NCBI GenBank assembly: GCA_903889905.1
Contig: CAISZI010000035.1
Coordinates: 1-43,816 of the forward strand
Source: Candidatus Wirthbacteria bacterium
Lineage (GTDB): Bacteria > Patescibacteriota > CG2-30-54-11
Direction of reading: 5' to 3'
DNA: 43,816 bases
Shown here: positions 1 through 43,816 of the stretch, piece after piece
How positions within the stretch are numbered: position 1 is the stretch's first letter
How the letters are laid out: every line of letters starts with the position of its first letter
Program-made: the position numbers and the translations under genes
Notes under the pieces: model-generated
Told to the model about the DNA's origin: nothing
Database searches by the model: none
Seen by the model: the letters and a program-made list of their open reading frames with translations, nothing else

Positions 1-396
1 CAAACGGCCAGTCTCGTATTGCGCTTCAGCCAACTCCACCTGCAATTTGCCTTCGCGGGACTGAGCTCTTTTTTTGAAAATTTCCAGAATAATACGCGTC
101 CGGTCCGCGACCTCGATATTGTAAAAGTCTTCAATGTTTTTGATCTGATATGGTTTGGCATCCATGTCAAAAGCCACCAGATCGATTTCACGCTTCTGCA
201 GCAAAGGTTTGAGCATATCTAATTTGCCTTTGCCGACAAAGGTGTGCGTGCTCAAATCCCGCAGTTGATAAATTTCCCCACCCATATAATGCAAATTACT
301 CGCCAGAATCAGCTGGCGAAACTCTTCCAGATTTTCCGTGGCTTCTTCTTTGGTGGTCGGATAGCGGTAGACCTCAAGCGCATAAACTCGTCGCAT
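1..396 (-). CDS. hflX: GTPase HflX, N-terminal part (cut by window edge)
   Basis: The first 132 codons read MRRVYALEVYRYPTTKEEA and continue through the HflX N-terminal domain. They include a VGKGK segment near residue 55 and the family signature DRTRIILEIFKKRAQSREGK near residues 98-117, which leads into the coiled linker before the G domain. The G domain lies outside the window. HflX is a ribosome-binding GTPase that rescues or splits stalled 70S ribosomes, especially after stress. The ATG directly abuts the TAA of the upstream tmk gene with no spacer, so the two are co-transcribed and probably translationally coupled. The identity is secure from the N-terminal domain, but G-box integrity cannot be judged. 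Confidence 0.9.
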   Translation of the reverse strand, partial: MRRVYALEVYRYPTTKEEATENLEEFRQLILASNLHYMGGEIYQLRDLSTHTFVGKGKLDMLKPLLQKREIDLVAFDMDAKPYQIKNIEDFYNIEVADRTRIILEIFKKRAQSREGKLQVELAEAQYETGRL

Positions 397-1041
397 TTAG
401 ACCTCATTCAGTTTCAATAGTTGTAAAATTTCACCGAAAATCACTTCCTTGCTTTTGAGCCGCCCCTCCACCAAGCACTCCACTTTACACCACCCAAACC
501 GACTCGCAAGCTCACCGTACCGCCGTTCACAAGCCAGCATAAATGCTTTGTCCTGCTCGTGTTTGTCCAGCTGTTGCCGCGACTTCATCAGTTCGACCGA
601 CATATCTGTCGGCATGTGCAAATAAATCACCACATCCGACGCATACATGTCTTTTTCCATCTCGATTAACCAATTCAACTTCTGATCCGCCACTTTGTGA
701 TCCTCAAAAAGCGCCGTCTGGATGCCCCAGTTGCTCTCGCGGTAGCGGTCATGGACAATCACATACCCCTGCGACAGGAGGTCGCGGTAAAGCTGTTTGT
801 TCTTGGCGCGGTCGGCGGCAAAGAGGAAGGCGGAAAATTCAAACAACTCTTCCTTGGGCCCGAATTCACCTTTGAGGTAGCGACCGATCAATGCGCCGGT
901 TGGGGTTTCGTACTGCGGATATTTGATGAAATGGACCTTTTGCCCTCGCCGCGTCAGTTCGTCCACAAACAATTTGGCCTGGGTAGATTTCCCTGCGCCA
1001 TTGGTCCCCTCGAATGTAATGATTTTACCTGACCAGTTCAT
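397..1041 (-). CDS. tmk: Thymidylate kinase
   Basis: A 214-residue dTMP kinase that phosphorylates dTMP to dTDP in dTTP synthesis. The P-loop GTNGAGKST is at residues 12-20, the DRY motif at 98-100 is followed by Ser103, and a LID-like stretch SRQQLDKHEQ lies in the C-terminal half. The length is normal for the family. The usual DRYxxSxxAYQ is changed to DRYRESNWGIQ, so the base-contacting segment is somewhat divergent, although the catalytic Arg and Asp remain. It is the first gene of a minus-strand operon with hflX (TAA immediately followed by ATG). A hairpin of the REP-like type lies just upstream at 1064-1090. Confidence 0.93.
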   Translation of the reverse strand: MNWSGKIITFEGTNGAGKSTQAKLFVDELTRRGQKVHFIKYPQYETPTGALIGRYLKGEFGPKEELFEFSAFLFAADRAKNKQLYRDLLSQGYVIVHDRYRESNWGIQTALFEDHKVADQKLNWLIEMEKDMYASDVVIYLHMPTDMSVELMKSRQQLDKHEQDKAFMLACERRYGELASRFGWCKVECLVEGRLKSKEVIFGEILQLLKLNEV

Positions 1042-1063
1042 ATTTATTTATCCAAATAAGGAT

Positions 1064-1092
1064 GTCATCCTGAGCTTAACTCAGGATCTTGA
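1064..1092. repeat. REP-like hairpin, copy 1
   Basis: GTCATCCTGAGCTTAACTCA followed by GGATCTTGA forms an 8-bp perfect stem (ATCCTGAG with CTCAGGAT) around a 5-nt loop. It sits between the divergent tmk and tadA genes. A related element with the same ends (GTCATSCTGA ... GSATCTKA) occurs at 34810-34839. Short palindromes of this general shape recur in many bacterial genomes; copy number here is unknown. Confidence 0.55.
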
Positions 1093-1181
1093 ACCATTTC
1101 TTTCACCAGCCATAGTATGCCACAAACTCACAATCTATGATATTTTTGACTCAGGTTAATCATTTTTTGGCTGCCACCTCT

Positions 1182-1643
1182 ATGCCCAACGACGAACATT
1201 TTATGCGACTTGCGTTGCGTGAAGCCCACAAAGCCCGGGCCAAGGGCGAAATCCCCATCGGCTGTGTCATTGTCCAGGACGACAAGGTGCTTGCCCGTGG
1301 CCACAATCTCAAAGAATCCCGTCACGACGCCACCTGCCACGCCGAGATCGTCGCCCTGCGCAAAGCCTATTCAAAACTCCAAAACTGGCGCCTTTCTGGC
1401 TGCACCCTCTACGTCACCCTCGAACCCTGCCCCATGTGCCTCTCAGCCATTATCCAGTCGCGCATTTCCAAGGTCGTTTTTGGCGCTGCCGACCGTATCA
1501 TGGGCGCCTGCGGTTCCAAAACCGACCTCACCCGCACGCATGAAGCCAACCCGACCATCGAAATTTCCGGCGGCATCCTCGCCCCCGACTGCAAAGCCAT
1601 GATTGATTCCTTCTGGCAACACAAGCGAAAATCCTCCTTCTGA
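1182..1643 (+). CDS. tadA: tRNA-specific adenosine deaminase (A34 to inosine)
   Basis: A zinc deaminase of 153 residues from the ATG at 1182. The in-frame upstream ATG at 1137 would add 15 residues (MIFLTQVNHFLAATS) that do not resemble TadA, while MPNDEHFMRLALREA matches the family start. The catalytic motif HAE is at residues 53-55 and the second zinc motif PCPMC at 82-86, giving ligands His53, Cys83 and Cys86 and proton shuttle Glu55. TadA deaminates the wobble adenosine of tRNA-Arg(ACG), producing inosine so that one tRNA can read CGU, CGC and CGA. CGG would be read by the separate tRNA-Arg(CCG) at 43355-43431. An mRNA or cytosine deaminase of the same fold is less likely. Confidence 0.92.
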   Translation: MPNDEHFMRLALREAHKARAKGEIPIGCVIVQDDKVLARGHNLKESRHDATCHAEIVALRKAYSKLQNWRLSGCTLYVTLEPCPMCLSAIIQSRISKVVFGAADRIMGACGSKTDLTRTHEANPTIEISGGILAPDCKAMIDSFWQHKRKSSF

Positions 1644-1719
1644 TCGATCCGCCCCCTATTATTGACGCCCACCCCATTTCCCGCTAATCTACTTCAGCGG
1701 TTTATCTTCAATGCAATTC

Positions 1720-1807
1720 GTGCTTTTAGCGCCGAACCGCTTCAAGCTAAAAGCACACAATAGGTTTCTTTTTTGCCCACTTTTTGCTTTTTGAAAGAAA
1801 AAAGTGG
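1720..1807 (+). repeat. Double-hairpin element upstream of tRNA-Ser
   Basis: Two consecutive hairpins. The first has a perfect 11-bp stem (GTGCTTTTAGC 1720-1730 with GCTAAAAGCAC 1746-1756). The second has a 9-bp stem (CCACTTTTT 1777-1785 with AAAAAGTGG 1799-1807), extended by CTTT/AAAG after one mismatch. The element ends 7 nt before the tRNA 5' end. A homologous element with different stem sequences sits in the same place before tRNA-Arg at 43266-43347. Confidence 0.7.
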
Positions 1808-1814
1808 ATGTTCT

Positions 1815-1904
1815 GGAGAGGTGGCAGAGCGGTTGAATGCGCCACTCTCGAAAAGTGGTATGCCCTCACGGGCATCGAGGGTTCAAATCCCTCCCTCTCC
1901 GCCA
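1815..1904 (+). tRNA. tRNA-Ser (anticodon CGA), CCA encoded
   Basis: The acceptor arm GGAGAGG (1815-1821) pairs with CCTCTCC (1894-1900). The anticodon stem CCACT/AGTGG encloses loop CTCGAAA with anticodon CGA at 1849-1851, which reads UCG. A long variable arm (TGCCC TCAC GGGCA) marks a class II serine tRNA. The T-arm is GAGGG TTCAAAT CCCTC, the discriminator is G1901, and CCA is encoded at 1902-1904. A perfect 24-bp palindrome starts at the CCA itself. Confidence 0.96.
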
Positions 1905-1925
1905 CGTCGTTCGCGAACGACGTGG
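1902..1925. repeat. Perfect 24-bp palindrome after tRNA-Ser
   Basis: CCACGTCGTTCG is followed directly by its reverse complement CGAACGACGTGG. It begins at the tRNA CCA end and lies 41 bases before hepT. The core GTCGTTCGNNAACGAC recurs at 2723-2742 on the other side of the toxin-antitoxin pair. No T-run follows, so it is not a typical intrinsic terminator. Confidence 0.75.
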
Positions 1926-1965
1926 CTCCGCCAAGACCAGAGCTAGATTCTAATAAAGTATTTCA

Positions 1966-2388
1966 ATGCCTGCCAATGACATCCGCTGGATCCAGCGTTT
2001 CAATAATTTCAATATTGCTTTTATCCAGTTGAAAGATGGTGTCGATCTGGCAAAACAGCGAGAACTCTCCAGACTCGAACAACAGGGCTTGGTTCAAGCT
2101 TTTGAATACACCCACGAATTGGCATGGAACACTTTGAAAGATTTTCTGGAAAATTCCGGTGCAAAGAACCTGTTTGGATCCAGAGACACCACCCGGGCAG
2201 CTTTCAAAGCAGGATTGATTGAAAATGGCGAAACGTGGATGGATATGATCAAAAGTCGAAACCTGACAACGCACACGTATGACGAAGCCACAGCTGCTAA
2301 AATTTTTTCGTCTGTGGTGAAATCTTATTTTAATGAATTCCAGACTTTCCAAACCCGCATGGAAACTCTAAAAAAGGAAACCCCTTGA
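1966..2388 (+). CDS. hepT: HepT-like HEPN toxin of a type VII toxin-antitoxin pair
   Basis: A 140-residue all-helical HEPN protein of the HI0074 (nucleotidyltransferase substrate-binding) family. The diagnostic R-x4-H-x-Y motif is intact as RNLTTHTY: Arg98, His103, Tyr105. In characterised HepT proteins this motif forms the RNase site of the dimer, and the partner MntA silences the toxin by adding AMP units to the motif tyrosine. The TGA stop overlaps the TTG start of mntA (TTGA at 2385-2388), so the two are translationally coupled. It lies just downstream of tRNA-Ser and between two related palindromes, a common setting for mobile toxin-antitoxin modules. Toxicity is inferred from the family. 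Confidence 0.88.
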   Translation: MPANDIRWIQRFNNFNIAFIQLKDGVDLAKQRELSRLEQQGLVQAFEYTHELAWNTLKDFLENSGAKNLFGSRDTTRAAFKAGLIENGETWMDMIKSRNLTTHTYDEATAAKIFSSVVKSYFNEFQTFQTRMETLKKETP

Positions 2389-2696
2389 CCTCGCGTTTCG
2401 GTCTAAAAGAAGACACGATCGACAAAATTACTTCGGTCCTGGCTCAACATCCCGAAGTGGATAAAGCCATTCTCTATGGCTCTCGCGCCAAAGGAAATTT
2501 CAAAAACGGGTCGGATATAGATCTGACTCTCCGGGGCGGCCCTGAACTAACTCTCAAAATCCTGTATCGGATTGACGAAGAACTCGATGATCTGCTTTTG
2601 CCATATTCTTTTGACCTTTCACTTTTCCACCAACTAAGTAACCCTGATTTCATCGAACATATTCAGCGCGTGGGAGTTGTTTTTTTTCAGAAATAA
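2385..2696 (+). CDS. mntA: MntA-like nucleotidyltransferase antitoxin
   Basis: A minimal nucleotidyltransferase of 103 residues. The motif GSRAKGNFKNGSDIDL (residues 32-47) gives the GSx10DxD core with Asp44 and Asp46, and the third acidic residue is Asp77 in YSFDLSLF. Known MntA antitoxins transfer AMP from ATP to the tyrosine of the HepT R-x4-H-x-Y motif. The start is TTG at 2385, preceded by AAAAAGGAAACCCC, and it overlaps the hepT stop by 4 nt. Coupling an antitoxin after its toxin with a weak start is common in this family. All metal-binding residues are present, so the antitoxin is probably active. Confidence 0.88.
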   Translation: MTSRFGLKEDTIDKITSVLAQHPEVDKAILYGSRAKGNFKNGSDIDLTLRGGPELTLKILYRIDEELDDLLLPYSFDLSLFHQLSNPDFIEHIQRVGVVFFQK

Positions 2697-2722
2697 TACA
2701 AAAAAATCACTCCCTATCAACG

Positions 2723-2742
2723 CTGTCGTTCGAAAACGACAG
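2723..2742. repeat. Palindrome flanking the HepT/MntA module
   Basis: CTGTCGTT-CGAA-AACGACAG is a perfect 8-bp stem with a 4-nt loop. It shares the core GTCGTTCGNNAACGAC with the palindrome at 1902-1925, so the pair brackets the toxin-antitoxin genes. It could also act as a transcript end for mntA, but no U-run follows. Confidence 0.6.
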
Positions 2743-2788
2743 GGTGCCGACAAATGCTGTATTATCTATGTTCATATTAAAAAAACTG

Positions 2789-3175
2789 ATGTCAAACAGT
2801 TCAACCAAAAAAATATTTCAAGAATTCATTGATGAAGTCTGGAACAAAAACTCAACAGAAAGCATCGATAAATACATTGCTGCTGATTGTGTTGTTCATC
2901 TTTTAGGTTCAAACAAAGATGGAGTGGGGATTAATTGGGTCAAAAACAATATCATTACCTCTCATCAAAAGTATCCCTCATTAACTATTTCCGTCGAAGA
3001 CATCGTGGTAGAAGGGAATAAAATTTCCAGCATGTTGCAATTAGCATCAACAATTGGCGACAAAAAACGAACATGTAGAGAATTGATTCTCTATCGGATT
3101 TAAAATGGAAAATTTGTAGAAGCGTGGTCGCTTGGGAGTAACAGGGACTACCAATTAATACCGGAAACCAAGTGA
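2789..3175 (+). pseudogene. SnoaL-like (NTF2-fold) protein interrupted by an in-frame TAA
   Basis: Codons from MSNSSTKKIFQEFIDEVWNK match the start of SnoaL-like NTF2-fold proteins, and the reading stays open to YRI, then hits TAA at 3101-3103. The same frame then continues NGKFVEAWSLGSNRDYQLIP to a TGA at 3173-3175. This is exactly the C-terminal strand expected for the family (usually YRIENGKIVEAW), so GAA to TAA by one G-to-T change would explain the stop. The distal TGA overlaps the GTG of the next gene (GTGA), a coupling that only makes sense for the full-length frame. Upstream starts at 2768 (ATG) and 2744 (GTG) are also open. The substrate is unknown for this family. Confidence 0.75.
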
Positions 3176-3636
3176 TAAAAACTCGCCAATTTACCCAAAA
3201 AGATACTTCTGCCTGCGCACGACTCATGATCAACGTGTGCCAGGAATTCAACGCGAATGAATCGCCGAAACAGGCAGTTCAAAAGCATTTCAATTCTATC
3301 AATCCCGAATCCGTTTCACTAGACCAGCTCTACCACAAACTCCAAAAGCCCATCTTTTATGTTGTCGTGGATGGAGAAGAAATCATCGCCCTCATCCGCG
3401 GGACACCCGATAGGATAAACAGTCTGGTAGTTGATGGTGCCTATCACAGGCAAGGAATTGGCGAGTCGCTCATCAAGAAGTTCATTGCTACCGCCCAAAA
3501 AAGCGGCAGTCACAAAATCAAAGTCAGGTCATCTGTGTATGCCGTGTCGTTTTACCAGGCCATGGGTTTTAAACGCACGACAGGGCAAAGGACAATTAGT
3601 GGTTTGAGACATTATCCTATGAAAATTATTCTTTAA
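3172..3636 (+). CDS. GNAT family N-acetyltransferase
   Basis: A 154-residue acetyl-CoA-dependent acetyltransferase. Motif A with the pyrophosphate-binding loop is YHRQGIGESLI near residues 84-94, and motif B appears as AVSFYQAMGFKRT near the C-terminus. The GTG start overlaps the stop of the full-length frame of the preceding broken SnoaL-like gene (GTGA), so its translation may have depended on ribosomes arriving from that gene. The early TAA there leaves about 70 untranslated bases before this start. The acceptor substrate cannot be told from sequence. Confidence 0.8.
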   Translation: MIKTRQFTQKDTSACARLMINVCQEFNANESPKQAVQKHFNSINPESVSLDQLYHKLQKPIFYVVVDGEEIIALIRGTPDRINSLVVDGAYHRQGIGESLIKKFIATAQKSGSHKIKVRSSVYAVSFYQAMGFKRTTGQRTISGLRHYPMKIIL

Positions 3637-3744
3637 TTTTTCTGCGAGTCCGCAAACACAGCAACAAAATCTCAAAATCAAAACCCTGCCGCACACGAGC
3701 AACAAGACACGCCCTATCCCGCCAATCAGTAAAAGGAAAATATC

Positions 3745-4194
3745 GTGCTCCCACCCGATGTGAAAAAACTCTCAACCCGACGCATCGTTGCTGTCGATGA
3801 TGCATTGGCCCTTGATCTCAACCGACTGTTTGATACCGGAACTGTATGGAAACAAGATCAGGGCAATCTTTTTTTGGCCAATAGTGACAATGCCTTGTTT
3901 GTTGCTGCTTGGGAAGGTCAACTGGCCGGCTTTATCACAGCGCATCGTTTGCAGCGATTTGATCGGCGCAAAGCCGAAGTTCTCCTGTACGAAGTCGGCG
4001 TTTTGGCAGGATTCAGAGAGTGCGGCATCGGGAAAACCTTAGTCCAAGCTGTACTCCACTGGGCCAGAGAAGTAGGTGCCGATGAAGTATGGGTACTAAC
4101 CAATTCAGCCAATCCAGCCGCCATGGCCTTGTACCAGTCGATGGGTGGAAGTGAAGAAAATCCGGGGACAGTGATGTTTGTTTTCAAAGGATAA
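3745..4194 (+). CDS. GNAT acetyltransferase resembling AAC(3)-I
   Basis: A 149-residue GNAT protein. The central segment KAEVLLYEVGVLAGFRECGI, then GKTLV, is motif A. It is followed by WAREVGADEVWVLTNSANPA and AMALYQSMGG, the layout seen in aminoglycoside 3-N-acetyltransferases of the AAC(3)-I type (Y/V-x-VAxxHRRxGIA ... ADxxDxPAxxLYxxLG). The start is GTG at 3745, with AAAAGGAAAA positioned as ribosome-binding site. It is transcribed alone or with the upstream GNAT (108-nt gap). Family likeness alone does not show drug modification. Confidence 0.75.
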   Translation: MLPPDVKKLSTRRIVAVDDALALDLNRLFDTGTVWKQDQGNLFLANSDNALFVAAWEGQLAGFITAHRLQRFDRRKAEVLLYEVGVLAGFRECGIGKTLVQAVLHWAREVGADEVWVLTNSANPAAMALYQSMGGSEENPGTVMFVFKG

Positions 4195-4227
4195 GTAGTT
4201 CAATTTTTTACCAACCAAAGCACAACC

Positions 4228-4632
4228 ATGACCACCTACTCCTGGTACTCGCAATTGCTCAAACCTTCCTGGGCGCCGCCGGACTGGCTGTTTGGGCCGG
4301 TGTGGAGTGTGTTGTATACGATCATTGCCATTTCGTTTGGCACGGTATTTTATCGGGCATTCAATGGCAAAATCTCGTGGTGGGTCGCGCTGCCGTTTGT
4401 GCTGAACCTTGTTTTCAATGCGGCCTTCACGCCCATTCAATTTGGGCTCAGAAACAACCTGCTCGCCTCCGTCGACATCCTGATCATCGTCGGCACACTG
4501 ATTTGGGCATTCGCTTCTGTCTGGATCGCCGCACCTGAACTGCGCTGGGTGGTCTTTGCCAATGTCCCCTATCTTCTCTGGGGATCCTTTGCCACCTGTT
4601 TGCAATTAACCATTACATATTTGAATCGGTGA
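4228..4632 (+). CDS. tspO: TspO/MBR family membrane protein
   Basis: A 134-residue, five-helix membrane protein. The conserved TspO features are visible: KPSWAPPDWLFGPVWSVLYT in the first loop and helix (residues 12-31, with the PP and FGPVW signature), an N-x2-FNAAFTPIQFG segment (WNxxF-like) in the middle, and PYLLWGSFATCLQL near the end (YxxWxxFA-xxLN-like). TspO proteins bind or photodegrade porphyrins and also bind sterols, and they act in stress responses in some bacteria. Its TGA overlaps the GTG of the next gene (GTGA), forming a two-gene unit. A light or tetrapyrrole theme with the nearby heliorhodopsin is only speculative. Confidence 0.9.
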   Translation: MTTYSWYSQLLKPSWAPPDWLFGPVWSVLYTIIAISFGTVFYRAFNGKISWWVALPFVLNLVFNAAFTPIQFGLRNNLLASVDILIIVGTLIWAFASVWIAAPELRWVVFANVPYLLWGSFATCLQLTITYLNR

Positions 4633-5069
4633 AAAGCAATTTCGACCCACGCTTTCAACCAGAACTGACACCCCAACAAATGCTCGAATTGGGTGTCTTT
4701 GGCGGGTTGTACTTTGCCAGCATTCCAGAGGAGTTTCCCGCCTCCTGGTTTGCCAACGCGAAACTTTCTCAAGATGGCGCGACGCACGCAGAGCTCAACT
4801 ACTTCGGAGTAAACGCCAGTCAGCCACATGCCCTCTGGCAAGCCAAAGGCTGGATTCATCCACAGGATCCGCTGGGGTGGTTTCAGTGGTATTGCAGGTA
4901 TACCCTGGGACGCAGGTCAGATGACGATGATCGGCAAATCAAAAGATGGCTTGCAATGCGCCGACATATCATGCAAATTAAGAAAAATTGCTGCCCCGGT
5001 GATCTTGGCTGTCGCCCCAGACAAAGACAGGCGCTGCTGCACTGGGCTTATGATGCGAGAATATTATAA
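4629..5069 (+). CDS. Conserved protein of unnamed family, coupled to tspO
   Basis: A 146-residue soluble protein with a compact conserved pattern: LTPQQMLELGVFGG near residue 13, EEFPASWF, LNYFGVNASQP, KGWIHPQDPLGWFQWYCRYT, and a C-terminal RRHIMQIKKN-C-PGD and RPRQRQALLHWAYD. I recognise this aromatic-rich pattern as a widespread family with no assigned function. Three Trp/Tyr clusters and a basic Arg-rich tail might suit a nucleic-acid or cofactor partner, but that is a guess. The start is GTG at 4629 inside the tspO stop (4-nt overlap), so the two are translationally coupled. Confidence 0.7.
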   Translation: MKSNFDPRFQPELTPQQMLELGVFGGLYFASIPEEFPASWFANAKLSQDGATHAELNYFGVNASQPHALWQAKGWIHPQDPLGWFQWYCRYTLGRRSDDDDRQIKRWLAMRRHIMQIKKNCCPGDLGCRPRQRQALLHWAYDARIL

Positions 5070-5089
5070 TTTAAAAGCAAAGCTTCCCC

Positions 5090-5446
5090 ATGTCCACCCA
5101 ACCCTCCACCATGGATTACCTTCTCGACCAGTTGCGCGACTTGCAGGCAACAAAAGCCGTGCGCATGTTTGGTGAATATGCGCTCTATTGTGGCGACAAG
5201 GTCGTGGGTCTGGTATGTGATGACCAGCTGTTTCTCAAAATCACTGCACCCGGCAAAGAACTCCTGGGTAGCCTCTACGAAGAAGGCTTTGCTTATTCCG
5301 GCGCCAAGGCTTCAATGCTGATTCCCGATGATTTTATCGAGGACAGCGAGCGGCTTTGTGAGTTGGTGCAAATCACTGCCAACGCGTTGCCACTCCCTAA
5401 GCCCAAGCAAAGAAAAGCCAATAAAATCAATCACAAGGTCCCATAA
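5090..5446 (+). CDS. TfoX N-terminal domain protein
   Basis: A 118-residue protein with the TfoX-N fold: MDYLLDQL, RMFGEYALYCGDKVVGLVCD (residues 24-43, the signature RxMFGxxxxYxxGxxFA-like region) and DQLFLKIT. The C-terminal half of proteobacterial TfoX is absent, as in many short family members. The tail is Lys/Arg/Pro-rich. TfoX in gamma-proteobacteria controls competence, but single-domain homologues elsewhere have no known role. The TAA overlaps the ATG of the next gene by one base (TAATG). Confidence 0.8.
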   Translation: MSTQPSTMDYLLDQLRDLQATKAVRMFGEYALYCGDKVVGLVCDDQLFLKITAPGKELLGSLYEEGFAYSGAKASMLIPDDFIEDSERLCELVQITANALPLPKPKQRKANKINHKVP

Positions 5447-6159
5447 TGCCCAACCAAAATTGCCGAATTTCCCGTTATGCCGCTGTCGCAGCACTAGTAT
5501 TTCTGCTCGGTATTTTTGTGCCGGGACTGATGGGTCTGGACGGATTTGATGGCGGGTTTGCGTTGGCTGTTGGCAGTGGCTTTTTGTGCATGATTGCCAT
5601 CGTCACGGCGCTTGTGTATGCCTCCCTCGCGCGCGCCCAGGACAAATTGATGCGAAGCGACCAGCTGCTCGCCCACTGGACTTACTCGGATGCAGAACAA
5701 AAAATATTTGCTGCGGAGGAAACTGTCCGGGACACCAATGACAAAAAAATGATCTTTGGCATGGTCGCATTTTTCGCATTACTCGCGGGATTAGGTTTCT
5801 GGATTCTGGATCCAGAAAACGGCATTTTTGTCCTCTATGTCATGCTGGGACTGATCGCGCTGATTGGCGTTGTGGCCTTTCTCACTGCTACCGCCAACAG
5901 CCGCCGGCTCCACAAACCCGCCGCCGCAGCCTGGATCAGTCGTAGCGGCGCCTATGCCAACGGCCAGATGCACAGCTGGACATTGGTTGGGGGCGCGCTG
6001 CTTCAGGCGAATTACGTGGAAACTGAACAATACCCCATGCTTAAGCTCGAGTATCTGGGTGGCAACACCGAATACACCGCCCGCATCCCGGTCCCAGATG
6101 GCAAAGCAGAGGAAGCAAAAACAGTAATCAATGAACTCCAGAAACAAATCAAGAAATAA
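5446..6159 (+). CDS. Four-helix membrane protein of unknown function
   Basis: A 237-residue protein with hydrophobic segments at about residues 10-28, 35-60, 105-122 and 126-147, and a C-terminal soluble domain of about 80 residues. It is coupled to the upstream TfoX-N gene by a one-base overlap. Between helices 2 and 3 lies a charged stretch (LLAHWTYSDAEQKIFAAEE), presumably cytoplasmic. The C-terminal part (SWTLVGGALLQANY, PMLKLEYLGG) looks like a small beta-rich domain. I do not recognise a named family. Confidence 0.6.
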   Translation: MPNQNCRISRYAAVAALVFLLGIFVPGLMGLDGFDGGFALAVGSGFLCMIAIVTALVYASLARAQDKLMRSDQLLAHWTYSDAEQKIFAAEETVRDTNDKKMIFGMVAFFALLAGLGFWILDPENGIFVLYVMLGLIALIGVVAFLTATANSRRLHKPAAAAWISRSGAYANGQMHSWTLVGGALLQANYVETEQYPMLKLEYLGGNTEYTARIPVPDGKAEEAKTVINELQKQIKK

Positions 6160-6177
6160 GTTTCCCCATGCTCATCA

Positions 6178-6216
6178 TTAGTGGATCAAAGAAGACCGAT
6201 TAATGGCATCCACTAA
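6178..6216. repeat. Inverted repeat TTAGTGGAT / ATCCACTAA
   Basis: A perfect 9-bp inverted repeat (6178-6186 and 6208-6216) with a 21-nt spacer, in the 89-nt gap before the toroid-like gene. A third copy of AGTGGATT follows at 6238-6245, directly before its ATG. It could be a regulator-binding array or a weak hairpin. Confidence 0.45.
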
Positions 6217-6248
6217 ATAATAATTATGCATTCAAACAGTGGATTCTC

Positions 6249-7208
6249 ATGAACAACAACATTAAGCAACTCCTCCCTTCGCCAGTTTCCTGCGTCGCCT
6301 ACAATGCGGCATTATTAACCAAAGATGCCTCTGCTGCCACCAAACGAAAGCGGATGCTCCAGGATCCCAAAATTAGCTCGTTGATCGCAGAACTGCAGGA
6401 TTGGCCCGGTCCCAGCATTAGCAGCCACAAAAGCGCGCAACAGTTTTTTCACAAACTTTCCTTCCTCGCCGACATTGGCGTGCGTCATGACGACATTGGC
6501 ATAAAAACCATCATCGACAAAATCCTCACCCACCTCGATCCAAATGGAATACCACAACTTCCCACGACCATCGGCATAGCTTACGGTGGCACTGGCGAAA
6601 AAGTCTGGGCCTGGTCTCTGTGCGACGCTCCGACCGTACTGTATTCACTGCGCAAAATGGGTTGCCAAGATCCCGGGATTCTGCAGGCGACAGAATATCT
6701 TGCCGGGACTATCAGTGACAACGGCTGGCACTGTGTCGTCTCGCCGGAACTGGGTTCATGGCGCGGCCCTGGCAAAAAAGCGGATCCTTGCCCTTATGCC
6801 ACCTTGATCATGGTCAAACTGCTCTTGCAATTTGGGGACCGTTTTCAACGTGAAATTCTCGTCGGGGCTGCGTCGCTTCTGCAACTTTGGCAACAAAGCC
6901 GCACCAACCACCCTTACATTTTTTACATGGGCACCGACTTCCGCAAGCTCAAACTTCCCTTCATCTGGTATGACATTCTGCATGTGGTCGAAGTTCTGAG
7001 CCAAATACCTGAAATACAGCAGGATTCCAGGTTCAAGGAAATGTGGTCTATTATCGAGTCCAAGCAATACGAAGACCACGCATTTGTTCCCGAATCCACC
7101 TACCAGCCGTGGAAAGACTGGGACTTTGGGCAGAAGAAAATTTCCTCACCCTGGCTGACATTGTGCGTTGAAAAAATACGAAACCGACTGGGCAGAAGAA
7201 TTGAATGA
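6249..7208 (+). CDS. Alpha/alpha-toroid (prenyltransferase-repeat)-like protein
   Basis: A 319-residue, mostly helical soluble protein. Repeated segments of the type YGGTGEKVWAWSLCDAPTVL, ATEYLAGTISDNGWHC and PCPYATLIMVKLLLQFGD resemble the helix pairs of prenyltransferase / squalene-cyclase toroids. A conserved block YMGTDFRKLKLPFIWYDILH lies at about residue 224. The terpene-cyclase DxDD and protein-prenyltransferase zinc motifs are not evident, so an enzymatic role cannot be claimed. It lies 96 nt upstream of the heliorhodopsin gene on the same strand and may share its transcript. The C-terminus (PWLTLCVEKIRNRLGR) is basic. Confidence 0.5.
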   Translation: MNNNIKQLLPSPVSCVAYNAALLTKDASAATKRKRMLQDPKISSLIAELQDWPGPSISSHKSAQQFFHKLSFLADIGVRHDDIGIKTIIDKILTHLDPNGIPQLPTTIGIAYGGTGEKVWAWSLCDAPTVLYSLRKMGCQDPGILQATEYLAGTISDNGWHCVVSPELGSWRGPGKKADPCPYATLIMVKLLLQFGDRFQREILVGAASLLQLWQQSRTNHPYIFYMGTDFRKLKLPFIWYDILHVVEVLSQIPEIQQDSRFKEMWSIIESKQYEDHAFVPESTYQPWKDWDFGQKKISSPWLTLCVEKIRNRLGRRIE

Positions 7209-7304
7209 CGCAGAGATGCTTTCATCTCCTCTCTGTACTTCTCACAACAAATTACAATAAGATAAAAACAATCAACTATCCATTAACACCTATCAGGAGC
7301 ATCA

Positions 7305-8078
7305 ATGACAGAAACAATCAAACAATACCGAAGTCTGCGCAAATTCAATCTGATCATGGCTGGACTGCATTTCATCCAGGGAATGGCCATGTTGCTGCTG
7401 AGCAAAAACTTCAAACTACCCGTCACAACATCGTTTCTCAAATTCGACCAGACAGTGAATCGACTCGTTGCCGATCCCAAGACACTGTTCGAACTCCCCA
7501 TCGGTCCACTTGTCGCGACTTTTCTGCTGATCTCTGCGACCGCCCATTTACTGCTATCTTTGCCCCGGATCAATGACTGGTACAACCAAAATCTAGCAAA
7601 AGGGATTAATTTCGGCCGGTGGCTCGAATACTCTCTGAGCTCCTCTCTGATGATCGTCATTATCTCCATGCTGGCCGGGATCTATGACGTCGTCAGTCTT
7701 CTGGCAGTTTTCTTTCTCAATGCGATGATGATTTTGTTTGGCTGGATGATGGAATTGCACAATCAGTCGACCAAAAAGACCAATTGGACTGCCTATCTCT
7801 TTGGCTGTATCGCTGGCATCGTGCCCTGGATCGGCATCACCCTCTACCTCTTCGGAGCCGGAGCCGATGGCGCCAAACCGCCGACTTTTGTTTACTACAT
7901 TTTCTTCTCCATGTTTCTCTTCTTCAACAGTTTTTCCGTCAACATGGTCTTGCAGTACAAAAAAATCGGTCGGTGGCGTGATTATTTGTATGGCGAACGC
8001 GCATACATCATCTTGTCTCTCGTCGCCAAATCCCTGCTCGCCTGGCAGGTCTGGGCTGGAACACTGAGACCAATGTAA
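7305..8078 (+). CDS. Heliorhodopsin
   Basis: A seven-helix retinal protein of 257 residues with the heliorhodopsin layout (N-terminus predicted inside). Diagnostic residues are all present: Schiff-base Lys242 in SLVAKSLLAWQVW (helix 7), counter-ion Glu108 in RWLEYSLSSSLM (helix 3), and the paired polar-cluster His22 (AGLHFIQG) and His81 (ATAHLLL). The blocks ELHNQ, FGCIAGIVPW, NMVLQYK and WRDYLYGERAYI are family hallmarks. AGGAGCATCA precedes the ATG. Heliorhodopsins have slow photocycles; pumping is not typical and signalling or enzyme-regulating roles are proposed. No retinal-producing oxygenase is in the window, so retinal would come from elsewhere. Confidence 0.95.
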   Translation: MTETIKQYRSLRKFNLIMAGLHFIQGMAMLLLSKNFKLPVTTSFLKFDQTVNRLVADPKTLFELPIGPLVATFLLISATAHLLLSLPRINDWYNQNLAKGINFGRWLEYSLSSSLMIVIISMLAGIYDVVSLLAVFFLNAMMILFGWMMELHNQSTKKTNWTAYLFGCIAGIVPWIGITLYLFGAGADGAKPPTFVYYIFFSMFLFFNSFSVNMVLQYKKIGRWRDYLYGERAYIILSLVAKSLLAWQVWAGTLRPM

Positions 8079-8134
8079 GCACTGATTCATGCAGTCAAAT
8101 CGTCGTATGATCGCTCAATTCTAAAGGAAACTTC

Positions 8135-8617
8135 ATGCCCGCCATCACGCCCTTTCTCTGGTTTAATGACAATGCCGAAGAAGCCGTGAACCTCTACGTT
8201 TCCATCTTTCCAAATTCCAAAATCCTGAGCATCACCCGTTACGGCGACGCCATGCCGGCCATGAAGGGCAAAGTGCTAACCGCGGTGTTTGAGCTCGATG
8301 GCAAACAGTTTCGCGCCATCGATGGTGGGCCGCAATTTCCCTTTACCGAAGCGATTTCATTTCAGGTCGACTGCGAGGATCAGGCCGAAGTAGACCGCCT
8401 CTGGGACAAACTCTGCGACAGTGGCAAACCCGGTCAGTGCGGTTGGCTCAAAGACAAATTTGGATTATCGTGGCAAATCATTCCCAAAGCCATGAGCAAA
8501 TTATTTAGCGACAAAGACCCAATGCGAGCCAACCTCGTCACTGAAGCCATGTTGAAAATGACCAAGATTGAAATGGCTCCGTTGCAAAAGGCCTACGACG
8601 GGGAATTCATCAAATAA
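8135..8617 (+). CDS. PhnB-like VOC family protein
   Basis: A 160-residue glyoxalase/VOC-fold protein of the PhnB / 3-demethylubiquinone methyltransferase-like group. It starts MPAITPFLWFNDNAEEAVNL, followed by YVSIFPNSKILSITRYG, and carries GGPQFPFTEAISFQVDCED and the C-terminal CGWLKDKFGLSWQIIP, a typical layout. These proteins are often annotated as methyltransferases, but their biochemical role is usually unknown. AAAGGAAACTTC precedes the ATG. A second, distinct PhnB-like gene is at 12819-13235. Confidence 0.85.
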   Translation: MPAITPFLWFNDNAEEAVNLYVSIFPNSKILSITRYGDAMPAMKGKVLTAVFELDGKQFRAIDGGPQFPFTEAISFQVDCEDQAEVDRLWDKLCDSGKPGQCGWLKDKFGLSWQIIPKAMSKLFSDKDPMRANLVTEAMLKMTKIEMAPLQKAYDGEFIK

Positions 8618-8632
8618 AACAAGACGAATTCC

Positions 8633-9133
8633 ATGTCCTATCTCCTCATCCTCCGCGGTCCCCTCGGCGTCGGCAAAACCACTATCGCCCGACAGCTCCA
8701 GCAAACGATCAAGGCCGACTATATCTCTATCGACGAAATACTGGCGGCCAACGCTCTGGACCACATGGACCCAAACGAAGGATGCATTCCAGAGGCCAAT
8801 TTTCGTCAGGCCATCAACCTCATTTTGCCTGACATCAATCAGAATCTGCAGCACCATCAACCGGTCATTCTGGATGGCTGTTTTTATCACCTCGAAGCAA
8901 TCGCCTATTTGCAAAAGTCGCTACCTTTTCCAAGCATTATCGTCACGCTTCAAGCTCCCCTTGCAACTTGCATTGCCAGGGACAAAGAACGACAAAAATC
9001 CTTCGGCCCAGATGCTGCCAAAGCCGTCTACAAGCTCGTTAGTCGGTTTACCATCGGCAAAACAATCGACGCCACCAAGCCACAGAAAGAAATCGTCAAT
9101 GACATTCTGGCGCTACTCACCACGTCGATTTGA
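8633..9133 (+). CDS. P-loop kinase-like ATPase
   Basis: A 166-residue protein with Walker A GPLGVGKTT at residues 9-17 and a Walker B-like strand PVILDGCFYH near residue 79. It also has a basic LID-like segment ARDKERQKSFGPDAA. The size and layout fit the AAA_33 / chloramphenicol-phosphotransferase / zeta-toxin-like group of small-molecule kinases. The substrate is not evident. It follows the VOC gene by 15 nt and is probably co-transcribed with it. Its end faces the minus-strand P-type ATPase, with only 14 nt between the convergent genes and no clear terminator. Confidence 0.75.
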   Translation: MSYLLILRGPLGVGKTTIARQLQQTIKADYISIDEILAANALDHMDPNEGCIPEANFRQAINLILPDINQNLQHHQPVILDGCFYHLEAIAYLQKSLPFPSIIVTLQAPLATCIARDKERQKSFGPDAAKAVYKLVSRFTIGKTIDATKPQKEIVNDILALLTTSI

Positions 9134-9147
9134 ACTCTGCCAAACCT

Positions 9148-11709
9148 CTAAGCTTTTTTCGCCGTGTGTTTGTGCCACATCTTCAATAGCTCAAACCACA
9201 GGATGCTCGACACGGCTGCTCCCGCACAAATCAGGAAGTCACCTAAGTGCAACGAATCGAAAAGGAATAGCTTCTGCAAAAAAGGCACATTGAGGACAAG
9301 GGTCAAAAAAAGCGCGACTCCACCTACCAGAATCCACAACGATTTGTTGGGCTGACGGATGGTAGTCAAAATAGTGTTGTCCCAGGAACGGTTGACCAGA
9401 ATCAGGCAGACGTTGGCGATGACCAACGCTGTAAATGCCAGTGTACGGGCGTCCACTTCGCCAGCACCTGTATAAAGTCCAATCGCATAAATCGCCGTCG
9501 TGATCACCAGCACGGTCGCGCCCTGCAGGATACTGAGCGTCACCATACTGCGACTGAACAAACGGTCTTTGGGATTACGCGGCGGACGCTCCATAATACC
9601 CTTTTCCTCGGGTTCCGCTTCAAACACCACCGAGCAGGCCGGATCGATAATAAGTTCCAGAAAAACAATGTGCACCGGCATCAGGATGAGCGGCCACTTC
9701 AACAGAACGGGAATCAGCGACAGGCCCGCAATCGGTACGTGAATGGCGAAAATGTAGGCCATGGCTTTGCGGATATTGGTAAAAATCCGACGGCCCATGC
9801 GCACCGCGGCGACAATGGAAGAAAAATCATCGTCAAGCAAAACCAGTGACGCCGATTCACGCGCCACATCCGTACCCCGTTTACCCATGGCAATACCGAT
9901 GTGAGCGGCTTTGAGAGCCGGCGCATCATTGACACCATCACCGGTCATGGCCACGATTTCACCATTGGCCTTGAGCGCATTGACGATGTGCAGCTTTTGT
10001 TCGGGCACCACACGGGCAAAAATGTTGACGTCCTTGATCTTTTCCCGCATTTCTGTTTCGCTCATGGCCGAAAGTTGAGGACCAGTGATGACCTTGTCAC
10101 GGGGAAATAATCCGATCTGCTCGGCGATGTTTTGCGCCGTGCCCGGGTAATCCCCAGTAATCATGACGACGCGAATCCCGGCAGTATAACATTCCTTCAC
10201 CGCTGCTGGCACTGTCGGACGAATCGGGTCAATAAAGGCAATCAAACCAATGAATTGGAAGTCAAAATCGTGCTGTTCTTCCGGCAGTTTCGTTTCACTG
10301 AAATGAGATTTGGCCACGCCCAGGACGCGCAAGCCGCGGCTGCTGAGGGCGATGACTGATTTTTCCATACTTTGAAAAGCCTCCCGGCTCATATGGCAAA
10401 GATCACCGATCGCTTCCGGCGAACCTTTGGCCGCGATCACATAATCATGGCCATTGGGCGACTGCCACACATGCGACAGTGCCAGCAGTTTGTCCGAAAG
10501 CGGATATTCCCGGATCAGTTGCCAGTCGTGATGCAGGTGTTCGGTGTGGCGCAGGAAATTTTCGCCAAAGCTACGGATTGCCTTTTCCATCGGGTCAAAC
10601 GGGTCTTTCTGGCTAGCCAGGACGCTGTACTCGGCCAGGGCGTGATACGTCTCGGGAAAAAGCTCGGCTTTGTCTTTGGGATCGATGATAAAGAATTGAT
10701 CACCCACGCAAAGTTCTGCCATGGTCATTTTGTTTTGCGTCAGTGTTCCGGTTTTGTCTGTGCAAAGTACCGTGGCCGCACCTAGTGTCTCGATGGCCGG
10801 CACGCGTCGGGTCAAGACATTTTTGAGTGACATACGCCAGGCACCAAGTGCCAAAAAAATGGTCAAGACGACGGGAAATTCCTCCGGCAGCGTCGCCATG
10901 GCCAGTGCAATGCCGGCGAGAAATCCCTGGATCCAGTCGCCGCGTGTCAGGCCAAACACCACGACAACCAGGCCACAAAGGCTGAGACCAAAAATGGCCA
11001 GCTTTTTGACCAGGGCATCGGTTTCTTTCTGCAGATTAGTGTCTTCCGACTCGATCGCGAACAAGGCTTTACCGATTTTGCCGATTTCGGTGTTGCCACC
11101 AATCGAAATTACTTCGACAATTCCCTGCCCGCGAACGACCATGGTACCAGAAAAAACATACGGAAGATCGTCGCCGCCAGGACGGTTTTCACTCTTTTCA
11201 TCAGGAAAGCGTGAACGCTTACGCACAGATAACGATTCGCCGGTGAGCAATGATTCATCCACAAGCAAATTGGTACTATCGATCAAAATCGCGTCTGCTG
11301 CCACACGCCCACCTTCGGAGATCACCATCAGATCGCCGCGCACCACGTCTTTGCCGGAAACGGTCATTTCATTGCCGTCACGAATCACCGCTGCCCGCGG
11401 GCTGGATAAATCTTTTAATGCATCCAGCGCCCGTTCAGTTTTCCACTCTTGAAAAAAAGTAATGCCAATCACCACCACCACAAACCCCAGCAGCATGATG
11501 CCTTCCTGAATATCGCCCAAGACAAAGTACAGCAGCCCACCACCGACAAGAAGCAGAAACATCGGCTCGCTGATCACTTCCTTGAAAATCGCCAAAAAAT
11601 TTCTTTTTTTGGCTGCCGGCAGCTCATTGTAGCCTTCGTTCAAATGCCGCTGATCGACTTCCGCCTGTGTCAAACCAGAAAGCGTATGAATGTCCAGATT
11701 GGCCTGCAT
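9148..11709 (-). CDS. Type II (P2) cation-transporting P-type ATPase
   Basis: An 853-residue ATPase with the full P-type order: actuator TGES at 156-159, helix-4 motif PEEFP at 275-279, phosphorylation motif CTDKTGTLT with Asp318, then MTGDGVNDAPALK and GTDVARESASLVLLDDDFSS, and four C-terminal helices. It resembles calcium pumps, but helix 4 has PEEFP where calcium pumps usually have PEGLP. The helix-5 NxxE of SERCA is replaced by FAIHVPIAG, and helix 6 reads ELIIDPACSVVFE. The ion is therefore uncertain. GAGGTGA lies just before the ATG, and a TTGACG/CATACT promoter is at 11740-11768. Confidence 0.93.
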   Translation of the reverse strand: MQANLDIHTLSGLTQAEVDQRHLNEGYNELPAAKKRNFLAIFKEVISEPMFLLLVGGGLLYFVLGDIQEGIMLLGFVVVVIGITFFQEWKTERALDALKDLSSPRAAVIRDGNEMTVSGKDVVRGDLMVISEGGRVAADAILIDSTNLLVDESLLTGESLSVRKRSRFPDEKSENRPGGDDLPYVFSGTMVVRGQGIVEVISIGGNTEIGKIGKALFAIESEDTNLQKETDALVKKLAIFGLSLCGLVVVVFGLTRGDWIQGFLAGIALAMATLPEEFPVVLTIFLALGAWRMSLKNVLTRRVPAIETLGAATVLCTDKTGTLTQNKMTMAELCVGDQFFIIDPKDKAELFPETYHALAEYSVLASQKDPFDPMEKAIRSFGENFLRHTEHLHHDWQLIREYPLSDKLLALSHVWQSPNGHDYVIAAKGSPEAIGDLCHMSREAFQSMEKSVIALSSRGLRVLGVAKSHFSETKLPEEQHDFDFQFIGLIAFIDPIRPTVPAAVKECYTAGIRVVMITGDYPGTAQNIAEQIGLFPRDKVITGPQLSAMSETEMREKIKDVNIFARVVPEQKLHIVNALKANGEIVAMTGDGVNDAPALKAAHIGIAMGKRGTDVARESASLVLLDDDFSSIVAAVRMGRRIFTNIRKAMAYIFAIHVPIAGLSLIPVLLKWPLILMPVHIVFLELIIDPACSVVFEAEPEEKGIMERPPRNPKDRLFSRSMVTLSILQGATVLVITTAIYAIGLYTGAGEVDARTLAFTALVIANVCLILVNRSWDNTILTTIRQPNKSLWILVGGVALFLTLVLNVPFLQKLFLFDSLHLGDFLICAGAAVSSILWFELLKMWHKHTAKKA

Positions 11710-11739
11710 AATGTCACCTCAAAAAATAGGTCTTCGTTC

Positions 11740-11768
11740 AGTATGAGGCCACAACCGGATGGCGTCAA
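11740..11768 (-). promoter_or_regulatory. Probable sigma-70 promoter of the P-type ATPase
   Basis: On the minus strand, TTGACG (11763-11768) and CATACT (11740-11745) are 17 nt apart, about 31 nt upstream of the ATG. The -35 matches consensus in five positions; the -10 is weaker. Confidence 0.45.
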
Positions 11769-11853
11769 GCCACAAAAGAACCAGCTGTTTTGTCGGCAAA
11801 CCTTGACACCACAAAGCCTTTAATTTGGTTGAATCATAGTGAGTTCTCTGCTA

Positions 11854-11881
11854 TTGTTGCGCCACTCCATTCGCCTATAAT
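11854..11881 (+). promoter_or_regulatory. Probable promoter of the bestrophin-like gene
   Basis: TTGTTG (11854-11859), a 16-nt spacer and a perfect TATAAT (11876-11881). The predicted transcript would start only a few nucleotides before the ATG at 11894, giving a very short leader. Confidence 0.5.
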
Positions 11882-11893
11882 CGGGTAACCAAC

Positions 11894-12673
11894 ATGCCTC
11901 GTTTTCTCGCCAAATGGAAATTGGTCATCAAAATCCTGCCTTATCTTGTGCTGATTTTGGCCCTCAAATACCTCGTCCACTTTCTTGGCTATGAATTCTT
12001 GAGCCTTAGCTCCCTCTTCGGCGCCCTCATCTCCGCTAATGTCTTCCTCATCGGTTTCCTCATCACTGGCGTAATGAGCGACTTCAAGGAGGCGGAAAAA
12101 TTGCCATCAGACATCGCCTGCAGCCTCGAAGCCATAGCTGACGAATGTTTCATCATTTACGAAAATAAAAAATCGCCCGCGGCCAAACAAGGCCTCGAGC
12201 ACATCTCCGGCATCTTCACCGCTATCCTGCACTGGTTCCAAAAGGAAACTCGGACACACGAAGTTATGGCCAGAATTTTTGAGCTCAATCATTACTTTCT
12301 GAAATTTGAAAAGGAAACCCAGGCCAACTTTATCGTCCGCATAAAACAGGAGCAAAACCTGCTACGCAAGATGATCCACCGTATCCACAACATCCGCGAA
12401 CTGTCTTTTGTCCAAACCGGTTACGTGATCGTCGAGGCCATCACTTTTATCCTCATTTTGGGCTTGATCGTAATGAAAATCGACCCCTACTTCGAAAGTG
12501 TTTTCTTCGTCGTCTTTGTCAGCTTCTTTCTGCTCTACATGATCGTCTTTCTCAAAGACCTCGACAATCCGTTTGGGTACTACGATGACCAGAGTGCAGT
12601 AGAAGAAGTCTCGCTCAAACCCATCTCCGACGGCCTCAATGACCTGAGAGAACGCCTCGCCCATCTCCCATAA
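11894..12673 (+). CDS. Bestrophin-like membrane protein
   Basis: A 259-residue protein with hydrophobic helices at about 10-32, 38-60, 176-196 and 200-222. A long charged helical region lies between the second and third (DFKEAEKLPSDIACSLEAIA onward). The order of two helices, helical cytoplasmic bundle, two helices, plus the exit segment FLKDLDNPFGYYDD, resembles the DUF4239 / bestrophin-like group of putative channels. Function is unproven. It stands alone, transcribed away from the P-type ATPase gene, with which it shares a 184-nt intergenic region. Confidence 0.6.
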   Translation: MPRFLAKWKLVIKILPYLVLILALKYLVHFLGYEFLSLSSLFGALISANVFLIGFLITGVMSDFKEAEKLPSDIACSLEAIADECFIIYENKKSPAAKQGLEHISGIFTAILHWFQKETRTHEVMARIFELNHYFLKFEKETQANFIVRIKQEQNLLRKMIHRIHNIRELSFVQTGYVIVEAITFILILGLIVMKIDPYFESVFFVVFVSFFLLYMIVFLKDLDNPFGYYDDQSAVEEVSLKPISDGLNDLRERLAHLP

Positions 12674-12818
12674 AACATCCCAATCGATTCATCCCAGCCA
12701 CAATACCCGACAACCTTATTGGTTTTTGGATGTTGATAAAACACTTAACAAATCAATTTATTCATGCTAATCTAGTATTAGTTTGTTGGCGTTTCATCCC
12801 TCAATGCAAAAGAATTCC

Positions 12819-13235
12819 ATGGCTCAACTCAATCCGTACATTACCTTCAGTGGTAACTGCCGCGCCGCGTTTGATTTTTACAAATTCTGTCTCGGCGGCA
12901 ACCTCACCTTGCAGACCGTCGGCGAATCGCCCATGGCAGATCAGATGCCGGCGATGCAAGACCTGATCATGCACGTCAGCCTCGCGACTGGCACTCTTAC
13001 CCTCATGGGATCCGATATGCTCGGCCCCGAAGGGTTAACTGCCGGCAACAACATGACACTCAGCCTCAATTGCGACAGTGAAAAAGAAATCAATGATTAC
13101 TTTGCCAAACTCTCCGTCGGTGCCAAAGTCACGCATCCTCTCAAGGAAGAATTCTGGGGCGGTATCTATGGCGACTTTACCGACCAGTTCGGTGTGCGAT
13201 GGATGCTCAACTTCCAAAAGCAACCCATGCCCTAG
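12819..13235 (+). CDS. PhnB-like VOC family protein (second copy type)
   Basis: 138 residues from the ATG at 12819, where MAQLNPYITFSGNCRAAFDF is the classic PhnB start. An upstream in-frame TTG (12783) and ATG (12804) would add non-conserved residues. Later blocks are LGGNLTLQTVGESPM, TLTLMGSDM and EEFWGGIYGDFTDQFGVRWM, the hallmark C-terminal VOC segment. The protein belongs to a different PhnB subgroup from the gene at 8135-8617. It lies about 140 nt upstream of a GNAT gene. Confidence 0.88.
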   Translation: MAQLNPYITFSGNCRAAFDFYKFCLGGNLTLQTVGESPMADQMPAMQDLIMHVSLATGTLTLMGSDMLGPEGLTAGNNMTLSLNCDSEKEINDYFAKLSVGAKVTHPLKEEFWGGIYGDFTDQFGVRWMLNFQKQPMP

Positions 13236-13377
13236 TGCTCATAGGACATTCAGATCTGTGCATTCCCGTCGAATTTCGAAAAACATCGATTGGCAAAAAA
13301 TTGATTGAATTGTGGCGTGGTTTGTTATATAGATCAATGTGCTTGATTTATCAGAATAAATACGAACAATAATTCTT

Positions 13378-14007
13378 ATGTCATTTGAAATTACCCGTGC
13401 CCGGCCCGATGACGACATGCTTGTTATTGGTGATCTGATCTTCGAGACCGATCTTTTGCTGTTTCCTTTTCTGTTAAAACCCAAACACAAAGCCGTTCCC
13501 TTTTGGGCCAATATGGCAAAGCAAGTGGGAAATCGGTTTTCTTACCAACGCATGTGGAGTGCCCGACAAAGTAGTCAAGTTGTTGGAATTTTAATCGGCT
13601 ATGATGACAAAGATATCAGCACGTTGACAGATTTATGGCAATTTGCCAAAACTTGTCCCAAACGCGATTTGCTGGGATTAGCGCTGCGTTCGTCAACATT
13701 GGATCTGCGTTTGAATTCGCACCACTACCCCAACTCCATGTACATCCAGAATATCTGTGTGCACGAAAATTTCCGTCGGCAAGGAATTGCAACGGCGATG
13801 ATTCAACAATTTGCTGCAGAAGCTCAACTGAACAAATATGCCAAAGTTTTTCTGGATGTTTCGATCGAGAATCCGACTGCCAAAAAAGTATATGAAAATC
13901 AAGGTTTTAGAGTCATCAAACAAAAGCAACTGAATTTTCGCGGCCATAATCTGGGCACCTACCTGATGGAAAAAATTCTTTCCCCACAGGATCAGACAAA
14001 GCCTTGA
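13378..14007 (+). CDS. GNAT family N-acetyltransferase with long N-terminal part
   Basis: A 209-residue protein. GNAT motif A is NSMYIQNICVHENFRRQGIA (residues 120-139), and motif B is VSIENPTAKKVYENQGFRVI near 162-181. The N-terminal 110 residues are longer than in minimal GNATs (LIFETDLLLFPFLLKP and later WQFAKTCPKRDLLG) and fit the subgroup of 200-residue acetyltransferases. The substrate is unknown. The 142-nt upstream region is AT-rich. A terminator-like hairpin follows the stop at 14050-14073. Confidence 0.8.
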   Translation: MSFEITRARPDDDMLVIGDLIFETDLLLFPFLLKPKHKAVPFWANMAKQVGNRFSYQRMWSARQSSQVVGILIGYDDKDISTLTDLWQFAKTCPKRDLLGLALRSSTLDLRLNSHHYPNSMYIQNICVHENFRRQGIATAMIQQFAAEAQLNKYAKVFLDVSIENPTAKKVYENQGFRVIKQKQLNFRGHNLGTYLMEKILSPQDQTKP

Positions 14008-14049
14008 TTCCAGTTTGACCCCTGCTGACGCCTTTTGATAACGAACCCT

Positions 14050-14073
14050 CCCGTGGCCGTTACCGGGTTTTTT
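14050..14073 (+). terminator. Rho-independent terminator candidate
   Basis: CCCG (14050-14053) pairs with CGGG (14064-14067), with AACCC/GGGTT as an alternative outer stem, followed by TTTTTT. It lies 42 nt after the GNAT stop. Confidence 0.55.
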
Positions 14074-14149
14074 GGGGCGCATTTCATTCAGACTCGGAAT
14101 GAGCTACAATGCCGCTACGCAAAAAATTCAGTTATACCAAGGAGAAAAA

Positions 14150-14578
14150 ATGACCAAAGGTTTACTGGCAAAACAAACGATTGCCATCCAAGCGCCGGTC
14201 ACGGCCGTCTGGGAAGCCCTGACCAATCCCGCCAAAATCAAGCTGTACTTGTTTGGTACCGATACTGTCACGGACTGGAAAGTGGGCAGCCCGATCACTT
14301 ACTCAGGCGTGTGGAATTGTAAAGCCTACGAGGACAAAGGCAAAATTCTTCAGATCGAACCTAACCAACTACTGCAGTTTACGCATTGGAGTGTGATGTC
14401 GGGGACTGCCGATGCGCCGGAAAACTATTTCACTGTTACCTACAAACTCTTCAACCAGGGAGAAGTCACCGAACTCACCGTCACCCAGGAAAATATTGCC
14501 CACCAGAAAGCCAAGGAAGAATCCGAAAAAAACTGGGGCATCGTTTTGCAAGGCATTAAAGCAATTACAGAAAAATAA
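14150..14578 (+). CDS. SRPBCC / AHSA1-type domain protein
   Basis: 142 residues from the ATG at 14150. An in-frame start 78 nt earlier lies over the terminator hairpin and is rejected; AAGGAGAAAAA stands directly before the chosen ATG. The START-like fold is shown by AIQAPVTAVWEALTNPAKIK at residues 12-31, FGTDTVTDWKVGSPITYSG, and the C-terminal amphipathic helix EESEKNWGIVLQGIKAI. AHSA1-like proteins bind hydrophobic ligands or, in eukaryotes, activate Hsp90. No ligand can be named here. Confidence 0.85.
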   Translation: MTKGLLAKQTIAIQAPVTAVWEALTNPAKIKLYLFGTDTVTDWKVGSPITYSGVWNCKAYEDKGKILQIEPNQLLQFTHWSVMSGTADAPENYFTVTYKLFNQGEVTELTVTQENIAHQKAKEESEKNWGIVLQGIKAITEK

Positions 14579-14585
14579 CTTGTTT

Positions 14586-14615
14586 TTGAAAACAGCAAAA
14601 CAACAATGGTATAAT
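14586..14615 (+). promoter_or_regulatory. Promoter of the methyltransferase-like gene
   Basis: TTGAAA (14586-14591), 18-nt spacer, TATAAT (14610-14615) with an adjacent upstream TGG. The -10 is perfect, about 30 nt before the ATG at 14647. Confidence 0.6.
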
Positions 14616-14646
14616 TAATGCCTTGTAACCCACACATCAAGGCGAT

Positions 14647-15339
14647 ATGAACGACGAACCTGAACGCGGACAACATGATCTGTTTGCACACATTTACCAC
14701 GACTGGTATGAAAATTTTCTGACCAGAAATCCCCACGAGATCCCTCGTTGGCAGCAAACGACCAGAGATTCGCTACAGTGTCTTGACGAACATGATTTCC
14801 CAAATCCACTTCACAAACCAGCACCCCGCATTCTGCAGGCAGGCGCCGGCAGCCCTCGTCAGATTCGAGCCTTTGTGGAATTGGTTCATAAAACCAACCC
14901 AAAGGCCCCCATCACTACCATAGACAAAACGCAAGCTGCGCTTGCAGTTGACAAACAAACTCGAAGCAACCTCCAACCCTGGACACCGATTAAGCATAAT
15001 CTGCTAGATTACGGATTTAACCCTGGCTCGCTGGACTGGATTGACGCGCAGCAACTCTTGGTGTTTATCGCACCAGAAAACCTCAACCGACTCTTTGCCT
15101 CCTGGGCATCTTCGTTGGCACGGGATGGCGTAGTCACTTTGCGTGAGATGGAATTGGCTGACCATCCGGTATTTGACCGAACCGCGTTACGGATCATGCG
15201 TCGACTCCATTTAAACGAGACCTATATTCACACGATTGCTGAGCTGAAAATTACGGCACACAAGGCCGGATTGGAAATGATCGATACCGGTATAAATAAA
15301 ACAAGTGGTAAACGCATCCTGATTGCCCGTCCGACATAA
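14647..15339 (+). CDS. Class I SAM-dependent methyltransferase-like protein
   Basis: A 230-residue protein with a Rossmann-like order: motif I RILQAGAGSPRQIRAF near residues 61-76, an acidic second strand end TTIDKTQAAL, SLDWIDAQQLLVFIAPENLN (motif IV-like), and GVVTLREMELAD before the last helices. It resembles methyltransferases but keeps no classic GxGxG, so SAM binding is likely rather than certain. It is preceded by a good promoter and AAGGCGAT as ribosome-binding site. It stands alone; the substrate is unknown. Confidence 0.6.
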   Translation: MNDEPERGQHDLFAHIYHDWYENFLTRNPHEIPRWQQTTRDSLQCLDEHDFPNPLHKPAPRILQAGAGSPRQIRAFVELVHKTNPKAPITTIDKTQAALAVDKQTRSNLQPWTPIKHNLLDYGFNPGSLDWIDAQQLLVFIAPENLNRLFASWASSLARDGVVTLREMELADHPVFDRTALRIMRRLHLNETYIHTIAELKITAHKAGLEMIDTGINKTSGKRILIARPT

Positions 15340-15476
15340 CATCAAATTGCCCAATTCACTGCTCCACTTTGGAACCGGCTTAATTTATCTGACGACATAT
15401 ATTTGTTATAGTGCGTTTGCTGTTTATCGTAATTCTGGGTTTATATTATTGCATGCTTAAATAATACCGAGGCTCC

Positions 15477-16058
15477 ATGTCCAAACCCATTCCTGCCACC
15501 AGTTATCCAATTAGTCCACTCATTCAAAAACGCTGGAGCCCGCGTGCTTACGCGGCGAAGACGATCCCAACGGAACAAATCAATAGTTTGTTGGAAGCAG
15601 CGCGTTGGGCTGCCTCGGCCATGAATGAACAGCCCTGGCGGTTTATTTTTGCCACACGTGATCAGACAGACCGTTTCAGCCAGCTGCTTGCCTGCCTCAA
15701 CGACCCCAACCAGGTTTGGGCCAAAGACGCACCCCTAATTATCCTGACCATGGTCAAAACCAAATTTGCCGGTAGTGGCCAACCCAATCCCTGGGCACAG
15801 CACGATTTGGGTCTGGCCATTGGCAACCTGACAACGCAAGCGACGGAACTGGGATTATTCCTTCACTCCATGGCGGGATTTTCGATTGATAAAACCAAGA
15901 CGACGTTTCATCTGGCCGATGACTTACAACCGGTCACCATGATCGCCGTTGGTTATCTGGGTAATCTTCAACAACTGCCTGAACCACTTCAGGCCAGAGA
16001 AATTGCCCCGCAATCGCGCCTCGCCCTGGCTGACCTGATTATTTCTCCCACCTCCTAA
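15477..16058 (+). CDS. Nitroreductase family protein
   Basis: A 193-residue FMN-dependent nitroreductase-fold protein. The FMN-binding N-terminal signature is IQKRWSPRAYAAKTI (residues 17-31) followed by LLEAARWAASAMNEQPWRFI (38-57). AQHDLGLAIGNLTTQATELG is the conserved central helix, and MIAVGYLG the C-terminal strand. Members reduce nitroaromatics, quinones or flavins with NAD(P)H. It begins a same-strand run with a GT-C (18-nt gap) and a GT2 gene (46-nt gap). Confidence 0.9.
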   Translation: MSKPIPATSYPISPLIQKRWSPRAYAAKTIPTEQINSLLEAARWAASAMNEQPWRFIFATRDQTDRFSQLLACLNDPNQVWAKDAPLIILTMVKTKFAGSGQPNPWAQHDLGLAIGNLTTQATELGLFLHSMAGFSIDKTKTTFHLADDLQPVTMIAVGYLGNLQQLPEPLQAREIAPQSRLALADLIISPTS

Positions 16059-16076
16059 CCAAAAAGGTTTTGTTCT

Positions 16077-17408
16077 ATGCTCACTCACCTCAAACCTCTT
16101 CGCCGCCTGGACGTGGTGTTGTTTGCGATGATCGTTGTATTTTGCTACTTTGCACTGCAACAGGGTGACATCTGGGCAACGGGAAGTGGCTCAATCACCT
16201 ACCTCAATGGGCACATTCTGGATTTCTACGACTACAACCTGAAAGCCATCGGAGAATTCAATTACCTTCCGCCGACCTTTATCCTGTTTGCACTCTGGAA
16301 TATTCCCATCCGGCTGCTAGGCATCATCAAGGACGTCCCTTCAACTGCTTACACCGCGGTGTTCTGGTTCAAACTGCTGCCCACCATCGTGCTCGGCGCG
16401 AGCGCCATTGTTTTGTACAAAATTGGCGAACTGATTGGTTTGAGCAAACAAAACGCCAAACTGATGACAGCGTTCTGGATCAGTACTCCGCTATTAATTT
16501 TCAGCCAGTTCATGTTTGGCCAATACGATATCTTTACCGTTTTCCTGACGTTGCTGGGATTGTATTTTTACCTGCGTCGAGAAATGCGCTGGTTTGTTGT
16601 CAGCTTTGCCTTCTCGCTGACCTTCAAATACTTTCCCGCCATGATTTTTGTGCCACTGCTGCTGCTGGTCGAAAAAAGGCCAATGAAAATTCTCTCCGCC
16701 TGCATTGCTTTGGTTATTCCTGCCGCATTGGTAAGTTTGCCGTACTTAAATTCCAGCGCTTTTCGCGATGGCGTGATCGGCTTTCAGACCAACAACCGCA
16801 TTTTCGCAGCCGTCATCAGCGCGGGCAGCTTTACACGCATTGAAATTATCCCCTGCCTCTGGCTGATGATTTGTGCCTGGGCATTCTGGCGCAAATTCGA
16901 GTTTAATCGCCAATGGATGGAATGGTCCCTTTATCTCTGTCTGGTTGTAAGCGCACTGCTGTTTTCATTTATGAGTTCGAATCCACAGTGGATCTTATTT
17001 ATTACACCTTTTGTTGCCATCACCACCTTCATCAATGCCAAACCGGATTTGTTTATCTTCCTGGATCTGGCCATGATGTATGGCTATATTGGAGTCGCAG
17101 TCAATGCGTTTCCGAACATTGTGGACCAGCAACTCTGGCACTTTGGCGTTTTCGGAAAATGGGCTGTCAATAATCCAGTGATCAAGATGAAAGACCTGCT
17201 CGTAACCACAGACACGGGATTGTTGTTTACAGTTTTTGCCACTGCTCTTCTCGTCAACGTTTTGCTCAAAGCCCCGATCAAAAGGCTGGGAGCCTGGGTT
17301 TATGACAGTGATCTGCCACTTGTCAAAAAGTGGAACCTGGTCCGGGCACGATTTTTGATCGGTGTCATGATTTTTCTGATCCCGGCAGCAATCTGTTTCT
17401 GGATCTAA
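16077..17408 (+). CDS. GT-C type polytopic glycosyltransferase
   Basis: A 443-residue membrane protein with about eleven hydrophobic helices. The first extracytoplasmic loop carries ITYLNGHILDFYDYN with acidic residues, followed by FNYLPPTFILFALWNIP. This is the layout of GT-C enzymes (GT87/GT39-like) that use polyprenyl-phosphate sugars. A second hallmark is KYFPAMIFVPLLLLVEKRP in the middle. It probably mannosylates or glycosylates a cell-surface lipid or protein on the outer face. The neighbouring GT2 gene could supply or extend the lipid-linked sugar. Donor and acceptor are unknown. Confidence 0.75.
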   Translation: MLTHLKPLRRLDVVLFAMIVVFCYFALQQGDIWATGSGSITYLNGHILDFYDYNLKAIGEFNYLPPTFILFALWNIPIRLLGIIKDVPSTAYTAVFWFKLLPTIVLGASAIVLYKIGELIGLSKQNAKLMTAFWISTPLLIFSQFMFGQYDIFTVFLTLLGLYFYLRREMRWFVVSFAFSLTFKYFPAMIFVPLLLLVEKRPMKILSACIALVIPAALVSLPYLNSSAFRDGVIGFQTNNRIFAAVISAGSFTRIEIIPCLWLMICAWAFWRKFEFNRQWMEWSLYLCLVVSALLFSFMSSNPQWILFITPFVAITTFINAKPDLFIFLDLAMMYGYIGVAVNAFPNIVDQQLWHFGVFGKWAVNNPVIKMKDLLVTTDTGLLFTVFATALLVNVLLKAPIKRLGAWVYDSDLPLVKKWNLVRARFLIGVMIFLIPAAICFWI

Positions 17409-17454
17409 TCGGGACAGTTTTACGCCATGGCCAAAACGTGCTAACATCGCGTGT

Positions 17455-18102
17455 ATGGATAAACTCATACTACAGCCCATTGTCTCGATCGTGCTGGCAA
17501 CCTATAACCGCGCTGCATATCTGCCGCAGGCAATCCGTTCGGTCCTGGCTCAAACCTGTCAGAACTGGGAGCTGCTGATCATCGATGATGGCAGTAACGA
17601 CGCGACCGCAACGATGATCCAAAGCTGGACAAGCGATCGTCGGATCAAATACTTCAAACGCCCTTATCTGGGCAATCCACAAACGGTCAACTTTGGCTTT
17701 CAGGCAGCCCAGGGAAAATTTGTCACCCTGCTTGATAGCGATGACCGTTACACCCCAAAACACTTGGAACAACGACTCAAAATAATGGCCAGGGATACTC
17801 AAGTTGATATGCTTTATGGTGGTTTGCGCATCATCGGCAATCCTTATGTGGTCGACAAATACGACCCGAACCAATGGATTCATTTGTCGCAATGTTTTTG
17901 TGGCGGAACTTATTTTGGGAGACGTCAGGTTTTCCTGGACTTGGGTGGATTCCAAAACCTGGACTATGGCGCGGATTCAGAATTCATGGAACGGGTCATT
18001 GCTGCCGGCTACAGGGTCAAAAAAGTCGGCTTTCCTACTTACGTCTATGATCGCACCACACCGGACAGCATTACCAATCTGATGGCCGCTGCCCGATCAT
18101 AA
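17455..18102 (+). CDS. Family 2 glycosyltransferase
   Basis: A 215-residue GT-A-fold enzyme. PIVSIVLATYNRAAYLPQAI (residues 8-27), NWELLIIDDGSNDAT with the first Asp pair, and FVTLLDSDDRYTPKHLEQRL with the metal-binding DxD at about 100 are standard for GT2. A late acidic residue appears in YGADSEFMERVIAAGY (ED-like catalytic base). It is short, ending soon after the GT-A core with no membrane helix, so it would act in the cytoplasm. It sits 46 nt after the GT-C gene and probably works with it in surface glycan or glycolipid synthesis. Confidence 0.88.
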   Translation: MDKLILQPIVSIVLATYNRAAYLPQAIRSVLAQTCQNWELLIIDDGSNDATATMIQSWTSDRRIKYFKRPYLGNPQTVNFGFQAAQGKFVTLLDSDDRYTPKHLEQRLKIMARDTQVDMLYGGLRIIGNPYVVDKYDPNQWIHLSQCFCGGTYFGRRQVFLDLGGFQNLDYGADSEFMERVIAAGYRVKKVGFPTYVYDRTTPDSITNLMAAARS

Positions 18103-18216
18103 TTTCACCCGAGCTTTGGCTTTGTTTTACCTACCAGAAATGGTATGTTTTGGCAGGTTAAATGTGTTAGTGGATTGCCGACCAAAACATCCACCGACTC
18201 CAGCCAAGGACAAGTC

Positions 18217-19503
18217 ATGACTCCCACCCGCCTAGTTAAGTTACAAATCGATGCCAATCAAGTGGCTTTGCCCATGATCAAAAGTACTGCCGGTGCTGAT
18301 GGCATTGATATCAGCAAACTCAAAGCCTCCACCGGCCTGGTGACCATGGATCCTGGTTTTGCCAATACCGGATCCTGTGTCAGTTCAATCTCACTGGTGG
18401 ATGGGGACAAGGGCATTTTGCGCTACCGCGGTTATGACATTGAAGAACTCGCGGCGCATTGCTCCTTTGTCGAAGTGGCTTATCTGCTGATACGGGGCAA
18501 TCTCCCAAATCAGCAAGAACTCCATACCTGGAGCGAACGCCTCAATAAGCATTCGCTCATTCACGAAGACATGAAAAGCTTTTTTAACCGCTATCCACCC
18601 AACGCGCATCCCATGTCCATCCTGTCCGCCATGGTGACATCGCTGGCGAGCTTTTACCCGCACATCATGCAAGGTGACCCGAATTTTGATACTACTGCGG
18701 CGAGATTGATCGCCAAGGTCCGCACCATCGCCGCCTTTTCTTACAAAAAATCCCAAGGTGACCCGGTCGTCTATCCACGTCAGGATTTGCCTTATTGTGC
18801 CAATTTTCTCAATATGATGTTTGACTCACCTGTCAAAAGCTATGTTATTGTGCCGGAAGTGATTGCTGCCCTCAACCAACTGCTGATCCTGCATGCCGAC
18901 CACGAACAAAACTGTTCCACATCAGCCGTCCGTCTGGTGGCCAGTTCCGGGGCCAATTTGTATGCCAGCATTGCTGCCGGAATATCCGCACTCTGGGGTC
19001 CACTCCATGGTGGCGCCAACCAGGCAGTGATTGAGATGCTCACCAGTATCCAGACAAACGGTGGCGACGTACACCATGTCATTGAACGGGCCAAGGATAA
19101 AACGGATCCCTTCCGTCTCATGGGTTTTGGCCACGCCGTGTACAAAAGCTACGATCCGCGTGCCAAAATTACCAAACAACTGTGTGATACTCTGTTACCC
19201 AAACTCAACGTCCATGACCCGCTGCTCGAGATCGCGCTTGAATTGGAACAGGCTGCACTGCGGGATGACTACTTCGTCGAACGCAAACTTTATCCCAATG
19301 TGGATTTTTATTCTGGCATTCTTTATCGCGCCATGGGCATCCCCACCAACATGCTGACCGTCATGTTCGCCATCGGCAGGCTGCCTGGCTGGATAGCGCA
19401 CTGGAAGGAAGCAACCGAAAGTAAAGACCAAAAAATCTGGCGGCCTCGGCAAATCTACATTGGACCAACACGACAAAAATTCGTTGCCATTGACAAACGA
19501 TAA
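18217..19503 (+). CDS. gltA: Citrate synthase (type II)
   Basis: 428 residues from the ATG at 18217, preceded by CAAGGACAAGTC; an in-frame ATG at 18145 would add 24 unrelated residues. It condenses acetyl-CoA with oxaloacetate. The catalytic triad aligns with E. coli GltA: His in LHADHEQNCST (His226/His229), His306 in MGFGHAVYKSYDPRA, and Asp363 in NVDFYSGI. The residue after His306 is Ala where most type II enzymes have Arg (GHRVYK). The N-terminal domain (GLVTMDPGFANTGSCVSSIS) is typical. No aconitase or isocitrate dehydrogenase gene is nearby. It could instead be a 2-methylcitrate synthase. Confidence 0.9.
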   Translation: MTPTRLVKLQIDANQVALPMIKSTAGADGIDISKLKASTGLVTMDPGFANTGSCVSSISLVDGDKGILRYRGYDIEELAAHCSFVEVAYLLIRGNLPNQQELHTWSERLNKHSLIHEDMKSFFNRYPPNAHPMSILSAMVTSLASFYPHIMQGDPNFDTTAARLIAKVRTIAAFSYKKSQGDPVVYPRQDLPYCANFLNMMFDSPVKSYVIVPEVIAALNQLLILHADHEQNCSTSAVRLVASSGANLYASIAAGISALWGPLHGGANQAVIEMLTSIQTNGGDVHHVIERAKDKTDPFRLMGFGHAVYKSYDPRAKITKQLCDTLLPKLNVHDPLLEIALELEQAALRDDYFVERKLYPNVDFYSGILYRAMGIPTNMLTVMFAIGRLPGWIAHWKEATESKDQKIWRPRQIYIGPTRQKFVAIDKR

Positions 19504-19541
19504 CCATCAAACCAATTCGATTGACTTACCCAAGGTAAACA

Positions 19542-20195
19542 ATGCTGCAAGCAGTCATCTTTGACATGGACGGTGTACTCATGGACACCATGCCCATGCA
19601 CAACAAAGTGGAAATCGAACTGTTCCAAAAACATGGCATCACCATGACAGCGGCAGATTTTCATCCTTTCTTTGGTATGCCATTTCAAAAACTGGTTAAA
19701 ACTGTCGGCCTCAAAAATGGTATCGTTCTTTCTGGCACATCCCTTGAGCACGAAAAAGAACAACTCATGCTGCAGGAAACAGAACCCATTGCACCCATGC
19801 CAGGAATCATTGATTTGTTGCAAAAACTTAAACATAGCAACATCAAGACCGCCGTTGGATCGAGTACAATCACGAGTGTTGTGCAACATTTGCTGGGCCG
19901 CGCTGCACTGCTGCCATATTTTGACGCGATTGCGACGATCAGTGACGTCAAGCAAGGGAAACCATTTCCTGATATTTTCCTCACCGCCGCCCGCCAATTG
20001 CAGACTGATCCCTCGCAATGTCTGGTATTTGAAGACGCCACTTCCGGTGTCCAGGCCGCCAAAGCTGCCGGCATGGTTTGTTTTGGCTATGCCGCCGCCT
20101 CCAATACCGCACAAGATTTGTCTCACGCCGACTTCGTCTTTACTGACTTCACCAAACTGACACTGAATGATTTGAAACAATACTTTAACCATTAG
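19542..20195 (+). CDS. HAD hydrolase, beta-phosphoglucomutase-like
   Basis: A 217-residue HAD phosphatase or mutase. Motif I DMDGVLMDT (residues 8-16) with nucleophile Asp8 and acid/base Asp10, motif II Ser in VGSSTIT, motif III Lys in KQGKPFPDIF, and motif IV VFEDATSGVQAAKAAGM are all intact. The helical cap lies between motifs I and II. The DMDGV and FEDATSGVQAA patterns are those of the beta-PGM / sugar-phosphatase subgroup. It lies 38 nt after citrate synthase on the same strand. Confidence 0.88.
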   Translation: MLQAVIFDMDGVLMDTMPMHNKVEIELFQKHGITMTAADFHPFFGMPFQKLVKTVGLKNGIVLSGTSLEHEKEQLMLQETEPIAPMPGIIDLLQKLKHSNIKTAVGSSTITSVVQHLLGRAALLPYFDAIATISDVKQGKPFPDIFLTAARQLQTDPSQCLVFEDATSGVQAAKAAGMVCFGYAAASNTAQDLSHADFVFTDFTKLTLNDLKQYFNH

Positions 20196-20213
20196 ACACA
20201 AGTACCTTTTATC

Positions 20214-20699
20214 ATGACATCAAAATTAAAACACGACCTTCCCCTGCTCCTGATATTTTTTGTCTTGCTGATCGGCGCATCAGCAATTGGCTTTGGCCTG
20301 AAATTATTCAATCAAACCCCCTTGCCAGGCTCACAACAAAATGGTTCCAAAACCGGAAGCATCAACATCCAAGACGCGACCCTTCCTTTATCTTATGAAC
20401 TGGACGAACCCAACGGGATCCGTCTCATGCGCAACAGCATCGAAAATCTCTATCCAGAATTCAAAACCTTTGAACACCTCAATTCCTTTGCCGGGAACGC
20501 CGTCACCTACACAGTTAAAAATGGTACGTATTACTTTGCTTATGAGATTCTTGGCAGTGGTGTCCCTGTGGCACAGGCAAATTGCTTTGCCGTAAGCAGC
20601 AATAAGCAAGTAACAAAAATAGGAACCTTTCCTCAACCAAACGGTCAAGGCATTGGTTTCTCCAATGTTGACCCAACGACTTGCCAAGGTATTAAATAA
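20214..20699 (+). CDS. Membrane-anchored extracytoplasmic protein, unknown
   Basis: A 161-residue protein with one N-terminal hydrophobic helix (LPLLLIFFVLLIGASAIGFG, residues 9-28). A polar Gln/Gly/Ser linker follows, then a C-terminal domain of about 110 residues with beta-strand character (NAVTYTVKNGTYYFAYEILG). It contains two cysteines (ANCFA and TTCQG) that could form a disulfide outside the cell. No signal-peptidase site is obvious, so it is more likely anchored than released. It follows the HAD gene by 18 nt. I do not recognise a family. Confidence 0.6.
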   Translation: MTSKLKHDLPLLLIFFVLLIGASAIGFGLKLFNQTPLPGSQQNGSKTGSINIQDATLPLSYELDEPNGIRLMRNSIENLYPEFKTFEHLNSFAGNAVTYTVKNGTYYFAYEILGSGVPVAQANCFAVSSNKQVTKIGTFPQPNGQGIGFSNVDPTTCQGIK

Positions 20700-20754
20700 G
20701 GGCACTCGATTTGTGCTAGAATTCGAATGCTCACCCATCATGGGAATTCTCTAA

Positions 20755-21291
20755 ATGGCCAAAGTTATTCTCTACATTGCGCAAACGGCGGATGGATATA
20801 TTGCTGAAAGCAATGGTTCAGTATCATTCCTCGACCAATTCACGGCGGGCAGCGAAGACTATGGTTACGCCAAGTTCCTCAAATCGGTCGGTTCGATCAT
20901 GATGGGACGTAAATCCTATAACCAGCTCAAAACGTTTGGTGAATGGCCCTATGCCAAACACAAAACCTACGTCTTTACCTCGCATGTCGACGCTCACACA
21001 CCCAGGCACATTATCCTCACGAATTCACCCATCATCCAGTACGTCAACGCCATCAAAGCCACCGAAGACAAAGACATCTGGCTGCTCGGCGGGGCAGAAC
21101 TGGTACGCAGCTTCCTCGATGCCAAACTCATCGACGCGATGATCATCACCACCGTGCCGTTGCTGCTGGGCGGTGGCATTCCGCTTTTTCACCAGTCACG
21201 TCACCCGGTTATCCTTGAATTGCTGGACACCAAAAAATTCCCCGGCAGTATTGTACAAACAACCTACGGTTGCCTGTACAGCAAAAATTAA
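20755..21291 (+). CDS. Dihydrofolate reductase-like (RibD C-terminal) family protein
   Basis: A 178-residue reductase-fold protein. The order is MAKVILYIAQTADGYIAESN (residues 1-20), GSIMMGRKSYNQL, TYVFTSH, DIWLLGGAELVRSFL and LLLGGGIPLF. This is the YyaP/YwjB-type branch of the RibD-C / DHFR superfamily rather than true FolA. It probably binds NADPH through the GGAEL loop. The physiological substrate of this branch is unknown. Confidence 0.85.
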   Translation: MAKVILYIAQTADGYIAESNGSVSFLDQFTAGSEDYGYAKFLKSVGSIMMGRKSYNQLKTFGEWPYAKHKTYVFTSHVDAHTPRHIILTNSPIIQYVNAIKATEDKDIWLLGGAELVRSFLDAKLIDAMIITTVPLLLGGGIPLFHQSRHPVILELLDTKKFPGSIVQTTYGCLYSKN

Positions 21292-21310
21292 CTTGAAAGA
21301 GCCTTAACTT

Positions 21311-21628
21311 ATGTACAAATTTTTTGTTTTTTGTCCACACGACGACGCGCTGATTGAGACAATTGTCGATGCTGCCACAGATGCCGGCGCTGGCAGAATT
21401 GGTCAGTACACACACTGCGCATTTATCACACCAGGTTTCAGCAGCTGGAAAAACGAAATCGGCACCAACCCGACCATAGGCAAGGTGGGGGACTTTCAGG
21501 TCGAAGAAGAAGTCAGAATCGAGATGGAATGTCCCAAAAATAAAATGTCACAAGTCGCAGCAGCAATCAAACAAGTCCATCCCTATGAAACTGTGGTGAT
21601 TGATGCCATTCCCATGGAACGGTATTAA
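21311..21628 (+). CDS. NIF3/YqfO-type insertion-domain protein
   Basis: A 105-residue alpha/beta protein with the CutA/PII-like fold found inserted in YqfO-type NIF3 proteins and also found alone. Signature pieces are FVFCPHDDALIETIVDAATD near the start, AGAGRIGQYTHCAFITPG (the GAGxIGxYxxCxFxxxG motif), and KQVHPYETVVIDAIPM at the end (the HPYExP-like motif). Stand-alone versions are common, and their function is not established. The NIF3 metal-binding core domain is absent. It follows the DHFR-like gene by 19 nt. Confidence 0.85.
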   Translation: MYKFFVFCPHDDALIETIVDAATDAGAGRIGQYTHCAFITPGFSSWKNEIGTNPTIGKVGDFQVEEEVRIEMECPKNKMSQVAAAIKQVHPYETVVIDAIPMERY

Positions 21629-21670
21629 GCCAAATTTGCTAATTGCAAGTTTTAAGCAGACAATGCGCAC

Positions 21671-22519
21671 ATGGCTCAAATATTGCGTGCACAAAAACTG
21701 ATTGCGGTTATTCACAAAGGCTCTTCGCTGCCAATTGTGGTCAAGGCCTATGATCACCGGCCCTATCTGGTCAAATTGCAGGGCACGGCCGAAGGTCCAA
21801 CCACCCTCGTCGTCGAATGGCTGGCGACCTACCTTGCCTATCTGCTGCAACTGCCCGTACCCGTACCCCAACTGATGACTGTGGACAAAACCCTCACCAA
21901 CATCCCCGCCCATCAGGAAATCCGGGAATTAATCGTAAAAAGTTCGGGCGTTAACCTGGCTTTCCCTTTTTTTATGAACACGACACCGTTTGACATCACG
22001 AGCGACGCTTCGCTCCCACGCCGCACGCTGGATGATTTATTTCTGTTTGACTGCCTCCTGCTCAATATTGACCGCACTCCACCAAACCCCAATCTGTTTC
22101 ACGCCGATGGCAAGCTCTGGGCCACGGATTATGGGAGTTCGATGCTGCTCAAGCAAATCGTCACCAATGCCCCTTATACGCTAAAAACACTGCTGCCTGA
22201 GATCAAACGTAATCCGCTATACCGCACAGGAATTGATCCCTCGACGTTTATTGCCAAACTCAAAGCCGTGAATCCCAAAGCCCTGCTCCAGATTGCAGGA
22301 CTGATGCCCTCGGCATGGTTCATGGAACCAGCCAATCAATCGATTGCCGGCCGGATCAAACTGGCCGATGATTTGCATCAAGCCTTGCAGCAGGCGGAAA
22401 CACGTCTGCAGGAGATGCTTCCCCTGTTACATCACCTGAGTATTCCCACGGAAGAAGAACGACTCGCCAAAGCCCAAAAAAACAGCGCTGCCTTGCGCTC
22501 CAAATTAAAACGCCCTTAA
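21671..22519 (+). CDS. HipA-like kinase (HipA_2 group), without a HipB partner
   Basis: A 282-residue kinase-like protein. It has an N-terminal KAYDHRPYLVKLQG lobe with an invariant-type Lys, then FDCLLLNIDRTPPNPNLFHA containing the catalytic-loop order Asp-x2-Arg-x2-x-Asn, and ATDYGSSML replacing the metal-binding DFG/DFD. This matches the HipA-like domain seen in stand-alone proteins, not the full HipA with its N-terminal subdomain. No xre/hipB-like DNA-binding gene is adjacent, so it is probably not a classical toxin-antitoxin member. The C-terminal 60 residues are helical and Lys-rich. The phosphorylation target is unknown. Confidence 0.7.
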   Translation: MAQILRAQKLIAVIHKGSSLPIVVKAYDHRPYLVKLQGTAEGPTTLVVEWLATYLAYLLQLPVPVPQLMTVDKTLTNIPAHQEIRELIVKSSGVNLAFPFFMNTTPFDITSDASLPRRTLDDLFLFDCLLLNIDRTPPNPNLFHADGKLWATDYGSSMLLKQIVTNAPYTLKTLLPEIKRNPLYRTGIDPSTFIAKLKAVNPKALLQIAGLMPSAWFMEPANQSIAGRIKLADDLHQALQQAETRLQEMLPLLHHLSIPTEEERLAKAQKNSAALRSKLKRP

Positions 22520-22576
22520 CAAAACGACCGGTTCCATAGACAATCGGCCGGTACACTTCAACCATCAGAGGAAGCC

Positions 22577-23365
22577 ATGCCAACGCGAGACCTGCAAGGC
22601 GCCAAAAATGCCTATGAGTCAGGTGACAAAGCAGCCAGCCGCCTGGCGCATGATGCCAAAGCTGGATCGTATGAACAACACCGGACACAGGGGAAATATC
22701 TCAAATCCATGGTCTATGGTGGCCTGGACGGTATTCTAACTACTTTTGCCGTCGTTGCTGGCGTCACTGGCGCCCAGCTTGCCGTTGGCGTAGTCCTCAT
22801 CATTGGTTTTGCCAATCTGCTCGCCGATGGTTTTGCCATGGCAACAGGCGATTTCCTCAGCACGCTGGCCGAAAACGAATACCAGGACGCTGAACGCAAA
22901 CGCGAAGCGTGGGAAGTGGAACATTATCCGGCGGGCGAACAAAAGGAAATGCAGGAACTGTATATAGAAAAAGGCATTGCACCGGATGACGCCGCCACCA
23001 TGGCCTCAATCCTGGCCAAACATCCCAAAGCCTGGGTCGACATCATGATGGTCGAAGAACTGGGCCTTAGCAATGACAAGGAATCTCCAGTCAAAAATGG
23101 AGCTGTGACGTTTGCGTCTTTTTTTACCTTTGGCTTTATCCCGATTCTGAGTTATCTGATTTCTCGTGTCATCCCCTCACTCCAATCCCAGGATTTCCTG
23201 ATTGCGGTCATTTTGACTGGCGCGACACTGTTTTTCCTGGGCACACTTAAGTCGCACTTCACGGACCGCAAGTGGTATTTTGCCGGGCTGGAGAGTTTGC
23301 TCATGGGCGGTATTGCGGCGACGGCGGCGTATGTAGTGGGTGTAGTGCTGCACGGGCTGGCATAA
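22577..23365 (+). CDS. VIT1/CCC1 family metal transporter
   Basis: A 262-residue membrane protein. The first helix region KYLKSMVYGGLDGILTTFAV (residues 40-59) and FANLLADGFAMATGDFLSTL are the two conserved helices of the VIT1/CCC1 family, with acidic and methionine residues for Fe2+/Mn2+. The cytosolic Glu-rich segment (ERKREAWEVEHYPAGEQKEM) matches the metal-binding domain between helices 2 and 3. Three C-terminal helices follow. It likely moves iron or manganese out of the cytoplasm. It is followed at once by an MFS gene (TAA-A-ATG), which suggests one operon. Confidence 0.92.
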   Translation: MPTRDLQGAKNAYESGDKAASRLAHDAKAGSYEQHRTQGKYLKSMVYGGLDGILTTFAVVAGVTGAQLAVGVVLIIGFANLLADGFAMATGDFLSTLAENEYQDAERKREAWEVEHYPAGEQKEMQELYIEKGIAPDDAATMASILAKHPKAWVDIMMVEELGLSNDKESPVKNGAVTFASFFTFGFIPILSYLISRVIPSLQSQDFLIAVILTGATLFFLGTLKSHFTDRKWYFAGLESLLMGGIAATAAYVVGVVLHGLA

Positions 23366-23366
23366 A

Positions 23367-24512
23367 ATGCCCAACAAACTACTGCAAATTTTGAACTTTT
23401 TCAACAAGGGCTGGGAAGTCTCACTGCTTGCTTTTTTGCCGTTCATCCAAGCTGCCTATCATCTTGACCTGATCCAAATCAGTCTGCTCAGCACAATTTA
23501 TGTTCTGTTTCAAATTGCCATTTCACTGTTTGCCGGACAACTCGTCATACGTTTTGGCAGCAAGCGGATGATTCAGTTCTCCTTTGTCTGCTTCTTGTTG
23601 GCGTGGGGTGGATTTAACTTACCGCATCAATTTCTTTTTTTGCTGCCGATTTATGCCTGTGGTGGATTGGGTTCTGGGATTTTTGATCCGGTTGGCAGTG
23701 CTCAGATCGCCAAAACGTCGACCCAACAAAAAAGAGGACAACAAATTGGCAATTATGGCGCGATTGGTGACATGGGGAGAATTGGGGTCGCGGCTTTATC
23801 AACGCTGCTGATCGGATTGGTTGGATGGCAGGCAACGACATTAATCTTTTTGGTGCTGGTGAGCCTCTTAATTGTTAGCATTGCAGTACAAGCGTCTACC
23901 TCGGAACCGCTGGAAAAGTTGGCAAAGAACACATTGCACATTCGCGATTTGCTCAAGAACCCCGCCTTAATGCTTGCTATCGCCGCTGGCGCCCTGGACT
24001 CGTTTGCCAGTTCATCGCTATATATCTTTTTGCCTTTTTTGCTTGCGCCAAAAGGGATTTCGCTCGCATCATCGGGATTACTCACGGCGTTGTTCTTTGG
24101 TGGGTATCTGGCAGGCAGACTTTTGCTGGGGAGGAGCGCGGATCAATATGGCAAAGCCAAAATTTTGATTCTGGCCGAAAGTTGCATGGCAGGACTTATT
24201 CTTCTGCTTGTTTGGGTCAACGCCATTTATCTCGTCATTCCATGTCTTTTTGGACTTGGTGTTTTTACCCGAGGCACGTCGCCCGTGATTAAAGCCATGG
24301 TGGCTGATGCAATCCAAAACCCGCAAGATTTTGAACAAGCCTACGGCTATTATTCCTTCGTTACCCGATCATCATCACTGATCAGTCGTCCGGCATTTGG
24401 TTTTAGTGCGGATCAATTTGGCATTGGAGTCGCCTTCTACCTTGCGGCGATTGCAGCCTTGCTGACTGCGCTACCAGCCTATTGGTTTAAACGGTTAAAA
24501 CACGCGGTTTAA
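23367..24512 (+). CDS. MFS transporter (12 helices)
   Basis: A 381-residue major-facilitator protein. Motif A between helices 2 and 3 appears in weakened form as GQLVIRFGSKRMIQF, and a symmetrical loop after helix 8 reads GRLLLGRSADQYGKAKI. Twelve hydrophobic helices are visible with a charged mid-loop (ASTSEPLEKLAKNTLHIRDL). It starts one base after the VIT1 stop. Substrate prediction is not possible; sugar or drug efflux are both plausible. Confidence 0.85.
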   Translation: MPNKLLQILNFFNKGWEVSLLAFLPFIQAAYHLDLIQISLLSTIYVLFQIAISLFAGQLVIRFGSKRMIQFSFVCFLLAWGGFNLPHQFLFLLPIYACGGLGSGIFDPVGSAQIAKTSTQQKRGQQIGNYGAIGDMGRIGVAALSTLLIGLVGWQATTLIFLVLVSLLIVSIAVQASTSEPLEKLAKNTLHIRDLLKNPALMLAIAAGALDSFASSSLYIFLPFLLAPKGISLASSGLLTALFFGGYLAGRLLLGRSADQYGKAKILILAESCMAGLILLLVWVNAIYLVIPCLFGLGVFTRGTSPVIKAMVADAIQNPQDFEQAYGYYSFVTRSSSLISRPAFGFSADQFGIGVAFYLAAIAALLTALPAYWFKRLKHAV

Positions 24513-24534
24513 GCAAGTCATATCCGGGACTTTT

Positions 24535-24562
24535 TTGACAGGATAAGTATTTGTGGTATCAT
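24535..24562 (+). promoter_or_regulatory. Promoter of the ytxH-abrB-DHA2 unit
   Basis: A perfect TTGACA (24535-24540), 16-nt spacer and TATCAT (24557-24562), about 50 nt before the ytxH-like ATG. It is the best candidate for driving the three-gene efflux unit. Confidence 0.6.
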
Positions 24563-24614
24563 GGCACCACTTCCAACTTTTCATACTTATCATATTTAAT
24601 TTACGAAAGCCATC

Positions 24615-24821
24615 ATGGCCAAACTCAACAAAAAGGCATCTGCACTGCTGGGGACACTGGTAATTGGCGCTGCCGTGGGATCCATTGCCTCACTGCTGCT
24701 TGCACCCAAAGAAGGCAAGGAAGTGCGCGAATATTTTTACCAGAAATGGAAACAATCACGCTTCAATAAAAAACGAAGCGTGGAGACGGATAAAAACGAG
24801 GAAACCAACGATGGCAACTAA
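24615..24821 (+). CDS. YtxH-like small membrane protein
   Basis: A 68-residue protein with one hydrophobic helix (residues 9-29) ending in the YtxH signature SLLLAPKEGKEVREYF, then a basic tail (KKRSVETDKNEETND). YtxH-like proteins are small stress-associated membrane proteins of unknown function. It overlaps the start of the AbrB-like gene by 11 bp and is led by a perfect -35 promoter. Confidence 0.85.
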   Translation: MAKLNKKASALLGTLVIGAAVGSIASLLLAPKEGKEVREYFYQKWKQSRFNKKRSVETDKNEETNDGN

Positions 24822-25038
24822 AGAACAAGCGTGCTGCTACGGGACCACCACCGTCTCCGAACGTGGCCAGATCGTCATCCCGCATGCCGCGCGCGAAAAA
24901 CTCAGCATCCAGGCTGGGGACAAACTCATGGTTTTCGCCAAAGGTAATTCCATCCTGGCCATGATCAAAACCGACAAAGTGGAAGAATTTATGAACGACA
25001 TTGTCGCCAATATCTCCAGCATCAAAGAACAACTCTAG
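24811..25038 (+). CDS. AbrB/MazE/SpoVT-type transcription regulator
   Basis: A 75-residue swapped-hairpin DNA-binding protein from the ATG at 24811. The motif TTVSERGQIVIPHAAREKLS (residues 12-31) and IQAGDKLMVFAKG are the canonical AbrB fold. The short C-terminal helix is probably a dimerisation or effector part. An in-frame upstream extension exists but lies inside ytxH and lacks family similarity. It is overlapped by ytxH and stands 43 nt before a DHA2 efflux pump, so it probably regulates its own operon. No toxin partner of MazF type is present. Confidence 0.9.
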   Translation: MATKEQACCYGTTTVSERGQIVIPHAAREKLSIQAGDKLMVFAKGNSILAMIKTDKVEEFMNDIVANISSIKEQL

Positions 25039-25081
25039 GCCTGATTAACACGTTAATTTTCATTAGACAAAGGAATAGATC

Positions 25082-26761
25082 ATGTCCTCGTCTGCTACTT
25101 CCATCTCCCAAAAACCGCTGGCCAAATGGCTGGGGTTGCTAGTTCTCAGCCTGGCGCTGGCCATCATCGTCATTGATGGCACGGTGCTCAATGTTTCCAT
25201 TTCCTACCTCATTCGCGACCTGCATACGGATGTCCAGACCATGCAGTGGGTAATCACTTCCTATTCACTGGTCATTGCGGCGCTGACTATTGTCGGCGGA
25301 CGACTGGGCGACTTTTTCGGCCGCAAAAAAATGTTCATGCTGGGCGCCGTCATTTTTGCGATCGGCTCCTTTACTACCGCGATCAGCACCAATGTTGGCA
25401 TGGTGTTGCTGGGTTGGTCACTGATCGAAGGTATTGGTGCCGCGCTCATGATGCCGGCCACTGTTTCACTGGTCATGTCGACGTTTGCTGGCAAAGACCG
25501 TGCCATCGCCTTTGGGGTCTGGGGCGGAGTTGCCGGTGCGGCTTCTGCTGTCGGGCCAATCCTGGGTGGTTTCTTTACCACGTATTACAGCTGGCACTGG
25601 GCATTTATGATCAACGTTGTCACTGTGGCTGTACTACTGATTGGATCTGTATTGATCAAAGAATCGATTGACGATAAAGAGAAAAAAAGTTGGGACATCC
25701 CTGGCATCCTGCTTTCCAGCATAGGGCTCGTGTCACTCGTCTACGGCATCATTGAATCCTCCGATTATGGTTGGTGGATCGCCAAAAAAGCTTATCCGCT
25801 TTTCGGCCAGCAACTTTCCCCCATGGGCTTGTCCGTGGTTCCCTACCTGATCATCGCCGGCCTCATCATGCTGGCTGCTTTTGTGGCCTGGGAACTGCAC
25901 ATTGAGAAAAAAGGCATCACCCCGCTCGTCTCCATGAAGCTGTTCAAAAGCAAACAGTTTTCCGCTGGTGTGATCACGACGACGATTCTGACTTTGGGCC
26001 AGTCGGGTTTGATTTTTTCCATCCCAATATTTCTGCAGGCGGTCAAAGGATTGGACGCCATTCATACAGGTCTCGCGCTGCTACCGATGTCAATTACCCT
26101 GCTGATTGTCGCGCCACTTGGTGCTGCCATCAGTCGCAAGATTTCACCCCGGCATTTGATCCAACTGGGTCTGCTGGTCAACATCCTAGCTTTACTCGTA
26201 CTGCGCTCCGAAACAGCTGTCAACGTCACGGCGGCGAGCCTCGCGCCCGGCTTGATTCTCTATGGCATTGGCATGGGACTCGTGATGGCCCAGATTACCA
26301 ACATCACCCTGTCGGGCGTGGATGTCAGCGTTGCCGGTGAAGCCTCGGGTATCAACACCACCATGCGTCAGGTGGGACAATCACTCGGCACTGCGATCAT
26401 TGGTGCTATTTTCATCTCGGCCCTGACCGCCAATGTGACCACCGCCGTGAACAACAATCCTGCCATCCCCGGCGGAGCCAAAGCCTCCGTCATCGCCAAA
26501 CTCTCCAATACCAATTCCGAATTCCAGACAGCTGCCCAGGATTCTGGCTCTGCCCAAACCCCACCGCAGGTGCTGAACGCCGTCATGGAAATCAAAAACC
26601 AATCCATGGTGGATGCCAGCCGTTCATCAATGCTCTATACCGTTGGTTTTGTGGTGCTCTGCCTCATCGTCACGTTCTACCTGCCCAATGTCAAAGTTTC
26701 GGAACGACATGGGGCGCCAGCGGAAAAAGATACACAAGAAACCCCGATTGCCGCTAAGTAG
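25082..26761 (+). CDS. MFS multidrug transporter, DHA2 (EmrB/QacA-like), 14 helices
   Basis: A 559-residue drug:proton antiporter-type protein. Asp in helix 1 (VIDGTVLNVS, residues 30-39), motif A GRLGDFFGRKKMF, motif B-like LIEGIGAALMMPATVS and motif C AVGPILGGFFTT are all well preserved, with fourteen hydrophobic helices. A periplasmic loop near residues 455-500 is longer than usual (NNPAIPGGAKASVIAKLSNT onward). AAAGGAATAGATC precedes the ATG. It is preceded by an AbrB-type regulator and followed by a bidirectional terminator. Substrates are unknown. Confidence 0.92.
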   Translation: MSSSATSISQKPLAKWLGLLVLSLALAIIVIDGTVLNVSISYLIRDLHTDVQTMQWVITSYSLVIAALTIVGGRLGDFFGRKKMFMLGAVIFAIGSFTTAISTNVGMVLLGWSLIEGIGAALMMPATVSLVMSTFAGKDRAIAFGVWGGVAGAASAVGPILGGFFTTYYSWHWAFMINVVTVAVLLIGSVLIKESIDDKEKKSWDIPGILLSSIGLVSLVYGIIESSDYGWWIAKKAYPLFGQQLSPMGLSVVPYLIIAGLIMLAAFVAWELHIEKKGITPLVSMKLFKSKQFSAGVITTTILTLGQSGLIFSIPIFLQAVKGLDAIHTGLALLPMSITLLIVAPLGAAISRKISPRHLIQLGLLVNILALLVLRSETAVNVTAASLAPGLILYGIGMGLVMAQITNITLSGVDVSVAGEASGINTTMRQVGQSLGTAIIGAIFISALTANVTTAVNNNPAIPGGAKASVIAKLSNTNSEFQTAAQDSGSAQTPPQVLNAVMEIKNQSMVDASRSSMLYTVGFVVLCLIVTFYLPNVKVSERHGAPAEKDTQETPIAAK

Positions 26762-26790
26762 GAAGTAATTCTTAGTAAAAAAATCAAATG

Positions 26791-26823
26791 CGCTACCCAC
26801 TGCAGACTGGGTAGCGTGTTTTG
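26791..26823. terminator. Bidirectional intrinsic terminator
   Basis: CGCTACCCA (26791-26799) pairs perfectly with TGGGTAGCG (26808-26816), followed on the plus strand by TGTTTTGG and preceded by AAAAAAATCAAATG, which gives a U-run for the minus strand. It lies between two convergent operons (DHA2 efflux and the HAAS/PadR operon). Confidence 0.85.
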
Positions 26824-26849
26824 GTAAATAGACTTATCGCCAGGCAGAT

Positions 26850-28754
26850 TTATTGATTGATCCAAGTGATGTTAACAACCATTCTGTCAGGCAGGTCAGC
26901 CAATTTTGCAGTTTTGCCACTGGCTAAATCGACGATAACTGCTTTACCATGATCAGCGATAACCAGCCGCTTTTGCTTGTCCAGGGACAGGACTGATGGG
27001 TAATAACCTGGTGATGACATCCATTTCAATATGGTACGTACTTGTCCGTTGCTACTTTGTTGTAAGTTGTGTACGTTCCAAAAATCATCCTGAAAGTAAA
27101 AACTGCCGTAATCTCCAACTCCCCACTGTTGGCCCATGGCACTGTCATAAAAAGCCTGAATACCACCTGCCAATTGATAAGGTGAAGCAAGCCACGCCAT
27201 CAATGTAGTGCCGCTAGTAGGTATTGCAAAGCGACTTGCAATCACGTCCTGATAAAAGCCATCATAAATCGAGTAATTCATACTATTATTGACAGCAGGC
27301 AGTGTTTGGATTTCTTTATAACCAAGCGGTCTGCAATCGAAAAGCTGACATGTTTGTTCATTGCGCGCGACAAGCTTGGCCGAATCCAAATCATAAAGAT
27401 ACTTATTAATGACGGGATTATCAGCATCACCATCGGTAGTGGTTATACCAATGAGCAGCTGACCCGGAGTTTTAGACCAAACAACACTAGTGGTACCGGT
27501 TTTCGTCAATGGAACATCGTGTAGGACATCCTGTGACCACTTTTGGGTAGTTATATCGTAGACAAACCAGGCATCATGGGAAGCACCATGAATACCATCA
27601 AAAGTGCTCAGCAACAACTTCTGCTGCGATGCCGATGAGGCGACAATACCAACAATACTATTGGTAGTTGGCAAATCACCTAACTCAATAATTTTGGCTC
27701 CATCTAGTTGCTCCAGAAGCACATTCTTGGACTGTTGCTGGACCAAATAAATTCCAGCACTATTACGATCACGCACCATGTCAAATTGTCCGGTTTTGAG
27801 CACCGTTCCATCTGCCCGAACTAGACGCGACGTAATCTGATCAGGAGATGGCCTATTTGTTAGCGGAAATACTGTTTGCAATAAGAAAATTGGTTCCTCT
27901 CCCTGCCAAGTAATATCCGACAGGACTGCATTAGTTTTGAGTGGATTCCATCCATTAGCAACATAACGATAAGCAATGACACTACAGGTCAAAAGGACTG
28001 CGAAAAGTAAAAGCCCGGCAGACGATAGGAGAATACGAAAGGTAAACTTATTGCCCTCTGTTTGATCGACTTGCCTGAAAATATATCTGCCTGCCAACAT
28101 GCGACTTAGAAGGATCAATCCAAAATTAATGGCTATCACGAACATCATTACCAAACTATTTCCGAGTAATCCTGTGTAGAAAACATGTCGATTAATCGGT
28201 TGACTAACTAACTGAATTGCTTTTTGATCAGAAATAATGCCGAGACAGAATATAGCGATCAAAAAACTGGCAAAAACAACGGCCTTGATACTATCCCGCA
28301 AATTCAGTTTGCCGGCAGCCAACCCAACTCCCTGACCAATCATCAACAATTCCGGCACCAGAACAAAGGCCACCAGAAACGCATCTGGTATCCCACCTTG
28401 AGGGGAAATAAACAAACTAAATACACTAGGAACCACAAACCAGGCCAACAAACTCATGACTGCCAATATCAGCCCCCATATAAACGGACGAAAGTACATG
28501 AGCGGCCCGATTATCGGAATCTTTTCATACTTGCGGTGTACCTGATGTAATTCGTTACCGACCATGGCGGGATCTCCAAATGATTGTTGAATTATTTCCT
28601 TGATTTCACTATCTTGCTTTCCCTGCAACTGCAGCGAATGGGATTTTTCGAAACAATGCGATTCCAGTTCGCGACGAATTTCATCGCTTGCCGTTTCAGG
28701 CAGCCGCGCGCTCAACACAACCTGACCAATCAGATCATCAAAATCAGTTTGCAT
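26850..28754 (-). CDS. HAAS-domain membrane sensor-like protein, paralogue 1
   Basis: A 634-residue protein in three parts. Residues 1-75 form a cytoplasmic helical HAAS / permease-prefix-like domain (LPETASDEIRRELESHCFEK, QQSFGDPAMVGNELHQVHR). Residues 89-262 hold about five membrane helices. Residues 265-634 are an extracytoplasmic region of repeated short strands with ADG/DLDSAK-type turns, resembling a beta-propeller, ending VIADHGKAVIVDLASGKTAK. The same order and end sequence occur in the gene at 29133-30914. HAAS domains are commonly encoded beside PadR regulators, as here. It lies 14 nt after padR in the operon. The function is unknown; sensing of an envelope ligand is an inference. 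Confidence 0.7.
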   Translation of the reverse strand: MQTDFDDLIGQVVLSARLPETASDEIRRELESHCFEKSHSLQLQGKQDSEIKEIIQQSFGDPAMVGNELHQVHRKYEKIPIIGPLMYFRPFIWGLILAVMSLLAWFVVPSVFSLFISPQGGIPDAFLVAFVLVPELLMIGQGVGLAAGKLNLRDSIKAVVFASFLIAIFCLGIISDQKAIQLVSQPINRHVFYTGLLGNSLVMMFVIAINFGLILLSRMLAGRYIFRQVDQTEGNKFTFRILLSSAGLLLFAVLLTCSVIAYRYVANGWNPLKTNAVLSDITWQGEEPIFLLQTVFPLTNRPSPDQITSRLVRADGTVLKTGQFDMVRDRNSAGIYLVQQQSKNVLLEQLDGAKIIELGDLPTTNSIVGIVASSASQQKLLLSTFDGIHGASHDAWFVYDITTQKWSQDVLHDVPLTKTGTTSVVWSKTPGQLLIGITTTDGDADNPVINKYLYDLDSAKLVARNEQTCQLFDCRPLGYKEIQTLPAVNNSMNYSIYDGFYQDVIASRFAIPTSGTTLMAWLASPYQLAGGIQAFYDSAMGQQWGVGDYGSFYFQDDFWNVHNLQQSSNGQVRTILKWMSSPGYYPSVLSLDKQKRLVIADHGKAVIVDLASGKTAKLADLPDRMVVNITWINQ

Positions 28755-28768
28755 CTTTTTCCTTGTGC

Positions 28769-29098
28769 TTAAGCCAGGCTTAAAACGTGGTTCACGGCAT
28801 GACTGAATTCCCGCCAGTCTTTGACTCCCTGCGCCAGCGCTTGGCTGCCTTCGGGTGTCAATTTGTAGTACTTACGATCGGGTTTGCCTTCCTGCGGGAC
28901 CCAGTGACTTGAAAGCAAGCCAAGCTTTTCCATTTCGTGTAATGCCGGATAAATACTGCCTTCGCCAAACTGCAACGCTTCCTGACTCTGGTCGGCAATC
29001 GACTTAATGATCTGGTAGCCATACATCTCACCGTCTTTGAGCACAGCCAGGATCAAGTTTTTGGTTGATCCCTTGATTAACTCTTTGGAAAATTTCAT
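28769..29098 (-). CDS. PadR family transcription regulator
   Basis: 109 residues from the ATG at 29098, with TTGAGGTTTAGT before it; an in-frame start at 29143 would overlap the upstream gene and lacks a ribosome site. The winged helix is clear: NLILAVLKDGEMYGYQIIKS (residues 14-33), FGEGSIYPALHEMEKLGLL (recognition helix) and GKPDRKYYKLTPEG (wing). PadR proteins repress by binding palindromes and are released by ligands or by partner proteins. Its place between two HAAS membrane paralogues, in an operon starting with a palindrome over the promoter, suggests autoregulation. Confidence 0.92.
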   Translation of the reverse strand: MKFSKELIKGSTKNLILAVLKDGEMYGYQIIKSIADQSQEALQFGEGSIYPALHEMEKLGLLSSHWVPQEGKPDRKYYKLTPEGSQALAQGVKDWREFSHAVNHVLSLA

Positions 29099-29132
29099 AC
29101 TAAACCTCAATGATAATGAATGATTGGGAAAA

Positions 29133-30914
29133 CTATTTGGCAATGAATGAAGACAATTCGTAACCCGCCCCTGTTGGCAGATCGGTCAATTTGGCCACCT
29201 GGCGTGTGGCAGGATCGACAATCATGAGCTGGTTGTGGTCGGCAATCATCAACTTGCCGGAGTCGGCAATGGATTCAACAAGAGGCAATTCTTCAGCCGT
29301 GGTGTGCCAGCTCAACACAGTCTCCGTCCTGCCATTGGCGTCGGTACGCCGCAGTTCGTGTCCGTTGGCATACCCCTCTATCAGCATCAAATTGGCATAC
29401 ACGCCTGTTCCTGTAATTGGAGCGTACCTGGCGGACGACTCCCAAGTCTGATAGATGGAAAATGGAAATGCCAACATAGCCAGCATCAAATTATTGCTCC
29501 CATGCAATAACTCAAGCCGTACGGAAGGGCTCTGTTGTAACGGCATATCCCATTGCATGGTATAAGAAAAATGATTTTGGGAATCATTAAAAGCGGATGA
29601 TGTCCCTTCCCTTCCTCCCGAAGTCTTGGTTACCTGGCTGTGCAACACACTCTGATTTGTCGTGAGATCGACCCGATACCAACTGTAAAGGTAGAGGTCA
29701 GATCCTGGCGCGGGTTCAATCAAGGTGACATCCAATTGCGTCGGGGAGGCATATCCTATCATCACCGCATGCGAACCATCTCCACCGATTTGGCCGGCAT
29801 TGGGTAACAACAATAGCTCTTTGACTTGATCCCCTTCCAGTTGTTGCAAATGCATTCCGTTTTTTTCCCACGCAGTGATGTAAGTTTTTCCAGTTACCTC
29901 CACACGGTGTACTTCAAAATCGCCTTGTTTGACCACTTGTCCTGTGGCCCGATACAGCCGATAACCCAAAACTTGCGAACCAGTCTGAGGAGATATCAAG
30001 CGCTGATCAATCATGATATAGGGCACTTGACTACCCCAGGCAATGTTAGCCAGACGGGTATTGGCCACAACCGGCGAAGAACGGGTCAAATTAATGCGCA
30101 CCAGGATAATAAGCAACAGCAATCCCAGGGCTATTCCAATTAATTTAAAACTGGATTTCCAGACTAAAATCGTCGCTTGCTCAACTTTTCGAGTCGACAA
30201 TGATTGCATCACAAGCCGTGCCCACACTCTGCGTCCAATCAAGCCCGCAGCCATAAACACTATTAAATAGATGATCGCGATCAATGCCATGTAGCCATCT
30301 AACGCTGTAACTTTACCTACCTGCTCAATCAACGATGGTGCCCCGCTGGCAGCAGACGGTGATCGTTCCATGTAGGTGACAAAGAATTCAGAAAAAACAA
30401 TTAAAGCAGCACCCAATAACATCAACGTCGAGTAGGCAAAAGTTTTGACAGTATCCAACCATCCTATACGCTGCAAACCCAGGTAACATCCCTCAAAGAA
30501 GGCCACCACAAAAGGGCAGATCAGCAGTAATGCTTGCGTCCAGATGGGAATGGGTGTGGTTGAACGCAAAAAAGGCAAGTAAACAAGATACAAAGCCACA
30601 AAAAAGATCAGATTAATTACGCCCAGCTTAAACCCGCGGACAAAAGGCCTGAACCCGACAAGCGGACCAATAATCGGGAGTCGCTCCCCAGGACGATGGA
30701 CCTGATGAAACTCAGCGGCAATGTGTTGCGGGTCACCAAACGACGCGCGTACGTCTGCTTGTATCTCATCCTCTGATTTGCCTTGGAGCCGCAGTTCGTA
30801 GGACTTTTCATAAAAATGTGACCCCAGTTCACGCGCAATCTCCTGCTGTTCGTGCCGCGACAAAAGTGAAGCGCTGGCAATCTCCAAAGCAAATGGATGA
30901 AAAGGGTCGGCCAT
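29133..30914 (-). CDS. HAAS-domain membrane sensor-like protein, paralogue 2
   Basis: Residues are numbered from the ATG at 30914 (MADPFHPF), preceded by AAGGTATAAATTC; earlier in-frame Met codons fall in the operator and are rejected. The N-terminal HAAS-like domain reads IARELGSHFYEKSYELRLQG and RASFGDPQHIAAEFHQVHR, followed by GERLPIIGPLVGFRPFVRGF (paralogue 1: IPIIGPLMYFRPFIWGL). Five or so membrane helices come next, then an outer strand-rich domain ending LMIADHNQLMIVDPATRQVA, parallel to paralogue 1. It is the first gene of the operon with padR (34 nt on) and paralogue 1. The two paralogues are clearly diverged, so the duplication is old. Confidence 0.7.
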   Translation of the reverse strand: MADPFHPFALEIASASLLSRHEQQEIARELGSHFYEKSYELRLQGKSEDEIQADVRASFGDPQHIAAEFHQVHRPGERLPIIGPLVGFRPFVRGFKLGVINLIFFVALYLVYLPFLRSTTPIPIWTQALLLICPFVVAFFEGCYLGLQRIGWLDTVKTFAYSTLMLLGAALIVFSEFFVTYMERSPSAASGAPSLIEQVGKVTALDGYMALIAIIYLIVFMAAGLIGRRVWARLVMQSLSTRKVEQATILVWKSSFKLIGIALGLLLLIILVRINLTRSSPVVANTRLANIAWGSQVPYIMIDQRLISPQTGSQVLGYRLYRATGQVVKQGDFEVHRVEVTGKTYITAWEKNGMHLQQLEGDQVKELLLLPNAGQIGGDGSHAVMIGYASPTQLDVTLIEPAPGSDLYLYSWYRVDLTTNQSVLHSQVTKTSGGREGTSSAFNDSQNHFSYTMQWDMPLQQSPSVRLELLHGSNNLMLAMLAFPFSIYQTWESSARYAPITGTGVYANLMLIEGYANGHELRRTDANGRTETVLSWHTTAEELPLVESIADSGKLMIADHNQLMIVDPATRQVAKLTDLPTGAGYELSSFIAK

Positions 30915-30920
30915 GAATTT

Positions 30921-30974
30921 ATACCTTATGATACGATGCATATGCATCATAATCTAAGGTATAAAAACTGTCAA
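30921..30974 (-). promoter_or_regulatory. Near-consensus promoter with nested palindromic operator (PadR operon)
   Basis: On the minus strand TTGACA (30969-30974), exactly 17 nt, then TATGAT (30946-30951). A perfect 14-bp palindrome GATGCATATGCATC (30935-30948) overlaps the -10 and the expected start site. An outer dyad ATACCTTA / TAAGGTAT (30921-30928 and 30955-30962) encloses it. A strong promoter blocked by a dyad over the -10 is the layout expected for repression, most likely by the PadR protein of the operon. Confidence 0.75.
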
Positions 30975-30993
30975 CAGGCTATTCTAGCTTTGT

Positions 30994-31017
30994 ATTCTAC
31001 CTCGAGATCTGTAGAAT
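30994..31017. promoter_or_regulatory. Small dyad upstream of the Nudix gene
   Basis: ATTCTAC (30994-31000) and GTAGAAT (31011-31017) form a 7-bp inverted repeat with a 10-nt spacer, about 37 nt before the TTG start of the Nudix gene. It could be a leader hairpin or an operator. Confidence 0.35.
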
Positions 31018-31053
31018 AGATCGCATCCAGCACTCCTATTCGAAAGTCTTCCT

Positions 31054-31461
31054 TTGTCTACTCCTCCCCGCATCGGTGTCGGTGTCCTCATCTTCAGAGA
31101 CAAACAAGTTCTCCTGGGTAAACGCCTGGGCGGCCGCGGCGCCGGTGAATGGGCGCCGCCGGGCGGGCATCTGGAACACAACGAAATGCTGCTCGATTGT
31201 GCCCGGCGTGAAGTGTTGGAAGAAACCGGCCTCAAGTTGATCAAACCAGAAACGATTGCCTTTACCGAAGATTTTTTCAAGGTAACCGACGATCATTACA
31301 TTACTTTTTTTGTCATGGCATCAATCAAAGGGGAACCCCAGAATCAGGAACCTGACAAATGCGAAGGCTGGCAGTGGTTTGTATGGGACAAATTCCCCAA
31401 ACCGTTGTTTTTGTCCTTCAACAATTTTCTCTCGCTCAAATTCAACCCACTTAAACCATAG
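31054..31461 (+). CDS. Nudix hydrolase (MutT/NUDT15-like)
   Basis: A 135-residue Nudix enzyme with a complete box: G38, E44, R52, E53, E56, E57 in GHLEHNEMLLDCARREVLEE. The stretch RIGVGVLIFRDKQVLLGKRL before it and GAGEWAPPGG are typical of MutT/NUDT15-type sanitising enzymes, which hydrolyse oxidised or unusual nucleoside triphosphates. The start is TTG at 31054, with no strong ribosome-binding site; a later start would cut the first strand. It is followed after 6 nt by a DUF2000 gene. The substrate is inferred only from family. Confidence 0.9.
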   Translation: MSTPPRIGVGVLIFRDKQVLLGKRLGGRGAGEWAPPGGHLEHNEMLLDCARREVLEETGLKLIKPETIAFTEDFFKVTDDHYITFFVMASIKGEPQNQEPDKCEGWQWFVWDKFPKPLFLSFNNFLSLKFNPLKP

Positions 31462-31467
31462 ATAACC

Positions 31468-31899
31468 ATGTTGCCTGACGAAACAAGCAAACGCTTTGTG
31501 GCGGTGCTCAACAAAAAAATTCCCATCGGCCAACTCCTCAATGCACTCGGCCACATGACCGCTGGCCTTGCTGGCGGCTTCGGCATTGGCACTGACATGT
31601 GCTTCCTGCAATACGCGGACAAAGATGGTGGCAAACACCCCAACATTTCTCATTATCCCTTTATTGTGCTCAGGGCTGATAACAGCAGCCAGATTCGCAA
31701 AGTGCGCCAGGAAGCCTTGGTACAAAATTTAACCTTCACTGATTTCACCAGCACCATGACCATCGGCACATCGCAACAACAGCTGGACGCTACACAAGCG
31801 ACCGATGAAACAAATTTGGAATATTTTGGCATTTGCTTATTTGGAGAAACAGCCGTAATGGCGCCGCTAACGCGAAAATTCTCATTGTTTGTGTTATGA
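31468..31899 (+). CDS. DUF2000 family protein
   Basis: A 143-residue protein with the DUF2000 opening KRFVAVLNKKIPIGQLLNAL (residues 8-27) followed by GHMTAGLAGGFG, and a C-terminal YFGICLFGE segment. The fold is related to bacterial/archaeal Pth2 peptidyl-tRNA hydrolase, but catalytic activity has not been established for the family. It is very close behind the Nudix gene (6 nt) and is probably in the same transcript. Confidence 0.85.
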   Translation: MLPDETSKRFVAVLNKKIPIGQLLNALGHMTAGLAGGFGIGTDMCFLQYADKDGGKHPNISHYPFIVLRADNSSQIRKVRQEALVQNLTFTDFTSTMTIGTSQQQLDATQATDETNLEYFGICLFGETAVMAPLTRKFSLFVL

Positions 31900-31936
31900 T
31901 TTAATTGTTTGAATATCTATCATCAAAGGATCTGGC

Positions 31937-32167
31937 ATGGCTGACGCCCCAAAAACTCCTGCCGAACAAAGTGCATTTCCCGTGACCGGTCAGGTTCCCG
32001 CTGCAACTCAACCCAAAGCAGAAGCACCTCAGGTTAACGTTGCCCCCTCCAGCTCCTCCCGCGCCAGCCTCCACACCTGCCGCCGCGCCCGTACCCGCAT
32101 CAAGCCAACTACCGACGCCCGAATTTGCACCAGCGCCAGTCAACGTCAAGGAAAAATCGATTGGTGA
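31937..32167 (+). pseudogene. Displaced N-terminal piece of the next membrane protein (frameshift)
   Basis: An ATG at 31937 with a strong AAAGGATCTGGC site opens MADAPKTPAEQSAFPVTGQV and a Pro/Ala-rich run, which then turns into Ser/Arg-rich nonsense after a C5 run (32043-32047). Removing one C (or adding two) joins it to the frame of 32040-32981, giving an unbroken Pro/Ala-rich linker (VNVAP joined to PAPPAPAS). So the natural gene probably starts here and one indel splits it. Confidence 0.65.
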
Positions 32168-32981
32168 GCTCTTTAATGGCGCCATAGCCATTGTCAAACA
32201 ATATGCACGGGTTTTCCTCGCCTATGCCCTTATCATGGCAGTATTTGGCGCCCTTTCTTCCACCAATGCCGCCCTGACTAAAGCAAACATTGCTGATGGC
32301 AATATGACTTCTAACGAACTTAACCCCGCACTATTTGCCATTGGAATCATTATCTTCATTGGCGTAGCGATTGTGCTGATCGTACTGTCAGCCTGGTACT
32401 ATGCGATATTGTGCAACCTGGTCAAAAACGCAAAATCCCCCTCCCCTTCGCTCAAAACCATTGCCAAACAAGCCCGGACCAAACTCATGCCCATGGTCTG
32501 GACAGGTATCATTATGGCGATTCTCATGATTGGAATTTGTCTTCTGACTGGCATTATTGTTTATCTGGTTGCCGTCGCTGTTGGACTCCCTGCCATCGCT
32601 TTCCTGATTATCGTCCCCATCTTAATCCTCGGGTTTTACTGGTTGTTCGCCATGGCAACCGCGGCTATGACGCCACTTGCTGGTACCGATGCCATTCGTT
32701 ATTCTTACAACCTTGTCAAAAATCGCTGGTGGAGAACATTAGGTCGTCTCCTGGTCATGGGCATTGTCATCGGCCTCGCCAGTGGTGTGGTGACACAGAT
32801 ATTTACAGCCATTGTAGGCACCAGGGGCGCCCCGGTTGTCTTTTTGGGATTCTACCTGGCTAATGTGCTCACTTACTTTCTGGAATCGATTGTCTCGGTT
32901 GCCACCATCATCATGTTCTTCAACTATCAGGAAACCCGGCCGGAACTGCTCGAAAAATTCATCAAAGCCAAACAAGCCTAA
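32040..32981 (+). CDS. Polytopic membrane protein with Pro/Ala-rich N-terminus
   Basis: A 313-residue frame that begins at TTG 32040 in a Pro/Ala linker (PPPAPPAPASTPAAAP). It then carries VKEKSIGELFNGAIAIVKQY and about six membrane helices, ending YQETRPELLEKFIKAKQA. The IGELFNxAxxIxKxxxxxFL start of the core is typical of a group of uncharacterised six-helix proteins found in several candidate phyla. The true gene probably starts at 31937 and is split by a one-base indel. If the TTG start is used, the cytoplasmic tail is merely shorter. It is followed by a strong terminator. Confidence 0.65.
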   Translation: MPPPAPPAPASTPAAAPVPASSQLPTPEFAPAPVNVKEKSIGELFNGAIAIVKQYARVFLAYALIMAVFGALSSTNAALTKANIADGNMTSNELNPALFAIGIIIFIGVAIVLIVLSAWYYAILCNLVKNAKSPSPSLKTIAKQARTKLMPMVWTGIIMAILMIGICLLTGIIVYLVAVAVGLPAIAFLIIVPILILGFYWLFAMATAAMTPLAGTDAIRYSYNLVKNRWWRTLGRLLVMGIVIGLASGVVTQIFTAIVGTRGAPVVFLGFYLANVLTYFLESIVSVATIIMFFNYQETRPELLEKFIKAKQA

Positions 32982-32999
32982 ATCATCGTCACCAGTATC

Positions 33000-33045
33000 A
33001 ACAAAGCTGCTGTGTTCCTGATTAAACAGCAGCTTTGTTTTGTGT
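33000..33045 (+). terminator. Strong intrinsic terminator
   Basis: AACAAAGCTGCTGT (33000-33013) pairs with ACAGCAGCTTTGTT (33026-33039), a perfect 14-bp stem with a 12-nt loop, followed by TTGTGTTTTG. It lies 19 nt after the membrane-protein stop. Confidence 0.9.
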
Positions 33046-33088
33046 TTTGCAGTAAAATGCAGCTGTTTCACACCTAACTCGAGAGACG

Positions 33089-33886
33089 ATGACCACACAA
33101 CTCCAAACCGTTCTCATCACCGGTGCCAGCAGCGGCATTGGCTGGGACTTTGCCCACCTGTTTGCCCGCGACCACTTTCGGGTCATCCTCACGGGGCGCA
33201 ACGAAGCCAGACTCCACGAACTCAGCCAGCAGCTCACCCAAAATTATCAGGCCAAATGTTTTGTCATCGGCAAAGACCTCGGCCAGCCCAATGCAGCGCA
33301 GGAACTTTTTGATGACCTGCAAAAGCAATCACTTACCATCGATGTGCTGGTCAACAATGCTGGTTTTGGCGGATTTGGCGCCTTTGCGGAGCAGTCAGCC
33401 GACATGCAACTGGCCATGCTTCAACTCAACATGGTCTCGCTGACGCAGCTCACCAAACTTTTTCTGCCCCACATGCTGGAACAAAAAAATGGGCGCATTC
33501 TGAATGTCGCTTCTGTGGCTGCTTTCTTGCCGGGCCCGTACATGGCGCTTTATTACGCCACCAAAGCCTATGTGCTGTCATTTTCATCAGCATTGAGCGA
33601 GGAACTGCGCGGAAGCGGTCTCACTTGTACCTGTCTCTGCCCCGGCCCGACAGCTACCCATTTCTTCCACAATGCTGGCAACGACCATGGTCTCGGTCCC
33701 GCCTCCCTGCGCATGTCATCGGCAGCTGTCGCCCGCATCGGTTATCGTGCCATGCAACGTGGACAAGCCGTCGTGATTGCAGGTTGGATGAATACGCTGC
33801 AGACCTGGATGCTGCGGTTCACCCCACGTTCCTGGATCGTTAAATTCATTGCCAAGCTGCAAAAAACCAAAACTTTAGCGCTTTGA
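33089..33886 (+). CDS. Short-chain dehydrogenase/reductase
   Basis: A 265-residue classical SDR. Cofactor motif TGASSGIG at residues 11-18, TGR after strand 2 (favouring NADP), NNAG at 89-92, Ser142, and Tyr155-x3-Lys159 in ALYYATKAY form the complete set. The C-terminal segment (GWMNTLQTWMLRFTPRSWIV) is hydrophobic, as in the DltE / YqjQ-like branch, and may sit near the membrane. The substrate is unknown. It is transcribed alone between a strong terminator and a convergent IMPase gene. Confidence 0.92.
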   Translation: MTTQLQTVLITGASSGIGWDFAHLFARDHFRVILTGRNEARLHELSQQLTQNYQAKCFVIGKDLGQPNAAQELFDDLQKQSLTIDVLVNNAGFGGFGAFAEQSADMQLAMLQLNMVSLTQLTKLFLPHMLEQKNGRILNVASVAAFLPGPYMALYYATKAYVLSFSSALSEELRGSGLTCTCLCPGPTATHFFHNAGNDHGLGPASLRMSSAAVARIGYRAMQRGQAVVIAGWMNTLQTWMLRFTPRSWIVKFIAKLQKTKTLAL

Positions 33887-33925
33887 CCAAATCTTCCACA
33901 AACCGTTACCAAGTCAAAGCATTGC

Positions 33926-34735
33926 TCATGTTTGTGCCCTGGCACTTCGAATCATTTCGAGCAATTGGTCATGGATTTTGCCATTGCTGCAAACAAACCC
34001 ATTGGTCTGCCGGTCATAACGCTGCTCGTGGCCATCCAGATCCGACGTCTTGCCACCTGCCTGCTCCACCAGAATTTTCAGTGCCGCCGCGTCCCAGGGG
34101 AAGGAATAGCCAAACACCGCGCCTCCTGCCTGGCCACTCGCGATTTGTTTGGCGCCAAAAATAAACGAAAGAAAAGTGGACGGGAACGCGCCTAACGTTT
34201 TGAGCTGACTCCAGATCTTGCCCACATAGGCAAACCCTTCCAGCACCACAATCTGTTTGGCCAGACTGGTGCTGTCATTCACCTGCACACGACTGCCGTT
34301 TACCATTGTCGGTTGTTCCAGCGTCGCGCTATAAAATAATTTTTGAAATGGATCAAGCACCACGCCCACGACCGGCACGCCGTCTTCAACCAGGGCCAGG
34401 CTGAAAGTGGAAATGCTAAGCCCGTGCGAAAAAGGAATGGTCCCATCCACCGGATCACACACCCACAAAAAGCGCGAATCATTGGCATGACTTTGTTCTT
34501 CGCCGAGCACCGCATGCCCGGGAAAACTTGCGTTCACTCGCTCCACAACCAGCTGATTGATCGTCGTGTCTGTTACCGTGAGCGGTGTCCCGTCTTTTTT
34601 CCACTCCCGTGTCATATCAAAAACAAAATTGCCCTGCATAATCTTCCCCGCTTCCCGCGCCACTTCCGTCGCAAACTGAAGATAATCCTGGTACAAGTGA
34701 AGCCTCCTTTCATAAATTGCTAGTTTGGATACCAT
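33926..34735 (-). CDS. Inositol monophosphatase family protein
   Basis: A 269-residue Mg2+-dependent, Li+-sensitive-type phosphatase. The metal-binding residues are present: Glu79/Glu80 in VLGEEQ, DPVDGT at 94-99 and FPWDAAALKILVEQAGG toward the C-terminus. AGGACAGGAGCTCAGC precedes the ATG at 34735, fixing the start. Members dephosphorylate inositol phosphates, PAP or fructose bisphosphate, and the motifs do not separate these. Position 100 is Ile where most members have a residue leading to NF (DGTxNF becomes DGTIPF), a small deviation. It lies convergent to the SDR gene. Confidence 0.9.
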   Translation of the reverse strand: MVSKLAIYERRLHLYQDYLQFATEVAREAGKIMQGNFVFDMTREWKKDGTPLTVTDTTINQLVVERVNASFPGHAVLGEEQSHANDSRFLWVCDPVDGTIPFSHGLSISTFSLALVEDGVPVVGVVLDPFQKLFYSATLEQPTMVNGSRVQVNDSTSLAKQIVVLEGFAYVGKIWSQLKTLGAFPSTFLSFIFGAKQIASGQAGGAVFGYSFPWDAAALKILVEQAGGKTSDLDGHEQRYDRQTNGFVCSNGKIHDQLLEMIRSARAQT

Positions 34736-34750
34736 GCTGAGCTCCTGTCC

Positions 34751-34781
34751 TTCGCAGCCTCGCGAAGAGGGATGACTCAGC
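34751..34781. repeat. Short hairpin upstream of the IMPase gene
   Basis: CCTTCGC and GCGAAG with a 6-nt loop, near a GCTGAG / CTCAGC pair. This region (34736-34920) between the divergent IMPase and csaA genes holds mostly small palindromes and no open frame of note. Confidence 0.35.
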
Positions 34782-34809
34782 CCCTCGCATTTGGGGACTG
34801 GTAATGAGA

Positions 34810-34839
34810 GATCAGATGCCGAATCAAATTCAGCATGAC
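34810..34839. repeat. REP-like hairpin, copy 2
   Basis: Read on the minus strand, GTCATGCTGAATTTGATTCG followed by GCATCTGATC. The stem ATGCTGAAT/ATTCGGCAT has 9 pairs with one G-U and a 3-nt loop. It shares end motifs with the element at 1064-1092. Confidence 0.55.
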
Positions 34840-34920
34840 ATAAAACAACCGTTCCAATCCCGTGCCAATCTTATCACTTTTCTCTATAATGCACTTGTCC
34901 ACTTCTAATGAGAATCGACC

Positions 34921-35271
34921 ATGCCATCACCAACCGCTCCCATCACCTTTGATGATTTTCTCAAGGTCGACTTGCGCGTCGGCACCATCTTGCAAGTTGA
35001 TGATTTTCCCGAGGCACGCAAGCCGGCGTTTAAGTTACTCATTGACCTCGGTCCCGACATCGGCATCAAAAAGTCGAGCGCCCAAATCACCAAATACTAT
35101 TCCAAATCCGAGCTGCTGGGCAAACAAGTACTGTGCGTCTGCAATTTCCCGCCGCGCCAGATTGCCAATTTCATGAGCGAAGTGCTCACGACCGGTATTT
35201 GTCCTGACGAGTCAACTGTCATCCTGGTCCACCCCGAACGGCCAGTAGCCAATGGTTTACGCTTGCTCTGA
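34921..35271 (+). CDS. csaA: CsaA-like tRNA-binding protein
   Basis: A 116-residue OB-fold tRNA-binding domain. FLKVDLRVGTILQVDDFPEA (residues 13-32), RKPAFKLLIDLGPDIGIKKS (33-52) and KQVLCVCNFPPRQIANFMSE are signature segments of CsaA, which forms homodimers with a positively charged groove. CsaA was described as a chaperone-like protein in Bacillus and binds tRNA structurally; its role in vivo is unclear. The length is standard. It stands alone on the plus strand. Confidence 0.92.
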   Translation: MPSPTAPITFDDFLKVDLRVGTILQVDDFPEARKPAFKLLIDLGPDIGIKKSSAQITKYYSKSELLGKQVLCVCNFPPRQIANFMSEVLTTGICPDESTVILVHPERPVANGLRLL

Positions 35272-35374
35272 CAACAAACACTTGCTTTGCATATCCTCTC
35301 ACCTCGTCCCAGGGCATTGCTTACTTGCCACCAACTGCTTTAATATCATGGCGGCAAAAACGATTTTTTAATCA

Positions 35375-35911
35375 ATGGCGAACAGAATGAGCGTAACCCA
35401 TTCTCTCGGTCTAGCTCATGATCAAGTCAAAATCTCCCCTTACAACGCTGACTGGCCAGTGCAATTCGACCTGGAAAAACCAGCTATTATCAAATGCGTG
35501 CAGGACTTCCAATACCGTGATGTACAACACATTGGCAGCACTTCAATTCCTGGCCTCTGCGCCAAACCGATCATCGATATTGCGGCTGCTATTCCATCCT
35601 TTGATCATGTTGAAACGATCAAGCTCAACCTTGCCAAACTCGGCTATGCCCACATCCCCGGCCGTGGCACTGCTTTTCGTGAATTCTTTGCCAAAGGCCC
35701 GGAAGACTGCCGCACCCACTACCTGCATCTCACGCTTTGCCCCAGCGATGAGTGGAATCGACTGCTGCGTTTCCGTTACCGCCTCCACACCAGTGATTCT
35801 CTGCGCGATGAATACGCCGCGCTCAAGCAGCAGCTGGCCCGTGAATTTCCCACTGACCGTATTGCCTACAACCACGCCAAAGCCGAATTCATCGAGAAAT
35901 GCCTGTTGTAA
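35375..35911 (+). CDS. GrpB family (UPF0157) nucleotidyltransferase-fold protein
   Basis: A 178-residue protein from the ATG at 35375; 35387 is also possible. The GrpB pattern is intact: ISPYNADWPVQFDLEKPAI, HIGSTSIPGLCAKPIIDIAA and the late YNHAKAEFIEKCL helix. GSTSxPGLxxKPxIDI resembles the active-site layout of nucleotidyltransferases (GSx-DxD-like). Despite the name, it is unrelated to GrpE. Function is unproven. The following 100-nt gap holds the MerR promoter. Confidence 0.9.
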   Translation: MANRMSVTHSLGLAHDQVKISPYNADWPVQFDLEKPAIIKCVQDFQYRDVQHIGSTSIPGLCAKPIIDIAAAIPSFDHVETIKLNLAKLGYAHIPGRGTAFREFFAKGPEDCRTHYLHLTLCPSDEWNRLLRFRYRLHTSDSLRDEYAALKQQLAREFPTDRIAYNHAKAEFIEKCLL

Positions 35912-35920
35912 AAATTCCCC

Positions 35921-35951
35921 TTGACCCTCCCCTTGGGGCAGCGTTTATCGT
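35921..35951 (+). promoter_or_regulatory. MerR-type promoter (19-bp spacer) with dyad
   Basis: TTGACC (35921-35926), exactly 19 nt, then TATCGT (35946-35951). Within the long spacer an imperfect dyad CCCTCCCCTTGGGGCAGCG is centred on TT. An over-long 19-bp spacer holding a dyad is the hallmark of promoters that MerR-family proteins bend into activity. The regulated gene is the MerR gene itself, starting 64 nt downstream. Confidence 0.75.
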
Positions 35952-36014
35952 CTTTAGTGGACCGAGACAAGGCGCCCTCTCGACCAAATTTTTACCCATC
36001 AGCGAGCGAGGGGT

Positions 36015-36824
36015 ATGTTCACCATTGGTGAGTTTTCCCGCATCACGGGACTCAGCATCAAAGCTCTGCGGCTTTATCACGACCGGGAACTGCTGGTACC
36101 AGCTCAGACCGACCCGGCTTCAGGCTACCGCATTTACAGCGATGCCGATGTTGAACGCGCCAAAGTCATCCGCACCCTGCGTGACCTGGAATTTGGCCTC
36201 GACGACATTCAGGCCATGCTCACGGATTATGACGACGATGCCAGTCTGGTCTCATTTCTGGAAGCCAGACAACAGGAAATTACGCTGCGACGCACTCACC
36301 TCAAGCACATTTCCCGCGAGCTCACCCACATTATCCAACAGGAAAAGGAGATTGCCATGACACTGCAGTCCAACGAATTCGACGTCGAAACCAAAACACT
36401 CAACACTGAATTGATCGCTTCCATCCGCTTCCAAGGCAAGTACAGTGACGTTGGCCCCTACTTTGGCCGCATTGCCAGGAATTTCGGCCGCTACCTCTGT
36501 GGCAAACCGCTCTGTCTCTATCACGACGGCGAATTCAAAGCCGAAGACGCCGACATCGAAGTTGGTTTCCCCATTCGTCAGGGACAATCCAAAGATGGCG
36601 TCACGGTCAGTGAACTACCAGGCGGCAAAGCCGTTACCCTCATCCACAAAGGGCCGTATGACACCCTTAGTGCCAGTTATCAAAAAATTTTTGCCTACAC
36701 CCAGCAAAACAAACTCCAAACCCTGATTCCCTCGCGCGAAGTCTACCTCAAAGGTCCTGGGATGATCTTGAAAGGAAACCCACAGAACTATCTGACGGAG
36801 ATACAGGTGCTGGTCAAAGAGTAA
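36015..36824 (+). CDS. MerR family regulator with GyrI-like ligand domain
   Basis: A 269-residue regulator: MerR winged helix at residues 1-70 (FTIGEFSRITGLSIKALRLY, GYRIYSDADVERAKVIRTLR), coiled-coil dimer helix (about 80-115, EARQQEITLRRTHLKHISRE), and a GyrI/AraC-E-bind-like domain from about 120 to 269 (ELPGGKAVTLIHKGPYDTLS near 196-215). This is the BmrR/BltR-like design, in which a hydrophobic or cationic drug binds the C-terminal domain. The matching 19-bp-spacer promoter lies just upstream, so it activates its own gene. No efflux gene follows; the next gene is rpsD, convergent. Confidence 0.92.
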   Translation: MFTIGEFSRITGLSIKALRLYHDRELLVPAQTDPASGYRIYSDADVERAKVIRTLRDLEFGLDDIQAMLTDYDDDASLVSFLEARQQEITLRRTHLKHISRELTHIIQQEKEIAMTLQSNEFDVETKTLNTELIASIRFQGKYSDVGPYFGRIARNFGRYLCGKPLCLYHDGEFKAEDADIEVGFPIRQGQSKDGVTVSELPGGKAVTLIHKGPYDTLSASYQKIFAYTQQNKLQTLIPSREVYLKGPGMILKGNPQNYLTEIQVLVKE

Positions 36825-36875
36825 GAGAACTCCCCCTTCCCCCTCTTTGTCTAAAGAGGGGTATTAGAGAGGGCG

Positions 36876-37484
36876 TTATGCCCGTGAATAGAATTCCACG
36901 ATATCCCGCACCACGACAGGCTCAGGAACATCTGCAACCTGTGGCATGGCGAGCACAGCCCCACTGCCATCGGCGGCGCGGCTCAGCCACCGCGGCAGTT
37001 TGATGGTTTTGTCCTGCAGGCGCAATGACACAACAGGAGTGGCTTTGATTTTGTCCTTGAGCGTGACTACATCCCCTACCCTAACCAGGCAGGAAGGATA
37101 GCTGACACGTTTGCCGTTGACGAGCACATGTTCGTGCGTTACCAGCTGGCGTGCCATGGCGCGCGTGGGCACGAAACCCAGACGGTAAACCACGTTGTCC
37201 AGCCGCATTTCCAGATTGCCAATCAGCAAATCAGCGGTATTGCCGCGTCCACTTGTGGCGGAGGAAACATAACGATAGAACTGCTTTTCGCGCAAGCCAT
37301 AAAGACGTTTGGCGAGTTGTTTTTGACGCAATTGTTTTTGGTAAGTCGAACCGCTGCGGCGCATGCCACTTCGGGCATTGGCGCCTGGCGGCGTTTCCAG
37401 CCGTCGCAATTTATCGCCCTTGTTAAACAAATCAAACCCTTCGCGGCGGGATAATTTATTTTTTGGCCCCGTGTATCTACCCAT
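36876..37484 (-). CDS. rpsD: 30S ribosomal protein S4
   Basis: 202 residues from the ATG at 37484 (MGRYTGPKNKLSRREGFDLF), with AGGATCCAGT before it; a longer in-frame start at 37538 adds a non-conserved hydrophobic tail. The S4 RNA-binding core NLEMRLDNVVYRLGFVPTRA and RQLVTHEHVLVNGKRVSYPS is intact. The N-terminal zinc-binding cysteines are missing (C-minus form). S4 starts 30S assembly on 16S rRNA and often represses its own mRNA. It is encoded alone, far from any ribosomal operon visible here, as in several Firmicutes-like genomes. Confidence 0.95.
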   Translation of the reverse strand: MGRYTGPKNKLSRREGFDLFNKGDKLRRLETPPGANARSGMRRSGSTYQKQLRQKQLAKRLYGLREKQFYRYVSSATSGRGNTADLLIGNLEMRLDNVVYRLGFVPTRAMARQLVTHEHVLVNGKRVSYPSCLVRVGDVVTLKDKIKATPVVSLRLQDKTIKLPRWLSRAADGSGAVLAMPQVADVPEPVVVRDIVEFYSRA

Positions 37485-37670
37485 ACTGGATCCTACTAAT
37501 ATAATTATAGTATGAATAGAATAACACAAAATCACCATCTGGCAAGCATTTGCCCTTCGTCAAACAAGTTATTTGTATTATGATACCTGCGCCACTAATT
37601 TAAAGTTTACGCACCTGTTTTTCCTCACGTGTTTCGTGATTAGAATTTAGTTATTAAAATTTAATGCCTT

Positions 37671-38366
37671 ATGTCCATCCAGGAACGCCTCCAATCGCTC
37701 GCTGACCCTGTGCAAGCCGTGAATCTTGCCCACTTTTTTAAAACCGGCCCTGGTCAGTACGGAGAAGGTGATCGCTTCCTGGGCATCAAGGTGCCCACCC
37801 AGCGACAGGTCGCCAAGGAATTCAAAAACTTGTCTCTGGGCGAGCTGGAGACACTGCTCGCTAGCCCATTGCATGAATGCCGGCTCACTGCACTGATGAT
37901 TCTGGTGGAACAATACAAAAAGGCAGACGCGACGGTGCGCCAAACGCTCTACAATTTCTATCTGGCTCACACCCACGCCATCAACAACTGGGACTTTGTT
38001 GACCTGACTGCCCCCAACATCGTGGGCCAGCATTTGCTCAACGACGGTAAATGGAAAGTCGTGCTGCCGACCCTCGCCAAATCCGCCAACCTCTGGGAAC
38101 GCCGTATTGCCGTACTGGCAACGTACAGTTTCATCCGCGCCGACCAAAGTGAACCCATTTTGACCATCGCCGCCCTGCTCCTCCTGGACAAACACGACCT
38201 GATCCACAAAGCCGTGGGCTGGATGCTGCGGGAACTCGGGAAACGCAACATGGCGGCCGAAACTGCCTTTCTTGACCAACACTTCCAGACTATGCCGCGC
38301 ACCATGTTGCGCTATGCCATTGAAAAGTTTCCAGAACCATTAAGACAACATTACCTCAATAAATAA
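37671..38366 (+). CDS. AlkD-like DNA alkylation repair protein
   Basis: A 231-residue helical-repeat (HEAT-like) DNA glycosylase-family protein. KTGPGQYGEGDRFLGIKVPT (residues 24-43), LLASPLHECRLTALMILVEQ, NNWDFVDLTAPNIVG and DLIHKAVGWMLRELGK (with WMLRE late) match the AlkD pattern. The Trp-Asp pair in WDFVD corresponds to the aromatic/acidic active-site area used for removing 3- and 7-alkylpurines. It stands just before two small orphan genes on the plus strand. Confidence 0.92.
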   Translation: MSIQERLQSLADPVQAVNLAHFFKTGPGQYGEGDRFLGIKVPTQRQVAKEFKNLSLGELETLLASPLHECRLTALMILVEQYKKADATVRQTLYNFYLAHTHAINNWDFVDLTAPNIVGQHLLNDGKWKVVLPTLAKSANLWERRIAVLATYSFIRADQSEPILTIAALLLLDKHDLIHKAVGWMLRELGKRNMAAETAFLDQHFQTMPRTMLRYAIEKFPEPLRQHYLNK

Positions 38367-38378
38367 GCACACCCCAGG

Positions 38379-38702
38379 ATGCTCAATGAGACTGAAATAA
38401 ATCGAGAAAAAGAATCTTCTACTGTCTACCAGTTGAACGTTTCTGACGCACTGGATGCTGCTTGCAACGAACCCAAATACGGCAATGACGTTTCTTCATC
38501 AGAACAACAAGCCATGGTGAACGCACTCTGCCGGTTAATTGCAAAGGGGCTCCGTCCCAATGTCTTGCGCAAGCTCTGGCGCAGTTACTGGGCGTCACAA
38601 TTTCTTGACCGTATTCATGTCCGGGATCCTCGCTTACGCAGGAGATATCTCGATCAAATCATGCAAACAATTGCTCAAAACACGTCCAGCACCGAGAAAT
38701 GA
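38379..38702 (+). CDS. Small orphan protein, unknown
   Basis: A 107-residue soluble protein. A charged N-terminus (MLNETEINREKESSTVYQLN) precedes a mostly helical region with SSSEQQAMVNALCRLIAKGL and a basic RDPRLRRRYLDQI segment. The RPNVLRKLWRSYW helix is amphipathic and basic, which would suit nucleic-acid or protein contact. It follows AlkD by 12 nt and may be co-transcribed. No family is recognised. Confidence 0.5.
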   Translation: MLNETEINREKESSTVYQLNVSDALDAACNEPKYGNDVSSSEQQAMVNALCRLIAKGLRPNVLRKLWRSYWASQFLDRIHVRDPRLRRRYLDQIMQTIAQNTSSTEK

Positions 38703-38821
38703 TGCTAGAGCATGCAGATCCTGGAAGCCAAAGCTAACAAAACCCTATTTATCCTTCACAATAAATGATGAGTTGTGGTAAAATTCCAACCACTATTTAT
38801 TCATCACCAAAAGGATGGGAT

Positions 38822-39049
38822 ATGGACGACTCGGGCTCCAGAAATTGGGAAGCCATCTCCGGTTCAACTTTTTTCTATAGACAACAGTTTGATTTGCAAC
38901 AAGTATTGGAACCGTTGGCAAAAGTGGTCGGGGAGGATGTTCTGGATGCCGCTTTGCGCACCGATACGGGCGCAGAGGTTACTCGCTTGGCCGTACATGG
39001 GAATTTGGCCAGAGCTGTTAAATTGGCCAGATCATTGGATTTAAGTTAA
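38822..39049 (+). CDS. Small acidic/helical protein, unknown
   Basis: 75 residues from the ATG at 38822, preceded by AAAAGGATGGGAT; an in-frame start at 38765 would add 19 residues without a ribosome site. The core FDLQQVLEPLAKVVGEDVLD followed by AALRTDTGAEVTRLAV and HGNLARAVKLARSL is helical with regular hydrophobic spacing. No family is recognised. It could be a small regulator or an adaptor; nothing in the neighbourhood decides this. Confidence 0.5.
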   Translation: MDDSGSRNWEAISGSTFFYRQQFDLQQVLEPLAKVVGEDVLDAALRTDTGAEVTRLAVHGNLARAVKLARSLDLS

Positions 39050-39100
39050 AAATTCCCCAAAACGCTTTCTTTCATTTCCTGCGCGCTTTACAATCAAACT

Positions 39101-39769
39101 ATGCACCAACTCATCGTTTTTGACTGGAATGGTACCCTGATTGCCGACACTCAGGCCTGCATGGCAGCTGACAATGCTGTGCTCATGGCCTTTGGGGCCA
39201 AACCAATTGGGCTCAAACGCTACCGCGCCACCGTCATCATCCCGGCTATGCAGTTTTATGTCACCAACGGTTGCTCACAAACCGAGATGGAGGCGGACAT
39301 CCCACGCGCCCGTCGCGTTTTTCATGTTACTTACGCTCCGCTTGCTTCCAAATGCCGCAGTCGCAAAGGCGCGCGTGCCGTTCTATCGTATCTGCAAAGC
39401 CAAAATATTCCAGCCATCGTCCTTAGCAATCACACGACCGAAGACATTGATTACCAGCTGCGTCGACTTGGTTTGCGCCACCTGATCCGCGACATTCTCG
39501 CCAACTCTGGGCTTGACACGGCCATGCAAAGTCGCAACAAGCAAGGCAAATTGGAACACTATTTAAACGAAAGCAAAATCGATCCCCAGCAAACAATCAT
39601 CGTTGGCGATTCCATGGAAGAAGTTGAAATCGGCCACAACCTCGGCCTCTCGACAGTGGCCATCCAAGCCGGGTATTATTCCACTGCGCGACTCAAAGCT
39701 TCCAAACCCGATTTTCTACTTACTTCACTCTCCCAAATCCTGCCCATTATCCCCAAAGGAAAGTCATGA
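39101..39769 (+). CDS. HAD-like hydrolase with Asn in motif I (DWNGT)
   Basis: A 222-residue HAD-fold protein. Motif I reads FDWNGTLIAD: nucleophile Asp8 is present, but the usual acid/base Asp at +2 is Asn10. Motif II Ser is in IVLSNHTTEDI, a Lys lies near NKQGKLEHYL, and motif IV is IVGDSMEEVEIGHNLGL. DWNGT-type members exist in several HAD groups, and the Asn is expected to weaken phosphatase turnover. Its TGA overlaps the ATG of the next gene (ATGA), so it is coupled to a lipoprotein gene. Confidence 0.8.
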   Translation: MHQLIVFDWNGTLIADTQACMAADNAVLMAFGAKPIGLKRYRATVIIPAMQFYVTNGCSQTEMEADIPRARRVFHVTYAPLASKCRSRKGARAVLSYLQSQNIPAIVLSNHTTEDIDYQLRRLGLRHLIRDILANSGLDTAMQSRNKQGKLEHYLNESKIDPQQTIIVGDSMEEVEIGHNLGLSTVAIQAGYYSTARLKASKPDFLLTSLSQILPIIPKGKS

Positions 39770-40281
39770 AACTTCGCCATGCCTTGCCAGTCTGTTGCGG
39801 CATTCTACTCAGCCTGACACTCTCGGCCTGTACCACCAATGAAACCAAGGGTAGCACCAATTCGCCAATCCCGGCTACAACGCCCGTTTCGCAATCGCTC
39901 ACCAATCCTTCCAGTGCTCCGGCCACAGCCGTTTCCATGCCTGCCGACAACGCTATTGAAATACTCTTCAAAGACATCGTCACCCAGGTGGGGTTGCCTG
40001 CTTCACCTGTCACGAGCAGCACCTTCAGCTGGCTCAGCTCCAACGGCAGTGCCTCAACAGTCAGCGGTGAAGTTCTCACCCTCGCCAATCTGACCGCCGG
40101 CCAGATCAGCCTGATCAACTACTATTTCCAGGACAATGAATTTATTGCCGATCCCAACAATATTGGCAATGGCACCATCACGGGCAAAGAAGGCTACCTC
40201 AAAGACAACCTCGTCTGCCTCGAGACCAAAAACGGCGGCGGCCCCTACACTGCCACGATTAGCTGCGGGAATCTGCCGTAA
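39766..40281 (+). CDS. Lipoprotein, unknown function
   Basis: A 171-residue exported protein with an n-region MKLRH, hydrophobic core and lipobox L19-S20-A21-C22, so it should be lipid-anchored outside the membrane. A Ser/Thr/Pro-rich spacer (residues 28-58) leads to a compact domain of about 110 residues with paired Cys (LVCLET and TISCGN) that could form a disulfide. It overlaps the HAD gene by 4 nt. No named family is recognised. Confidence 0.75.
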   Translation: MKLRHALPVCCGILLSLTLSACTTNETKGSTNSPIPATTPVSQSLTNPSSAPATAVSMPADNAIEILFKDIVTQVGLPASPVTSSTFSWLSSNGSASTVSGEVLTLANLTAGQISLINYYFQDNEFIADPNNIGNGTITGKEGYLKDNLVCLETKNGGGPYTATISCGNLP

Positions 40282-40300
40282 CCGTTATTTTGACATTCCC

Positions 40301-40771
40301 ATGCCCAAATCCCAACCACTATTTGCACCCAGAGAAACCTTTAACCTGATCTTGAAATGGTCTATTATCCCGACCTTTGATCTTGTCATTGCCTATGGTG
40401 ATCAGGGCGTGGTACTTGTTAAACGAAAGATAGCTCCATACAATAATCAATGGGCTTTGCCAGGCTTAAGAATGTACAAAAATGAATCCATTGATGATAC
40501 ACTCAAACGCATCGCCATACAGGAACTCGGACTAAAGATCTCGACAACAAACAAAAAATTCCTTGGTCAATTTTCTGCCAAATTCAAAACAGAACACAAC
40601 CGTCAAGATCTCTCTACCGGTTACCTGATCAAAATTGTCGCCGACCAAACAATTGTTCTAAATTCCACGCATTTCTCCACTTCCAAAATTATTTCTGCTG
40701 CCGCGCAGATTCCATCCAACACTGGCGCCATGTATCGTTTTTATCTCGAAACCTATTTCAATTTTGGCTAA
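40301..40771 (+). CDS. Divergent Nudix protein of GDP-mannose hydrolase type
   Basis: 156 residues from the ATG at 40301; an in-frame upstream opening lies inside the lipoprotein gene. The Nudix box is altered: ALPGLRMYKNESIDDTLKRI followed by AIQELGLKI. The second Gly is Leu, and REUxEE becomes RIAIQE, leaving only the last Glu. The same kind of box is found in GDP-mannose mannosyl hydrolases (NudD/Gmm), which use a different metal set and transfer chemistry, and FDLVIAY fits their first strand. Otherwise it may be inactive. It lies 19 nt after the lipoprotein gene and 3 nt before the HD gene. Confidence 0.7.
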   Translation: MPKSQPLFAPRETFNLILKWSIIPTFDLVIAYGDQGVVLVKRKIAPYNNQWALPGLRMYKNESIDDTLKRIAIQELGLKISTTNKKFLGQFSAKFKTEHNRQDLSTGYLIKIVADQTIVLNSTHFSTSKIISAAAQIPSNTGAMYRFYLETYFNFG

Positions 40772-40774
40772 GAC

Positions 40775-41749
40775 ATGCTCATCCGCGACCGTATTTATGG
40801 CGAATTCGACATCACCGAGCCCGTGCTGTTGGATCTATTGCAGTCCAAACCCGTCCTCCGCCTTCAAGGCATCAACCAGGCCGGTGCTTCCCAGTACGCC
40901 ATCACCAACAAAGACATCAGCCGTTACGAACACTCCGTCGGCGTCATGCTGGTCTTGCGTCAACTTGGTGCCAGTATTGAAGAACAGATTGCCGGGCTGC
41001 TGCACGACACACCGCATACTGCTTTTTCGCATGTCATCGACTTTGTTTACCCATCGCATAACCACGAATTTCACGAACGCTTTTTTGACCAGATTATCCT
41101 GAATTCAGAGATCCCTGCGATTTTGGCCAGAAATCATTTTCCTGAAAATCTACTGCGTAATATCCATGCCTTTGGGTTGCTCGAACGCGAGCTTCCGGAC
41201 CTCTGTGCCGACCGCATCGATTACACCTTGCGTGACGCCTTTGCCTACGGACTGCCGACGGATCCGCGCAGCTTGTTTGGAGGATTTTGCGTAGCTGACG
41301 GGGAAATCATTTGCCGCGACCTGCAGTCGGCCATCGACTTCACCACACTTTATCTGCGCCTCGATGAAGAACGCTGGTCTGCCCCACTCGAGGTGGCACT
41401 GTTTCAGTTGCTCGCCGATGCCATGAAAATCGCACTGGACCTGGGCATCCTGACTGAAACAGATCTGTTCGAAAACGACGCCTTTGTCTACAACAAGCTC
41501 AAAAATAGTAACCAAAGCGACATTTTGCACAAACTGGAGATGATCAATCCCAACCTGCAGATCATCGACGATCCCGACAATTACGATTTCTTTTCGCGTA
41601 ACAAACTGCGTTACGTTGATCCCAAATTTCCGGCCGCTGATGGCAACCTGCAACGACTTTCCCAAGTCGACAGCACCTGGGAAACGCGCCTTAATCGGCA
41701 CAAAACATTAATCGAACGTGGCAATTACGTCAAAATTGTGGGTTGGTAG
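40775..41749 (+). CDS. HD-domain phosphohydrolase-like protein
   Basis: A 324-residue protein. The HD metal centre is visible: His53 in RYEHSVGVM, His77-Asp78 in LLHDTPHTAFSH (with His81 and His86), and a late Asp in ADRIDYTLRDA. The sequence VLRLQGINQAGAS ... YEHSVGVM is shared with dNTP triphosphohydrolase-like and YfbR/SAMHD-related HD proteins. The C-terminal 120 residues are helical and charged. It hydrolyses a nucleotide or phosphoester by family; the substrate is unknown. It follows the Nudix gene by 3 nt and meets a minus-strand gene end to end. Confidence 0.85.
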   Translation: MLIRDRIYGEFDITEPVLLDLLQSKPVLRLQGINQAGASQYAITNKDISRYEHSVGVMLVLRQLGASIEEQIAGLLHDTPHTAFSHVIDFVYPSHNHEFHERFFDQIILNSEIPAILARNHFPENLLRNIHAFGLLERELPDLCADRIDYTLRDAFAYGLPTDPRSLFGGFCVADGEIICRDLQSAIDFTTLYLRLDEERWSAPLEVALFQLLADAMKIALDLGILTETDLFENDAFVYNKLKNSNQSDILHKLEMINPNLQIIDDPDNYDFFSRNKLRYVDPKFPAADGNLQRLSQVDSTWETRLNRHKTLIERGNYVKIVGW

Positions 41750-42424
41750 TTACTTTAAAAGATCATTCACCAACACGTCACCAGTCCACTTTGCCTTGTA
41801 TGATCGCCGCAAAATAACGTACAAAATACTCAAAAAATCCTTTGAGGCAACCAAACCTTTGGCATTGATCATGCCCAAATGGCCAAATTCTTCCGGGTAG
41901 ACAAAGTATGTTTTCAGCTCATAACTGGGGAATTCTTGCGACGAGCCGTCGACAAAGTTAAACCTGATATAACAAAACTGCGTCGTTACCATCTTGCCAT
42001 TGTTATCTTTGTCTGTGCCGCGGTTGATGCTCACTTCGGTCAGTTGATGCCATGGCTGAAACCATGCTCCCGGGTTATCGGATTTCATCCCAGACATCCC
42101 ACCACCGATTCCTTCTTCATAAAGAATAACCTGTTGGCGTGGTTGTCTGAATGCCAAAAAGACCAGCAGGACAAACACCACAAAACAAGCAATCCAAAAC
42201 CCTGCCTGGGCGTTATCAACCTGTTCTTGTGGTGTTGAACCAATCAGATAAAAAAAACAAACGAGTAAAGGAATGATGGTGAATGTCGTGATCAGCAACC
42301 ACAGCCAGAACTTCTTCTGCAATGCCCGCGGTTTGCTAAAATCCGGACATTCCAGATAGGCAATTGGCATTTTATCGGCCAGAAAATACGGCTCTACATT
42401 TTTCTTTGTCAGTTTCGGCGCCAT
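41750..42424 (-). CDS. Two-helix membrane protein, unknown
   Basis: A 224-residue protein with two hydrophobic helices (FWLWLLITTFTIIPLLVCFF and FWIACFVVFVLLVFLAF). A C-terminal domain of about 130 residues follows, with strand-rich YEEGIGGGMSG, WHQLTEVSINRG and FVYPEEFGHLG. The sequence looks like a membrane-tethered PH-like or bPH-like domain (strands then a final helix), but this is only a shape impression. GAGGAAGATT precedes its ATG. It is divergent from the HAD gene at 42502. Confidence 0.55.
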   Translation of the reverse strand: MAPKLTKKNVEPYFLADKMPIAYLECPDFSKPRALQKKFWLWLLITTFTIIPLLVCFFYLIGSTPQEQVDNAQAGFWIACFVVFVLLVFLAFRQPRQQVILYEEGIGGGMSGMKSDNPGAWFQPWHQLTEVSINRGTDKDNNGKMVTTQFCYIRFNFVDGSSQEFPSYELKTYFVYPEEFGHLGMINAKGLVASKDFLSILYVILRRSYKAKWTGDVLVNDLLK

Positions 42425-42459
42425 AATCTTCCTCTTTTGTTATAACCACTCCGATATTT

Positions 42460-42469
42460 ATTATATAAT
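42460..42469. promoter_or_regulatory. Palindromic -10 shared by divergent genes
   Basis: ATTATATAAT reads the same on both strands and contains TATAAT in each direction, between the divergent membrane-protein and HAD genes. No strong -35 box is at the right distance on either side, so usage is uncertain. Confidence 0.35.
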
Positions 42470-42501
42470 ACTAACCATAGTTACACATCACAGGATTGAT
42501 T

Positions 42502-43194
42502 ATGTCGCCTCTTCAAGCCATCATCTTCGACCTGGACGGCACGCTCGTCGACACCGAGCCGCTAGCCAATCAAGCCTGGGAGCTGGCCTGCCAAGATAGC
42601 CAGCTCCTCTGCCCGGCGGATTTGCCGACCCGTCTCTATGGTGTAGGTGGTCATAGCGCCATGATCGACATTTTGCGTTCCGAATGGCCGATCAGCAACA
42701 AACAGGCAATCGAGATCATCAACCGCGCAGGCGAACACTATACCCTGCTGCTGGACACCAAACCGCCACTCACGACCGGCGCGCTGGCGCTGCTGGATTT
42801 ACTTGAATCGCTTGGCATTCGTAAAGCACTATCCTCCTCATCCACACGACAATGGGTGCACAAAGTCCTGGATTTTCATGCCCTCTCTCCACGCTTTGAA
42901 TACATTATTACCGCCGACGACCTCCAAAACCTCAAACCACACCCAGACGCCTATGCCACACCAGTCAAGCTACTTGGACTTTCACCCGACGACTGCGTCG
43001 CGATCGAAGATTCGCCAACGGGTGTGACCTCAGCCAAGCTGGCCGGACTCTCCACCATTGCGGTAAGCAGCCCTTTTGTTCATCAGGAAGCCATGCGTCA
43101 CGCCGATTGCTATGTCGACGGTTTACACAAAATCAATCGCCAGTTCCTTGATACCTTGCACCGCCAACCAAGCCATCCATCAAACCCTTCCTAA
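42502..43194 (+). CDS. HAD hydrolase, phosphoglycolate/sugar-phosphatase-like
   Basis: 230 residues from the ATG at 42502, with CAGGATTGATT before it. Motif I FDLDGTLVDTEPLANQAW is complete, motif II Ser is in ALSSSSTR, motif III is LKPHPDAYATPVKLLGL and motif IV VAIEDSPTGVTSAKLAGL. The helical cap (residues 16-80) and the DLDGTLVDTE and EDSPTGV patterns place it in the beta-PGM / sugar-phosphatase subfamily. It is a different gene from the HAD genes at 19542 and 39101. Confidence 0.9.
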   Translation: MSPLQAIIFDLDGTLVDTEPLANQAWELACQDSQLLCPADLPTRLYGVGGHSAMIDILRSEWPISNKQAIEIINRAGEHYTLLLDTKPPLTTGALALLDLLESLGIRKALSSSSTRQWVHKVLDFHALSPRFEYIITADDLQNLKPHPDAYATPVKLLGLSPDDCVAIEDSPTGVTSAKLAGLSTIAVSSPFVHQEAMRHADCYVDGLHKINRQFLDTLHRQPSHPSNPS

Positions 43195-43265
43195 AATCCC
43201 CATTTCAATTTATACTTTGCCGGTGCCTTTGTCCTTGTAACTTCAGCTTAAAAATATCTCAGTCC

Positions 43266-43347
43266 GTCCGATTTTCGCAGAAACGCTTCAAGAAAATTGG
43301 ACACCCCTTCGTTCTTTTGCCTACTTTTCTTACTCAAAGAAAAGTAG
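43266..43347 (+). repeat. Double-hairpin element upstream of tRNA-Arg
   Basis: The first hairpin is GTCCGATTTT (43266-43275) with AAAATTGGAC (43293-43302), 10 pairs with one G-U. The second is CTACTTTTCTT (43321-43331) with AAGAAAAGTAG (43337-43347), a perfect 11-bp stem with a 5-nt loop. It ends 7 nt before the tRNA 5' end, exactly as the element at 1720-1807 does. The two share GCTTCAAG and TTCTTTTGCC-like linkers but differ in stem bases. Confidence 0.7.
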
Positions 43348-43354
43348 AAGTCTT

Positions 43355-43431
43355 GCTCTCATAGCTCAACTGGATAGAGTGTCGGCCTCCGAAGCCGAAG
43401 GTTGTGGGTTCGACTCCCACTGAGAGCACCA
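43355..43431 (+). tRNA. tRNA-Arg (anticodon CCG), CCA encoded
   Basis: The acceptor GCTCTCA (43355-43361) pairs with TGAGAGC (43421-43427). The anticodon stem TCGGC/GCCGA encloses CTCCGAA with anticodon CCG at 43389-43391, which reads CGG. The T-arm is GTGGG TTCGACT CCCAC, the discriminator is A43428, and CCA is encoded at 43429-43431. The 27 bp from the T-arm to the base after CCA are repeated at 43648-43674. Confidence 0.97.
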
Positions 43432-43432
43432 T
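43406..43432 (+). repeat. 27-bp direct repeat, copy 1 (tRNA-Arg 3' end)
   Basis: GGGTTCGACTCCCACTGAGA then GCACCAT, identical to 43648-43674. It covers the T-arm, acceptor 3' strand, CCA and one following base, the region used as attachment site by many tRNA-targeting integrases. Confidence 0.75.
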
Positions 43433-43542
43433 TCTACGCTAAAGCTTCGAATGGCAGGCCATCAAGCTGAACTTAGCGAATCTGCGAGCTTAGTGAAACT
43501 TATTAAGAACATTTTAACAAGTCATCACGTTTAGATGTACTA

Positions 43543-43650
43543 ATCCCTTGGGATCCCGGAGTCCCGTCATCGGGACGCAGGGAAATGTGAAACAATCCCA
43601 AGTAAAAACCACAACCCGCCAAATCCCGTTCATTTCCGAATGAAGCGGGG
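43543..43650. repeat. Row of small hairpins between tRNA-Arg and the IS200-type end
   Basis: In order: ATCCC-TT-GGGAT (43543-43554), GTCCCG-TCAT-CGGGAC (43561-43576, perfect 6-bp stem), and CCCGTTCATT...AATGAAGCGGG (43625-43649, 10 pairs with one bulged G). The stretch 43432-43726 has no convincing gene; a small minus-strand frame over it looks accidental. Confidence 0.6.
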
Positions 43651-43674
43651 TTCGACTCCCACTGAGAGCACCAT
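43648..43674 (+). repeat. 27-bp direct repeat, copy 2 (tRNA 3'-end fragment)
   Basis: An exact copy of 43406-43432, 242 bp downstream, without the rest of a tRNA. It ends 10 nt before the IS200-type end hairpin. Confidence 0.75.
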
Positions 43675-43684
43675 CAATGAATTC

Positions 43685-43816
43685 ACCGCGGTCTAAAGAC
43701 ACGCGGTATCTAACTTACTAAGTGTGCTACCTTTCCTTATCCTGGTCTTGGATGTACTTTCTTACCACCTCTTCTGTCACACTGCTATGGGTGGACACAT
43801 AATACCCATCCGCCCA
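43685..43816 (-). mobile_element. IS200/IS605-type element, right end (cut by window edge)
   Basis: The end carries an imperfect hairpin ACCGCGGTCT / AGAC-A-CGCGGT (43685-43707) with one unpaired A in the stem, as in the sub-terminal hairpins recognised by Y1 transposases. It lies 20 nt beyond the transposase stop codon (43727-43729). The element continues past the right edge. Its exact cleavage site cannot be fixed from one end; it lies between the second tRNA repeat and the hairpin. Confidence 0.7.
43727..43816 (-). CDS. tnpA: IS200/IS605-type TnpA transposase, C-terminal part
   Basis: The last 29 codons read WADGYYVSTHSSVTEEVVRK then YIQDQDKER before TAG. This matches the C-terminus of Y1 (HUH) single-strand transposases: the W-x-x-x-YFVSTV-like strand, then the helix VVxxYIxxQ whose Tyr is the DNA-attacking nucleophile (Tyr127 in IS608 TnpA). 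The HUH motif and the start lie outside the window. The nucleophile and helix are intact, so there is no sign of decay in this part. Confidence 0.85.
   Translation of the reverse strand, partial: WADGYYVSTHSSVTEEVVRKYIQDQDKER

Follow-up and report, generated by a model that had tools for sequence, protein, structure and literature searches.

A predicted HAAS-PadR operon with two membrane receptors in a patescibacterial genome and a candidate operator shared with Clostridia

Organization of the operon and its products

An operon running from a promoter through receptor A, padR and receptor B to a terminator lies on the minus strand of a 43,816-nucleotide stretch of Candidatus Wirthbacteria DNA, the whole of which is referred to here as the window (Table 1). 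The genes are closely spaced, with gaps of 34 bases between receptor A and padR and 14 bases between padR and receptor B, and past the terminator-like hairpin lies an MFS-transporter-like gene in the opposite orientation. A preliminary description of the window had placed padR between two receptors in one operon, and all three genes were indeed found on this strand. The padR product matches the Pfam family PF03551 (E=1.3e-24), establishing the presence of a stand-alone PadR winged-helix gene. For receptor A, an open reading frame start at 30950 was rejected because it falls inside the predicted operator; the start was taken instead as the ATG at 30914, which has an AAGG ~9 nt upstream and gives an MADPF start that aligns with that of receptor B. 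The source genome is a 1.99-Mb draft in 66 contigs (97% complete), and most of the sampled genomes of the phylum measure 0.5–1.7 Mb, which suggests a reduced-genome lineage.

Table 1. Coordinates of the operon and its regulatory features in the window
Feature	Position	Strand	Remarks
-35 hexamer TTGACA	30969..30974	-	
-10 hexamer TATGAT	30946..30951	-	17-nt spacer
Predicted PadR operator, 42 bp	30921..30962	.	two inverted 21-bp units, 30921-30941 and 30942-30962
Shine-Dalgarno-like AAGG of receptor A	30927-30924	-	
Receptor A (P0003, 593 aa)	29133..30914	-	HAAS 1-~76, five membrane helices ~98-276, outer domain ~277-593
padR (P0002, 109 aa)	28769..29098	-	winged-helix repressor
Receptor B (P0001, 634 aa)	26850..28754	-	HAAS 1-~76, five membrane helices ~91-260, outer domain ~261-634
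Terminator-like hairpin, operon end	26791..26816	-	9 pairs

Receptors A and B are full-length paralogues that align by BLASTP over 644 columns with 25% identity (E=1e-49), a divergence from which the pair is judged to be old. Their HAAS regions (residues 1–90) are 46% identical (E=2e-27) and their outer domains 24% identical (77 bits, as against 21.6 for the best of 100 shuffles); comparison of the membrane parts alone returned no significant similarity. Both reading frames are intact, and the matching landmarks noted earlier are retained at both ends of both proteins. Hydropathy analysis identified five hydrophobic helices in each receptor, followed by a domain of 317–374 aa, and together with the whole-length alignment this upholds the shared plan of HAAS, about five membrane helices and outer domain that the preliminary description had proposed. 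The HAAS-like character of the N-termini was likewise confirmed: although the Pfam HAAS scores of the two receptors (1.4e-4 and 0.0098) both fall below the curated cut-off, residues 1–76 align with clostridial HAAS-transmembrane proteins in profile-profile comparison (E=4e-7, probability 92.8%), and a GDP motif is present in the HAAS of both. Lys and Arg residues in the short loops number 9 on the inner versus 3 on the outer side in receptor A, and 6 versus 2 in receptor B, and these positive charges favor an N-in/C-out topology for both proteins, which would place the N-terminus in the cytoplasm and the C-terminal domain outside.

Pfam searches of the two outer domains identified no family, no repeat and no catalytic domain, and neither receptor matched PspC, LiaI-LiaF-TM or Toastrack. 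Structure prediction, which had been raised earlier as a means of comparing these domains, yielded mainly propeller matches, on models of poor quality (pLDDT about 50): AlphaFold, supplied with a 2-row alignment, gave mean pLDDT values of 48.5 for the full-length protein and 54.3 for the outer domain alone, and Foldseek searches with both models returned chiefly beta-propellers at low TM-scores. The top PDB matches of the full-length model were beta-propellers, and so were the majority for the outer-domain model. A profile built from the outer-domain sequences also matched the designed propeller Pizza6 at E=4e-5, a value summed from weak matches to identical blades; single stretches reached only E ~9 or worse and the sum alone was significant, so this match was rejected as proof of an NHL propeller. 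Receptor B showed weak similarity to the PknD propeller (E=0.92), and a BLAST self-comparison for internal blades gave no output and was uninformative. The outer domains are taken here as probable beta-propellers.

A predicted operator conserved across phyla

The operon is preceded by a strong promoter (TTGACA-17-TATGAT, 30974–30946; 11 of 12 matches), and the predicted operator overlaps its -10 hexamer as well as receptor A's ribosome-binding site. The preliminary description had located an operator at this promoter, and a probable one is supported there; its extent is 42 bp rather than only the 14-bp core at 30935–30948, and 34 of the 42 positions are self-complementary. The site lies within a 48-bp palindrome (30918–30965) that is the best ungapped palindrome in the window, scoring 14.0 as compared with a maximum of 12.5 in 40 Markov-simulated windows. 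When scored with a 21-bp matrix built from 24 clostridial sites, the two window units rank first and second in the 43.8 kb, at 20.7 and 13.7 bits, with the next site at 12.3. A scan of the source genome found only these two units matching without mismatch, the remainder lying at background, and the whole palindrome occurs once in this genome. The predicted target of PadR is therefore its own operon; a role for PadR as a global regulator was considered and is unsupported, the genome having no further good sites.

Relatives of this PadR that are 43–49% identical occur in Clostridia, where their genes adjoin genes for HAAS-5TM-outer-domain proteins. The operator sits at the same promoter position and with the same geometry in the window and in four clostridial padR-HAAS operons (loci L022, L094, L099 and L100): ATACCT (ATACAT in L022) starts 6 nt past TTGACA, and the -10 hexamer conforms to TAYRAT in L022, L067/L100, L094 and L099. 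As in the window, the L099 operator is a 42-bp palindrome. A pattern describing the operator had 82 matches in 394 clostridial genomes as opposed to 1 for a reversed control, which takes no account of promoters in general. padR starts at the site in 24 of 30 fetched clostridial matches, which are not 24 independent events since many of the genomes are interrelated. The gene after padR is HAAS-like in most cases, with all 6 that were tested exceeding the Pfam HAAS cut-off, and a Toastrack DUF4097 gene comes next in the one such locus read further. Because the window site contributed to the pattern, its selected columns are circular, and the independent evidence consists of the adjacency to padR and of the unselected columns, among which CGTGA and the distal AGGTAT are conserved too. 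By these sequence comparisons the predicted 42-bp operator is shown to be conserved across phyla; comparison with the clostridial sites strongly indicates its identity as an operator, and PadR very probably binds this symmetric site over the promoter.

Two further copies were observed in other settings. One (L109, G623 C1, position 1501) has no adjoining padR, in a genome that carries a multi-receptor padR-HAAS cluster, and is possibly a further target of that genome's PadR. The other (L101, position 5091, minus strand, in G690) is a near-perfect 42-bp operator (40/42) that lies ~1.2 kb away from padR rather than immediately in front of it and is followed by no obvious gene.

Related systems and the distribution of the two-receptor design

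Ravi et al. (2024, mSystems, PMC11237479) put forward HAAS as the relay to PadR, in a scheme offered as an alternative to two-component signaling, so that the basic model advanced in the preliminary description is already published. As in the dyad presented there, the window encodes an N-terminal HAAS on a multi-TM protein beside a stand-alone PadR-like wHTH protein, with a GxP motif represented in the window by GDP. The partners of HAAS named in that account are PspC, Toastrack, FtsX/MacB, FtsW/RodA, VanZ and several uncharacterized TM domains; neither a probable beta-propeller on the outer side nor an arrangement of two receptors around padR was encountered there. In Listeria, LltR represses its own padR-DUF1700-DUF4097 operon more than 100-fold (Hauf et al. 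2019, PMC6624303), and the window's predicted design is similar in pairing an autorepressed PadR with a HAAS/DUF1700 membrane protein, whereas in the lltR operon padR comes first and is accompanied by one membrane protein and a separate Toastrack protein.

A second HAAS-PadR operon is present in the same genome (G000 C31; L007, L014), with the order padR-HAAS-PspC-Toastrack DUF4097 and a TTGACA promoter overlapped by the palindrome ACCTACTATG-CATAA-CATAGTAGGT. Like the window operon, it is a HAAS-PadR module whose promoter carries a palindrome, but it differs in its PspC and Toastrack domains, in its PadR (32% identical) and in the palindrome itself. Since this second operon has padR-HAAS-PspC counterparts in each of the other two class genomes and a different palindrome, the window operon is, as judged by these comparisons, an additional, lineage-specific module.

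The clostridial loci L094, L095, L099 and L100 share with the window the receptor plan and a related PadR (43–48%), and L094, L099 and L100 also share the operator and promoter geometry; however, padR comes first in all four, and their outer domains cannot be aligned with those of the window. Two full-length receptor paralogues, as in the window, are also encoded in L095, where the two HAAS-TM-outer-domain proteins downstream of padR can be aligned across 504 residues (28%, E=1e-38), and in L094, where several HAAS proteins come after padR and a pair of them gives an alignment of 515 residues (35%, E=4e-73). The order receptor then padR occurs in L023 and L024, and a Paludibacter MAG (L054) has the order HAAS-PspC, padR, HAAS-PspC-Toastrack, the first HAAS there being assigned by our own profile only. 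These loci bear out the expectation that receptor-type proteins co-occur with padR elsewhere, and the receptor pairs of L094 and L095, each behind one padR, together with the HAAS/padR/HAAS order of L054, weaken the earlier statement that no system with a duplicated receptor design had been described. The three-gene order thus has a parallel in L054, but the exact protein family was encountered in no other genome searched. No homologues of the receptors were found in 96 relatives or in either of the other class genomes; a sample of 380 phylum genomes gave none beyond one weak HAAS-only match, and none were detected on plasmids, or on viral contigs and genome contigs scanned with short exact peptide patterns, which miss distant relatives. 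Among the genomes searched, no other has so far shown a receptor-padR-receptor operon carrying these outer domains.

Clusters of four to five HAAS membrane proteins in tandem occur in G442 C38 and G600 C5, with one padR located in L097, and in L094 a lipoprotein-like, strand-rich gene, from position 5053 onward, lies between HAAS receptor genes and may encode a separate propeller-like outer partner.

A proposed mechanism and its alternatives

We consider it likely that the operon forms a HAAS-PadR module that represses itself and has two membrane receptors that have diverged. Its PadR would cover the -10 box as two dimers, one per 21-bp unit, much as LmrR binds its operator as two dimers, and would keep expression of the whole operon low. 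With the HAAS domains predicted to lie in the cytoplasm, beneath five membrane helices and an outer domain that is probably a beta-propeller, an envelope signal meeting the outer domain would change the shape of HAAS, and the altered HAAS would then hold or alter PadR and open the promoter, following the published HAAS-PadR proposal. That HAAS is best conserved and the outer domains are freer to diverge accords with a scheme in which two different signals converge on a single repressor. As PadR has no predicted target other than its own operon, the membrane proteins would likely serve as sensor and output alike, and the receptors may also be effectors that stabilize the envelope.

The main rival explanation is that PadR senses a small molecule itself, as LmrR does, such that the membrane proteins are only regulated effectors, e.g. 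envelope-protecting ones, and HAAS has a structural and not a signaling role. The existence of drug-binding PadR proteins such as LmrR, the restriction of the predicted targets to the operon itself and the finding that the LltR-loss phenotype in Listeria stems from an overproduced DUF1700 membrane protein (PMC6624303) all agree with such a scheme, but HAAS is strongly tied to padR neighbors across phyla and is better conserved than any other part of the two receptors, and we regard this explanation as unlikely. Still less probable is that the operon is degenerate or a recently acquired duplicate, in which only one of the receptors functions while its copy drifts and has no input of its own; intact frames, landmarks kept at both ends, the age of the paralogues and the retention of comparable receptor pairs in Clostridia weigh against drift, even though the patchy distribution, with no homologues in the two other class genomes and a single weak HAAS-only match among 380 phylum genomes, speaks for it. 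An enzymatic or adhesive role for the outer domains (a propeller-type hydrolase or binding protein), with HAAS only coupling synthesis to demand, seems very improbable, for although the Foldseek matches include the propeller enzymes DPP4, paraoxonase and lasso-peptide isopeptidase, these share ~10% sequence identity with the outer domains, on poor models, and the domains contain no catalytic domain or Pfam family.

Returning to the reading of an autorepressed module with two receptors, what is new here is an arrangement within the recently described HAAS-PadR form of membrane-to-gene signaling, the signaling type itself being already known, and the shared, predicted 42-bp operator is the most useful of the new results. 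It is enticing to speculate, though we hold this only tentatively and would sooner doubt it in full, that two HAAS receptors with diverged beta-propellers compete for one autorepressing PadR, affording kinase-free two-signal control in a reduced-genome bacterium, and that the 42-bp double operator is the cross-phylum signature of this HAAS-PadR branch. For a relay proposed as an alternative to two-component systems, the window operon offers a concrete case for study, and the combination of a defined cross-phylum 42-bp operator with a compact two-receptor operon allows one to ask what PadR binds and whether HAAS alters this.

Elsewhere in the window, a citrate-synthase-like gene (18145–19503) and a large P-type ATPase-like gene (9148–11709) are present, though the genome otherwise looks like that of a reduced-genome lineage, and a perfect 26-bp palindrome, GCCACGTCGTTCGCGAACGACGTGGC (1901–1926), lies directly 3' of a tRNA gene (1815–1901).
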